DNA of 64,000 bases from Funneliformis mosseae (taxonomy: Eukaryota > Glomeromycota > Glomeromycetes > Glomerales > Glomeraceae), in contig CAJVPP010000005.1 of NCBI GenBank assembly GCA_910592005.1, forward strand, positions 16,838 to 80,837, given 5' to 3'. The translations under genes and the position numbers were made by a program. Positions 1 to 64,000 of this stretch are shown in pieces; the first letter of the stretch is position 1, and every line of letters begins with the position of its first letter. Below the pieces are notes generated by a model, which was given only the letters and a program-made list of their open reading frames with translations, made no database searches and was not told the origin of the DNA.

Positions 1-728
1 AAACAATTTTTTTTATCATTATTTTGAGCACCGTGATCTTCATTGGGGAAACATAACAATTAAACAAACTAAAGTTAAGTATGTATCATATAATTTGCCT
101 TCAGCTAACATAAACGTTGAAATCAAAACTTTTGGAGTGCGGGCTTGTATAATAGACTATACGTTATCTCGGATGGAACGTGGTTTGTTAATCTACGCAA
201 TTAGTTTTTTTTTATTGATATTTTGATCCTTTTCTATCTGTTTAATACTATTTCAAATCAATTTAGGAAATGAAATTATCCACGTAGATATAGTAGATGA
301 AGGATATTTTACCGGGAAAGGTGAGGCACATTTTTAATCTTAATTCTCTGAAAATTATGAAACTTATTCACACGATTTCAGGTGATTATCAATTTGATGT
401 CTACCGTATGATGAGAGAAGAGACAAAAGGCGATTGGAAATCTTTCTGGCCAAAAACTAATGTATTCGTAAGTATTAACAAAATCTTTAATTTATCATAC
501 GGTGTATTATTTTTTTTTCTTTCAAAATTAACATCAAATGCGTAGTGGCTTCATTACATCGCGGATAAATTATTATCTGCCAAGAAATTGACAAAGCCAA
601 AAAAAGGAAACGAACAATATGATTACTACAACGCGATTTTAGGTTTCAAAAAGCGAGCGTTGGTAAAAAATGGTGGATATCAAAACATGATGGAAACGAT
701 GAGCAAAGATGAAGCTTGGCAAATATAA
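1..728 (+). CDS. Haspin-like serine/threonine kinase, C-terminal part (5' end outside window)
   Basis: Partial gene; haspin phosphorylates histone H3 Thr3 in mitosis. Exons read as <1-182, 267-320, 382-467 and 546-728, giving the last ~167 residues in one frame. The catalytic loop reads FEHRDLHWGN. The segment that replaces the usual DFG reads IIDYTLSR, the diverged form typical of haspins, and is followed by YFTGKGDYQFDVYRMMR and, across the next splice, TNVFWLHYIADKLL, both haspin landmarks. Donors are gtttgt, gtgagg and gtaagt, and each acceptor is a clean AG. The coding start and N-lobe lie upstream of the window. The stop lies 85 bp from the convergent stop of the DUF4112 gene. The family call is strong; whether this copy acts in mitosis is inference. 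Confidence 0.85.
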
Positions 729-813
729 ATTTGAGATATACGCATTTGATAATTGAGGTTATGTTTTATTGAATTCAAAAGAAATAAATGAAAAGATTAT
801 GATGTTATATTTG

Positions 814-1648
814 TTAATAATTACGAGCATGTTGATATTTATTTCCACGATCATTATTCTGTAATTTTATACGATTTCCGTATTTTTCACTTAACCAAGA
901 TTCGAGAAGATTCAAATTATAAATATTCGATTTATAAAAGATATCAAGTAGATCACCTAAGTTATTCCAACAAAAAGAGAACAATTAGAAAATGAATAAG
1001 TATATTGAAAATATGAATGATTGACTCTCTTACCAACGACGGGTAAAATTCCGAAAATAAAATCAAGTAAAACATGCATAATCATTCTCATCAAAAGATT
1101 TACTGGAATATCAAAGAAACTTGTCAAATAAACTTGATACATTCCCAACGCCAATCCAATAAAATCACCTATAAGATGTGAACATTGTTAAATTTCGCTA
1201 ATAGAAAGGAAATTTGATTGACATCTTGCAAACTATACCAAAGGCTGGTAGAAAACCAAGGATTGCTTCCAAGCCAATTGGCAATTGGTATCCATATATA
1301 GGGATTGAATCTAACCTATGTAATTATTAAAGATCACAAAAAAACGTTAATTGATATATCTAGTACTACAGAGAAACCTCTCTAGCCATATTACTGACAT
1401 GAGGTATGCATTTAGAGATGTGTGCGTTTAGAGAGAGTAAATTTTTAATATTTGTTCCTAAAGCTTATGGCTAAGCCAGGGATAATGGTGCATTTATAGA
1501 GTACAATTAGAGAGGTTTCTCTGAGTATCTATTACAAAGACATGTTATCATAATACCATAAAGCGATCGTTTTTATACGTTCATATAATACTTGAGCATC
1601 TACTACATTTTGAGGGGAAACTTTTGGTGGTAAAGGTAACTGAGTCAT
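814..1648 (-). CDS. DUF4112 small membrane protein
   Basis: Four exons on the minus strand (1648-1557, 1315-1239, 1168-1034, 956-814) total 447 nt, or 148 residues. The order of motifs matches DUF4112: an LDS-IPIYG start, then G-LEAILGFLPAFGDFIG, a hydrophobic stretch with MIMHVLLDFIFGILPVVGDLLD, then FYKSNIYNLNLLESWL. The two LP-x-x-G-D turns flanking membrane-embedded helices are the domain's hallmark. The start ATG at 1648 is followed by a short soluble segment (MTQLPLPPKVSP). The function of DUF4112 proteins is not known to me. The gene converges on the haspin-like gene, and its first intron carries a small inverted-repeat element. Confidence 0.8.
1367..1527. mobile_element. MITE-like element inside DUF4112 intron 1
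   Basis: About 155 bp are bounded by near-perfect 16-18 bp inverted repeats: CAGAGAAACCTCTCTA at 1369 and its reverse complement ending CTG at 1523. A TA lies directly left of the first CAG, and a TA lies 2 bp right of the last CTG. The interior has no coding capacity. The CAG...AACCTC ends resemble those of pogo/Tigger-type elements (inference), so it may be a non-autonomous member mobilised by such a transposase. Confidence 0.65.
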
Positions 1649-1699
1649 GCTTTAAAATTTAAATGTCGAAGAAATAAAAGTTTTAGTGTCCTTTGAAAC

Positions 1700-4430
1700 G
1701 GGTTTGCTAAAAATAAAAAAGTAAATACAGAAATCTATACTATAATATATCTTATTGCCTGATTTGTTATTTATTTAAAGTTTAAATATTATTTTTGTTA
1801 ATATTTTATAAAACTTTAAAATAACTTATGAAAATTTATTTAATACAAATAAAATTATAATAATTATAATATTATTATGATATTCTTATTATGATTCTAT
1901 AAATTATAAAAAAAAATAAAGTGTTTATTCTTATTTTTATTATTTATTTATTTATTTAATTTAATACTAAGAAAAGTTGACTAGAATTGTTTGACATATT
2001 TTTTTTTTATTTGTTCATTTATAACTTGAAATTTGCAGCTAGTGCTACCGAATTATATATATTAGGCCAATATTTGGTAAGGATTTTGTAAATTATTTCT
2101 ATAGTAAAAATATTGCTAATTCTTAAAATCATATGATTAATATTTCATGTGACTCTTTTGATTTTATTTATTATATATTTTATTATATTAGCAAATAATA
2201 CTTTACATTAGTAAATAATAAAAAGCAAATAATAAGAACAATTAATTAAAATTATTAACTGCTTCTCCTACTTTTTTGATAAAATGTAATAGTAATCTTA
2301 ATATAAACATAATTAAAAGAATTGTAAAAAAAGTATGAAAATATCTTGTAATTCTTTTAATAATAACTAAATATTTCACATTTTTTATAGTAAATCTATA
2401 TTTAGATTTAAATTTAGATGCTTTACAATAAAACTTAACCCTTTTTATTCTCAATAATCAACCTTTTTTATAATGCATCTTAGGATTTTATAACTTTAGT
2501 ACTAAAGAATCAAAATTTTCTTTATTACTTGTAATAATTTTCTATAATTTTATTTCTTCAAAATCTTATTGATTTATTTCTTTATATATTAAGTTTTGTA
2601 ATATCTTAACATAATTTCAAAGCTAATATTTTTACTTTAACTTATCTATTTTTATTCAAACTCTAACACAATTTCAAAGCTAACATTTTTTATTTAATCT
2701 ACTTATCTTTACTCTAACCTTAATATAATTTTAAAGTCAATACTACATAACTTTAAATACTAATACAATTATAATTCTAAATAGCAAATAATATAACGTT
2801 ATTAGTACTTTTATAACTTTCCTTTCATTTATATTATATATTTAACATAAAAAAATAAGTTAATTTAAATATAAAATGATTAAGAATGAAATAAATTATT
2901 AAATATTAATAAAAGGTAAAAGAAGTAATTATGATAAATTATGAAAAGGACAAATTATAAGAAAAAATAGTGATAATCTATATTTAATATTATAAACAAT
3001 TATATATTAAATCAATTAATTATATAATAAATATAATAGTTATATGGTATATAAGAATTAATAATATATTACTATAAGAATAAATAATAATTTTCTAAAA
3101 TTAAAAAATATATATAATAATCAATAATATTTAGTAATTATTTTTTAAACTATAAAATTTTATAGACAAATTTACCTGCTTATTTAATATAAATTTTCTT
3201 CTGATTTATTTTTATAAAAATTAAATTTAAAAAATTTTTTTTTTAAATTAATTTTATAAATATATATAATATTGTAGTAATTTTTTATATAATTAAGAAT
3301 TTAAAATTACTTATAATCTAAAATTTGTAATTTTTATAAAATTTTTATATTAAAAAATTTTATCATTGATCTTTGACAATCTTATTAATATTTACTTTAA
3401 TAATATTAATCATAATAGAATATTATAAAATTTATCATAAAGAATAATTTTAATTATTACAGTTTTTATAATTTACTAAGAAATTTTATGATTTTTATTA
3501 ATAGTAAAGTAATTCAATTAGTTCGCAAATATATGAATTTTAAGAAAATTTTTAAAAAATTATTATAATAAATTTTTCAAAACTTATTTAAAAATTGAAT
3601 TATTTAAAAAACTTCTTAATAAACTTAAATTTCTTCTAATAAAGTTGATAAAATATATATTAAACTATATTTTTTATATAATAATTATATTATTAATATT
3701 AATATTTTATTTTTTATTAAAAAATTGATACTTTTTTTTATGTTTGCAAGAAAATTTGCCTACTCTACAATTTAAGGGATACTAAATATAATTTTTACAT
3801 TAAATAATTTTATTTTTAAATACAAATTATTTTGATTTTATTATTTTATTATTATAACTTAATTATAATTTATAAAATTTACTTTTTAATAATTTATTTA
3901 AATTATTATTTTAAAAAATATATTTAATAAAATTATTATTATTATTATTATATATAAATATTATTTTAAATATATAAAAGTAACTTTTAAATTTATTATA
4001 ATAATTTAATAAATTTAATAACAAAAAATTTTTTTTTATAATTAAGATAAAAGTTAATAAATTTAAATTTTATAATTAAAATTTTTTTTTTAAAAAAAAA
4101 AATAAAAAAATAATTTAAATAATTTAATATAATAATAAAAAATTTTGATATATGATATTTAAGAATTTCATTTTTTTAACTTATATTTTATATAATAAAA
4201 ACTGATTGGTTTTTTAATAACATTCTTTTTATTCTATTTATATGTTAAATATTTTTTACTTTATATTTTTATCTATTAATTCTACTAATTCTATTAATTT
4301 TATTAATTTATAATAATAAATATTTTGTTATATGTTATATGGTTAATTTCTTAATGCCGTAATGCCGGCCGAGATGAGATTTTGTTGATTCTGAGGTAAA
4401 GGCGATGCTGTATTTTAAAGAACGCAATTT
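1700..4430. other. AT-rich gene desert
   Basis: About 2.7 kb, mostly A and T, with short homopolymer and ATT/TAA runs. The only open frames are short, low-complexity and without recognisable domains. No TIR, tRNA-like box or transposase motif was recognised. It separates the haspin/DUF4112 pair from CMTR1. Confidence 0.7.
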
Positions 4431-4640
4431 TGGCGATCTAATAAGTGATTTGTTGAATAATAATATAATAATAATAAACATGTAAAACTTTGTATAAAGG
4501 TTGATTTGTAAAAAAATGACAGCTTGTCAAATCTTTTTTGGAAAATAAATATGATGATCTTACATTTGTTGATCCCATAATGCAATATAAAAAATTGAAA
4601 ATAAAAAATAAATATTTTATACTTGTTACAAAAATTTTCG

Positions 4641-5629
4641 ATGGATCCATATAATAGTAATTTTGTTTTTTTAATTTTTTTTTTAATTATCGGTTTTAAA
4701 TGAAATTTAATGTAAATATTTTACTAATTTTTTTTTTATCTAGATGATGATCCTGATTACCGTGATACTCCATTACTTTCTCGAGTTATAAAACCCTCTG
4801 TTAGAACGGTCACTCTTCCTGAACAACGCAGAAGCTCAGGAGGAAGAGGAGGTTCATTTAATAGGAACCAATATCAACAACAATCTGGTTACCAACAATC
4901 CAATTATTATAGTTCTCAAAATCATCAGTATCAACAACATCAACACCAACATAGAAATTATAATTATTCTAATTATAATTCAAATAAATATGGTCAACAA
5001 AAACAATTATCGCCACAATCACCACAGGCTCCACAATCTTATACAAAAGAAGAGCGGCTTAGAGAAGATCATCATCGAAATCCAACTCAAGAGCATCAAC
5101 CTCCTCCACCTTCTATTCCAGTATTGTCTTCATCCTCCTCATCTTCAACTGTTTTACCTTCTTTATCAAGCATTTCTCAATTATCATTTGTACCATCATC
5201 TTCTTCTACCACCCTTCCTCCGATTCATCAAATTGCTGATGGTCCTACAAAAGATCAAAGCATTGTTTTACCTAATATAATACAATTACCTAAACAAAAT
5301 GTTGATTTTATCTCTTGTAATTTTCCTTATGAAGAAAAAAGGCTTATTCAGGGATTAAATATGGTTGTTGGCCAAGTAAGTTAACCTTTAAAGGTTCTGA
5401 ACAGAACTTTGAATTTTTTTTTTTTTAAAAAAAATTAATATTTGTTTTTGTTATCAAAGGTTAATGAACCTGACTATAATCTATTTTGTGATTCTAAAAT
5501 TGTATACAATCTTCTAGAAAAAAAGGTATATATATATATATTTTTTTTTAAGTCTATTATAAATATAATAATAATTTTTTTTGTCGAAACTTCAATATCA
5601 TAAGATACTTAATATATATATTTGTATTT

Positions 5630-5667
<38 letters not shown>

Positions 5668-7384
5668 CTAATAGAATAGCTTGGAAGATATATCACATGA
5701 AAAATTTACAGAAGCAAGACAGAAATCAAATCCATATGAAAAAGTGGGTAATTCAATTTTTATGAATAGAGCTGCTGTAAAATTAGCATGTTTAGATTCC
5801 TTATTCGGTCTTACTGGAATTAAAAGATATGATCCAGTCAAAGATAATGTAAGAAATATATTTGACTTTTTTTTTTAATTTCGTTAATATTTCAAAACTT
5901 GATATTTTACCTTTATAAATACAAAAAAAGGTGTTTTTGTTTGCGGATTTATGTGGGGGACCAGGAGGATTTACAGGTTTGAAAAAATGTATTTTTACAG
6001 CGATTTAATAATATAAATAATTCTAAATTCAATTTTATCTTTAGAATATTTGTTATCACGTAAACAATCTTGGGGAGAAAAAGTTTTTGGATGGGGAATT
6101 ACTTTAAAAAATTTGCAGGATTTTGATTTTAGTAGGTTTCATCATGAAACTATGCCAGATAGCTATTTTAAACCATGTTATGGAGTTGACGGTACAGGTA
6201 ATTTTAACCCCGAATATTTATTTATCTTTTTGTATTATGCGATAATGCTAGTAATAATTGTATTTGGTAGGTGATTTATATAAAGAAGAAAATATTAGAG
6301 ATTTTGCTAAAGTTGTAAAAAAAGGAACTCAAGAAGGTGGTGTAGATTTAGTAACAGCTGATGGGGTAAGATCTGTTAACATATGTATATATGTTTAAAA
6401 AATCAACTGTATATGAGAAATTTGATTTCCTAGCAATTATCCCATATTACGATGAAAACTAAATATTCTATATAATTAAATAGGGATTTGATGTAAAAGG
6501 ACAAGAAAGATATCAAGAAAATCTCTTAAATCAATTGATATTATGTCAAGTGATTACAATGTTTATGACGCTCCGAAAAAGTAATTATGAAATAATTTCT
6601 CCCGTGTGAAAATGATCTTTTTTTTTATTCAATTAATTCTTATTAACAAAAAAAAAAAAATTATTAGATGGTGACTTTGTATTAAAAGTATTTGATATAT
6701 TTACACCATTTACTGGAGGTATTGTATGGATATTGTATCGTCATTTTGAAAAGCTTTGTATAATTAAACCATTATCAAGTAGACCTGCAAATTCAGAAAA
6801 GTATTTGTTTTTTTTTTTGAGCTTAATTCAAGAAATTAATTTAATATATTCTTTACTAATTTTTATTTGAACTTCAGATATATAATTTGTCGAAATCTAC
6901 GAGAGAGTAATCCAGCAATAATAGATTATTTATTCAGTGTGAACAGGAAATTTAATGAAATGAAATATACAACAATGAATAAATCAACTTTATCACCAAC
7001 AACTACATCATCATCATCACTTAATCATTTATTAACACAAGATTATCAACAAATTCCAACATTGCCAAAGGAAGATATAAATGAAATTATTGATATTTCA
7101 GAAATCAAAAAAGATCAAGGATTTTTGGAATATATTAAACGAAAAAATATTGAAATAGCTAAGAATCAGATTGAAGCTATCCAACAATTAATGAAATTTG
7201 TTGATAATCCGTATCCTTTTTTATGATAAACCCAAAAGTAAAAGAAGTGATATAAAAGATTTAATCTTGAATGTTTTTCTTAATTTAATTTTATTATAAA
7301 ATTTATAGAGAAATAAAACCACTTAATCAAGAAGAATATAGAAGACTTTGCTTGCAAGAATGGAGTTTACCAAATGAAGAATGA
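4641..7384 (+). CDS. Cap-specific mRNA 2'-O-methyltransferase, CMTR1 type (FtsJ fold)
   Basis: Methylates the ribose 2'-OH of the first transcribed nucleotide, turning cap-0 into cap-1 mRNA. Eleven exons (4641-4656, 4744-5375, 5460-5525, 5675-5848, 5931-5976, 6045-6197, 6271-6365, 6484-6580, 6668-6800, 6878-7210, 7309-7384) sum to 1821 nt, 606 residues. The N-terminal ~180 residues are low-complexity, rich in Gln, Asn, Tyr, Ser and His. Then come EARQKSNPYEKVG...FMNRAA (family N-terminal signature), the SAM loop FADLCGGPGGFTEYLL, the catalytic Asp in LVTADGGFDVKGQE, and the catalytic Lys in GDFVLKVFD. The start uses a 16-nt first exon (MDPYN) spliced to the DDDPDYRD exon, chosen because no in-frame ATG lies inside exon 2. 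The last intron has a U12-type donor. Confidence 0.88.
7211..7308 (+). other. Putative U12-type GT-AG intron (CMTR1 intron 10)
   Basis: The donor reads GTATCCTTTT, an exact match to the minor-spliceosome consensus. The best branch-site candidate, TTTCTTAAT near 7276-7284, differs at one position from TTCCTTAAY but lies about 25 nt from the AG, slightly far. Splicing it out joins DNP to EIKPLNQEEYRRL and keeps the CMTR1 frame open to the stop at 7382-7384; without splicing the frame stops at once. Confidence 0.65.
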
Positions 7385-8213
7385 AATTTCAGGTTTGTAT
7401 TCCTTGAAACGGCATATTATTTTTATTATTAAGTTGCAGGCGCAAACCGTTTGAGGATTTAGATTTTTAAACTGTATTTTCTTGTACCTATGCCTTGTAA
7501 ATTATAAATGATTGTTAAAACTATGATAAAGTTAAAATTTTAGTTATTTGAAAAGATTTGAATTAATTTACTTGAAAAATTAATACAAAATACGATTAGA
7601 TTGTTATGTATATTGTAAATATTATTATTAAATTATTTTTATGCACAATTTTTTCTTAATAAATTATGTCAAAAAGTTGCAATGCATAATTTCTAAGATT
7701 TCTGTAGTTGCTTAAAAAACCCCACCCCATCTCATAACAAATAACTTTATATATTTTTTTTGATGCATACTCAATATTTTTTTAAAAACAAAAACCTTAT
7801 TTACATTCAAGTTGTTTTTTATTATCCTTTTTTGAAATAATAAAATATAATATTTACTGAAATTAATGAATACGTAAATTAATGAAAATTTGACAAAACA
7901 TTATCAAATGATTCTTTGATAACTCTGCAATTTGATTTGATAAGACTAATTTTCGAACCACCATAAAAATATTACTGGTTCATGAAAATCCCAAAACCTA
8001 GTATACATCACAATACCCTCCCTGTATTGTATCAAGAGAAGAATAATCTGTAAATTATCAAGCTTAAACTAAAAAAAAAAAAAAAATAAAAGCATGGAAT
8101 TTAATATATATCAAGCTGGTTTGATGTCAAAATTAAACAAATAGTAATTTATGCCATAGTTTTAAAAAATTTTTTTATTCAAATCAGTGATGAACTTACC
8201 AAAAGCTAGGAAA
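7385..8213. other. Intergenic region between convergent genes
   Basis: It holds the 3' flanks of CMTR1 (+) and of the acidic hypothetical gene (-). AT-rich, with no domain-bearing ORF and no repeat I could define. Confidence 0.6.
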
Positions 8214-9561
8214 TCAATTTTCCATCTCATTTGTTGTCCGAGGATTGGTAGCTGTTGATTTAGTATATGGATAATATCGATAACGTTTAGCTCGTTTAGC
8301 ATAGTCTGTTATTCTTGTGCTCTGAGACTTTATTATAAATGGAAAAACAACGTTAAGAATAAATAAAACAATATCAGCGAAAAATAAAAGGAATACAATA
8401 ACTTACATCGGATTCTGGAGCTGATGAATCATCAGACTCTTCTTCAATCTCATTATTCATGTCACTAATGTTCGTCACATCCGTTACATTTTTTACTGTT
8501 ATAGGTTTACTGTAAAAACGAAAATTTTCTTCAATCAATAAATTATAATTAACTAGAGAATAACAATAACCTATATTTACTTTAAATAGCGCATTTCTTC
8601 GCCGGCACCAAAATCAATGACAGATGTTGATCTCTCAGCCTCCGCTTGTAATAATGGTAATATACATCGTGGTTTAATGGACTTTCCGAATGAACTTTTA
8701 AAAATTAAGTAAATAAACAGTAAAGACGGAAGGTTCACAAATGAGACAAATGATAGAATTAATTAACATACCGAAGCGTGCCATTGTCAATAAGATCATC
8801 TTCGCCATAAGGGTGATCATAATACGTTGGTGGAACCGGATAACGTACACCACGGCTATAGAAAGAAATTAAAATTAAAATAAAAATTTACAGTATAAAA
8901 TATGAAATAGTTCTTAATACCATTTACTTACAATACTTGTGCGAATTGATATTCATTGACTTTATTTCCCGATCCAATAGCAGGCGGTGAGAGGAATGGG
9001 TTATTTGGGGAATCTCTTATAATCGAAGGATTTTGTTCGCGCCTTGAACGCGATAGCAAGTCACATTGTGAAGAGCGCGATGATTCACATGATAAATCAT
9101 CGTCTTTGTCTGAATTTTCTGACATAACGATAAAAGGATTCCTGGGGTAATCACTTTCAATCAATCCGCCGTTTGACTCAATTTCCATAATCGTTTCGAT
9201 AAAACTTTTACGCCATTCTGAACCGTTTTGTGAAGAATCATCGTCCTCCGAATCAGTGATTTCTAATTCATTAATATGGTCTGATAATGATTCTTGTGTT
9301 TGCCATAATAATTTTGCAGGGTTAGGCAATTGTCTAAAAAAATGAAAATAACGAGTAACTTAGCTTGAAATAATAATAATAATAATAATAACGCGTAATA
9401 TAAGTTTAATAATAACATACTCTTCATTGGAATGTAGATTCCTAGTAAAATTCTTTCCACAGCTTTAGTTTAGTGAATAAATTTTTAAATCATTCCAGTA
9501 TACACGTAATATAAATCAAAATACATATATATAATAATTATACTTACTGTACATATACCAT
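8214..9561 (-). CDS. Acidic hypothetical protein with NPF segments and a PIP-degron-like motif
   Basis: Not recognised as a named family. Minus-strand exons read about 9561-9548, ~9465-9423, ~9329-8937, ~8857-8772, ~8692-8582, ~8509-8407 and ~8331-8214, giving ~290 residues. The start MVYVHCGKNFTRN needs a 14-nt first exon with a gtaagt donor. The body is acidic and Ser-rich, likely disordered, with two Asn-Pro-Phe segments (YPRNPFIV, SPNNPFLSPP), a GVRYPVPPTYYDHPYGEDD segment, VIDFGAGEEMRYL, and a basic C-terminal tail RITDYAKRAKRYRYYPYTK. The I-T-D-Y...K spacing resembles the TD and +4 basic positions of PCNA-dependent degrons, but the conserved Gln is Ser and the second aromatic is Ala. 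A nuclear, cell-cycle-linked role is only a guess. Confidence 0.6.
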
Positions 9562-12500
9562 AGTATCACTTTATTTTACGCGTTTCTCGTGAAAGTGGAG
9601 ATAACCTATGTAGTTTAGCCTTTTTTCTCTTGAAATTGCTAAGGTTCAAACGGATTGTCAAGTGATTAATAACCCCAAGTTTAACGCTTCAGAGAATAGT
9701 GAAGTCTTGTTATCAACCAGCTTTATTTTAAAGACTAATTTTTTGAAACTATAGATAACTTCGCGAAGACTCTTTAAAAATCGAAATAATTTTGCAAATT
9801 TGATAAGTAACATGAACTTCTACATTCTAGAATTGTTACACGAAGGTAACAGTTTTAAAGAAATTGCATTATGTATTTTGTCTCTTTCGAATTTTGTAAT
9901 ATAAATACTTATAAAAAATGAAAATATATCATAACTTCTTATATGCTTGCTTATATAGAATGTACCAAAAGCGTAAGGATTATATAAGTATTTTAATATA
10001 ACTACCTATTATTAATATGAAATTTGGTATAAAAAAAAATAATCAACTGGTAAGTATATATATAATTTCTAATATAAATAATTAAAATAATTAATTAGAA
10101 GAATATAAATATATATATATATATAAAATGCATTTCTTGTAAATGTATATATTTTTTAAAAAGGCAACTAAACTAAAGAATAGTTATTCATTGATTATAA
10201 CTGAATCCAATAAATTTAAGTATTTTAATATATACTTATAATTATAATTTAGAATTAACTGAATATCTTAAATAGAATTATATATATATTTTCTTTTGTT
10301 AAGTGTAAAAGTACTTTAACAAATTAAGTATTTCTGTTAAACTAATTTGAATTTACCAGTAATTATTAATATAATACTAATCAGATTAAAATATTTTAAA
10401 AAAAAATATATTAAAAAAATTAAAATGTTTTAAATATTTATAATTATTTTTTTTAAAAAATCAAAGTTGTATAATAAAATGGTTTAATAAATATTATTAT
10501 TTATAAAATTTAAAATATAATATATAATAAAAATTTTATTTAAAAAATAATTATATAAACTAAAAATACTTACTAATTATTATAAATTTTATTAATTCAA
10601 AATAAAAAAAGAATTTGTAAATATCCTAATATCTATTTGCTTATACTGTAAAATAAACATAATTAATTTTTATAGTTTTATATCAGTTTAATAATTAGAA
10701 ATATTAGATAATTAACAATAATAAATAAATAATATAAATATATTTTATTATATATAACCATTATTAATTTGATAAAAAAAATAAAAAAAATCAACTAAAA
10801 ATTAAACTTTTTAAATTAATATTCTTTTTTCTTTAATTATTATATATATTAAATAAATTAAAAAATAAACTATACTACTTTAAATAACTTTAAGTACTAT
10901 AAAATATACTGCTTAAATTTGAATTATATATTTTATTTTAAATATAACAAAAAATGCTTTTTATATAATTTGTTTTTTTTTTTTTTTATAATATTTTTAA
11001 AGTATTAAAGAAAGTAGATGCTTATTTTCATTTTTTTTTTTTTTATAATTTTTTGTAAACTTTTATACATTAAAGCTTATTTAAGATAAATAAATTGCTT
11101 AAAAAAATATTTTTAAGTAAACATTCTTTTGATATCATGATAAATGAAAAACTTATCAAAAATTTTTAATTTTTAAGATTTATTTTAATTCTTATTAAAG
11201 TAAATTTCTGATCTTTGTAAATTATGATTATTCATGTAAATATATTAAAATTTAAAGTTAAAATTAAATTTATCTTTTTAATTTTATTTAATAAGTATAA
11301 TATTGACCTTTTTAATTATTATGATAGTAGATCCTTATAGTAATCGAATTTAATAAAAACTGCTATAAAAAGTAAAATAATTTCTATTTTTAAATATAAT
11401 ATTTTATATAATTTTCTTAAACTATTAATTAAATTTGCTTAATTTATAAATTATTATTAATATTATGTAAGATTATTTTGCTAATAATAGTTAAATTTTA
11501 AATCTTTTTATTATATCAAAATTAGTTTTTTATTCCTACTTTTTTTAATATATATTATTATAATTTTTATTTCTAATCTGTTTAATAAGTTAAGTATTTT
11601 TATATTATTTTATTTATATCATTTTATTTTATAAAAATAAAGATGAAACTTAAATATAGATATTATTTGATTCTATTAAGATTTTTTTCAAATTATATGC
11701 TAAATATTTCCATTATTAAGATTATATTTACCTTTTTTATTTTTAGAAATAAGTCTTTGAAGTTTTACTATTCTTTAAAATTATTTGATTACTTTTAAAT
11801 CATATCATATTTATATATTATTTTAAATTATTTATACAATATAATGTTATTATTAGAAATAGTATTTATTAGTATATATAAAAAGATCAAGCATAGGTAA
11901 AAGTTACTTAAAATCACTAACCAATATAATAAATCATTTATCAAAAGCTTTATTTTTACTTTCTAAAATATTTATTTTAATTTCATATTAATTCAACTAA
12001 TCATTTATTACTTAAATATACTTTTTATATTAATGATAAAGTTGCTTATATTTTGTAATTTTTTATAGTTATTTTTACCATTTTATTATCTAAATCATAA
12101 TTTTTTTATTTATTATTAGAATAGAAAATGTTAAATGAATCATTATTTCTAATATTATAAAATTTTATTCAAATTATTTTGATAAAATATGATATTTCTT
12201 TATCTGTGATTCTATTATTATTATTTTTAATACTTTTATATAAATATTTTATAGAATATTATTGCAATATATTTGTATATACTTAAAATTTTTATTTAAT
12301 ATTTAGAACTAATAAAATTATTTTTATTTTTTTTAGCATTATCGCATTATTATTTAAAACTTATTATACAAAATTATAAGCAAATATTAGAATAATATTA
12401 TTAAGTATTATTAATTTAATTATATTTGATCTATGTTTTAAGATTTTAGATTAAATGAATACACTATTTTTACATTTATTCTTATTTTGATAAATTACTT

Positions 12501-12630
12501 TTAGTTATATTAAAATTTCTTCTTCCTTTATAAATATAGTATAAGTTAAATAAAATGATTGTAATTTTTTTTGATCAATCATTTTATCTAAAATGTCTAA
12601 AAAAAAATACTTTTAATAATAAAAAAAGAA
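9562..12630. other. AT-rich desert
   Basis: The first ~400 bp are the promoter side of the minus-strand gene and have a more normal base mix. From about 9,900 on the sequence is very AT-rich, with (TA)n and A/T homopolymers. No transposase motif, TIR or RNA gene was recognised until 12.6 kb. Confidence 0.6.
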
Positions 12631-14335
12631 TTCCTAAAGGTAAATGAATTAGAGCCTCTTTTACAGATGCTCAAAAATAGAAAATTTGCTTAAAGAAGTT
12701 GCAAAAACTAACACCTAAAAATAAAGAACTTGTTAAAGAATTTAATGTTTCAAAATGGATGATATGTGATATTTTAAAAAATAGTAAAAAATGGTTGGCT
12801 CTAAAAATAGAATTTTATGAAACTTCACTTAAAAGACAACTTAAACTAAGTTTTTCACAAATCGAAGAAGCTTTAGGCTATTAGATCAAAAAAGTAATAA
12901 ATAATAACATTACCATTAATAGTGAACTATTAGTACAAAAAGCATATGATTTTGCAAAATTATTTAATATATAAGACTTTAAAGGGTCAGATAGATGGAT
13001 GATAAGTTTTAAAAAATAGTATAATCTTGAATATTACATAAGGCATAGAGAAGCAGCAAGTGCTTCTTTAGAAGATCTGGATGATATGCACAAAGATCTT
13101 CAAAATATTCTTGCAGAATATTCACTCAATAATATATTTAATATAGATAAAATTAGACTTTATTGAAAAATAGAGCTAAATCGTACTTTATCAACTGGAC
13201 TAGGTAAAATTAATTAATTAGATTAATTATAAATCAATATAAATAATTATACAAAATTAATACTTACTATACATATCTTATTAGTTGCAGGTAAAAAATA
13301 ATCTAAAGAGCGGGTTACTATTGCACTAAGCTGTAATATTTCAAGAACTGAAAAAATAAAGGTAATTTTTATTAAAAAAAATCAAAATCCTCGTGTTTTA
13401 AAAAATATTCCAAAATTATCATTACCAGTGTAGTATTATTGGAATAAAACAGCTTATATACAAGTTAGTATCTAGAATGATTAGCTAAAACTCTTTGATA
13501 CACATCTAAGATTTCAAAATCGGCATATAATCTTACATTATGATGGTACATCCACTTATATTTTATAAGAAAACACTATACTTTTTAATATTCATCTTCA
13601 CAAATTACCTTTTAATATAACTGCTCATCTTTAACCATGTGATGTTGAAATTATCAAAAGTTTTAAGGTAAGTACAATACATAAACTTAAAAAATATATA
13701 AAATAAAAATTACATATCAAATATATAATTTATTAATAAATATAGATGCAATATCAAAAGTTATTTTTACAAAATCATATTAAAGCATTTGATAATAATC
13801 AAGAAACTGGTTAACCTATACCTGAAATTACAATAAAAAAGGTAATTGAGTATGTAGCAAAAGTATGGGACCAAATAATACTGATGATGATAAAAGCATT
13901 GATACTAATTATTCAGATTTTATTAAATATGATGAAGTTAATAAAATATAAGATCTTATTAACTGATTAACTTTTAATATATATAAAAATCCAATTTCTG
14001 CTAAAGAATTTATATATTATGAAAAGGAAGAAACAAACTATCAGATGATAACTGATGAAAAAATTATAGAATTAATGAAAGAATTAGAAGAAGAACTAAA
14101 TACTAAAGAATCAAAAATTACTCTTATCAGTAATTATAAAGTAATAGCAACACTTAATCAAATAATTATGTATATAGAACAAAGATCTAATATAATTGAT
14201 TTTTCAAAAGATCAAATTCAGACAGTAAAAAAATTATAAAAATTAGTAGAACAGGAAGAATTTAATTCTAGGTGGCAAATTACATTAGATTTGTGTTTAA
14301 AAGATGTAGATAATAATGAATAGAAAATTTGTTTA
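12600..14335 (+). pseudogene. Decayed pogo/Tigger-type transposase (CENP-B HTH + DDE)
   Basis: Reading through stops and shifts on the plus strand gives an N-terminal Lys-rich HTH segment (12.6-12.9 kb), a CENP-B-type stretch with KAYDFAKLFNI and GSDRWMISFKK, then the DDE domain: FNIDKIRLY (first Asp), AGKKQSKERVTIALSCN, RFQNRHIILHYDGTSTY (second acidic region), NITAHL...PCDVEIIKSFK and YQKLFLQNHIKAFDN. This order matches DDE_1 transposases of the pogo/Tigger group. Many in-frame TAG/TAA/TGA codons fall where Trp or Gln is expected, so the copy is dead. Two or three AG/GT-bounded gaps (around 13.20-13.29 and 13.67-13.75 kb) look like former introns. Confidence 0.7.
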
Positions 14336-14339
14336 TAGC

Positions 14340-15005
14340 GAAGTGAATTAATTTTTTTTCATTACTAATAAAGTTATATGAAGTTTATATAGTAACCAAT
14401 TAAAATTTGACTTCCATTTTTTTATTGTGATTATATATTGAATTTAGATATGATATTTGATATCATTGTATAATAAATAAAATTTTAAAATTTGGTAAAG
14501 ATATTATCAAAATTTTTATTATAACGAATTGTAACCTTCAGAAATCAAGATTCATTATAAAAAGTTTTGATTGTATTACATAACAATTAAAAATTTTAAA
14601 TTAAAGTTATTAGTAATATATGTTTATAATATATCTAAAAACTATTTATTTTTACATTTAATATGATTATAAATGAAATAATTATCTGATTTTTAAGCAA
14701 AAATATGTATACATTTCATCACAAAATTAAATAAATATTAATTAATATATTAATCAATGTTGTTATTAATTAGACACTAATCAATGTAAAATAAAGTTGT
14801 TCTATTAATACTATGTGAATTAATGTGATTAATGTTAATCTAGAATAATGTAATTATGTGATTAATCGTATAATATAATGACATATCAATCAATTTATAT
14901 TTTTTATATTTTAAACTATTTTAATAGTAAATAATAGTATATATTTTTATAATATGAAATAAACATCTAATACTTACTACAATATTGTTTATTATAAATT
15001 AAAAT
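14340..15005. other. AT-rich spacer
   Basis: No coding remnant seen. It contains many overlapping copies of short words such as ATTAAT and AATCAATGT around 14.74-14.88 kb, without a clear period. Confidence 0.5.
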
Positions 15006-15009
15006 ATTA

Positions 15010-16930
15010 ATTAATATTTAAAATGAATAATTTCACTATTACTATCACTATCAATATTTTTAGCATCGATTCTTTTTAAATAATCTTCCATTTTATCTTT
15101 ACTATTATAATCTTTATTTTTAGCATCATTTAAATTAATTTTTTGGTTATTAAGTAAATGTGTATTATGTTTATTATTACTATTGATATAATTAGTCATA
15201 TCATTATCATTTTCTAAAAGTTCTTACCTTAAAGTTAATTTAAAATATATACAAATTAGTGCTATTTATTTCTTTTTATAATCAACTGAAAAATATCAAG
15301 TTAACTAAAAATTTACTCATTTTTGTACAATTAAATTAGAATCCCATTTGTTCATTCATTTCTAAACTTTTGAAAACATAATTTTAACTTGATCATATGT
15401 TGGATCTAAAAATATTAATGCTATTATAACATCAAATTTGATATTATTTTCATTTTGTAATTCTTCTTTACTAAATGCTCTTTGTAATATAATTTTAATA
15501 ATATATAGTGAGTTTAGATCGTTATCATTTATTTTTTTCTAAAGATCACATCTTGCTTTTGTAACTCTTTCTGATTTTTTCTATTATATAACCTCTGTAA
15601 GACTAGAAAACTGATTAAATTTATAAGAGAATAATTTAAAGAAATTATAAATAGCTTCTTTAATTTTTCAAATGTAAAAACTCCTATGATTTCAGAAATA
15701 TTCTAACATCTATATATTGAAAATAGTTATCATTATTATAAATAAATAAAACTAAATAAATAATAAACAAATTAATAAACATACTATCGAATGATTGGCT
15801 TTTCACAAATTATCCTATTCATTTAAATGGATAAGCTCCTGCATCTTCTGAAGATAATCTACTTAAATTTGTAATTTAAAAGCTTACTTAACTTCTGCAT
15901 TTGATAGATTTTTATTATTTGAAATAGTTTATGATAAGCTTTCATCATTAGAGTTTGCAATATAAAAGGATTAAAGATTTTAAAGTTAATAATGAATTTT
16001 AATTAAAAATAGTTTCAATATTAACATTCCATCACATATACTTGGTATCTCTTCTCTTTAAACGTTGTTTTAATTCTCCTCCATTTGTTTGTCCATTTAC
16101 CATAGCTAATCCTGATATTAAGGTTGTAAAAATATTTTGTAAGAGTTTTTGATTTTCAAGAACTTCATATTTTAATTCTTTGTTGCTTTTCTTTAAATTA
16201 TCTAATGATATGTACTATTTTAGCTGTTCTTCAAGAACTTTTTTGAGAGTAGATTAAATATTCAAATTAAGTTTACAATCTAATCAAAATATTTTTTAAA
16301 GTTGTATTATATATAATAAAAGATAATATTTTAATATTTGAATATAAATAATAAAAATTTACATTTTACTAATAAATTATTTAATTCTACTTCTTCTAAT
16401 CTTCTACATTTAACACCTTATTTTAAATTAATAATTAAATAAAACTAAATTAATAAAGATATAAAATGATAATAATACTTACTTGTCATTTTTTGTTGTT
16501 TACTAGCTTCCAATGTAGATGATAGTAATAAAATATTAGTAGTTAATTCTGATAAAACAGATCTCACTTTTATTATAGATTGCAATTCAGATTTATTAAA
16601 TAATAATATTTTCAGATGTCTTTTACTATTTTTGAAGATAGTTGCTGAATTAGACTATTATAAATAGTCATATTATATTTAACTTGATCATGAAACATAT
16701 CTTGATTCACCTTATTTTATTTTACAGAAGCAATAATTTTTGATTAATAAATAATGTGTTAATATTACAAAAAAAATATACTTGTCTTTTAATATCATTA
16801 TAAGCTGTTGAACTAAGTTCACTAACTTCATTAGTTAAAATATTTTGGTATTTTTAATCTTGTGATATAGATACTTATGCATTATTTTTAGGAGTTTTAG
16901 TCTTCATAATCTATAATTATATTATATTAT
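15010..16930 (-). pseudogene. Decayed multi-exon ORF with coiled-coil segments, family unknown
   Basis: The minus strand gives a run of coding-like pieces in order: KYQNILTNEVSELSSTAYND, then MTIYNSLIQQLSSKIV, SELTTNILLLSSTLEASKQQ, a heptad-like stretch LKKSNKELKYEVLENQKLLQ, then TLISGLAMVNGQTNGGELKQ, NAEVK...KMQELIHLNE, and an Asn/Asp/Lys-rich tail (15199-15011). The pieces are separated by gaps with intron-like GT and AG ends and interrupted by TAA/TAG codons. It lies between two transposase remnants and could be a passenger or second gene of an element, or a dead host gene. No function can be assigned. Confidence 0.4.
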
Positions 16931-17198
16931 CTCTCTTATTACTTATAAAATAATTTAATAAAATTTATTATGGATTTTTGAGTTAAAGATTTGCTGTTAA
17001 ATATATCTCTAAGAGATAAAGGTGAAATAGTAGAACTATCAACTGTATTAGTTATATTATCATTCTTTTTCTTTCTATTATGTCATAAATTCAATGATGT
17101 TATTATAAAAAATTTCTGTACGTTAAAAAGAAAAAAATAATATAAAATTTTTAAAATACAATTAACCAAATTGATTATCAATAATTAATATAACATAT

Positions 17199-19846
17199 TA
17201 TGCAAATGGCTTAGTCGCATCAAATGGCTAAGCTACTACTGAAATTTGTGCCAATGATTACCAAATTTAAATCAAAATTTTATTAGTTAAAAGACCAACA
17301 TATAACAGGAATATAATCAAGTAATCATTTTTAAACGTGTATCATTTATATCTTTTCACTTTATTAACTTATTCAATTAAATAAAATTACAATGCCAAAA
17401 CTAAATAAATGTACTAAACAGTCTCAGAATGCTATTAAAAAGTATTGAAAGCAAAAAAAAATCCCAAAGTATCTTTAGAATTATTAAATGCTGAACCTGA
17501 TATGATTGATGAATCATGGTTTAATACTTTTTGGATAGAAGGTGAGGAAACTCAATTCAATGATGAAGAAATTACAAATGGAATGAAAAAATTGCAATTA
17601 AATATATTAGAACAACTAATTGAAAATGCAAAAAAGGCATATACATAGAATATAAATTTACATAAACTAATTTACAATAGTGATGCATAATCAACATTAT
17701 GTAATAAAAGAGTATATTGGCAAAAAACAGCTTTTAGTTCTAAAAAGATTACTGAAATATTTCTAACAAACAAAGTTGCTGCTGAACTTAATACAAATCC
17801 CACATTTTTCACATTTGAAAACACATATGACAGCAGCGATAATGATAATGAATTCACTTTGAAATCTTTGAATTCATTATTAAAGAAGAAGAAAGATAAT
17901 TTACGGCTTCAAACAGTAAGTCAATTTCTCCATTTTGTCTGAGATTACGGATTTATTAAGATGGATGCAAGTAATCTTCTTATCTAAAGCTTAAACAAAG
18001 ATCCTTAGCAAGCATGACTTATCCATTTGTAAGTGAACTAATGGCTTAAAAATGGTATAATAGTTACGTCTAAATGTGGTCGTCATGCAAAAGTTAGGTC
18101 TCTTGTTCTTTATGAAGACCTCAAATTGCAAGTTACTGAATATTTACACACACATAAGTTCAAATTGAATGTTACTAATTTCATAAAATTATCAAGGATG
18201 AGGTTATTCCTGCTCTTAGAATAGAAGAAAAAACAAGTATCTCATATTTAATTACGCGTAAATGGCTGCATATACTTGGCTGGAAATATAAAAACTATTC
18301 AAAGAATATTTACTTAAATGGTTATAAGTGTAAAGATTTAGTAGCAGATAGGTATTAATTTTTACAGCAATGGGCAGAATTGCGAGAATGAATAGCTATC
18401 TACGAAGGCGAATATTTAAAACAGTTTATTTCACCTATACTTGCACCAAATGTTCTTGAAATCATTCCCGTTACTCATGATGAATTTATTTTTATGTCAA
18501 TGATAATATTGTTCAAGCTTGGGATCTAGCAGAAGAGAATCAACTTTGTCACAAGTCATAAGGTCTTAGAATTCACATAAGCAACTTTTTCTGTAAATCT
18601 ATTAGACGACTCTTGACTCTTAAAAGAGGATTGTTTTACTAATGATTTACTTCCTAATGGTAAGCAGCTTGTGTATACTGAAACTTACGTTATAATGTAT
18701 TCTGGTATTAATTGTGATGGCTGGTGGAAAAATGAAGATATTGTTAAACAAGTAAAAGAGTGAGCCATTCCAATATTTGAATGTACTTATCCAGGAAAAG
18801 TTGCATTGTTCATATTTGATAATAGTTGCAACCATAATGTATTTACTGATGATGCATTGGTAGTTTCAAGAATGAACATGAAGGATGGCAGAAAATACTA
18901 CTCTTTCGTGATGGTAAATTGCTTAATGATTTACTTACATTATGATATTTATAGATGTTGATGGTGTTATAAAGTCTAAAGGTATCCAGCGAGTTCTTGA
19001 AAAGTGTGATTTATGAATACTGGGTTTAAAAAGAAAATGTAATGTGTATTATAATATAATCTTGATCCAAATAAACTAGACTGCTGTATAACACATATCC
19101 TTTCTGCTCAACTTAACTTTGCATCACAAAGAATACATCTACAGGAGATAAGTTGCAATTAATATGATATTCATTATTTCAAATATAACAAAACATATAA
19201 AATACTTATTTTTTTAGGTTATTAAGGCAGCTGGACATATGTGCATATTCTACCTGAAGTTTCACTGTGAACTTAATTATATTGAGTCCTTTTGAACAGA
19301 GGTGAAGTGATACTTACGTCTTTACTGCAATTATTCATTCAATCATCTTAAAAAAGTTGTATCGTGTACATTAGATTCCATTAGCCTAATGAAAATTTAC
19401 CAGTTCTCTTATTATTCTACACGTTACATGAGTGTTTATAAATATGAACTTTCAGGTAAGATGGCTGTCTTTGCAGTCAAGCAGTATTAGTTTCATTATA
19501 GAGTTTCTGAAATTGTTTTAAAAGAATTTGGTAACATGTAAAATACAAAAAAACTTTTTTTTCGCTAAATAAATATGGTCATATGAGTAATATGCACCAA
19601 TAATATTCTTTCATGTGATACTGGTAGCACTAAAAATTTCTCTAATACTATTAAAATTAGAGTTGAAAAAATTCTAATTAAATTAAATTTTATAATAAAA
19701 TGGATAAAAAAAATACATGGTTTTGTAGACCATATCAAAGACTATTAAATTACGTATATTTTTTTAATAGTTATATATTTAAATAAAATTTCTCTACATT
19801 TTGAAATCATTAAAAATCCTTGGATGGGACTAAGCCATTTGCACTA
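17199..19846 (+). mobile_element. TIR-bounded DNA transposon, about 2.64 kb, inactivated
   Basis: The left end at 17201 reads TGCAAATGGCTTAGTC and continues GCATC. The right end, at 19843-19820 on the opposite strand, reads TGCAAATGGCTTAGTC and continues CCATCC. TA dinucleotides lie at 17199-17200 and 19845-19846, consistent with a TA target duplication apart from one extra base on the right. The transposase remnant inside runs left to right, in the expected position. A second partial copy of the end motif (CAAATGGCTAAGC) follows the left TIR at 17221. Confidence 0.75.
17393..19550 (+). pseudogene. Transposase remnant of the 2.64 kb TIR element (DDE type)
   Basis: Plus-strand pieces, read through stops and frameshifts: MPKLNKCTKQSQNAIKKY, SLELLNAEPDMIDESWFNTF, FLTNKVAAELN, RKWLHILGWKYKNYSKNIYL, VTHDEF (probable first Asp region), ENQLCHKS-GLRIHISNF, ETYVIMYSGINCDGWW, AIPIFECTYPGKVALFIFDN (second Asp), and, after a gap, AAGHMCIFYLKFHCELNYIE (catalytic Glu) and YSTRYMSVYKYELSGK. 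This pattern matches a DDE transposase family widespread in basidiomycete and Rhizophagus genomes whose C-terminus reads FHCELN-x-IE and RYM-x-x-Y. The copy has many stop codons and is not functional. Confidence 0.7.
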
Positions 19847-20164
19847 TAGTTAATATTGATATAATAAAGTATAAATAATTAAACAATAGCTTATTTTTTT
19901 TTGTTATATTTTAAAAATGTTTTTTTACTCATCTCAATAATATAAACAGACTTTTTCACATTAATATGCTCTTCATAAACTTATAAAAACACATTAAGGT
20001 CAGACATACTGTAAGATATTAAATAGAATTTTGGAAATTTTTCATTGAAGAAAATATAACTAAATATTCTGAAAATAAAAATATAATAGTTGAAGATAAA
20101 AAAATGGTATTTTTTTTCATATTATACTTTATTAATTATACATTGTTATACTGTATAACAATTT

Positions 20165-22700
20165 AATGATATAAAAGAAAAATGAATATACTAATACAGA
20201 TAAAGATAAATTTGATAAATTTGATATAAATATATTTTCAGAAGTAAATGAATTTAACGATATAAATGTAAGTAAAAATAATAATATTATTAAAATATTA
20301 TCAGAAAAATATATTATAGAAGATAACGAAGAATCTGAAAAACCTGAAAAAGAACACATTTATGATTATACTCTACAAACTCATAAAACAACATATCAAT
20401 TAATATAAGATCTATTTCAAAATATAATATTCTCAATTTCCTGATAATACTTATGCTGATTTTATAGAACTTGTATCAATACACCACTTTTCTAATTCAG
20501 CTGAAAATGATATATTAAAATGTTTTGAAAACATTATCTTTGAAAAAATGTAATTTTATTAGCAAATACAACATAAGAATATGAATTTGTAAATTCTATA
20601 AATATAAAGTACTTATTGTATTTTAAAATAAAAATCTAAGAATATGAAAATGAGAAATATTATCTTCATCATCATTCTATCTTTAATGCTATTAAAGAAC
20701 TTTTATTTAATACTGATATTTTAAACATTATCAATGGGATTTTTCACCAAAATATAGTGTTAATAGTGATAGATATTATGAATGAATATATGAAAAGCAA
20801 TAGTCTAGAATGTAGTAAGAATGTGCTTAAGAATTAATCAAAACAGAAATGAAATGTTTTATCTATAATATTATATTTTGATGCTATTACATTAGATCAC
20901 CTTGAAAAAAATTCTGAATACCCTGTTTATTTATCATTAAAAAATATATAAAATTAGCATAAAAATAAACGTAATGCTAAAGTTTCACTAGGTTCTTACC
21001 TAAATTAAAATAAATTCATAATCACAAAGATAATAAAAAAAGTTTTATAATAGCTAAAAGAATATTATACCAATATTGTTTTAATATTATAACACAATTA
21101 ATTTATGAAAAATTAGAAAGTAATAGTATAGATATTATAACTGATGACCAGATAATTTGAGCTTTTCTATTCCTTGAATTTATTGGTAACCTACCTGAAA
21201 ATGCTGCATTTAGAATTCTTCTACATATAAATGTTTATATTACATTTGTACCATTATAATTGATAAGTTAAATAAACTTGATTTATCAAATTCTTAAATA
21301 AAATTACGAATACTTAATAATGTGTAATATATTTTAAATGCTAATATTACTCATGAATATTCAATTTATCTAATGCATAATATCTTTTGAAAATTTCAGT
21401 AAATAATTACAATTTCTAATTAATTTTCTTATAATAAAAATTAATTTTAATTATTTAATATTTATTTATAATCTATAATAATGAATTAAATATTTATAGT
21501 ATTACAGTTCTAGATCGTATATATCACTATGATTTTGGATTATTTAATTATCAGATTCACTTTACTTATAGATATATTCAACTATATTGTGATAGAGAAG
21601 GTATTGACAAATTTAATAGATACTTAACAGAAATCCCTTATTTTTCTAAACTTAAATCCTTTAAAGATAGTCTTGACAATATTATATATTTTACTGTAAC
21701 AAAATTCTGAAACATGATGAAACAATTAATTTTTGTTATTAATAGTTTAATTATTATAAAACACAAACTAAATTTAAACCAAAATCAAGTAAAACAATAT
21801 AATAAGAAGCTTGTTGAATTATTTTTATCATAAAATAAAATGTATAACTTTAACTGTAAAAAATCTTTTGCAGATTCAGAACTTAATAATTTTCAGGTAA
21901 ATTTTATAAGATTTTTAAATTATATTTAGATCAGAATCCAGAAATAATTTTAATTTTAATAATAAATTTAGGAATTGATTACTGATTAGACAAAGAAATT
22001 TATTGCTTTATTTACACTAATTGTAAATACCAGAATGAAATATCAAAAATTACACAATTGATGTTATCATATTATTACTTCTATATAGGAATATAAAGCA
22101 ATAAATGGTTTCATAACTGAAACATATGAATCATTATACAAATATTATGTAAAAATTCCATATAGAATGAGCAATTATCAATACATAACTTCACAAATAA
22201 TTAAGACGGTAAATTTACTTTCTTTAATAAAAATTTTATAATTAATTATTAATATTTAAATAATCAATATTAGGTATGACACAACAGCATTCTTAAATAT
22301 TTTCAAAGAATAATATTACTAATAATTAAATATTATTATAATACATCAGTATTAAGTAGATTTGATAGTAGTTTTGTGTTATCAAATTTTAATAAATTTA
22401 TCAATGAATACAAAACTACTCATTCTTTAGCATTAGAAACTGAAAAGGTATTCGATATATTAATTAATTCATTAAATTAATATTTTGATATGATTCAAGA
22501 TATTATTGAAGATGATGTTAAAATAATACTTATTAAATGGTATACTAATACATTTGTTAGAAATACGAACAAAAGTAGCTATTATAATATGCTAGCTTTT
22601 AGTGATATTACAATTAATATAGATGAAGAAAAAGATCAGGCATATAATACATTTAATGAAGTATGCTTTGCTAAAGTAAGTTAAAAGTTTATTAATTAAT
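20165..22700 (+). pseudogene. Decayed Plavaka-type transposase
   Basis: Plus-strand fragments in order: ILYFDAITLDHLEKNSEYPV followed by YLSLKNI and KRNAKVSLGSYL (the D-x-T-x-x-D-H core of Plavaka transposases), AKRILYQYCFNIITQLIYEK, FLEFIGNLPENAAFRILLHI, then, after an intron-like gap, VLDRIYHYDFGLFNYQIHFT, KAINGFITETYESLYKYYVK and IPYRMSNYQ. The order and wording follow the fungal Plavaka (CACTA-related) family, including the TETYESLHK-like motif. In-frame stops and intron remnants are scattered throughout. I could not find the CACTA-like termini by eye, so element ends are undefined. Domain call fairly strong, boundaries weak. Confidence 0.65.
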
Positions 22701-22804
22701 TTTTTTATTTATATTAAAACTAATTTACATAAAATAAAACTTTAATGTTATTCAGTTTAAAAATTTTCAATCATGAAGAGTAAGAACTAGTATTTGTTAA
22801 CTGG

Positions 22805-23365
22805 TATTAAAGTTCTGAACAATTTAGATTAATCTAAAGATTTTTTAGATCAGTTTAGTTTAGATCAGTTTCAGATTGCATAAAAATCAATCCAAAAATT
22901 TTCTGTTCAGTTCAGATTTTTTCAGATTATAATTCTAATCTGAACTAAAAAAAAATCTGAACTGAACTGATAATTTTAGATTAATCTGAAAGTTCAGTTT
23001 GATTATATGTGAAACTCTTGAAAGATCACAAAATTTGTGAATTCTCTAAAAGAATTGTAAAAATTTAGCGAAACTCTTAAAGAATTATAATTTTTTGCAG
23101 TTTCTTTTTGAATTTCGCAAAAAAATCATGAAAATCTTAGAGAATTGCAAATTTTTGTGATTACTTATCGAATTTTGCAAATTTTCACAAACCTTGAAAA
23201 GAAATTCACAATTTTTTGCAATTTTTCTAGAGTTTCACATATAAATTGCAGATTCCTTATATAATCAAACTGTAATTTCAGATTAATCTGAAAATTCCAA
23301 TTCAGTTCAGATACATATTAGTATCTAATCTTGACTGAACTGAACTATTTAGAGCTTTAACTGAT
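22805..23365. repeat. Foldback-like inverted repeat element, about 0.56 kb
   Basis: The two halves are imperfect reverse complements of each other over more than 150 bp. Near 22970-23010 the left arm reads GATTAATCTGAAAGTTCAGT and GATTATATGTGAAACTC; the right arm (opposite strand, 23305-23215) reads CAGATTAATCTGAAATTACA and TATATGTGAAACTCTAGAAA. Outermost words are TTAAAGTTCTGAA (left) and TTAAAGCTCTAAA (right, opposite strand). Both arms contain short direct repeats such as TCAGTTCAGAT and TTTAGATCAG. No ORF. Confidence 0.65.
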
Positions 23366-23927
23366 ATGATTTAAATATAATGATACATATTGGCTACTCA
23401 AATATGATTATTCTCTTATAAAAACTATTCTGATATATACAGTCATAGCAATTGATTACATTGTTAAACTAGTTTACATTGTCTCATATTTTGAAAAGAC
23501 TAACAAATATTTTATAAATTTATTTATTTTTTAAAGAACATAAAAAATATATAATAAAAGTAATATAATTAGAAAAACAAATAAAATATAACAAATATAA
23601 AAAGGCATATGTAACAAACAACTAAAACAAGACGTTAAACAATGTTTAAATAAACAATAAGTTGTTTAATTTATCAAATAAGATGTTAAACAATATCTAA
23701 CTAATTGACTAGTTGTTTAATGTTTAAATATTACATTATTTATTGCATTAAAATTTCCGTTTTTTATCGATATATTGAATTATGTTTTCTTAACATCCTA
23801 AAGTTTGGATAAATAAAAATATTATTTTTATGTAAATCTGAATATACTTATATTTTTATGTTTATTTTAAAAAATTTATACATCAAAAATTATTGAAAAT
23901 GTTAAATAAAACTGTTTATAAAGTATT

Positions 23928-24090
23928 TGGGCTTTTTGCAATAAAAAGGAAAAAAACTACCAAAAAAATTTTTTTTTGAGTTAATGTTAAATCTGAACTT
24001 ATTTTATTAAAAAAATAATATTTAGCTTATAAAACAAAAAAAAATTTTTTTGGTAATTTCCTCCCTTTTTATTGCAAAGAGCTCATTTCA
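23928..24090. mobile_element. MITE-like element with ~48-bp terminal inverted repeats
   Basis: Left end GGGCTTTTTGCAATAAAAAG continues GAAAAAAACTACC and a poly-A/T junction. The right end on the opposite strand reads GAGCTCTTTGCAATAAAAAG, continues GGAGGAAATTACC and the same junction. About 60 bp of AT-rich spacer separates them. No coding capacity. Confidence 0.65.
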
Positions 24091-25145
24091 TTTAGTTAAT
24101 CAATAACATTTCAAAAATCTTTTAATATTTAAATGAATAATTATTTTTTAAATATAAACTTATATTTATTTCTTTAATAAAAAGATTTTAATATATATAA
24201 TACAATTAAAATAAATATAACAAGTTTTTTATAAAAATTAAAAAGAAAAAAATAAAATAAATGATTAAAACTTTTTGTTTGATATAATTATTGATAATGT
24301 ATTAATAGTACTATAATAATAGTTTTATAACACTGCTTAATATTATATATATTATTAATAGAGAAAGGTAATAGAATTTTTAAGAATATAGAAAATCTAG
24401 AGATAAGTATTTATAGTAAAAAGTTAAAGCAAATTTTAATGGTTTATTTTGTAAAACTATAGCAATATCTAAAATAATTGATTACTATAATCATAATATA
24501 TAAACTTTGATACAGTTAACTAATTATAAAGTTATTATTCAATGTAATTAACCTTTAGTTAAATATCATTATTTTCTTATCTTATTAATAAAAAATAGAA
24601 ATAATAAAAAATCATAAAAGCTTTAGATTTAACTTTAAATCATAAATTAATTAAGGATATTTAAATAATAATAACTCTTTAAAAAGAACCACTCATAGTA
24701 ATGATAATAATCTATCAGATAGGATGGAAAATATACTTGATAAAAATGCATAAAAATTTATGTATTAGATTCAATCAAATTACTATTATGCAGATTAAAT
24801 AATAATAAGCATTATATAAAGGAGAAACAGAGAAGCTTGTCTGTAATATCATTATTAATATAAAAAAAATACTGGAAAAGCATTACAGAATCCTCTGAAA
24901 TCAAATTATTAGTATAATTAATGTAATGTTTCATTATGCTGCAATAAAAGTCAGCAAATATGTTTTAAAGACGTTTACAATTTTAAAGAATAAATTAGTA
25001 ATAGTATTTTAATATCAAAATTACAACTGTATTCATCAATTATTAATAAAAATTATGGTTTTATAATTTTTTCTTAATATTTATTGCTAAATTTTAATCA
25101 TAAAGAAATTATGAATATAAATGAAAATTTCTTTTAAATATAAAA
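24091..25145 (+). other. AT-rich stretch with short coding-like remnants
   Basis: Scattered pieces on the plus strand (for example YSSIINKNYGFIIFS near 25.03 kb and KEIMNINENF near 25.10 kb) look like the tail of a decayed ORF, but no family is recognised. Nothing else is supportable. Confidence 0.35.
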
Positions 25146-25359
25146 AAAAAATCCGGAATAAATCACGGGATACGGATAATGTTAAGTTACAATCCGTCCC
25201 GTTATGGAGTCAATTGTTTATTACACTTAAGAAATAAGGTAAATATGTCAAATAAAAATCTAGCTTATTTATTATAAAGCCAAACAATAATGATATACTT
25301 TGTTATACAAGGTCGATATTATACATATAGTAGGTAATTAAATTAAAAACAAACATCAT

Positions 25360-28300
25360 CTAATCAATCAATTTGGCAAAAGCCATCGTATTCTTTGAAA
25401 AATAATCTGCGATAACACTAAAGCCATCGTCTGCTTCTTTCAACTATTAAATGCGATTTAAAATTTATAATGAAATGATAATGAAATGAATAAGAATAAA
25501 TAAGAATAATCTTTTACCTGGTCATAAAACAAGTCATGCTTATCGGCATTTTCTTCCTGTGAAATTCTTATATCAGAAATCATACGATGTTGAATAATAC
25601 ATTGTGGGCATTCACGATCAGAATCGGGTAAACATCTAGTTTAATCATGAAAATATATATTTGTAAGAACATTCAATCAAATACTAATTGGTCAAATAAA
25701 CAGAACCTCGTATTTGCATATACCTTTGGTGATACGAGTGTCGACATAAAAAATGCACGGCAGGTAGGTCGAGAGTCCCACGACATCCAGTGCATTTTGT
25801 GACTTGAAAAATTCGTGCACTATAAAAAATTAATTAAATTATTGGTATTTAAATAATAATAATTATAAATAATACTAAAACTTGATAATAAACTGGGCAC
25901 AAAGCTACATACACAGTTTTCAATTCATCAATTTCTTTTCTCTTCTTGTCCGTTTCCTCACGATAACTCTGTATCAATTTCCTATCTGCCTGAGCTTCCT
26001 TTTTTTCTAATTCAACTCTTTTTCCCATATAACCTTTAACCATACCCAATGTTGCCACAGAATTTCTACTGAGCGCCTGTATAACTTGTAAAGGTGGCAT
26101 CAAGTTATAGGAATCTATGTGATCAAGTATCTTTAAAAGCTCAGGGGTCGAGGTTTCCAAATTTGTTGGTGAAGATGAAAAATATGTCAAAGTAAGAGGA
26201 TAAAGAGATTGATCTTGAGATCTATTAAAGATATCACAAAGTTCTTGATATAAATTTGACGAAAAATCACATTTGTTCGCACATATAAATGATCAATTTC
26301 ATACCCGTATTTTTTCAATGCTTGAATTACTTTCTCAGTATTATTCTTGGCCATATATAACCTTAGAATATCCTCGTACATTTTCATTTTCTCATACAAG
26401 TAAATAATACCCTCGTCAAATTGTGCTAAATAACAGAGCACCAGCGCTTGATTTGTATCATATGAGATCTATAATTGATTATGAATTGTTGTTAAAAGTC
26501 AATAATTACAATTTAATAAACATAATGAACTAGTATAATCAACAAGGTTCAAACACAGACATATTCATTCTTTAAAAGCTGTAATGCTTTATCTTTTCTA
26601 ATTAACTTTTCTTTGACACGTTCAGTTTCTGTTGATACGGCAAAAGTACCGGGCGCGCCAAATTTTCTTCCTTTAGCATCCTTAGTAGAAATCACAGGTG
26701 GTAAATAAGCCTCAGATAGATAAAGCTCTAATAATGTATTCCACACTGCTTTTTTCTCTTCAATTTCTGGATCAAGTTCGTCACCAGAACTCTTTACGGA
26801 CTCAGCTCTCTCGTCTGCATCATTATCGGCGAGAACATGTTCTTTTGCTGAAGAATGATTATGTTGTGCAGATTTATGATCAAAACCGAAGCCGCCCCAA
26901 CGCTTTTGAGAAACTTCTTCGAGAAACTGTATCAAGTAATTCGGTTGGTCTACAAATAATGACATAAAAACACGAACTTGTGGCGGCCTATATGCGAGAG
27001 ATTTTTTTAAACGAGTTGTAACCGCCGTTGCATTAGTTTGTACTATAGAAATAGGAGCACTAAGCATTTCCGCTGCATTTGGTGAAGATGACGAACCAAA
27101 TGGTAAAAATGAAAGGCCGGGGGAATAGTTCATACTACTTGGATATTGTTGTACCACCGTAGGAACAGTTGGTTCAGGAGTACGCGCACGCTGTACCGCA
27201 GCAAGTAGTTCACCAGTACATAAATCAATAAGAAGTTTAGTTGTAGGTTCTGGAAGATGATTCAGAAGAATTTTCCCATATTTTTGCAAATTTCTATCCG
27301 CCTAATAATCATAATATTAATAACAATCAAGAATTATTTTTTTCATGTTAAAAAAGAAACTAATTGCAAGAAAATAATAATACCTCAAATGCTCCAAGAT
27401 TTCGTATATAATCTAATGCATTTTCATAATCTTTGACATCTTCGATCTGTATTTTCAAATACCTGAACATAAAGAATTCTATTATCGCTAAACCCATAAT
27501 AATTTTCCCCAATGAGCGCAAAATAACATTAAAGGATTACTTACAAATCATGCTCATCACCCTTTTTTGCTAAATAAACAGCATGCTCATAATATCCTGC
27601 TTGTCGACATACTTTGATAGCTGTCTCCAAGTCAAATTTGAGCTCATTATCTGTCTTTTAATTAAATAAATTTGTTCAAATTATTAAATTATGATATACC
27701 TCAATTATGCACTTAGTGTGCTCTTTACATTAAATTAAGAATTATAATTGTACCTTTATAAATTGGTCGAGCCTCGCAACATCTTTAAGTTTCGTATAAC
27801 AATTGAGCAATAAAGTTGTATGGTCTGAATTTGCTAAACCGTGAGAATGCAATTCTTGAAGATAATTTACAAGATTGTGTATACGCTGAGCATCCAAAAA
27901 CTATTAAGTTTGAAAGTGTTATTATCTATTAGAACCTATACATATTAATGAATACATTACAAAGATATTACCTTTCGAATAATGTATGATGGTTCAAGTT
28001 GTCCAATAGTACGAATATATTGAGCCATTGCGCTATCATAATCTACCTTGCTAATTAATTCATGACCAAATATATATTAATCATAATCGAATTTTATAAA
28101 TTTTCATTCGTATAAAATATTACCATACCTGTATAAATGATCGCCATATTTCTTAAAAATTTCTGAAATACTAGCATCATCATATTTCTGACTGTGCGCA
28201 AGATTAATTGCAAGCAAATATAAATTTTTCTTAAACAGGATTTCGAGTTTTGTTGGCGTATCCTTTTCTTCGAGACGATATAACTGTCAGTTTTATAAAA

Positions 28301-30113
28301 GGAAAATTAAATATTGGTTGGTTCTTTGCATGATATAAGCCAATAAAATGGTGATAAAACTTCAAGATAACCTTTCCGTCCATTCCGAGAATGTAAATGC
28401 CACCCCATTCACAGCATATTGTTCGTACTCCATGAGAGAAAGTTCCCACATAAGCAATAAACTTGTTTGCAGTATCAAATATGGTAACCTTTGTTAATTC
28501 AAAAGGAACAGAAATTTGCGAAGAGTTATTCTGAAGAGATATTCCGGTACGAGTGGTGGTTGTAAGACGCGTTGGCTGTGAAGCAGGTGGAGATACTATA
28601 ATAAGGTTTGATTTGAACCATGTCACGGCAGATTTCGTGCCTATCGTTATTAGGTACAAATGACTGACTTAGTAAACTAATATGAAAAAATATACAAAAT
28701 TGCATAATTAATTATAAATTTTTAGGTTACCCTCGTAAGCAAAACAAGCTCCTCTCCCATCAGGCCCATAAAAATAAATCGCCTAAAATTTTATTGAAAC
28801 TTAATAAAAAAGAAAAATAATAATCAAGAAGGTGGCATATATAAACTTTTTCAAACCTCGTCTTTGGCGACAACCATTTCGTGTGTGGTATCACTAATTA
28901 CTGCACACCCCAAAGCACAACCTTGATCATCGATAACATTCTAGAGTGAAACATTTGTGTTAAATGTGATAAATATCAAAAACAACATAATAACATCATA
29001 CAAGTATACGACTTAACAAACTTACAAGGGAATTCCTGCTTGTTGTGATACAAGTTAAAACATTATTCGTTGTAATTATAAATAAGATAATTGTCTTATT
29101 ATGTTCTTTAAATCCGAGACCTAAGCAAGAAATGTGTAAAAAGTAAGCACATATTTATTTTTTAAAATTTTATATGATATTAACGAGGAATCATGTCAAG
29201 CTAGGGCACCTGTAACAGGTTCATCACTCTCATGAATAACCTTTTGTTTGGTATAACGATCCCTGGAAAGATCGCCTTTAATCAACACTACAACTCCATT
29301 GTCTAAACCGACGGCGATTTGACCCAAATTCTCTAATACGGCAATTGTTGATACGGGAAAAGGTTTTCCTCCATGGCTAACCTTGATGGTTCGCAGACAA
29401 ATGGGAGTCCCTTTAGACTTATCATGTTTATCGAGATCCCATATTTTTATTAATGGAGGATCTACTTCCTATTAATAACAGGGAATTATGAATTTGCGAA
29501 AAAGATCTCAAATAATCGACAACTAGAAATGAATCATATAAATAAGGATTCAAATAGTAATTGAAATTCCAACAACATACTCCGACTGTTAACAAGATAT
29601 TCTTTTGCTTCATTTGTTTCATATGCGTCACTCGTCCACCTTCATAGGCAATAAATGATTGTACATTAAACAATCGATCAACAATGTGAACATTTCCAGA
29701 GGAATGTAATTAAATAAAGAAATTTGTGCGATCTAAGCGCACATATTAATGGATCGTTAGGGATAGAAATGAGAGAATTCTTCTCGAGCTATTTTTTTTT
29801 AAAAAAAAAAAGGATATCAGCCAAGATAATGTTTCCTCGGCCGCTCGTGCTCACTGTTATGTCGGGTTTCTATGAAAGATTAAAGTTAGGTTTACGAATT
29901 ATTTCACGATCAGTGCTTATTGCAGAAGTGGTGGAATTAATTACTTGAAAAACCTCTGGTGACTTTGTTGAATCATTAGCATCTTTGACTTGTTGAACAT
30001 CAAAAAAGTTAAATTGTCGCCTGAATAAAAAATTTTTAAAAAGTTGTTACGCGTTCGTTCTCGAAAATAGAATTTGTAAATCAAAATTACACTTACCACT
30101 GTTTTACAGACAT
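25360..30113 (-). CDS. VPS11: VPS11 (Pep5), core subunit of HOPS/CORVET tethering complexes
   Basis: Class C vacuolar sorting protein that helps tether endosomes and vacuoles before fusion; its C-terminal RING carries ubiquitin-ligase activity in homologues. The gene has many short exons. The start MSVKQWRQFNFFDVQQ (exon 30113-30097 spliced to 30020-29945) is a VPS11 signature. An N-terminal beta-propeller follows (TSGRGNIILADSSGNVHIVD, RVTHMKQMKQKNILLTVG, AIYFYGPDGRGACFAYE), then the clathrin-repeat-like helical region (MQKYGKILLNHLPEPTTKLL at 27289), a coiled coil (about 26045-25915), and a RING-H2: KCTGCRGTLDLPAVHFLCRH, then SYHQR-C and ECPQC (25820-25560). The last exon ends FAKLID at 25360. 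Estimated length is 900-1000 residues. One propeller intron is AT-AC. Confidence 0.92.
29706..29817 (-). other. Putative U12-type AT-AC intron in VPS11
   Basis: On the coding strand the upstream exon ends ...ATCTTGGCTG. The intron opens ATATCCTTTT (29817 downward) and closes TTAATTAC (29706), and the next exon starts ATTCCTCTGG. Joining gives IILADSSGNVHIVDR, the expected VPS11 sequence, in frame. No AG acceptor fits: the nearest upstream AG (...CGCTTAG) leads into a stop in every useful frame, and no AG lies between that stop and the conserved GNVHIVD. Length 112 nt. The branch site is weaker: TTCTTTATT ends ~8 nt from the AC, and ATCCCTAAC, a better match, is ~50 nt away. Confidence 0.75.
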
Positions 30114-30834
30114 TGTGCTTTAAAACAAGGTGATTTCTTTCTCGTTCGTTGATTTTGTAGATGATCAACCGACACGTTTGAAGATTGGATATCTAAATAT
30201 AGATAGTAAACAATGACGGGATTAAGGTTGGATTGATCTGCGGCCCAGTCCGGGACGGAACCGGTTATTATATATCATTATTTAATTAAAAAAAATAGAC
30301 TTTATTATAATAAAGTAAAGGGTTGAATCGGATCACCAGAATTGTCGATTTGTAACTACCAATAATTGCTTTAATATTAAATAATAAATGTTAAACAATG
30401 AAAAGCATTATTTACACGCAGGATTATTATAATCGAATGATGATATATGTGTAATGATTAACCACAAACTTGTTCACGTGCCGGCAGGCCATGAACCGCT
30501 CCCATAAAATGTTCTTTTCGGGAAGACAAATATGCCTAACACTAAGCAATTGATTCAAAGCCTTAGATTTATAGGACCAGTCAGGACGGGTCTAATGAAT
30601 GGATCCCAACGCGAGAAAAGAATTGAATCCGACCGGACTGGAACGGACCAATCCGAAGAGACGAAATGTCTTGCCTTTTAATTGATCATCGCATGCAATT
30701 GCACCCAATTATCAATTGACAACAAAACCGAAAATTTTTATAAAAATAAAAAGTCAATTCGCAAGGTCCTTCTCTCACATCCTTGTTCCTTTTTCTTTTT
30801 TTTCTTTCTTTTTTTTTTTTTTTACCCCCCGAAC
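30114..30834. promoter_or_regulatory. Divergent VPS11 / PDI intergenic promoter region
   Basis: 721 bp between two divergent starts. It has normal base composition for the gene islands. Words of the type GGACCGG/GTCCGG occur at about 30,245-30,265 and 30,575-30,655. A CACGTG lies at 30,474-30,479. A long C/T-rich run (30,780-30,830, ending ACCCCCCGAAC) sits directly before the PDI ATG, as is common for highly expressed fungal genes. No unfolded-protein-response element could be assigned with confidence. Confidence 0.45.
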
Positions 30835-31101
30835 ATGCTCATTAAAAATTTATTATCTTCCATAGCGGCTGGAGCTTTTCTAGCTTGCACTATCGTATCA
30901 GCCGAACAGTCTGATGTTATTACTTTATCAAAAGATAATTTTAAAACGATTGTTGAACCGGAAAAACTCATTCTCGTTGAATTTTATGCGCCATGGTGTG
31001 GACATTGTAAAGCTTTGGGTACATAATCTTTTTTTTGTTTTTTTTTTTAGCCAATAATTAAATTTTATTTGATGATGAACTGCAACATTTTTTTTTAACT
31101 T

Positions 31102-31132
<31 letters not shown>

Positions 31133-32635
31133 ATTAGCACCTGAATATGAAATTGCTGCTACCGCTTTAAAAGTCGAAAATATCAAACTTGCAAAGGTTG
31201 ATTGTACAGCAGAGACCCAAGTCTGCTCCGAACAAGATATTAAAGGTTATCCTACCCTTAAAGTTTTCAAGGATGGTAATGCATCAGAATATAATGGTGG
31301 CAGAAAGGCCGATCTTATTGTCAATTACATGAAAAAGTATGAATCTTAAATTCCAATCCAATATTTATATGTATGTTATGTATTCATTTAAAATAATAAT
31401 AATTATTAATTAATCAACTTTAGACAAGCTTTGCCCGCGATATCCGACGTAAATGTTGAGAATTTTGACACTTTCAAAGATTCTGATGAAAAGGTTATTA
31501 TTGGCTTCTTTGATGACAATAATCAAGAGGAATACAACACTTTTTCACAAACCGCAGAAGAATTACGTGAAGATTTTCTTTTTGGTGCGACGGGTCAAAA
31601 AGATGTCATCACTAAGGCTGAAGTCAAACCACCCACTGTCATCCTTTACAAGAAATTTGATGAGGGTAAAAATATACTTGAGGGCTCATTTACCAAAGAG
31701 GAACTTACTACCTTTATCAAGAAAAATTCCATACCTTTATTGGCAGAAATTGGACCCGACAATTATGCCTCTTACGTTGATTCAGGTTTACCTCTTGCAT
31801 TCCTATTTTATGAAAACGCAGAGCAAAGAACCAAACTTGGTCAAGAAGTTGAATCCGTCGCAAAAGAATTCAAAGGTCAAGTTAGCTTTGTATACATTGA
31901 CGCGGAAAAGTTTGGTCAACACGCTGAAAACATCAATTTGAAACAAACATGGCCCGCATTTGGTATTTCAAAACCTGAGGAAAATTTGAAATTTCCATTT
32001 GATCAAAGCAAAGAAATCACTACAGAAGCCATTAGGGAATTCGTCACTCAATTCGTTAAGGGAGAAATAAAACCAAGCATTAAATCTCAACCGATTCCCG
32101 AGAAGAATGACGAACCCGTTTTTGTCTTGGTTGCTGACAACTTTGAAGACGTTGTGTACGATGCAACTAAGGATGTTTTGGTCGAATTTTATGCACCATG
32201 TAAGTAAACATCTTAGCATTAATATCACGTGTACTAAAAAAAAAATCTGAAGGAGGTTCAATTTATTATTTTTTAGGGTGTGGACATTGTAAGAAACTTG
32301 TTCCTACTTATGAAAAATTGGGAGAAACTTACGCAAATGTAAAGGATAAGATTCTCATCTCCAAGATGGATGCAACTGAAAATGACCTTCCTGCTAAAGC
32401 TACATTCAAAGTTAGCGGTTTCCCAACAATCAAACTTTTCAAAGCTGGTGATAACGAAATTGTAGATTATCAAGGAGATAGAAGTTATGAAAGTATCGTT
32501 GAATTCTTGAACAAGAATGCACTTAACAAAGTTGACCTTGATGTTTCTACCCCCGAGTCATCAACAACATCAGAATCGGCACCAACTACCACTGAAGTTG
32601 CGGAAGAAAAGCATGATGAGCACGATGAATTATAA
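30835..32635 (+). CDS. Protein disulfide isomerase, ER lumen
   Basis: Forms, breaks and shuffles disulfides in secretory proteins. Exons 30835-31018, 31138-31336, 31424-32199 and 32277-32635 sum to 1518 nt, 505 residues, the usual length of fungal PDI. A hydrophobic signal peptide (residues 1-~23, ending TIVSA) precedes domain a with APWCGHC (Cys55 and Cys58). Two redox-inactive thioredoxin folds follow (b and b', the latter with KFPF in FGISKPEENLKFPFDQ), then domain a' with a second WCGHCKKLVPTYEKLG, whose Trp codon is split by intron 3. An acidic, Ser/Thr-rich tail ends HDEL, the fungal ER retrieval signal. Both cis-prolines are visible (GYPTLKVF, GFPTIKLF). The start is the first ATG after the pyrimidine-rich leader and gives a good signal peptide. 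Confidence 0.96.
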
Positions 32636-33261
32636 TTTGGCAGTAAAAGCAGTATAAAGAATATAGAAAGGAAGAGGGGGAAAAAAAAAAAATTTTTTTT
32701 TTTATAAAATACGCATTTTATGTATTCATATGTATCTATTTATTTGTTTATCATCATGAAATTTTTTTGATTTTAGATTATATTACATCGTTCAAAGAAA
32801 TATTAAAATAATATTGTGATCGCGATCGCATCACAATAAGCTGTCACATCAACTAAAGTTTGCCACATAAATATAAAAGTTATAGTATTAAAAGTCGCAC
32901 ATGTCGCACAAACAATGGAATATAAATGGTTACTCAGTTGTGTGTGTACCCCTGCATGATTTCTGGATTATCATTTATAAAAGTAATCAATATTGAGTCG
33001 AAAGCATTGTCTAATTCCAATTACAGATTTTTGAAGTTTTTTCAACTCCTCCAGATATCACAAGTCACAAGATGTTAGATCAAGTTACAAAATTTGTTGA
33101 TTGGATGGTTTGGATTGTCAACGGATTTTCTACTATGCATATTTGTGAAACAAGTGAAAAAAGTTCGCACGACCCTCTACTTTTGGCTACCTTTTTGTGA
33201 CATTAAAGTCTGATGGTAATTTGACGTTAACTTTAGGTGCATGTGGTATTTTACTTTTTTC

Positions 33262-33302
<41 letters not shown>

Positions 33303-33337
33303 CTTTTTTTTCGGCTCACTACTCCTTTTTTCACTAC

Positions 33338-33381
<44 letters not shown>

Positions 33382-33457
33382 CTTTTTAAAACAAACCCCC
33401 CCCCCCCCCCCCCCCCCCCATTGATATTTCAAGCTAACGAGATGATCTTATGACAGG
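32636..33457. other. Intergenic region with palindrome and long homopolymers
   Basis: Contains the PDI 3' flank, a palindrome at 32,813-32,837 (ATTGTGAT, core CGCGATCGC, ATCACAAT), a possible untranslated first exon of the downstream gene (33.04-33.15 kb, ordinary composition, not provable), and three homopolymers: T33 at 33,264-33,296, T41 at 33,341-33,381 and C24 at 33,396-33,419. Confidence 0.6.
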
Positions 33458-35588
33458 ATGTATCTTATCACGCACGCGTGGGTTCGTATTGTAATGTAAT
33501 AATTAACCTAACTGAACATTCATTCAAATTTAAAAGTACCACGTTTTCAAAATTATTTGATTACAGCCGGAATATGAAGTCGTCAATGAAATTAATGATG
33601 ATGATTTGACAGATGAGGAGGTTTTAATCAACGACTCTTTGTTTGTTAAACCCAAAACCAAGAAACGTAAATCTGTGATAAAGCATTTCGTTCGTTGGAA
33701 ATTTCGATTTGAATGGATGACCAACCAAGAATTTGAACCTTGGTGGGAAACCCCCGTGGAGACGATGATGATGAACACATTGATGATTGATACTCCAAGT
33801 TACGATATATGTCTCGTGTGTGGAAATCCTTCCATTCAGTTTTACGACATTTGGATTTGCCTCAATCATTTATGCAAACTGTTTTGGAAGGTGTGAAAAC
33901 ACATTTTTACACTCATTGATTGGTATATATTTTAACAAGTTTTTTCGTTTTTTATAATTTTTTAAATTTGTAAAAACCATGTGTTCAGGTTTGGAATTCG
34001 AACCAAAGAAATTGGGAATTCGCTCCACAAAACCTTACTTACAAACCGACATTTTTAAACCCCGGGTTTGTTCCTAAAGAATTGTTGAAGAAACCGCTGC
34101 CATTTAGCATTGTTCCTCCTTTGATACCCACTGCTCAATTTGGATTTGACACTTACACTTCGCTACAATGGAAAGGTTATCACTGCCGAAGGTGTGGAAG
34201 GGTATCATGTCGCATTAAATGGAATGGTTGGGAGTGTTTTAACTGTCATGTAAGTATTAATGTTTGAAATGATTCCCTGAATGAATTAATTAATTATTAC
34301 ACGATTATTGTAATAGAAAATACAATCTGCGCCGAGATTGATTATTGACAAATCAATGTTGGTCGATCCTTACCGACCAGTCTTCACTGGCCCAGCCACA
34401 GATTGTGATGGATCTATCTTAGAGGGCAGTGATATTTTTCGAAAACGAACCGTTTTATCTGATGGTGAAATTTTAATGGAATACAAATTTCCAGAAGGTG
34501 GACATGTGTTTCATTATGTGTCGAATGAAAAAACCAATAAGTTGCCCGACATGTTTTTGAAAGAATTTCAGAAAATCGATTGTGCAAATTTGAAAAGACA
34601 TCCTGTTAAACAATTGTCGAATATGATGGGATCTTGTTTGTTCTCGAGGCAATTCACTCTTAACATCGGAGCGCATTATAAGCAAGCGCTCGATTTGGAT
34701 ACTGTACCTTGGTCAAGTGCCCCGAAAGTATGCAAGGACTCTTTTGTGTATATGCAGAACATTGTCAGGAATTTTATTGTTCCAAAAGCCAAATTCAACC
34801 AAATGCTCTCGGCTATATACATGGAAGGTCAAAAAATGTCATGGCATGATGATGGTGACAAAGGAGTTGGACCGGTCATAGCGACCCTTTCTCTAGGATC
34901 CTCCGCGGAAATGAAATTTCGTCGAAAAGTAAAAAAAGATAAACTCGTGAATGAAGTCGAACCAGCTGGAAAAAATGTTGAAATTGCGAGTCTAGAAACA
35001 ACAGAATGTGAAGTTGAGGCCTTTTCTACATGTTTAGACTCCAATAGGAAAAGGAAGTTAATGAATAACGAGGGCACTTTCCAAGAAAATCAGGATAATC
35101 CCAATGCAAATGGAATTAATGAGTCCAAAAAAGGAAGGAGGAAGAGGTTCTCTAAAAATGCGGTAGGTAGTAAAATCAAACCTCAAGTCGAACAAGAATT
35201 GGAAAGTGCTATGAATGTTCAATTACCTCCAATTAGAAATTTAACCACTCCTGAAGAGGATAAACTACCCGAATTTTCAAGTATTGTATCAAAATTAGAG
35301 GAATCCACGAATCGATCTTCATACCTGCCTATTGATATTTCTAAGGTATATATCAAAAGGAGAATTTCAGGTCCCGAGTTGTCATTAATTTTGCATCATG
35401 GAGACTTGATAGTAATGAATGGTCAAGTTTTACAAGATAATTATGATCAGTAAGTATTATTATATATTTTATAATTTAAATTGAAAATTCTAACAAAAAC
35501 AAATTAATTTTATTTTAGTATGGTTATTCCTAAGGGATTTCGCATTGTCTCAACTATTCGATACATTGAACAACAACAACAACAATAA
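33458..35588 (+). CDS. AlkB-like 2-oxoglutarate/Fe(II) dioxygenase with two Cys clusters
   Basis: Exons 33567-33890, 33989-34249, 34317-35449 and 35519-35588 are well supported. A short first exon (33458-33490, MYLITHAWVRI) is tentative; with it the frame is 1821 nt, 606 residues. Two Cys-rich, probably zinc-binding clusters come first: CLVCGNPS...WICLNHLC and CRRCGRVSC...WECFNC. The catalytic domain follows: SAIYMEGQKMSWHDDGDKGV carries the Fe ligands His383 and Asp385 (H-x-D), then GPVIATLSLGSSAEMKFRRK; GDLIVMNGQVLQDNYD leads to the distal His584 (DHMVIPKG), and RIVSTIRY holds the 2OG-binding Arg. About 200 residues separate the H-x-D from the distal His, including a basic, likely disordered insert (KKGRRKRF). 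The protein ends in Gln repeats. Fungal relatives are AlkB-type enzymes; the substrate here is unknown. Confidence 0.82.
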
Positions 35589-36198
35589 TAATAATTTTCT
35601 TTTTTACTCCCACATATTATTTTTTTTATATTAGCATTGAAAATTTATTAAAGTCATAAAAGGATAGATTAGAATGTTTGTTTGAATAAATTTGTGGCAC
35701 AGCAAAATAATTAGATCCTCGATATCTTTTCACGTGAACTTAAATGATCTTTACCAATTAAAGGATAATTTACCATTACATTTTTTTTTACACGTGTTCT
35801 CTCACTATAAAATAAATTTTCTTCATGCACATGTTCCTTTAAAAATATTATTACAACCAATCGAGACACGAAACTACCGACATCTTTCTATAAATATATG
35901 TATGTTATATGCTATGCAAAACTTTATTAATAAATCACAAATAAAGATCAAACAATGCACTCTCGATAAAAAAAAAAATTACAAATAAAATAGATAAATA
36001 ATATTATGTACAAATCTAAAGAAGAATTATACTCTAAAGAAAAAGAATGGAAATGGCCACCTTACCCCCAAAAAAATTGTCAAAGTAAATTATCCAATTG
36101 TTCGTTTTTTGATTGTTATGGTATTATGATTATTATTATTATTATTATTATTCATTATTTTTATTATTGTTTATTTTTTTTTTTTTATTACTTTTTTT
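35589..36198. other. Intergenic region between convergent genes
   Basis: 3' flanks of the dioxygenase (+) and the histidine kinase (-). An (ATT)n microsatellite lies at 36,127-36,150, followed by poly-T runs. Nothing else recognised. Confidence 0.6.
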
Positions 36199-39100
36199 TT
36201 AAATGTTGTTTCCATCACCTCCATTTAAACTTTGTGTTTGATTATTTGTAACTGATGCGGTTGGTTGAGATTGATGAGGTTGATGATTATTGGTCGTGCT
36301 TGGATTTGTAACAGTTGTCGTCGTTATTGTTGTCATTGTTGCTGGTGTTGTTGTATTTGCAGTTTTACCACAACCGTTTTGTGCCATACAGCCACGTTGA
36401 TTTATGTATCTTAATAACGCATCTTTAATATCTTCTTTTCTCGCTGGCTTCGACACAAAATCATTCATACCACTTTCTATACAGCGAAACCGATCATACC
36501 ATAACGCATTTGCTAAAAATTATAAATGAAATTTGAAGTTGAAAAATCAATATATATTTATATTTATATTTATGATAAAAGACCCTCGTTCTTCATTTAC
36601 CTGTTAACGCGATAATCCACGGTCGTCTCATATCTTGAAATATATTTCGAATACTCTCGGTTGTCTGAAATCCATCCATGTCGGCCATCGAAATATCCAT
36701 AAATATAACATCATAATCTTTATTCTCACATTTGCTTATCGCGGCTTTTCCATCTCCCGCGATATCACACGACTGATTTAATTTTCCAAGTATACGCGAC
36801 GTAACCATCTGATAAATTTAGAAATATATATATATATATATGAATTCACTCCGATTCGAGTTTTAGATAAAGGTTAAAAGCACATCACTAACCTGATTTA
36901 TGACATTGTCTTCAACAATTAACACATCTAATTTAGGTATTTCCGCGTCAATAGTACCAAATTTACCATTTAAATCGATGTCAAGGTCTTCATAAGGTAA
37001 AAGGAGTGGCGATATGGCAGTTGTGGTGGTTGTATCATTATGTGAAGCTGTCGCTGCATTGGGTGAATTAGTAGTTAATGTTCGTGGTGAGGAGGTAAAT
37101 GACCGTTTTGGAGTATTTATGGGTGAAGATTTTTCACTTCCTGAAGATTTTGTAGTAAAAGTGGACGATAAATTTGAAACCGATGATGATGGTGAAGTAG
37201 TTAATATAAATTGTCGAAGATGCTCTCCAGGTCCAGAACTTTTTGACTGTCCATTTGACGATAAAGATCCTTTACTTTGTACTTGATCTTGATTCTCGTT
37301 GTCCTTGCTTAAATCTATTAAAGGTCTTTCCTCACTTTCAATTGAATTATCCCGAGAATTATAATTATCATAAAATTTATTATTACCATTTATCATCATT
37401 GAACCTTCCTTATTCATTTTTATAGACCCTGTCATTGTACCCATCACATTTGAATTTTCTTCGTTATTGCCTGATTCTCCCTCTAAAAATTTGAGCATAG
37501 ATTTAAATTTTACAGGGAGAGAAGAAAACAACAAATTATCTCCATCTAATTTGTATTTATTAGACCTTTGAAGCGATTTATTATTTACCAATATCATTAT
37601 TGGTATAGCTGACCATCTCTCATGTTTCAACATTTCTACTTCATTATTTTCAACTAATAACTGAAAATTTATTATTAAAGCATCCAAATCTTCATCTTCA
37701 GTTATTTGTTTCAAAGATGTGATAAACTTTGGTGATCTTTGCAGACCACATCGATCTAATAATTTTACGAGGCCTGTCTTATTACTTTCATGTTTTTCCA
37801 AGATAAATATAGATTTTTGACGGAAAAATGGAGACAAGGATGGATAAGATGGACTATTTGGATCGATATCAAGTTCAACACAAAATATCATTTTCGTTCC
37901 ACTATTTGCCGAAGTGTTTGGTTCAACTCGTATCTCTCCATTCATTAATTTAACTAATTTCCTTACAATCGCTAAGCCAAGACCTAATAAATTATGGAAA
38001 TTATTATTAAAAACTCATTCTTATTCTTATGATCATCATCATCATTATTATAAAAAAAGTGACATGCACCTGTTCCACCATATCTACGCGTAATACTTGC
38101 GTCAGCTTGCGAGAACTTCTCAAATAACTTTGGTAAAACTTCCTTTGATATGCCTAAATAATAAAAAGGAGGAAAAAAAAATTATATGAAGAATTCGAGA
38201 AATGCTATATAAATATATATATTTTAAATTTCATTTTACTTACCGATACCAGTATCGGTAACTTCACCTCTAATTTTAACCTTTTTAACATTTTGTCTTT
38301 CAATATATTCACTTTCAATTGAAAGGACAACATCTCCGTCTCTTTGAGTGAATTTACACGCATTCGACAATAAATTCACGATGATTTGTCGAAATCTAGT
38401 CATATCTCCTACAATGTTACAGGGCACTGTATTATCAATCATATAATTAATACGTGGTCTAGTGGATTCTTGTCCTTGAAGTGATACTATATCTAATGAA
38501 TTCTCAACAGCTTCTTGTACACAAAAAGGTACACGCTCCAAGTGTAATTGTTCCTCTTCATATTTAGAGAAATCCAAGACATTATTAATGATGGCTATTA
38601 GCATATCTCCACTCTTTTTGATGATTTCCAACATGTCCCGCATTTCAGTCATCTCTTGACTTGATAAATGTGGCATTTCCAATAACATTGAGGTTAACGC
38701 GAAAATCGCGTAAAGAGGCGTTCTCATTTCATGTGACATAACTAATTAAAAATGTTCAAAAAATTATCATACTTGTATTTATATAAAAGCACATTTTTTA
38801 CGTGTTAAAGATTAATAAGATTACCTGCTAAAAATTCACGATGAGCCTATTAAAAGCACAATGATCAATAACTGGTAAAATTTGAAATAAATAAAAACTC
38901 ATTAAAGCTTCATATACCTGAATTGCGGAAGCTTCTTTTTTAGCTTGAATTAATGCATCATTTTGCTCAGCAAGTTGGTAGATACGAATCTAAAGATATA
39001 ATAAGGTTTTTCTTTCTTTATTTTCTTTTCTTTCTATTAAAAAAAAAACTTTGCATATGAAGATCTTTTTTTATATTTATTTTTTATTGACTTTACCTTG

Positions 39101-40938
39101 TCTTGTTCGATTAAGGTGGCTTGAGCCAAAGCAATAGAAATTTGTTCAGCTAAATCTGCTAGGAAGATGAGGTTGTTTTGAGTATTTTGAGTCCATTCTT
39201 TATGCGACTTAAATTCAACCTGAGCCGTATTATTCCAACGTTGGATTACAATAATGCCAGATTCATTATCAGACATTTTAATTGGGACAAGTATAACCTT
39301 TTTTTGTTTTAAATAAAAAATATTTTAATTAATTAAATATTCAAAAATCCCGTCCGTCATAAAACATAAATACAATACCCTATCGATATTTTTATAAGTT
39401 CCATCCAAGTATAAGTCATATAATTCAGTATCATTTGGACCTAGTAATAAAGGTTTTCCTTCCTCCATAGCATAATTGATAGTACTACTTTCAGGATTCA
39501 ATTGAACATTGATATTTTTATGATATTTGTGTTCGCTTCTAATGTAATCCTGTACAATTCTCCAACCTCTGGTCTTTGAAATAAATATTTGACATCTATC
39601 AGAGTCAAAGATTCCGCATACTTCAGAAGCAGTATTATGATAAATAACTTCTTTAGATAAAGTAGCACGAATAGCATGGGTAACGCGTCTAAAATTTGAC
39701 ATTATTTGATTTTCATCGATTAAAGATTTCTGCACGAGTAATGTTTGATTTAATTCATCTTCGAATTGAGCTGCCAATAAAGGTAACTCTAACGCCTTCG
39801 GAATAATTACGGTTAATGCTGCAGCCGTACTGAGTGAGATGATGGCAGTGATTACTTTTATAACAGCGGAAAGTACATATGTTTGATGCCATGGCATCCA
39901 AGAAGAAACAATATGAGTTGTACCGCATAATATGATGAAAGCACTGAATAAACCAAAAACCGAAGGAAAGGGAAGTCTAGGAGCTATTTTATAAAGATAA
40001 AAAAGGGGATTATTAATATGTATAGAACGTCCAATAATAAAGATAGAACTCCAAAAGTCATGTGACTACCTACCTTTCCTCATGAAGTACATTAGTTGAA
40101 CTGGAATCGTATAGTATGCGAAAGCAATCGATAAATCAATTATGCATAAAAAAACTGCGAGACCTTCACCTATTCATATATAATGTAACAATAAAGTAAG
40201 AGAGGCGCGAATCGGAAAATATAAGATGAATAATGAAATGTCAGAAAAAAATTTTACTTAAATGCCAAGAATTTGGTGTAATGAAAACGACTTACTTAAT
40301 GGCATGAGACAACGGTCGCCTTCAATGGTTAGAAGTTCATTATTTTTAGGCCATCGATTTAAATTATCAAATTGAAACATTTCAAAATGATAGTCACGAC
40401 AATTTTTGTCCCGAGGCAATGATACTTTTAATTCACATTAATTCAATTTTTTTTTTTTTTTTTAATTATACAAAGTTATTAAAAAAAGGTTGTATTTATT
40501 TTATTAATTTTAATTAAATTAAATAATAGAAAAAAAAAAATATTATTATTATTGTTAAAATTGTTTATAAATAACCAAATAACCAAACTTACCAGTTCTA
40601 ATTAAACCAACACCTTCCGAATAATTTAAATGAGATGGCATTAAAAATCTTTCGCCACTTAAAATTAGATAAGAATCAGGAATTATAAAATTATCGTCAA
40701 CTTTACCAGAACCTTCAGTTCTGATAAAGAAAGTGATCAGATTTGGTTCGCTAAACCAATGACCACCTGTAAATTCTAACTCATTTAATGATTTTTTTGT
40801 AGCGTAAGTTAAACTTGTAGTATCATCGTTTTGTGAAGTTGGCATAGCAGAAACAGACATCGTCCCAGCAAACATGATATAACATAACAAAGGCATTAAA
40901 AGAAGACCATTAAAAAATAGCATTAAACATTGTGCCAT
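36199..40938 (-). CDS. Ethylene-receptor-like hybrid histidine kinase
   Basis: Membrane sensor kinase of about 1,200 residues in roughly a dozen exons (40938-40593, 40424-40296, 40169-40074, 39983 to ~39378, then on to 36199). Order: signal/TM segment ([20 protein letters not shown]); a ~130-residue non-cytosolic region; a three-helix ethylene-binding domain with Asp170, Tyr177, Ile180, Pro181, Cys210 and His214 ([27 protein letters not shown]); a GAF domain ([20 protein letters not shown] onward); a coiled linker; HisKA with [15 protein letters not shown]; HATPase with [15 protein letters not shown] and GGTGLGLAI; a second, receiver-like region; a long Ser/Thr/Asn linker; and a C-terminal receiver with [10 protein letters not shown], phospho-Asp in [13 protein letters not shown], and VSKP. 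The six residues have the spacing I know from plant ETR1 (D25, Y32, I35, P36, C65, H69). All kinase and receiver residues appear intact. Confidence 0.92.
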
Positions 40939-43900
40939 AGTTTTTTTTTGTTTTTTTTTAAATAAACTTAATTTTTATTCTTAATGCTTTTGTAATGTTT
41001 CTTATTTCCGCAATTATAATAAAAGGAGTTAAAAGAAAGAAAAAATTAGTAGGAAATGAAATAAGAGGGAAAAATAGGAAGGAAGAAAAAACCAGAAGTC
41101 GAGAAAATTTTATTGATTACGAACGTCAAGAAATGTTTATAAAACGTATTTTGTTTTGAGTACAGATAAATATATGTGCAACCTCAAGATCGGCAATATT
41201 TTTTTTTTTCAAAAAAAAATTAGATTCTCAAATGCAAACTACTTGGAAGCGGACATTAGCGTAACAGTTAGCGTAACAGATATGTTTGATTTAAACGTCT
41301 TATATTCCTTTTCTCTGATAATTGGTAGTTTTGTACATAAAAAAAATATAACCTGCATTCTCCATTCTCCAGTAACTGTATAAACAACAACTTGGTTGTT
41401 CATACTGTAATAAATTTTTTCCGGTTCGGAGTTCTGTGAAGTGTCAAAATATCGATTCAAATCCAACAAAAAAAAAAGTTATGAAAGAAATCAAAATTAG
41501 TTTCATTATAATACATTACTAATCTTTAAACTAATCTTTAAACTTGTTTGTTGAACAACTAGATACACAAAATGCAATCATGACGTTTGACTCTGTCATA
41601 TAAAAGCACGAGATATAAGCCTTATTTCCTTTCCTACTTGTTTTCTTTTTTCAAATAAAATTGCCAAGAAAAGACATTCATTTGGTTATGAAGAACGTTA
41701 CATTGGAAAACAAATAAACCTTTTTCCATAATTAAACATATAACGTGTACGTTTTTTTTTTTTTTAATATTTCTGTTTTACAAATATTAATTTTAAATTG
41801 ATTGGAAATGCCCGATTTTTTCAAATGAAAAAATTTTTTTGTCATAATGTAACTATTTGTTTGTTAAATGAAATTAATTAGACCAATCGAATTTCAGTGA
41901 AATGTAACCATATGAGGTATAATTAATTTTCTTGAATTGGTAGAAATAATGAAAAAAATTTTTTGGTTTTTTTGAATTTATTTTTAGTTTTAAAACGTTT
42001 AAAACGATGTACTAAATATTGGCATTACAAAATTTTATACATAGATATATATATCCTACAAACTGAATTTTATACTTTTTATTTATTAATCTATAATTAA
42101 AATGATATTTAAAAATTTATTTTTTAATATATTTTCAATAAAATATTTAGAAACATCTAAAGAATTTATTAAAAAAAATTTTATAATAATAGCATCAATT
42201 TAAAGTAACTTTCTATAATTTAATAATTATTAATAGCTACTTGATATAACTGTCGTAAAAACCCATAGATATATTAAATAAATTGAATAAATATCTATAA
42301 ATATATAATATCTATTGTAAAATAACTAAAGATGTGTTCGCATTGATAATCAAAATAAATCCATTATTTGAAAAAGTATTCTAAATGAGTTTATTATTCA
42401 CGTCTCAAGTAAGTAAAGCACACACATTTTGATTACCAATTCCTAGGATTAATTGAAATATTTTTATTAAAGATAATACTATAACTAGTTGTAACAGATC
42501 TTATAAAAAATTTTGCATATATTTTTATAATTTTAAATAAGTTTTGTATGCATCTTTTGAAATTCTGTATTAAATTTTCTTATATTTTATAAAAAATTAT
42601 TTTTTAGCATTTTTTTTTGTAAAAAATAATATATAAGAAATTATTATAAAAATAATAAAAAAATATATTTTATTACATTAAAAATTTTAAGGTTTTTTAC
42701 AACAAATTAGTATTTTTGAAATTGATTTATTTTATTCATTGAAAAGTTTATATTAAAAACAGAAAAATTAATAATAAATTTGTTATAATTTATAAAATTG
42801 GTACTTGTTTACTATTATTATTATAAATAGTATTCAGACTGTACATTGAAGATATCAGTATTTAAATAGCCTAAAAAAATTTTTGTCTCTAATCAATATT
42901 TTATATAAACTAGATCTTGTTACTCAAAATAGATATATAAGCTTAAAGTGATTAAAGTTCTATTTTTCAAAACATAAAAAAATAAATTAAAAAATACTTA
43001 AAAAAAATTTAAAAATAAAAAAAAATAAAATAAAATATAAAAAGAATAAAAAAATAGAATAATTAGTAATATAAATTTATCATAATATATTATTAAAAAT
43101 AAATATTTTAAAGAATTATAAATCTGTTTTTTAAATTTAACTAAAAATATAATCTAAGTATTCTATCTATTACATAATCTATTTCATAATTCTTGTAATA
43201 TTCTTTATAAGTAATAACTTTAGCCTTTTGATGTTTAGAGTTTCTTATAATAAAATAATATTTATTAGCTAAAATAAAATTAATATTATATTTATAAATT
43301 CAAATAAATAATCTTTAGTAATATTAATATATATTAAATTTATTATCTTTACTTTTTTTATAAACTTACTAAAACTAAACCATCTCCTTAAAAGCATAAT
43401 TTTAGTTTAAGCAATTTAAATATTTTAATTATTTAAAAAAGTTTTTATAACTCTTTTATATAATTATATAAGCAATTATTTATATTTTTACCTTACTTAA
43501 AATTACATTTACTTATTACAAATTATTAGTTTATTAATATATACCTAAAATTAATTATAAATTTTAGGATTAGCATTATTTAGTAATTAGAAATTCTTAT
43601 AAATATTAAATAATAAATATAAGTTTATTAAGTCTAATAATCTGAATAATCGTCTAGATATTAATTTATTATAAAGAAAAAAATGTGAAATTCTTTATTA
43701 AGATATCAAAGTTAAAATCTTATAACTTTTTAATCATATTATTAGTATACTCTAATGATGCTGAATGAAATTGAAATATTTAGTTATTTATATATATAAA
43801 ATCGAAATTAAAATCTAAAAGTTAAAATATTTTGACTTGAAAATTATGATTAAAATTAAAAGTCAAAATCAATTATGATGATCAAAATTAATTATAATAG

Positions 43901-43986
43901 TTAAAATCAATTATAATAATTAAAATGTATTATGATAATTAAAAATTAAAAAATACTTTTAAAATATTAATAAGATTAAAATTAAA

Positions 43987-44000
<14 letters not shown>
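40939..44000. other. Kinase promoter side grading into AT desert
   Basis: 40.94-41.75 kb has ordinary gene-island composition and should contain the kinase promoter and 5' UTR. An open minus-strand stretch at 41,469-41,349 (MLDLNRYFDTSQNSEPEKIY...VYTVTGEWRMQ followed by a GT) could be an exon of an unrecognised small gene or a UTR exon; support is weak. From 41.75 kb on the sequence is AT-rich with no recognised motif, ending in a short tandem array near 43,850-43,960. Confidence 0.4.
43830..43990. repeat. Degenerate ~18-bp tandem repeat, copy 1
   Basis: Repeats of the word AAAATnnATTATnATnnTTA run through this stretch, preceded by AAAATCTAAAAGTTAAA and closed by TTAAAAAATACTTTTAAAA. The same leader, repeat and closing words occur in the same orientation at 47.85-48.03 kb. 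Confidence 0.55.
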
Positions 44001-44029
<29 letters not shown>

Positions 44030-45850
44030 TTAAAATATTTATTTATTTATACATTAATATTAAAATTATTATAACTATAATCAAAATCTACTATTTTTTC
44101 AATAACTACTCTTATATTTACTTTTAATACTCTTTGAAATTCTTGATTATCAAAATCAAAATAATTTTTATAATTATTTCATTATTTATTTCTGATATTT
44201 CTTTTTCATTTTCATCAAAATCATTTTTATCATTATCATCATCAATATTATTATTATTTAATTCTTTTTGTTATTTTTCAATTTTTTCATTAAAAAATTC
44301 TGTAATATTTAAATTTTGATTAATTAATTGAAAAAGTTGTTCTTCAATAAAATCTAAATTGACATAATTTATTTTTGTTTTTATATTTATTATATAATAA
44401 GTATATAATTTAGCCATTACTTCTATTAATTTAATATTCAACTATAATTTAATATAAAATTGATTAATTTAAAAAAAAAAAAATAAAAATAAAAATTACT
44501 TTGTTTAATGTTTTAAGTACATACATCTTAAAACTAAAAAGAGTTTCATAATCAATATTATATAGTATTATAAATAATTCTAATACTAATTTTTGAATAA
44601 AATTATTCTTTTATTCTATAATACACTATCAAGTTTTTATACTATATAATTCTGATATGTATAAAAGTTCATAAGATTTTATTTAACTTTTATAAGCTAT
44701 AAGTTAATTTATTAAATAATTAAATGAATTTTCTTTATCACCTATAGAAATCCAAAATTTAATAGTTAAATAGTAAACTTTCTTAAAATTTTCTTGTTTA
44801 AATTCTTTTCTTAAAATAATAATAATATTATTAATATATATATATATATATATTAAAAATTATTAAAATTTATTAAATATATCTTAATATAATAGATGTA
44901 AAAAATAATCTAATAAATAAATATCAAAATCAAATTGCTTCTAACGCTTATTAAATTTTTCTAACAAAATAATTAAAATAAAAAAATTGTTATAGTTGAA
45001 TAAAATTTAAAAGCTATTTCAAGTTTTATTAATTGAAGAAATAATCTATTAAAGTAGTACTTTTATTTATAAAATAATAATTACTTCTTTAATAAGTTTA
45101 AAGATTTTAATTAACATCTTAAAAAATATTTGGATTGTAATAAAACTTTAATTTTATTATTAAGAATTTCTGAATATTGATTAAGAACTATATTATAGAA
45201 ATAAATATTTTATTAATTAATATAATATATTTTTTACATATAATAAAAAAAATATATATAATTCTTTTTTTCTTACATTATAAAAGAAACTTTCATATTG
45301 TTTAATTAAAGCTAAGCAATCAAATATAATTTTTACCTTATTTTTTGTATAACCTTTAATCTATCATCTTTAATTAAAGTATTCTTTAATATCTCAGATA
45401 AATAAATATCAGCTCTATAAGATTTTCTAAAATATTATAATTTTTATACAATTTATAATTGTATTTTTTTGAATATTTATATCTTATAATATTAGTTGCA
45501 AAAAGATTAACATAATGAGTAATATAATAAATAAGAATAATATGATTATATTTTTCATTTACAATTTTTTTTTTACAAAAACTATTGTTATAATATTGTC
45601 AAAAATAATTGAGAAAATCTTATTAGATCTAACTTTTTCAATAATTTCTAAAATCTTTTCTGCAATAAAAATCTGCTATATGTGAATAAAGGAATAAATT
45701 TTGTAAAGAATAAATATATTCTTTACCAGATAATAAAATTAAAATAAAAGTATATATAGAAGAACTATAAGAACTACTCTAACTATCAATTCCTAAAATT
45801 TAATTTTAATATTTTAGAATTAAAAATAGTAAATTTAAAATAATAAGAAA
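44000..45850 (-). pseudogene. Decayed hAT-like transposase
   Basis: Minus-strand pieces in order from high to low coordinates: LILLSGKEYILYKIYSFIHI, AEKILEIIEKVRSNKIFSII, IVNEKYNHIILIYYITHYVN followed by LFATNIIR, then, after a frameshift, FRKSYRADIYLSEILKNTLI and KDDRLK, and farther on an FWISIGDKENSFNYLINKLT-like piece and an acidic tail. The KKIV...IAHHVN-L-ATDII and FRKSYRA patterns are those of fungal hAT/DUF659-type transposases. Multiple stops and shifts make it non-functional. Element ends were not found. Confidence 0.55.
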
Positions 45851-47844
45851 AAAATAAATCTAATATAATATTATTAGATTATCTAAAATAAAGCATGTAA
45901 TATGTGTTAATTCTTAATTAACCCAAGGGTTTACAAATATAACTCAATTTGATAGATTGTAAAATAGACATTTTTTATAAATATTATTTGTATAAATTTT
46001 GAATTTAATCATAATAATAATAAAGTTATTATATATAATTATTTTAAAAAATACAATTAATGTGTAAAATTATTAATTTTGAAAAAAGGCTGAAAAGTAG
46101 AAAATCTTAATAAAAGGAATTTAAATTGATTATTAAAAAATGATAATTATAAAATTAGTAAATATTAATATCTTGCAGTTTAACATAATAGTTAAAAGGA
46201 TAGTAAAATAGCTGCAAATTCTAGTAAAGAAGAAAATAGAATAACTATAAAGAAAGCAACAATAAAGAAAATTACTAGTGAACTATAATAAGTTGTAACT
46301 AAACAATATCTATTTTAATTGAAAAAAGTTTAATATTATTAAAAGAGTTATTAGTATAAAATTTTAAATTAGTTAAATTAATAAAAGAAAAGAAAATGTT
46401 AAGTAATTATATAAGATAAATAAATTTATCAAATAAATTCAAAAAATTAAAAAAGTAAAATATCTTTAGATTAAAAAAAAAAGCTAAATTAGTAACTGAG
46501 AAAAAATAAATTAAAGTTAATTTATACAAAGTATCTAAAGACAAGATATTATGTTTAATATTTTAATATTAATTCTTGAATTTGATGGGAATAGCAATAT
46601 AAAATTCTAAAGGAAGTATATATAGAAATACTTTATATATTTGTTATATAATTTGTGAGTAAAGTTTTAATAGAGTAGGTATCTGCTATACAAATCTAAA
46701 ACTATATAATTGTAAGAGTCAATTAATAAAAGATAATGCATTAAATAAATATTATCTTTATTTATATCAGTAATTCTTTCAATTATAAATAAGTTATCAT
46801 TAAAATTTCATCTAATAATGAAATTTTTTAAACCTGAAGAAGACCATCAAATTAAATAACTATAATAAAAGTTGTATTTGTATAAATATAAATATTATAA
46901 AAAATAATCTACATTTGAATTTAATTGTTATTTCACTAAAAGAAACTATTTTAGAATTCTATAGAATCTTTAACAAGTTAGATAATAGTACAAAATTACT
47001 ATATTTAAATATATAATTTTTATAATAACTAATTAACTGTTTAACATAAAAGACAAAACATTTTTTCAGATTATTAATGTGAATCTTATAAATAGTTAAA
47101 ATCAAGTCTAAAATGAAGTAATTTTATTAGTAATATGATCCTAAAAAAATATTTAGAATAATTGACTAATATTAAATAATTTTAAAATATATAGGAATAA
47201 CATAAGCCAGTCATTTTTAACTAAAAGTATAAAATAAGGCTAATAGACTAATGAGTTTTATATAGTCATTCTTTTTATTGCAGTTATTTAATTCAAAAAT
47301 AAAATGATATTCTAAGGATATTTATTTTATTAATTATCTAAAAAGGTGTATTTTTAAAGGTTTGTATACGTCAATAGTACAAAAGAGTTAGATTATAAAA
47401 ATAATAAGAATAAAATAGATTTTTAAATATTTTTTTGAAAATTTTAGTTTCTTTTTATAATATTAAATATATAGTGATAAATCTATTACATTAAGATTAT
47501 AATAATAGAATTAGTTATAAATGATATTTAATTTGTAAAAAAATAATAATATTATATATATAGATAAATTAAGAGTCTATTAGCCTCTTATTTTCATGAT
47601 AATAATAGCATTTTTAAGTTCGTTATATATTTAGTTATTTATAAAAGTTTTATTAAAATAAAATAAGAATCAAATACCCAAGTAGCAGATATTATCTTTA
47701 AAATAATAGAAGTGATATTCTAATTAATCTTATTTTATTAAATAATAAAAGAAGTTGATTACAATTTATTAATCATTAGTTCTGATTTTAACCAATTAAC
47801 CTATATATCATTAAAGTCATAAAATTATTAGTAATAGTTATAAT

Positions 47845-48030
47845 TAATATAAAATTAAAATTAAAATCTAAAAGTTAAATATTTTAACATAAAGGTTATA
47901 AAGTTAAAATATATTATAATAGTCAAAATGTATTATAATGATCAAAATGTATTACAATAATTAAAATACATTATAATAGTTAAAATGTATTATAATAGTT
48001 AAAATTAAAAAATACTTTTAAAAATCAAAG
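47845..48030. repeat. Degenerate ~18-bp tandem repeat, copy 2
   Basis: Six or so units of the form AAAATGTATTATAATAGTTA, preceded by AAAATCTAAAAGTTAAA and closed by TTAAAAAATACTTTTAAAA, as in the copy at 43.83-43.99 kb. Confidence 0.6.
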
Positions 48031-48139
48031 AAAAATATTTATAATATATATATACTATATTTATTACTATTATTTTATTATTTTATTATAATTAATATTA
48101 TTAATTATAATATTTACTTAAAGGTCTACTTTTAAATTA

Positions 48140-48720
48140 AAAAATTAAAATAAAAAAAAAGAAAAAAATCAAATTGATTAAAATAAAAATAAAAAACAAA
48201 AAAATTAAAAAAAATTAAAAAAAATAGAGAAAGAAAAAATAAAAAATTAAAAATATCAGAGGAGGAAAAAATAAAATAATTAAATAAATAATTAAAAGAA
48301 AAATAATATAAAAATAAAAATAGGAGGAAAAAAATAAAAAAATTAAAAATTAATAAAAAGATCAAAAAGATTAAAGAAGATAAAAAATTAACAAAAATTA
48401 ATAAAAGAATAGAGTAAAGAAAGGAAAAACAAATAATAAAATTAAAAAATAACAAAAAAAAATAAAAAAAATTAAAAAATTAATAAAAAGATCAAAAAGT
48501 TAGGGAAAAAAATAAAAATAAAAAAATAAAAAAAATTAAATAAATTAAAAAAAGAATAGAGAAGAAAAAAAATAAAAAAATAAAATAATTAATTAAAAAA
48601 AATAATGATTAAAAAAGAAAAAAATGATAAAATAAAAAATAAAAAAATAAAAAGAATTAAATTAATTAAAAAAGAATCAATTAATTAAAATAAAAATAAA
48701 ATAAAATAAATAACAAAATG
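48140..48720. repeat. Purine-rich low-complexity block
   Basis: Nearly 600 bp in which the plus strand is almost only A and G with scattered T (AAAATTAAAAAAAT, GGAGGAAAAAAT and similar), giving a long open but meaningless Phe/Leu-rich frame on the minus strand. Confidence 0.65.
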
Positions 48721-51264
48721 ATGTCTTACCATTCAATTTGAACAATTTTTATTATTTTATTTAAATATATTTTATTATTTATTTTAAATTAATTTTTAAA
48801 ATTAATGTACAGAACTTGCAGAATACATCTGATTTTTTTTATTTATAAAATCAAATATACACATACAAATTTTACAAATGATTTTTAAAATATTCACAAA
48901 TTTATATATATAAATCTAGTTTGAAGTAAGTTCTACAGTTAGATATTATTTTACATGCAGATTTATTTGTATAACTAATCAATACAATTTAAATTTTTAC
49001 TTTATTTTATTATTTTTTTTTATCTTACAATATTTCAATTAAAAACTTTTAATAAATAAGTATTTTATTTTAATAAGTAATTCATCTACTATATTATCTA
49101 TTAGTATACAGAAATAAAAAAAAATTTAAATAACAAAATTTTTACTAAAAAAGTATACAAAAAAGATATTACATAAAATAAATTATATATATAGTTAAAA
49201 TAGAATTCAAAATAAATAAAGAATGAGTTACAGGTAGTTTTTAATTAAATAATATAGTATCTATAATACTAATTAAGGTTTGAGAAACCTGAGTTTAATT
49301 CTTAGGGTGATTTTTATAATTTAAGTATAACAATTGTGTTGAGTGGCTATTCTAAATTAGGTTGTTAAAGACTTTTCTTTTTAGTGATTGGCCTGAACTC
49401 TATTATACTATAATAGCATTAAGGATTAACTATACAATATTTACTTTATTTAGCTTATCATGATGGCTAGTGATTCAGCAATTCAGACTAGCTTTAAAAA
49501 TAACCAAAAGCGACTTGATTTTAAGTACAATAGCATATAGGATATACAAGTTTCTGTCAAAACACTTAGGGTATTCAATCACTAAATATTAAAAAATAAA
49601 TAAATAAAAAAAAATTTATAGGTTGTTTAACATATTGATTTTAATATTAAATTGAAAATATTTTATATAGTATACAGATTATAATAAAAATTCTAAAGGT
49701 GTATTTATAATCAGAATAAAAATATTCAAAAAAAATTATATATATTTATCTACTAAAGAATATTAAAAGTAGTATATAGATATACTGCTTAACTATCAAA
49801 TCAAATAAATTTTATAGTTAGATTTATAATTTAAATAAATATTAACAACTAGATATTATAGCAAAAATGTAATATATTTATCTTTATATCAAGAAGTATC
49901 TTATAGTTGATTCATTTTCTAATTTAGTTAATTAATAAATATTCAAGAAAAAAATAAAACTCAATTAATATATGATTAATTTCTACTTATACTTTTATCA
50001 CTATCATTTAGTTTAAAAAAAATTTAATTAAAAATGATAATTCAAAAAGTCAAATAATAAATTATGTTACATATAAAAATCTAATAGCAGGTATTAAATT
50101 CTTCTATGTTATAATTACAGTAATAAATAAATTAGTTTTAAATAAAGTTTATAAATTTTCACCTTAAAGTTTATTGATTGATGAAAATAATACAATTACA
50201 TATAATAAAATATATATAATTATTAGTAAATATATAGTAAGAAATATTCCTGTACTTTATTATTTAAGATTTATTAAATTATTAAAAATCCTTATGTTGA
50301 ATTAAATAAATAAATTGTGAATTATTAAATAATTTATTATATTAATGCATAATACAAAAAATTTTAATATATGAAATTTTTGATTAGATAGTCAAGTTGT
50401 AAAATAATAAATCATCAAATAAACATTTTTGATTAAAAATTCTTTTTGTTCTTGAAAATACAGATGAATTATCTAAAATCAATTTCAGATATGAAAAATA
50501 TATAAACCAATTTTTTTATTTTGTGCAGTCAGTCTAACTAAAAATTTGAATATATAATTTATAATCAAATTATAGATTATATTTTTGATTAAAAAATGAA
50601 ATAAGTTATATTAATATTTGATTTATAAATTTATATATAAATAAAATTATGAATTAAACATTAAATTATTTATAATTTAATTTGTTATTTATATATAATT
50701 TCTTTAAATAATCCAAATTTAATTATAATTCTCAATTAATCTTAATATACAAGATTTATAAAACTTTATTTCTAATAGTTATATTATTAAATATATACAA
50801 AGTTTTAGAAATTTTATCTTTTATAAGGAAAATACTTTTATCAAAAAAATCTAAATCGGTAAAATTAAAAGGAATAAAAGACTGAATAATTTTAAAAACC
50901 TATTAATTAATAAATAAATAGAGGCACCTTTTTACTAAAATCCAATATTTGATTTTGTGGCTAATTTTTTTGAGTCACGTAATATTCTTCCAGATAAAGA
51001 AATAATGAAAGGCCTTTTCACATGTTTTTTTATTTCCAATGAAATCAGATATTTGTTACCAAATTAGTGGTTTCATGTGATATAATTTGAGGTTGCGATC
51101 TTTGTATTTATTGTAATTTGCTTTTTTTTTTTAAACCACTTTTTTTTTACCAAATTATTTGCCCAAAACAATTATTTAAATAAATTTCACCTTGCGCTTC
51201 GACTTTAGATTACCGTACAAGCTTTGAATTCAATAACCGACCTTTTTGCATCCTTTTTTTGTAA

Positions 51265-52749
<1,485 letters not shown>

Positions 52750-52920
52750 TAAATTTAAATATGTAATTTGTAAGGATGTTAAAAATTAATTAATTTATAT
52801 TTATTGCTTAGCAAAAAGAATCACGTGATTCTAGTTTTTAGCCGGATGCTCATGTGACATTTGCGCAAATATGCATAAAAATGTGATTTTGTTGATCAAA
52901 ATGAATTCATTTAAACCTAA

Positions 52921-54442
52921 ATGTTTCACCTTAAACCGTCCCTAAAAAAAAGCTTACTTCAAAGTTCCAATATTGTATCAAAATATTCTCGCCAATTATT
53001 ATTAAGTCGAAAATTTAAAATGGGCAGACTTGAAGGAAAAAATGTATTAATGTAATGAATTTTTGATTAAATAAATTTATGAGTGAGGGGATTCAACTTA
53101 TCATTGATTGAACTTTAGTACAGGAGCTTCCGCCGGTATCGGTGAAGCATGTGCTAAGGAATTTGCTAAAGCTGGTTCAAATTTGGTAACTGAAAATCGA
53201 ATTTAAACTTAATTGTATAAATCAGTTGGTAATTCGCTTTTATTTAGATTCTTGCAGCTAGAAGAATTGAACGTCTTGAAAAACTGTGCGAAGAAATTTC
53301 CAAAAATCATCCTTCAATTAAAGTTTTCAAACATCAATTAGATGTTCGTGAAAAAGCAAAAGTCGACCAATTAATTTCTTCTTTACCTTCAGATTTGAAA
53401 AACATTGATATAATTGTTAACAATGCTGGTATGCACAATTAATTCTCTTTTTTACCAAAATGAAACAGCCCATCTAATTCGTGAGTACCGATTGTGAATA
53501 GGATTGGTTATTGGGTTAGATAAGATTGATAATGTTACAAGTGAAGCCATTGATACAATGATTGATACAAATGTCAAGGGTTTGTTATATGTGACCCAGG
53601 CGATCCTTCCCGTAATGAAAGAACGTCAAAAGGGACATATAATTAATGTCGGATCAGTTTCAGGTATATCCTTATTACTTGTTCATATCGTTGAGAATTC
53701 TCATTATTAATAATATATTTCTTATAGGAACTCAAGTTTATGTCAATGGGGGCGTATACTGTGCTTCAAAACACGCCGTCGATGCTATCTCAAGGACATT
53801 GCTACTTGAATTGGTAATTATTTTAAGTATTCAACTTGATTTATTTAAATAAATTTGAAATAAATGACATTCATTTAAATAGGTTGATACTCCAATTAGA
53901 GTTACGCAAATTAATCCAGGTAAGATAATGAATGATCTGATCTACTTTGGCGAATTACCTAAACCTTTATTCATTTCTTATAGGAATGGTAAAAACCGAG
54001 TTCTCTATAGTTCGATTCGGTGGAGATAAAACAAAGGCTGATAAATTTTATGAAGGCTTGGTAAATCATTCTTGACCTTCTAATTATGCCTTTTATTATT
54101 TTTATTAAATTACTTATTAGTTGTTTCTTTCTTTTATTATTAGCAACCTTTAACTGGCGAGGATATTGGCAAGTACAATTCAAAGTTCGACAAAACTCGT
54201 ATGTATTTATGATTTTTTAGCATTAATTTTATACAACTAAAATTATATAGCCGAAACTATTGTCTTTGCTGCATCACGACCCGACCATGTAAACATTGCT
54301 GATATAGTGATTTATCCAGTAAATCAGGTAAAAAAACTTTTTTATAACTTGAAACAAATTCCTTTTAATTATTAAATTTTCCTCTTAATATTTCTAGGGA
54401 GCTGTTACAACTATTCATAAACCATTATTAAATAAACAATAA
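52921..54442 (+). CDS. Short-chain dehydrogenase/reductase (YMR226C/YdfG-like), possible mitochondrial presequence
   Basis: NAD(P)-dependent oxidoreductase of the classical SDR group, closest in wording to the NADP-dependent hydroxy-acid/serine dehydrogenases. Ten exons (52921-53051, 53119-53185, 53248-53428, 53502-53663, 53728-53813, 53883-53919, 53984-54060, 54144-54198, 54251-54327, 54398-54442) sum to 918 nt, 305 residues. Motifs: cofactor loop [23 protein letters not shown], catalytic Ser in [10 protein letters not shown], Tyr and Lys in [10 protein letters not shown], and INPGMVKTEF. Two in-frame starts exist: 52921, giving a 33-residue basic, Ser-rich leader without acidic residues, and 53020 ([10 protein letters not shown]), the usual family start giving 272 residues. 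Confidence 0.9.
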
Positions 54443-56070
54443 GTTAATAATTTGAAATCAGCATAATTAAAATCCATTGGATTGGTTAAATGTTGAAAGA
54501 TTTTGATTGGTTATAATAATTTTATAAAGGAGATTTCTAAAATAAAATTTTTGATTTTTCAAATTAAAGTCAATAAAAACAATTCTTTATGCTTTCTTTA
54601 TTATTTTCTTTTTTACTTAATAACTTTTAATAGTAAAAAATAAAATTTTTCATATAATTCAATTTAATTTGATATTAAATTATTAAAAATTTTTTATTAA
54701 ATATTAAAAATTTATTATTAAATTTGTTTTTTTTTTTTTTTTTAAAAAAAAAAAGGTTTACTTTTATTTGTTTAATCTATTTTAGATTTAATAAAATATA
54801 TAAACCTTTAATTTTAATAATTTATTATTAAAATTAATATAATTTTATTATTTATATAAGTCTTAATAAGATTTTAATAGTTTATTTAAGTTATATAATT
54901 AATATTAAACAATTTGTTAAACAATTAGATTTTATTTAGAAAAAAAATTATTTAATTAATATAAATTTTTATTAAATAAATATTATATCTTTATAATATA
55001 ATATACTGTATATAAATTAATTAATAAAATAAAATATTAATTACATAAAAAAAATTAATTGCAAATCTGTATATGATCAATAGAATTTATATAGTAAATT
55101 ATGGTATTATATTTAATAATAATAAAAAACTTGTTCAAAAATCTCTTTTTCTCCTTAACAAATAAATATCAAAATCTTACATTACTTCAGGAAAACTTGT
55201 TGCAACTGGTAATATTATACCAGAACTTCATTATGGTCCATATTTATATGATTGATAGATTTTTTCTAAAGAAAAAATTTAAAAAATCCTATTCCTTTAT
55301 GTTTAGGACTTGAAATTATAATCTAACTTAATAATAATTCATTTATTATTTATATAGTTTATAATATTCATAGTTTTTTACAACCAAGTTATATTTGTGA
55401 AGAAAAAGAACAGAGTAGTAGTATTAAACAAATGCTTCTATAGCTATTACTTCCATCTACTAATCTGTTTTTAATAGTAAAATAAAATATACAGAACTCT
55501 TTTATTTAGGTTTAGACCAACCTGAAACAGCTCAAAAGTTATTAGAAGGGGTTATATTTTATTCTTTTATTGTTAAATTAGAAAATACTTTAGTTTTTGT
55601 TAGTTGTCTTGATAAAATTACATTATCAAATATAAACAAAATTAGTTATAATTATGCAGCATCATTATTTTATAATATAAAAGAGTATAATTAGTTTTTA
55701 TCAATATATTGATAAAAAATTTTTTAATTACAATTTATCAAAATAGTCAATTGTTGCTAAATACAAAGATATTTTACCTAATGTTATTTGGAATCAAATT
55801 GGAGTTTTAACTTCAATTTCAGATGATACTTTATTTGTTATAAATCATTCTATAACTTTAAATAGAATAAATCAAGCATATTAAGAACTTTATACTTATC
55901 AATTACCTAATAATTATATATTTGCGAACTGAAATAATAAAGTAATTATAAAAAGATTATATAAATTACATTTAAAAAAAATTATCAATAAATCGGTTAA
56001 ATGTTATTAAGTTTTTCAAATTTGATTACAACAAAAAAGTAATATTATTGAACTACATATTTTACTTTAT
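54443..56070 (+). other. AT-rich stretch with decayed ORF pieces of unknown family
   Basis: 54.5-55.1 kb is plain AT-rich DNA. From 55.1 to 56.07 kb plus-strand pieces such as GLDQPETAQKLLEGVIFYSF, KLENTLVFVSCLDKITLSN and NYAASLFYNIKEYN look like a broken protein. I do not recognise it, and the in-frame stops make it non-functional. Confidence 0.35.
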
Positions 56071-56075
56071 AAAGT

Positions 56076-59000
56076 ATATCAATCATCGGACAAATCCAGT
56101 TACACAAATTTTACTAATTGTTTAAATTTGTATAACCTTAAGTCAAAAACTTCAATACAATGATTACTCATTTAAATAGTATATTACGTCATGATTTTAT
56201 TATTAATAATTAACTTTTAGCTTCCATTTTAAGTATCGATTCATTCTTTTTTAAACAATAATTATTAAAAAAAATCTCTAATATATTTAAACTTCGTTCA
56301 TTATTTTAGTCTTTTACTCAAGATCCTCTTTAATGCCAACTTGTTAAAAGTCAATAATAGATTAAATATATGTAAAAAGACACGCTTATTAAAATCTGAT
56401 TAATATACAAAGGTAATTTACAAGCTAGATTTTTCTTTTACTAATAAAAATGCATTTTTTATTTATTAATATATATACAAAATAGTTGAAACTATTATTT
56501 TATTCTGACACAAGCAAAACACTTTAATATTATTTATGTATTATCAATTCTTTTTGTGTTTATTATTTCTCTAATATTTTTTAATACGCTGAATACTTCA
56601 ACATTGTGGTAATTTGGTTAAAACTTCATTAATTTCATTTTCTAAAGGCATTATTTTCTTTTGTAATAAACACTTCAAAATTTCCTTTTCTTTCTCAGTT
56701 GTTACAACTCTTTGACATTTTAATGGGGGCTGATTTTCAACATCTTCTTGATTTTCTGATAATTCAGTACATTTTCGCTTTGAGTTAATGTTTTTGTCTT
56801 TTAAAATTGATTAGGGATCTTGTTCATTAAATTGAATAGTTTACAATGCTCTTGCTGGTTGAGAAGAGCCTTCATCATTACCTTCTGGTATGGTTGGTGC
56901 ATTTTTTTTTTTTGATTTTTTATTTTTTGATAAATCAGAGACTTTAGTTTACATTATTGATAACTTTTTTCTTCCTTTGATATTAATTGCCTCAGTTTTT
57001 ATTACTTCTTGTCAATAAACTTTTTTTATTCTTCCTAATCCATCTTTATATGCTTGATTAATTTTGATTAATCCTTCTTGGTTTAATTGAGGCAGAGAAT
57101 TTTTTTTGAAAAGATCATGATCGATAGCATTATCCATTTCAAATACTTCCAGCAAGTCGTGGGTCAATTTCTATAATAGATCAATATGATTATTAGTGTT
57201 ATAATCTTTTTGATAATATATGTAAGTATCCAGAAATTCATTCAATAATGTGTCTATTCGTTCTCTTTCCTCTTGAGTTGCTCTAATTTGTAATTCTAAA
57301 TTTTCTTGATTACATGAATTTCCTGTAATATTTTGTTTGATATAGGCAATACTATGAGTCTTCAAGGCTTCATCATAAGCTGGATAATATCCTTCTCTTG
57401 TTAAATTTATAGAGGCACAATAATGAAGTTTTTGTTCTAATTGTAGGTATTTTTCTAAAATAGAAAGGAAATGTGTAACAGAAGTAGTATAATTATTTTT
57501 CCCAGCTGCTGGAAAAAGTGGAGCAAAAACAGCTAACCTAAATCTTTGCAGTTCATAATTTCCACAACGTATTCCGGTAAGATAAATTTTCCAAATTGCA
57601 AACCATTCATAATACAAATACCAGATTCTTAAACAAATTCTTTTATTTACAGGGCCAGATAATATTTCTTTGATTTTAATATTTTTTTTTGTATGTATAT
57701 ATGAATGGCTGTATCAACTGCAATCCATATTAACTCCAAAACTCTTTTCGTGAATCGATAATTAATAACGGCTGCCAATTTATCCAAAAATTTTACACCT
57801 AAAGCTGTAGCCAAATCATAAATGCCGTAACTTGAAAATAAAGTAAGAAGTGCACTCATCATGTCCTTAGACGTATGCCATTGACCCAGGATAAGTTGTA
57901 TATTTTCTGATTTGTTATGGCATTTAATCAATCTTCTAAATATTACCTCATCAGCATAAATATCTAGAAAGTCATTCTCATTTAATAAAAAATCCTTTTT
58001 ATACATTTCTGTAGCTCGTAAGATCTCATCATTATTATTTGGTGATCCACTTGATTCAAGTATGACTATATTCAGAGGTGGAAGCTTACAGCCAAAATTT
58101 ATTTGTTTTAATATTTCTAAATCTACTGCTGTAAGATCAAAGTTTTTATTGTATTCTAACTCTCCTTTTTCATTGAGCCGAAATGCTAATAAACCTTCAA
58201 ATACTTTATTAAATTTTCAGATAATTTTATGTATTACTTGTGACATTCTAAAGAGCTGTGTATCAGCATTTAATTCATGAAGTGGTTCAGGTTTTTTATT
58301 AATAATTTCAGGTAATGTGAATTGAAACACCATCCTTAGTATAGTATATAATATATCACGAGTTACATCATAGATATTTTTAAATTGAAAACTTCTTTCT
58401 TTAAAGTTTATATTATCTATCACTGCTAAGTTAAAAATTGTTATTCCATTTAATAGACGTTTAGATGGATCTGCATTTTTCATTCGTATTTTCTCTAATC
58501 TCTGCTTATGTCTATTTGTATGCCCAATAATAGAACATTTGGTCAAAAGTTCATGCAATGAGAACAGTAACTTTGGTCTTTAACATAACAATGCTAATAC
58601 GCTTGGTAGCCATAAATTCGAGTATGGGAATGCAAAATTAACTAAAGATGAATCAATAAAGAAAGAAGTGTATTGACTTTTTTTAATCCATTTTCTTTAA
58701 TAGTTTGTTATCTGAGTGATGTTTACGATTTGATTCTGCAATTTTATTTTCTAGTATTAATTTAAGCATTAATTCAAAAAAGATTATTAAAGGCCTAGGA
58801 AATGTACCAATATAACTACTAAAACTTTCGGAATTTTGTAAGTTATTTTTATTTTTTTTAAGATACTTGAATGATTTTCATAATTCTTGTCCCATTTTTC
58901 AGCCAATTTTCTCATATTTCTTTTTATCTGACTCTTTTTCTTGATTAATAGGAATTTTATTTATTTTCATTATTATTTTTAATACAAAATAGCTCAGAAG

Positions 59001-60499
59001 ATTATGGTTACAACCAATATGTTTATTTGTAGTAGGTTGTGGCGAATTAAAAAATGGAATAATTTGAGGCAAAATTGCTGTAAGAATATTTTTTTGATAT
59101 TCGAAATTTTCATCTTTTGCAATATTTAAAAACCATTGTGTCAATAAATGGAAAGTTTTTTTAATGTCTTCCCTATGGTATCCCTTTTTTACACATGATA
59201 ATATCGCTCTTCCTCTTTCTGATTTAATATGAAGATGTCCTCCTTCACGTTTATAACAATTACAATATACATATCATAGATTTTTAACTTCATTATGACA
59301 TTCATATACAGAATCATATGATTCTAGTACGCTACAATTAACTTGACCATTACAAACTACTTGGATATTTTTTCCAATTATATTCCATAAATGTTTTTCA
59401 CATCCTAAACCTCATGTAAAAAAATAAAAAATTTTTCACAAAATAAACATCTTTTTGATGAAGTATACTTTGACCTGTGCTTTTTGTTTTTTTAAAATCT
59501 GGATTATGAAGATTTTTTGATCATGATTAAAATGGTAACTACAAACACCCAATTGTTCTAATACACCATCTGCTTCAACAATACTTTCTCCATCTATTTG
59601 CCATATACCACAAAGCTACCATAATGTTCAGAAACTTTTTGAATTTTCACATCTTTTAATACACCCATTTATTTTATCAACAATGACACAATGGGTTAAA
59701 ATCTTAGACTCTTTTTGTTCAATAATTAGTTCTTCCAAACATGATTCTGATATTAAGTCATTATCATCATCAGTAGATATACTGTCTGTTTCACTCATAT
59801 CTTTTGTATATAGTTTGTTAATAATTTTTGTTAAATATTTCTCGTCCAAAGCAAAAATAGCTGGCTTTTCTAATTCATCACTCTCAATTTCGTTTTCAAA
59901 AATTTCTAAATTTGAAGCCTTCAGAATGTTTTCATATATATTATATAAGACATTTCAAAATTCAAAAATTTATGTATGACTTTTATACTAATTTTATGGC
60001 TAAGGTTCTCTTGAACTAAATGCGAAAAGTGTGTTAAACATGAAGAGCATATTATGATAAACATATTTATTTTTAGAAGCTTTTTTTGATCGGCTTTGAT
60101 AGATATAAAAAAAAAGAGAAAATTCTTAAAAAAAAAATAAAGTAAAATAAAATTTTACGCTATTTGAACAATTTTTTCTTGTAAAAAATTCAGTTTTTAG
60201 AAAGTAAAAAGTTTAGATTTCAGAAATTTATTATATATAAAATAGAACAATACATCAACTTCATAGCTAAAATCCTTTTAAACGAGAAAACTTTTATTAA
60301 TAATATGTATAAGAGAAAATGTCGAAAGAAACTTCAAGATTAATTTAGTCATTATTATTTGGCCAGTTATGTATCACCATATTTAATTATAGTTAAAAAT
60401 GTTCAATTTTCATAGTAAAATTAATAGTAAATTATGGTCATGCATAATATCGATCACTACTTGATCTATGTATCACTGGATTTGTCTGGTGATTGATAT
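56076..60499 (-). mobile_element. DUF6589-encoding element bracketed by 25-bp inverted repeats
   Basis: 56,076-56,100 reads ATATCAATCA, TCGGACAAATCCAGT; the reverse complement of 60,475-60,499 reads ATATCAATCA, CCAGACAAATCCAGT, giving 23 of 25 matches. The pair encloses 4.4 kb that contains the minus-strand DUF6589 remnant and little else. No matching target duplication was recognised in the flanks, so the 25-mers may not be the exact ends. Confidence 0.6.
56600..59980 (-). pseudogene. DUF6589-domain protein, recently broken
   Basis: Long minus-strand stretches remain open and need only a few frameshifts or stops to be joined. From the N-terminus: an acidic region (59849-59628, SETDSISTDDDNDLISE), a CEKHLWNIIGKNIQVVCNG and CNCYKREGGHLHIKSERGRA segment, ILPQIIPFFNSPQPTTNKHI at ~59.05 kb, RLEKIRMKNADPSKRLLNGI (58.49 kb), and then the DUF6589 core LILGQWHTSKDMMSALLTLF, SSYGIYDLATALGVKFLDKL, RVLELIWIAVDTAIH (57.9-57.7 kb), and RLAVFAPLFPAAGKNNYTTS, SINLTREGYYPAYDEALKTH, ATQEERERIDTLLNEFLD (57.6-57.2 kb). 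A Lys/Ser-rich tail runs to ~56.6 kb. DUF6589 proteins occur in high copy in mushrooms and Rhizophagus and behave like mobile-element genes; their activity is not known to me. Confidence 0.65.
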
Positions 60500-61040
60500 G
60501 ATTTAGACTATAAGCTTCAAAAAAAAGAATTACAGACATGACATATAATGCTTTGTATTACAAAATGTATAAATATTACTTTATATAATAAAGGTATTTT
60601 TTATGTAAGTATAAATATATATTTAAAATTATTATTAAAAAATTGTAAACTAATATTATATATTATTATAAAATAAATTTTAAACAAATGCATCTGATCC
60701 TGAAAAGGATCATGAAATAATTGCATAATTATATATAAAATAATTTTTGAATATAACTTTACTAATTTGTATTTATTAGAATTATTTTTATAATAGTTAT
60801 AATGTAAATCCTAAAAGAATAAATAGTAAAACATGTATATTATCAATAATTGCAGAAAATTTCACATATAAAGAGATAATTAAAGAATTAAAGATAATAT
60901 AGAATTTTTATAATATTAGTTGATATTAATAATATATTTATAATAATTATGTTATTTATATTTAGGTTTCACCTAATTCAATTAATGTAATACACAAATA
61001 TTCTAGAATTAATAGACCAAATATTTTGTATTAAAAAAAT
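60500..61040. other. AT-rich spacer
   Basis: No coding remnant or repeat recognised. Confidence 0.5.
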
Positions 61041-62420
61041 CAGTTATTACTTGTTCAAAAACATCTGAAATTAAAGAAAAAGAATTTCAATTATTTTTTG
61101 CAGATAAAGCAAATATGAATATGAGCTCTTATAAAATAAATGCAAAAACAGAATTACCAATACTTTATTTAAATGATCAAAAAAAAGCTCTTTAGAAAAA
61201 ATTTTCTACTACTTATTCTGATAGAATAAAATGTATTTCTTTTATATCTCATTTATAAAATAGCTACTTTAAATATAGAGAAGATTTAGGAGGATTATAT
61301 ATAATATGCAATGATTATAAATATCAAACTTTGATTGAATTAGTAACTACAAATTTTTTTAATAAATTCGAAAGGTTAATATTGATTAAATTTTTATTTA
61401 TTTTATTATTCAAATATAATTATATATATATTTTTTTATAGGATCAGTTAATTCATAAATTAGAATGTTTACAATGTTATCTAAAAAAAATTATGAAAGA
61501 GAATTATTTGTAAATAAGAATAATATGACCAATCATGTAGATTGTATTAATTATTATTTATTATTTGTATTTGAAGAATACACATAACAACATTTTTTAC
61601 GTCAAGAGTATGACAAATTTTTTAATATATTTAAAGAACTTATTAATTAACTTGATATTATCTATCATCTTAAACTCCTAGAATATCAAAAGCAATTGAC
61701 ATGTTACTTAGCACATTAAACTTATAAAGCTTATCTAAATGCTCAATTTAATTCTATTTTATGTGAATTAAATAACTATAAAGCTATTATTGTAATTGAT
61801 TATAAAATGTGAATTTACTTGCAACAGCTCAGGAAACAAAAAGTGAATTTTTTGAAAACGTAAGTGGACTCTTCATACAACTCTAATATTTTAAAAAAAT
61901 AAAAATAATAATGAAGAATTAGATATTCAAGCTTATGATCATTAGAGTTTAAATACTAAGCAAGATGCTTAGTTTATAGCATTATATTTTAAAGCAGTAT
62001 TTATGACAATAGATCTTAAACCTCTTTAGATTAAAATTATTTCAGATAATGAAAGGTATTATCATAATTTAGAACTAATGGTAATTATTAGCCATTAGTA
62101 TGATTAGTATAATATAAAAGTACATAGATAGATTTGTCTTGAACTAAAAGAAGCAAAAATAACTGTTAATTCTTATCATACAATAGTAAATAATTTTTTT
62201 TAATTTTATATTGAACAATTATATATTTATATCTAATTAAAATATTTACATCACGCATGTAATTAAAAGGTATATTAGAATTAGATGTGATTTTACCAAT
62301 AGAGAAGATATTAAGATAGTATTTTAAAATCTAAGTGAAACATCAGTATCACATATAGAATTAAATCAAAGTATAAAAATAATTGATTAAGTAAACTCAG
62401 ATCAAACAAATATAAAGTAA
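61040..62420 (+). pseudogene. Decayed DDE/integrase-like element protein
   Basis: Plus-strand pieces: SEIKEKEFQLFFADKANMNM, AKTELPILYLNDQKKAL, YREDLGGLYIICNDYKYQTL, an intron-like gap (61.38-61.44 kb), DQLIHKLECLQCYLKK, IIVIDYKM, WTLHTTLIF, EELDIQAYDH, AVFMTIDLKPL, IKIISDNERYYHNLELMVII and LKEAKITVNSYH. The spaced acidic residues in IDYKM, ISDN and KEAK, with the ISDNxxxYHN context, resemble a DDE-type catalytic core. It matches a repeated family I associate with Rhizophagus genomes, but the name is uncertain. Many stops. Confidence 0.45.
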
Positions 62421-63646
62421 GTTCATTTTTAATTTTATTTTAATAAAATTATAATATTATATAGAACTCCTAATTAAGAACCTTATTATACACTTTTAAG
62501 AAATTTTAAAAAGTTTCATTATACAATTATACAAATTTTGTTATACATTTAATAGTTCACTAAAAAAGGTTCATTGTATACCTACTTAATGATAAAATAA
62601 TTTATTATACACTTATTTAATGATAAAAAAATTTTTTATTATACATTTTAACCAAATTGAAAATTATTATTATATATTTATCATATACTTTCTATTACAT
62701 ATCAATAACCTCAATGATATTTATATGATATATTATATATTATATATTATTTTCTGATAAAATTTGACATTAAAACTAAATTTATTTATTATATGTACAT
62801 ATTACATAAAAAAATTCTCAGTTAACATCATATTATTATTAAAGAGATAATATTAATCATATTGAAAATAGCATTATAAATGCTAAAAAAATTATGAAAA
62901 ACACAAAAAAAAATAGGATAAAAATAATGATAATAGTTATTAATAGAATGATTATACACATTACACTTTAATTTAATAGTTTAAGTAGTATACTTTACTT
63001 AAATTTTAAATAAATATGGAATTTTTGTCAAACAGTATAAATTTTTTTAAAAAATGTTGTACATTTAAGTTAAATTTTAATGTATATTTTATCTATTTCT
63101 CAGATATAGTTCATTATATAAAATTTTTTATAATCAGGGATCTTCATTATATATGTAATAGTAAGATAGAATAATAGATTTACATTTTTATAATAGAATA
63201 ATAATAGAATAATAGAATTGTAAATAAAAAAAAATCTAAAAATTACTAGAAAAAAACTATAAAAATGTAAAATAAATAATCTAGAAGTTTATTAACTAAA
63301 TAGAGATAAAGGTGAAGATGAAAATAGTAATAAAGGTAGTAGACTAAGTGATATATCTTTAAGTAATAGATTAGTTTAAATAGCAATGCATCTCTAAATA
63401 GTGGCCTTAGTTCAGATATTCTAGAATTTCATCTTAACTACTTCCATCATCTTCAGCAAAAAAAAAAAATAGTTAATAAAAAAAAATATAAATATAAAAA
63501 TAAAATAAAAATATTTTTGAATACAAAACTACATAATAGGAATAATCAAAATTCAAGAAATACCAATAAAAAAAATCTAAAATTATATCTAGCATCTTAA
63601 AGTAGTTTAAATAGAATTAGCCTATAATAGGTCAATTTGCTAGATA
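62421..63646. other. AT-rich desert
   Basis: Contains loosely repeated words of the type TTATACACTTATTTAATGATAAA around 62.48-62.64 kb. No gene remnant recognised. Confidence 0.5.
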
Positions 63647-64000
63647 CAGTGGTGAGCAAAAGAAACGCAACCACTATTGGTTACCTTTAAAAGCTTATAA
63701 CAGGTTAACTATGGGGGCTAAAATCATAATTTTATATTTATTTTAAAGCCCAAATCTTGAAGAATAACCTGATATAAATTTAATATCCAGTTAATGATGC
63801 CAAATTTGTGTAATTTCATGATTTACATCAGAATTTCTTACTTAATAGACTTTGAGCATAGAAAATTTTTTTTGGTAGGCTCGCTACTATAAAACTGACA
63901 CTGGATTCGGATTCTCCGCAGTGCGACGATTCCAACAAGCTAAATTTCGTCTCAATCGGGCCTGTAGATCACGAGAAAATTGCCGATCAAAGATCGCCCG
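63645..64000. mobile_element. Left end of a Tc1/mariner-like element, cut by window end
   Basis: Starts TA at 63,645-63,646 and then CAGTGGTGAGCAAAAGAAAC, a CAGTG-type terminus as in Tc1 elements. The following ~240 bp are non-coding. From about 63,880 the base composition rises sharply toward balanced GC, unlike the decayed DNA around it, suggesting a younger insertion. The transposase, if present, is beyond the window. Confidence 0.55.

Follow-up and report, generated by a model that had tools for sequence, protein, structure and literature searches.

An ETR-type hybrid histidine kinase of Funneliformis mosseae, a candidate ethylene receptor with a conserved outer domain and a predicted pseudo-receiver

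Could a mycorrhizal fungus perceive a hormone that controls its symbiosis, and does the genome of Funneliformis mosseae encode a protein suited to that task? The question is raised by a gene in a 64,000-nucleotide stretch of contig CAJVPP010000005.1 (assembly GCA_910592005.1, positions 16,838 to 80,837 of the forward strand), hereafter the window. The original prediction, made from the letters alone, saw in this gene a fungal receptor of the ethylene type that would be a candidate sensor of plant ethylene in a plant symbiont. We put the probability at roughly three in four that the window protein, as read from its sequence, is a copper-dependent ETR-type ethylene receptor working as a hybrid histidine kinase and feeding the fungal phosphorelay.

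The gene is intact. It lies on the minus strand (40938..36199) and is spliced from 12 exons into a reading frame that runs from an ATG at 40938 to a TAA stop at 36199 with no internal stop, encoding 1221 amino acids; its 11 introns are all of the GT-AG type and measure 71-168 bases each. The exon structure fits that of annotated orthologues from Funneliformis, Rhizophagus, Entrophospora and Ambispora, with gaps in some of their models. In particular, the annotated protein of F. caledonium is 98% identical to the window protein, which together with the mycorrhizal origin of the genome bears out the predicted plant-symbiont setting, and its gene model agrees with our splicing except for an extra linker intron and for the last exon, which is absent from the F. 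caledonium model; this exon is backed by the matching receiver ends of R. irregularis, R. clarus, Entrophospora and Ambispora. Bacterial contamination is ruled out by the 12 exons and by this same identity to a Funneliformis protein, and a broken gene or a chance motif match by the clean exons taken with the strength of the membrane-domain match given below. By eye, exon 2 has LMP motifs that resemble those found where exon 1 ends. The window is AT-rich, and scans of it for tRNA genes and Rfam families returned nothing.

The core of the protein is a three-helix ethylene-binding domain (residues about 162-257, exons 3 and 4; 39784..40161, minus strand). Pfam ETR1_N matches residues 166-257 with E 1.5e-30 and a score of 105.7 bits (cut-off 27), and the F. 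caledonium protein as modelled by AlphaFold2 has helices at 160-190, 197-219 and 226-298. We take the seven binding residues of Arabidopsis ETR1 to be D25, Y32, I35, P36, I62, C65 and H69. The claimed D170, Y177, I180, P181, C210 and H214 all stand at those numbers in the spliced translation, and the claim that they share the spacing of ETR1 holds as well, as they occupy the alignment columns of D25, Y32, I35, P36, C65 and H69 when the ETR1 sequence is aligned beside the database receptor of Noccaea (P0022). Further matches to ETR1 in the same alignment are F203 with F58, I207 with I62, K233 with K91 and C154 with C6. A 2025 paper states that ETR1 binding requires seven residues and that D25, H69 and K91 act together at the copper site (PMC11819568). 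D170, Y177, I180, P181, I207, C210, H214 and K233 are identical in ten out of ten Glomeromycotina rows, a set in which R. irregularis is represented by two models and F. caledonium by its near-identical protein. Among nine aligned bacterial relatives (P0014 excluded), Asn takes the D25 place in four and the K91-place Lys is absent in four, so that the ETR1_N fold alone is no guarantee of ethylene binding. The domain is assigned to the ETR type by its Pfam match and its site residues, because the trees described below hold no non-ETR outgroup.

Behind the membrane domain, the order of parts is that of a hybrid histidine kinase. A GAF domain (residues about 285-455; 39109..39702, minus strand) is recognized by Pfam over residues 302-449 with E 3.1e-5 and 25.0 bits against a cut-off of 22.4. 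It is followed by the HisKA or DHp domain with the phospho-accepting His494 (residues 485-553; 38554..38843, minus strand; Pfam HisKA 4.7e-16), a residue present in all ten Glomeromycotina rows, and by the HATPase_c domain (residues 602-722; 37871..38409, minus strand; Pfam 2.6e-26). The kinase boxes are found as H494, N617, DTGIG and GGTGLGL, and in a fold search with the F. caledonium model its kinase core matched the catalytic domain of ETR1. At the C-terminus stands a canonical receiver with Asp1086 (residues 1038-1150; 36415..36925, minus strand; Pfam Response_reg 6.1e-23), in which E1042-D1043, D1086, T1117 and K1139 are found; D1086 is present in 9/10 rows, the tenth model (P0007) being without this stretch, and K1139 in 8/10, the other two models ending earlier. 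By its HisKA, HATPase_c and receiver domains and their catalytic residues, the protein thus classes as a hybrid histidine kinase on sequence. A low-complexity linker (residues 853-1033; 36938..37480, minus strand) precedes the receiver; it is poorly conserved, and its pLDDT in the F. caledonium model is below 50 over residues 855-1000.

The prediction had described the GAF, HisKA, HATPase and receiver domains as undamaged; this stands for the C-terminal receiver and fails for a degenerate stretch, resembling a second receiver, that lies between HATPase_c and the linker. This predicted pseudo-receiver (residues about 736-852; 37481..37831, minus strand) appears to have lost its phosphotransfer residues: the acid pair is Glu-Lys in 10/10 rows, the Lys is absent in 9/9, and the Asp position holds Asn in four of nine and Asp in five. 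The residues were placed from a profile alignment with nine cyanobacterial receivers (the start motif was present in 9 of the 15 tried), with which the stretch runs in register over 109 columns at an E of 0.1, a value that is not significant; in the same comparison the true receiver reached 5e-14 and the outer domain, as negative control, 0.12.

A further part lies ahead of the first membrane helix. Residues 1-31 form a putative signal peptide (40846..40938, minus strand), likely cut after SVSA, which was recognized from a hydrophobic stretch (window centres 10-23) and, by eye, from a cut-like motif of small residues, SVSA/MP in the window protein and VSA/IP in Rhizophagus. Plant receptors of subfamily 2 have an extra N-terminal membrane helix where the window protein has this hydrophobic stretch, which looks like a signal peptide because a whole domain parts it from helix 1 and because it ends in a cut-site-like motif. 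That domain (residues about 55-157; 40300..40776, minus strand) would lie on the secreted side, lumenal or extracellular. It is probably all-beta, with eight strands in the F. caledonium AlphaFold2 model at low confidence (46-66 in blocks of ten residues). Its conservation is plain: 31 columns are invariant in eight trimmed Glomeromycotina rows, Cys124 and Trp140 are kept in 9/10 rows (the tenth model is without the stretch) and Cys154 in 10/10. Two of its rows gave no Pfam match up to E 10, and the domain found no match among PDB sequences up to E 5 and no second copy in the genome. When the N-terminal 483 residues were compared with PDB sequences the matches were weak only, the best being a GAF-containing kinase (E 0.0065), and in fold searches with the whole F. 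caledonium model (P0001) the 50 best matches listed were kinase-type chains. Before helix 1 of the ten bacterial and four plant receptors compared, there is no room for such a domain.

How these parts might work together can be proposed from ETR1 and from the predicted topology. Given the signal peptide and the three helices, the N-terminal beta domain would face the secreted side of a membrane, and the cytosol would contain the GAF and kinase parts. Cys210 and His214 would hold Cu(I), Asp170 and Lys233 would surround the ion, and this would be the binding place of ethylene, as in ETR1. Binding may shift both the bundle of helices and the coiled coil linked to GAF and so alter autophosphorylation of His494, from which phosphate would pass to Asp1086 of the C-terminal receiver, then to an HPt protein and on to fungal response regulators. 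To judge from its predicted fold and from its position, after the ATPase domain and ahead of the true receiver, the pseudo-receiver probably adjusts kinase activity or locks it, as in ShkA of Caulobacter. Intactness of the gene, residue identities, domain order and conservation are read from the sequences; both the ligand and the signalling are what we infer, and a search of the open-licence literature found no binding, copper or expression data on Glomeromycotina ETR orthologues, the window protein included. The genome searched (82 Mb, 4154 contigs) holds one ETR gene, one place of the CHASE or cytokinin-receptor type, one HPt place, seven HisKA places including the ETR gene and 12 receiver places, the latter being exon pieces; frames with several heavy-metal-binding domains are candidate copper pumps.

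The outer domain bears on what the protein would sense, as it could respond to something else. One reading has the membrane domain binding copper or another small unsaturated molecule, or surviving as a structural relic, while the actual sensing falls to the outer domain or to GAF. The conservation of the outer domain in Glomeromycotina, its lack of room in the bacterial and plant receptors compared and a GAF score barely above the cut-off would favour it. Nevertheless, every residue of the copper and ethylene site is kept in all ten rows while the linker varies freely, a pattern unlike that of a relic, and we judge this reading improbable. It is also improbable, if by a hair less so, that the protein is a two-input sensor in which a single kinase, restrained by the pseudo-receiver, is gated by the membrane gas site and also by the secreted-side domain, the latter reading some cue other than a gas in the ER lumen or at the surface of the fungus. 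The ethylene receptor remains our preferred reading.

The likeness to ETR1 also raises the question of where the gene came from. A recent transfer from plant to fungus is unlikely given the 38% identity to plant domains and the presence of the gene in several Glomeromycotina genera. A direct entry into fungi from a cyanobacterium, apart from the line of the plant receptors, would agree with the mean identity of the membrane domain, which is 45.5% to cyanobacterial rows and 38.0% to plant rows; this comparison is biased, because the cyanobacterial rows (the best 80 of an ETR-motif scan) are the best of large scans made with the query and the plant rows are not. The whole kinase core likewise matches cyanobacterial kinases best, with 37-48% identity to unnamed ones among the best 18 frames (two of them the same place) from 291 genomes searched with the window protein, against 32-36% to plant ETR1 (six listed) and 25-29% to two other kinases of the same genome, the core being long enough in only two of its six other HisKA loci. 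Before those cyanobacterial kinases were added, however, plant receptors were the best match both for the GAF piece alone (22-23%, best E 7e-6) and for the HisKA piece (49-51%). When the stretch from the membrane domain to HisKA was compared with the 291 cyanobacterial genomes, there was no full-length match among the matches listed, and the furthest-reaching frames (L142 and L143) showed no ethylene domain in the part read. In the protein P0015, PAS domains stand between the other parts, namely an ethylene domain, GAF, a kinase and two receivers.

The trees speak to the same point. In the membrane-domain tree, built from ETR1_N proteins only with 30 of 79 distinct cyanobacterial rows drawn at random and without P0014 or other fungal ETRs such as those of chytrids, the Glomeromycotina form one starred clade (97/93) on the cyanobacterial and plant side, apart from an outgroup of four distant bacterial ETR1_N proteins. 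Fungi and plants join there at 87/85, unstarred and both on long branches, which counts against a direct cyanobacterial entry; holding the fungi with cyanobacterial-type rows was not rejected (p-AU 0.40). In the kinase tree the same junction of fungi and plants received 65/0, a clade of fungi and cyanobacterial hybrid kinases had a p-AU of 0.047, again against direct entry, and all three together 0.113. The branching order of plants, fungi and cyanobacteria is not resolved by the kinase-core trees, the first of which used 47 of 121 cores and the later of which was made after six long rows (P0010, P0011, P0018 and pieces of L117, L139 and L141) had been dropped. Inferences on origin are weak because of the long branches, and on balance we regard a direct cyanobacterial origin as doubtful.

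Relatives of the gene came from F. caledonium, F. geosporum, R. irregularis (two models, one of them with a variant), R. clarus, Glomus cerebriforme (partial), Entrophospora candida (two proteins), Ambispora gerdemannii and A. leptoticha. The prediction noted that phytohormone-receptor homologues are reported from early-diverging fungi, and this is indeed in print: as far as the available parts of the paper go, RiHHK6 of R. irregularis was described as an ethylene receptor homologue by Herivaux et al. in 2017, along with others in chytrids, blastoclads, Rozella and Entomophthoromycotina (PMC5285503). The authors report the crucial residues as present, two sequences whose domains are incomplete having been omitted from the alignment, and suggest that the fungal homologues sense plants. 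Two reviews, likewise available in part, repeat the presence of homologues in Glomeromycota or early-diverging fungi (PMC7700396, PMC6944256). Our R. irregularis protein P0003, 67% identical overall to the window protein, is presumably RiHHK6, the paper naming one such protein in that species. RiHHK6 belongs to the same subphylum and another genus, with the same ethylene-site residues and hybrid kinase order. Since this type was published in 2017, the window gene is not new in kind; it adds a member to an established family. What appears to be new in the window protein, from sequence and model, is the conserved outer domain together with the predicted pseudo-receiver: neither is mentioned in the accessible text on RiHHK6 (PMC5285503), nor did we find a mention of either in the portions of the literature searched.

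More distant systems set these features in relief. Arabidopsis ETR1 shares the three-helix site residues, GAF, kinase and receiver with the window protein, and we take it to have neither an outer domain of such size nor a pseudo-receiver. The cyanobacterial SynEtr1 and the proteobacterial AzoEtr1 have the ethylene-site residues in common with it; AzoEtr1 of Azospirillum binds ethylene and is described in the excerpts seen with PAS and kinase domains and no named receiver (PMC11819568), and the ten bacterial rows are without the outer domain. AbETR1 and AbETR2 of Agaricus bisporus are fungal hybrid kinases with reported ethylene binding in yeast; they match ETR1 more loosely than the window protein does, since the accessible text gives them two of three essential residues and AbETR1 five transmembrane regions (PMC9603746). 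The pseudo-receiver of Caulobacter ShkA (6qrj) binds c-di-GMP according to the part of the source available (PMC7010744), and ShkA is without an ethylene domain.

If ethylene is the ligand, whose ethylene would be read? Sequence does not distinguish plant from fungal ethylene, because R. irregularis itself produces the gas: ethylene comes from its spores during germination, by what the authors take to be the KMBA route and mostly in light (PMC7567356, seen in part). The chance is close to even, and falls just short of it, that the main input of the receptor is ethylene from the fungus itself or from the soil background, taken as a cue of crowding, germination or aeration rather than serving as a host-plant sensor, a reading that is compatible with the receptor mechanism and competes with plant sensing. 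Soil ethylene is many-sourced and can exceed 10 ppm (excerpts of PMC11819568), and homologues occur outside root symbionts, for instance in Rozella and Allomyces; against this, the majority of fungi with such homologues live with or on plants or their debris, both points being taken from the available parts of one paper (PMC5285503). An effect of ethylene on Lotus mycorrhiza has been traced to plant genes (PMC11868565, in part). There was no ETR match from Gigaspora, Diversispora or Acaulospora among the matches listed in two protein searches, whose database coverage is unconfirmed, and the accessible text of a survey that included Gigaspora rosea names a homologue of the cytokinin type and none for ethylene (PMC5285503); for these reasons the receptor may perhaps be dispensable for mycorrhiza.

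Collectively, if the window protein binds ethylene, mycorrhizal fungi would possess a direct receptor for a hormone that controls their symbiosis. The site residues kept in Funneliformis, Rhizophagus, Glomus, Entrophospora and Ambispora, set against the Diversisporales with no listed match, offer a natural comparison, and the outer domain and the predicted pseudo-receiver, both conserved, provide concrete new handles on this family.

The annotated public models for the orthologues of the ETR-type hybrid histidine kinase gene (36199-40938, minus strand) in F. caledonium (P0001) and F. geosporum (P0002) end in IIALTGK, at the point where the last intron of the window gene falls, and because both terminate there, the end of the receiver is missing from them. 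The two R. irregularis models, P0008 and P0003, differ from each other in the secreted-side outer domain, where 28 residues, a conserved Cys and Trp among them, are absent from one model, a gap explained either by alternative splicing or by an error in the gene prediction.

In the protein searches, no ETR protein from Gigaspora or its order, the Diversisporales, was present among the matches listed, which may represent either a lineage loss or a database gap. Six places above the Pfam cut-off for ETR1_N, the ethylene-binding domain, occur in a single cyanobacterial genome, that of Coleofasciculus sp. LEGE 07092 (L024/G001).

Within the window, the receptor gene lies tail to tail with a neighbouring 2OG-Fe(II) oxygenase frame (34338-35453, plus strand; Pfam 2OG-FeII_Oxy_2, E 8.2e-15), which is of the AlkB type. 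A further plus-strand frame (31431-32207) encodes thioredoxin-like domains (Pfam Thioredoxin_6, 4.2e-38) and is probably a portion of a protein disulphide isomerase gene. The stretch 42001-50000 is very AT-rich (GC 0.13-0.15) and contains degenerate A-rich tandem repeats near 48139-48719.

The domain search of the F. mosseae genome also retrieved one CHASE-domain place (G000:C4128:7288-7785), of the cytokinin-receptor type, which is the second type of phytohormone receptor that the 2017 paper by Herivaux et al. (PMC5285503) names.
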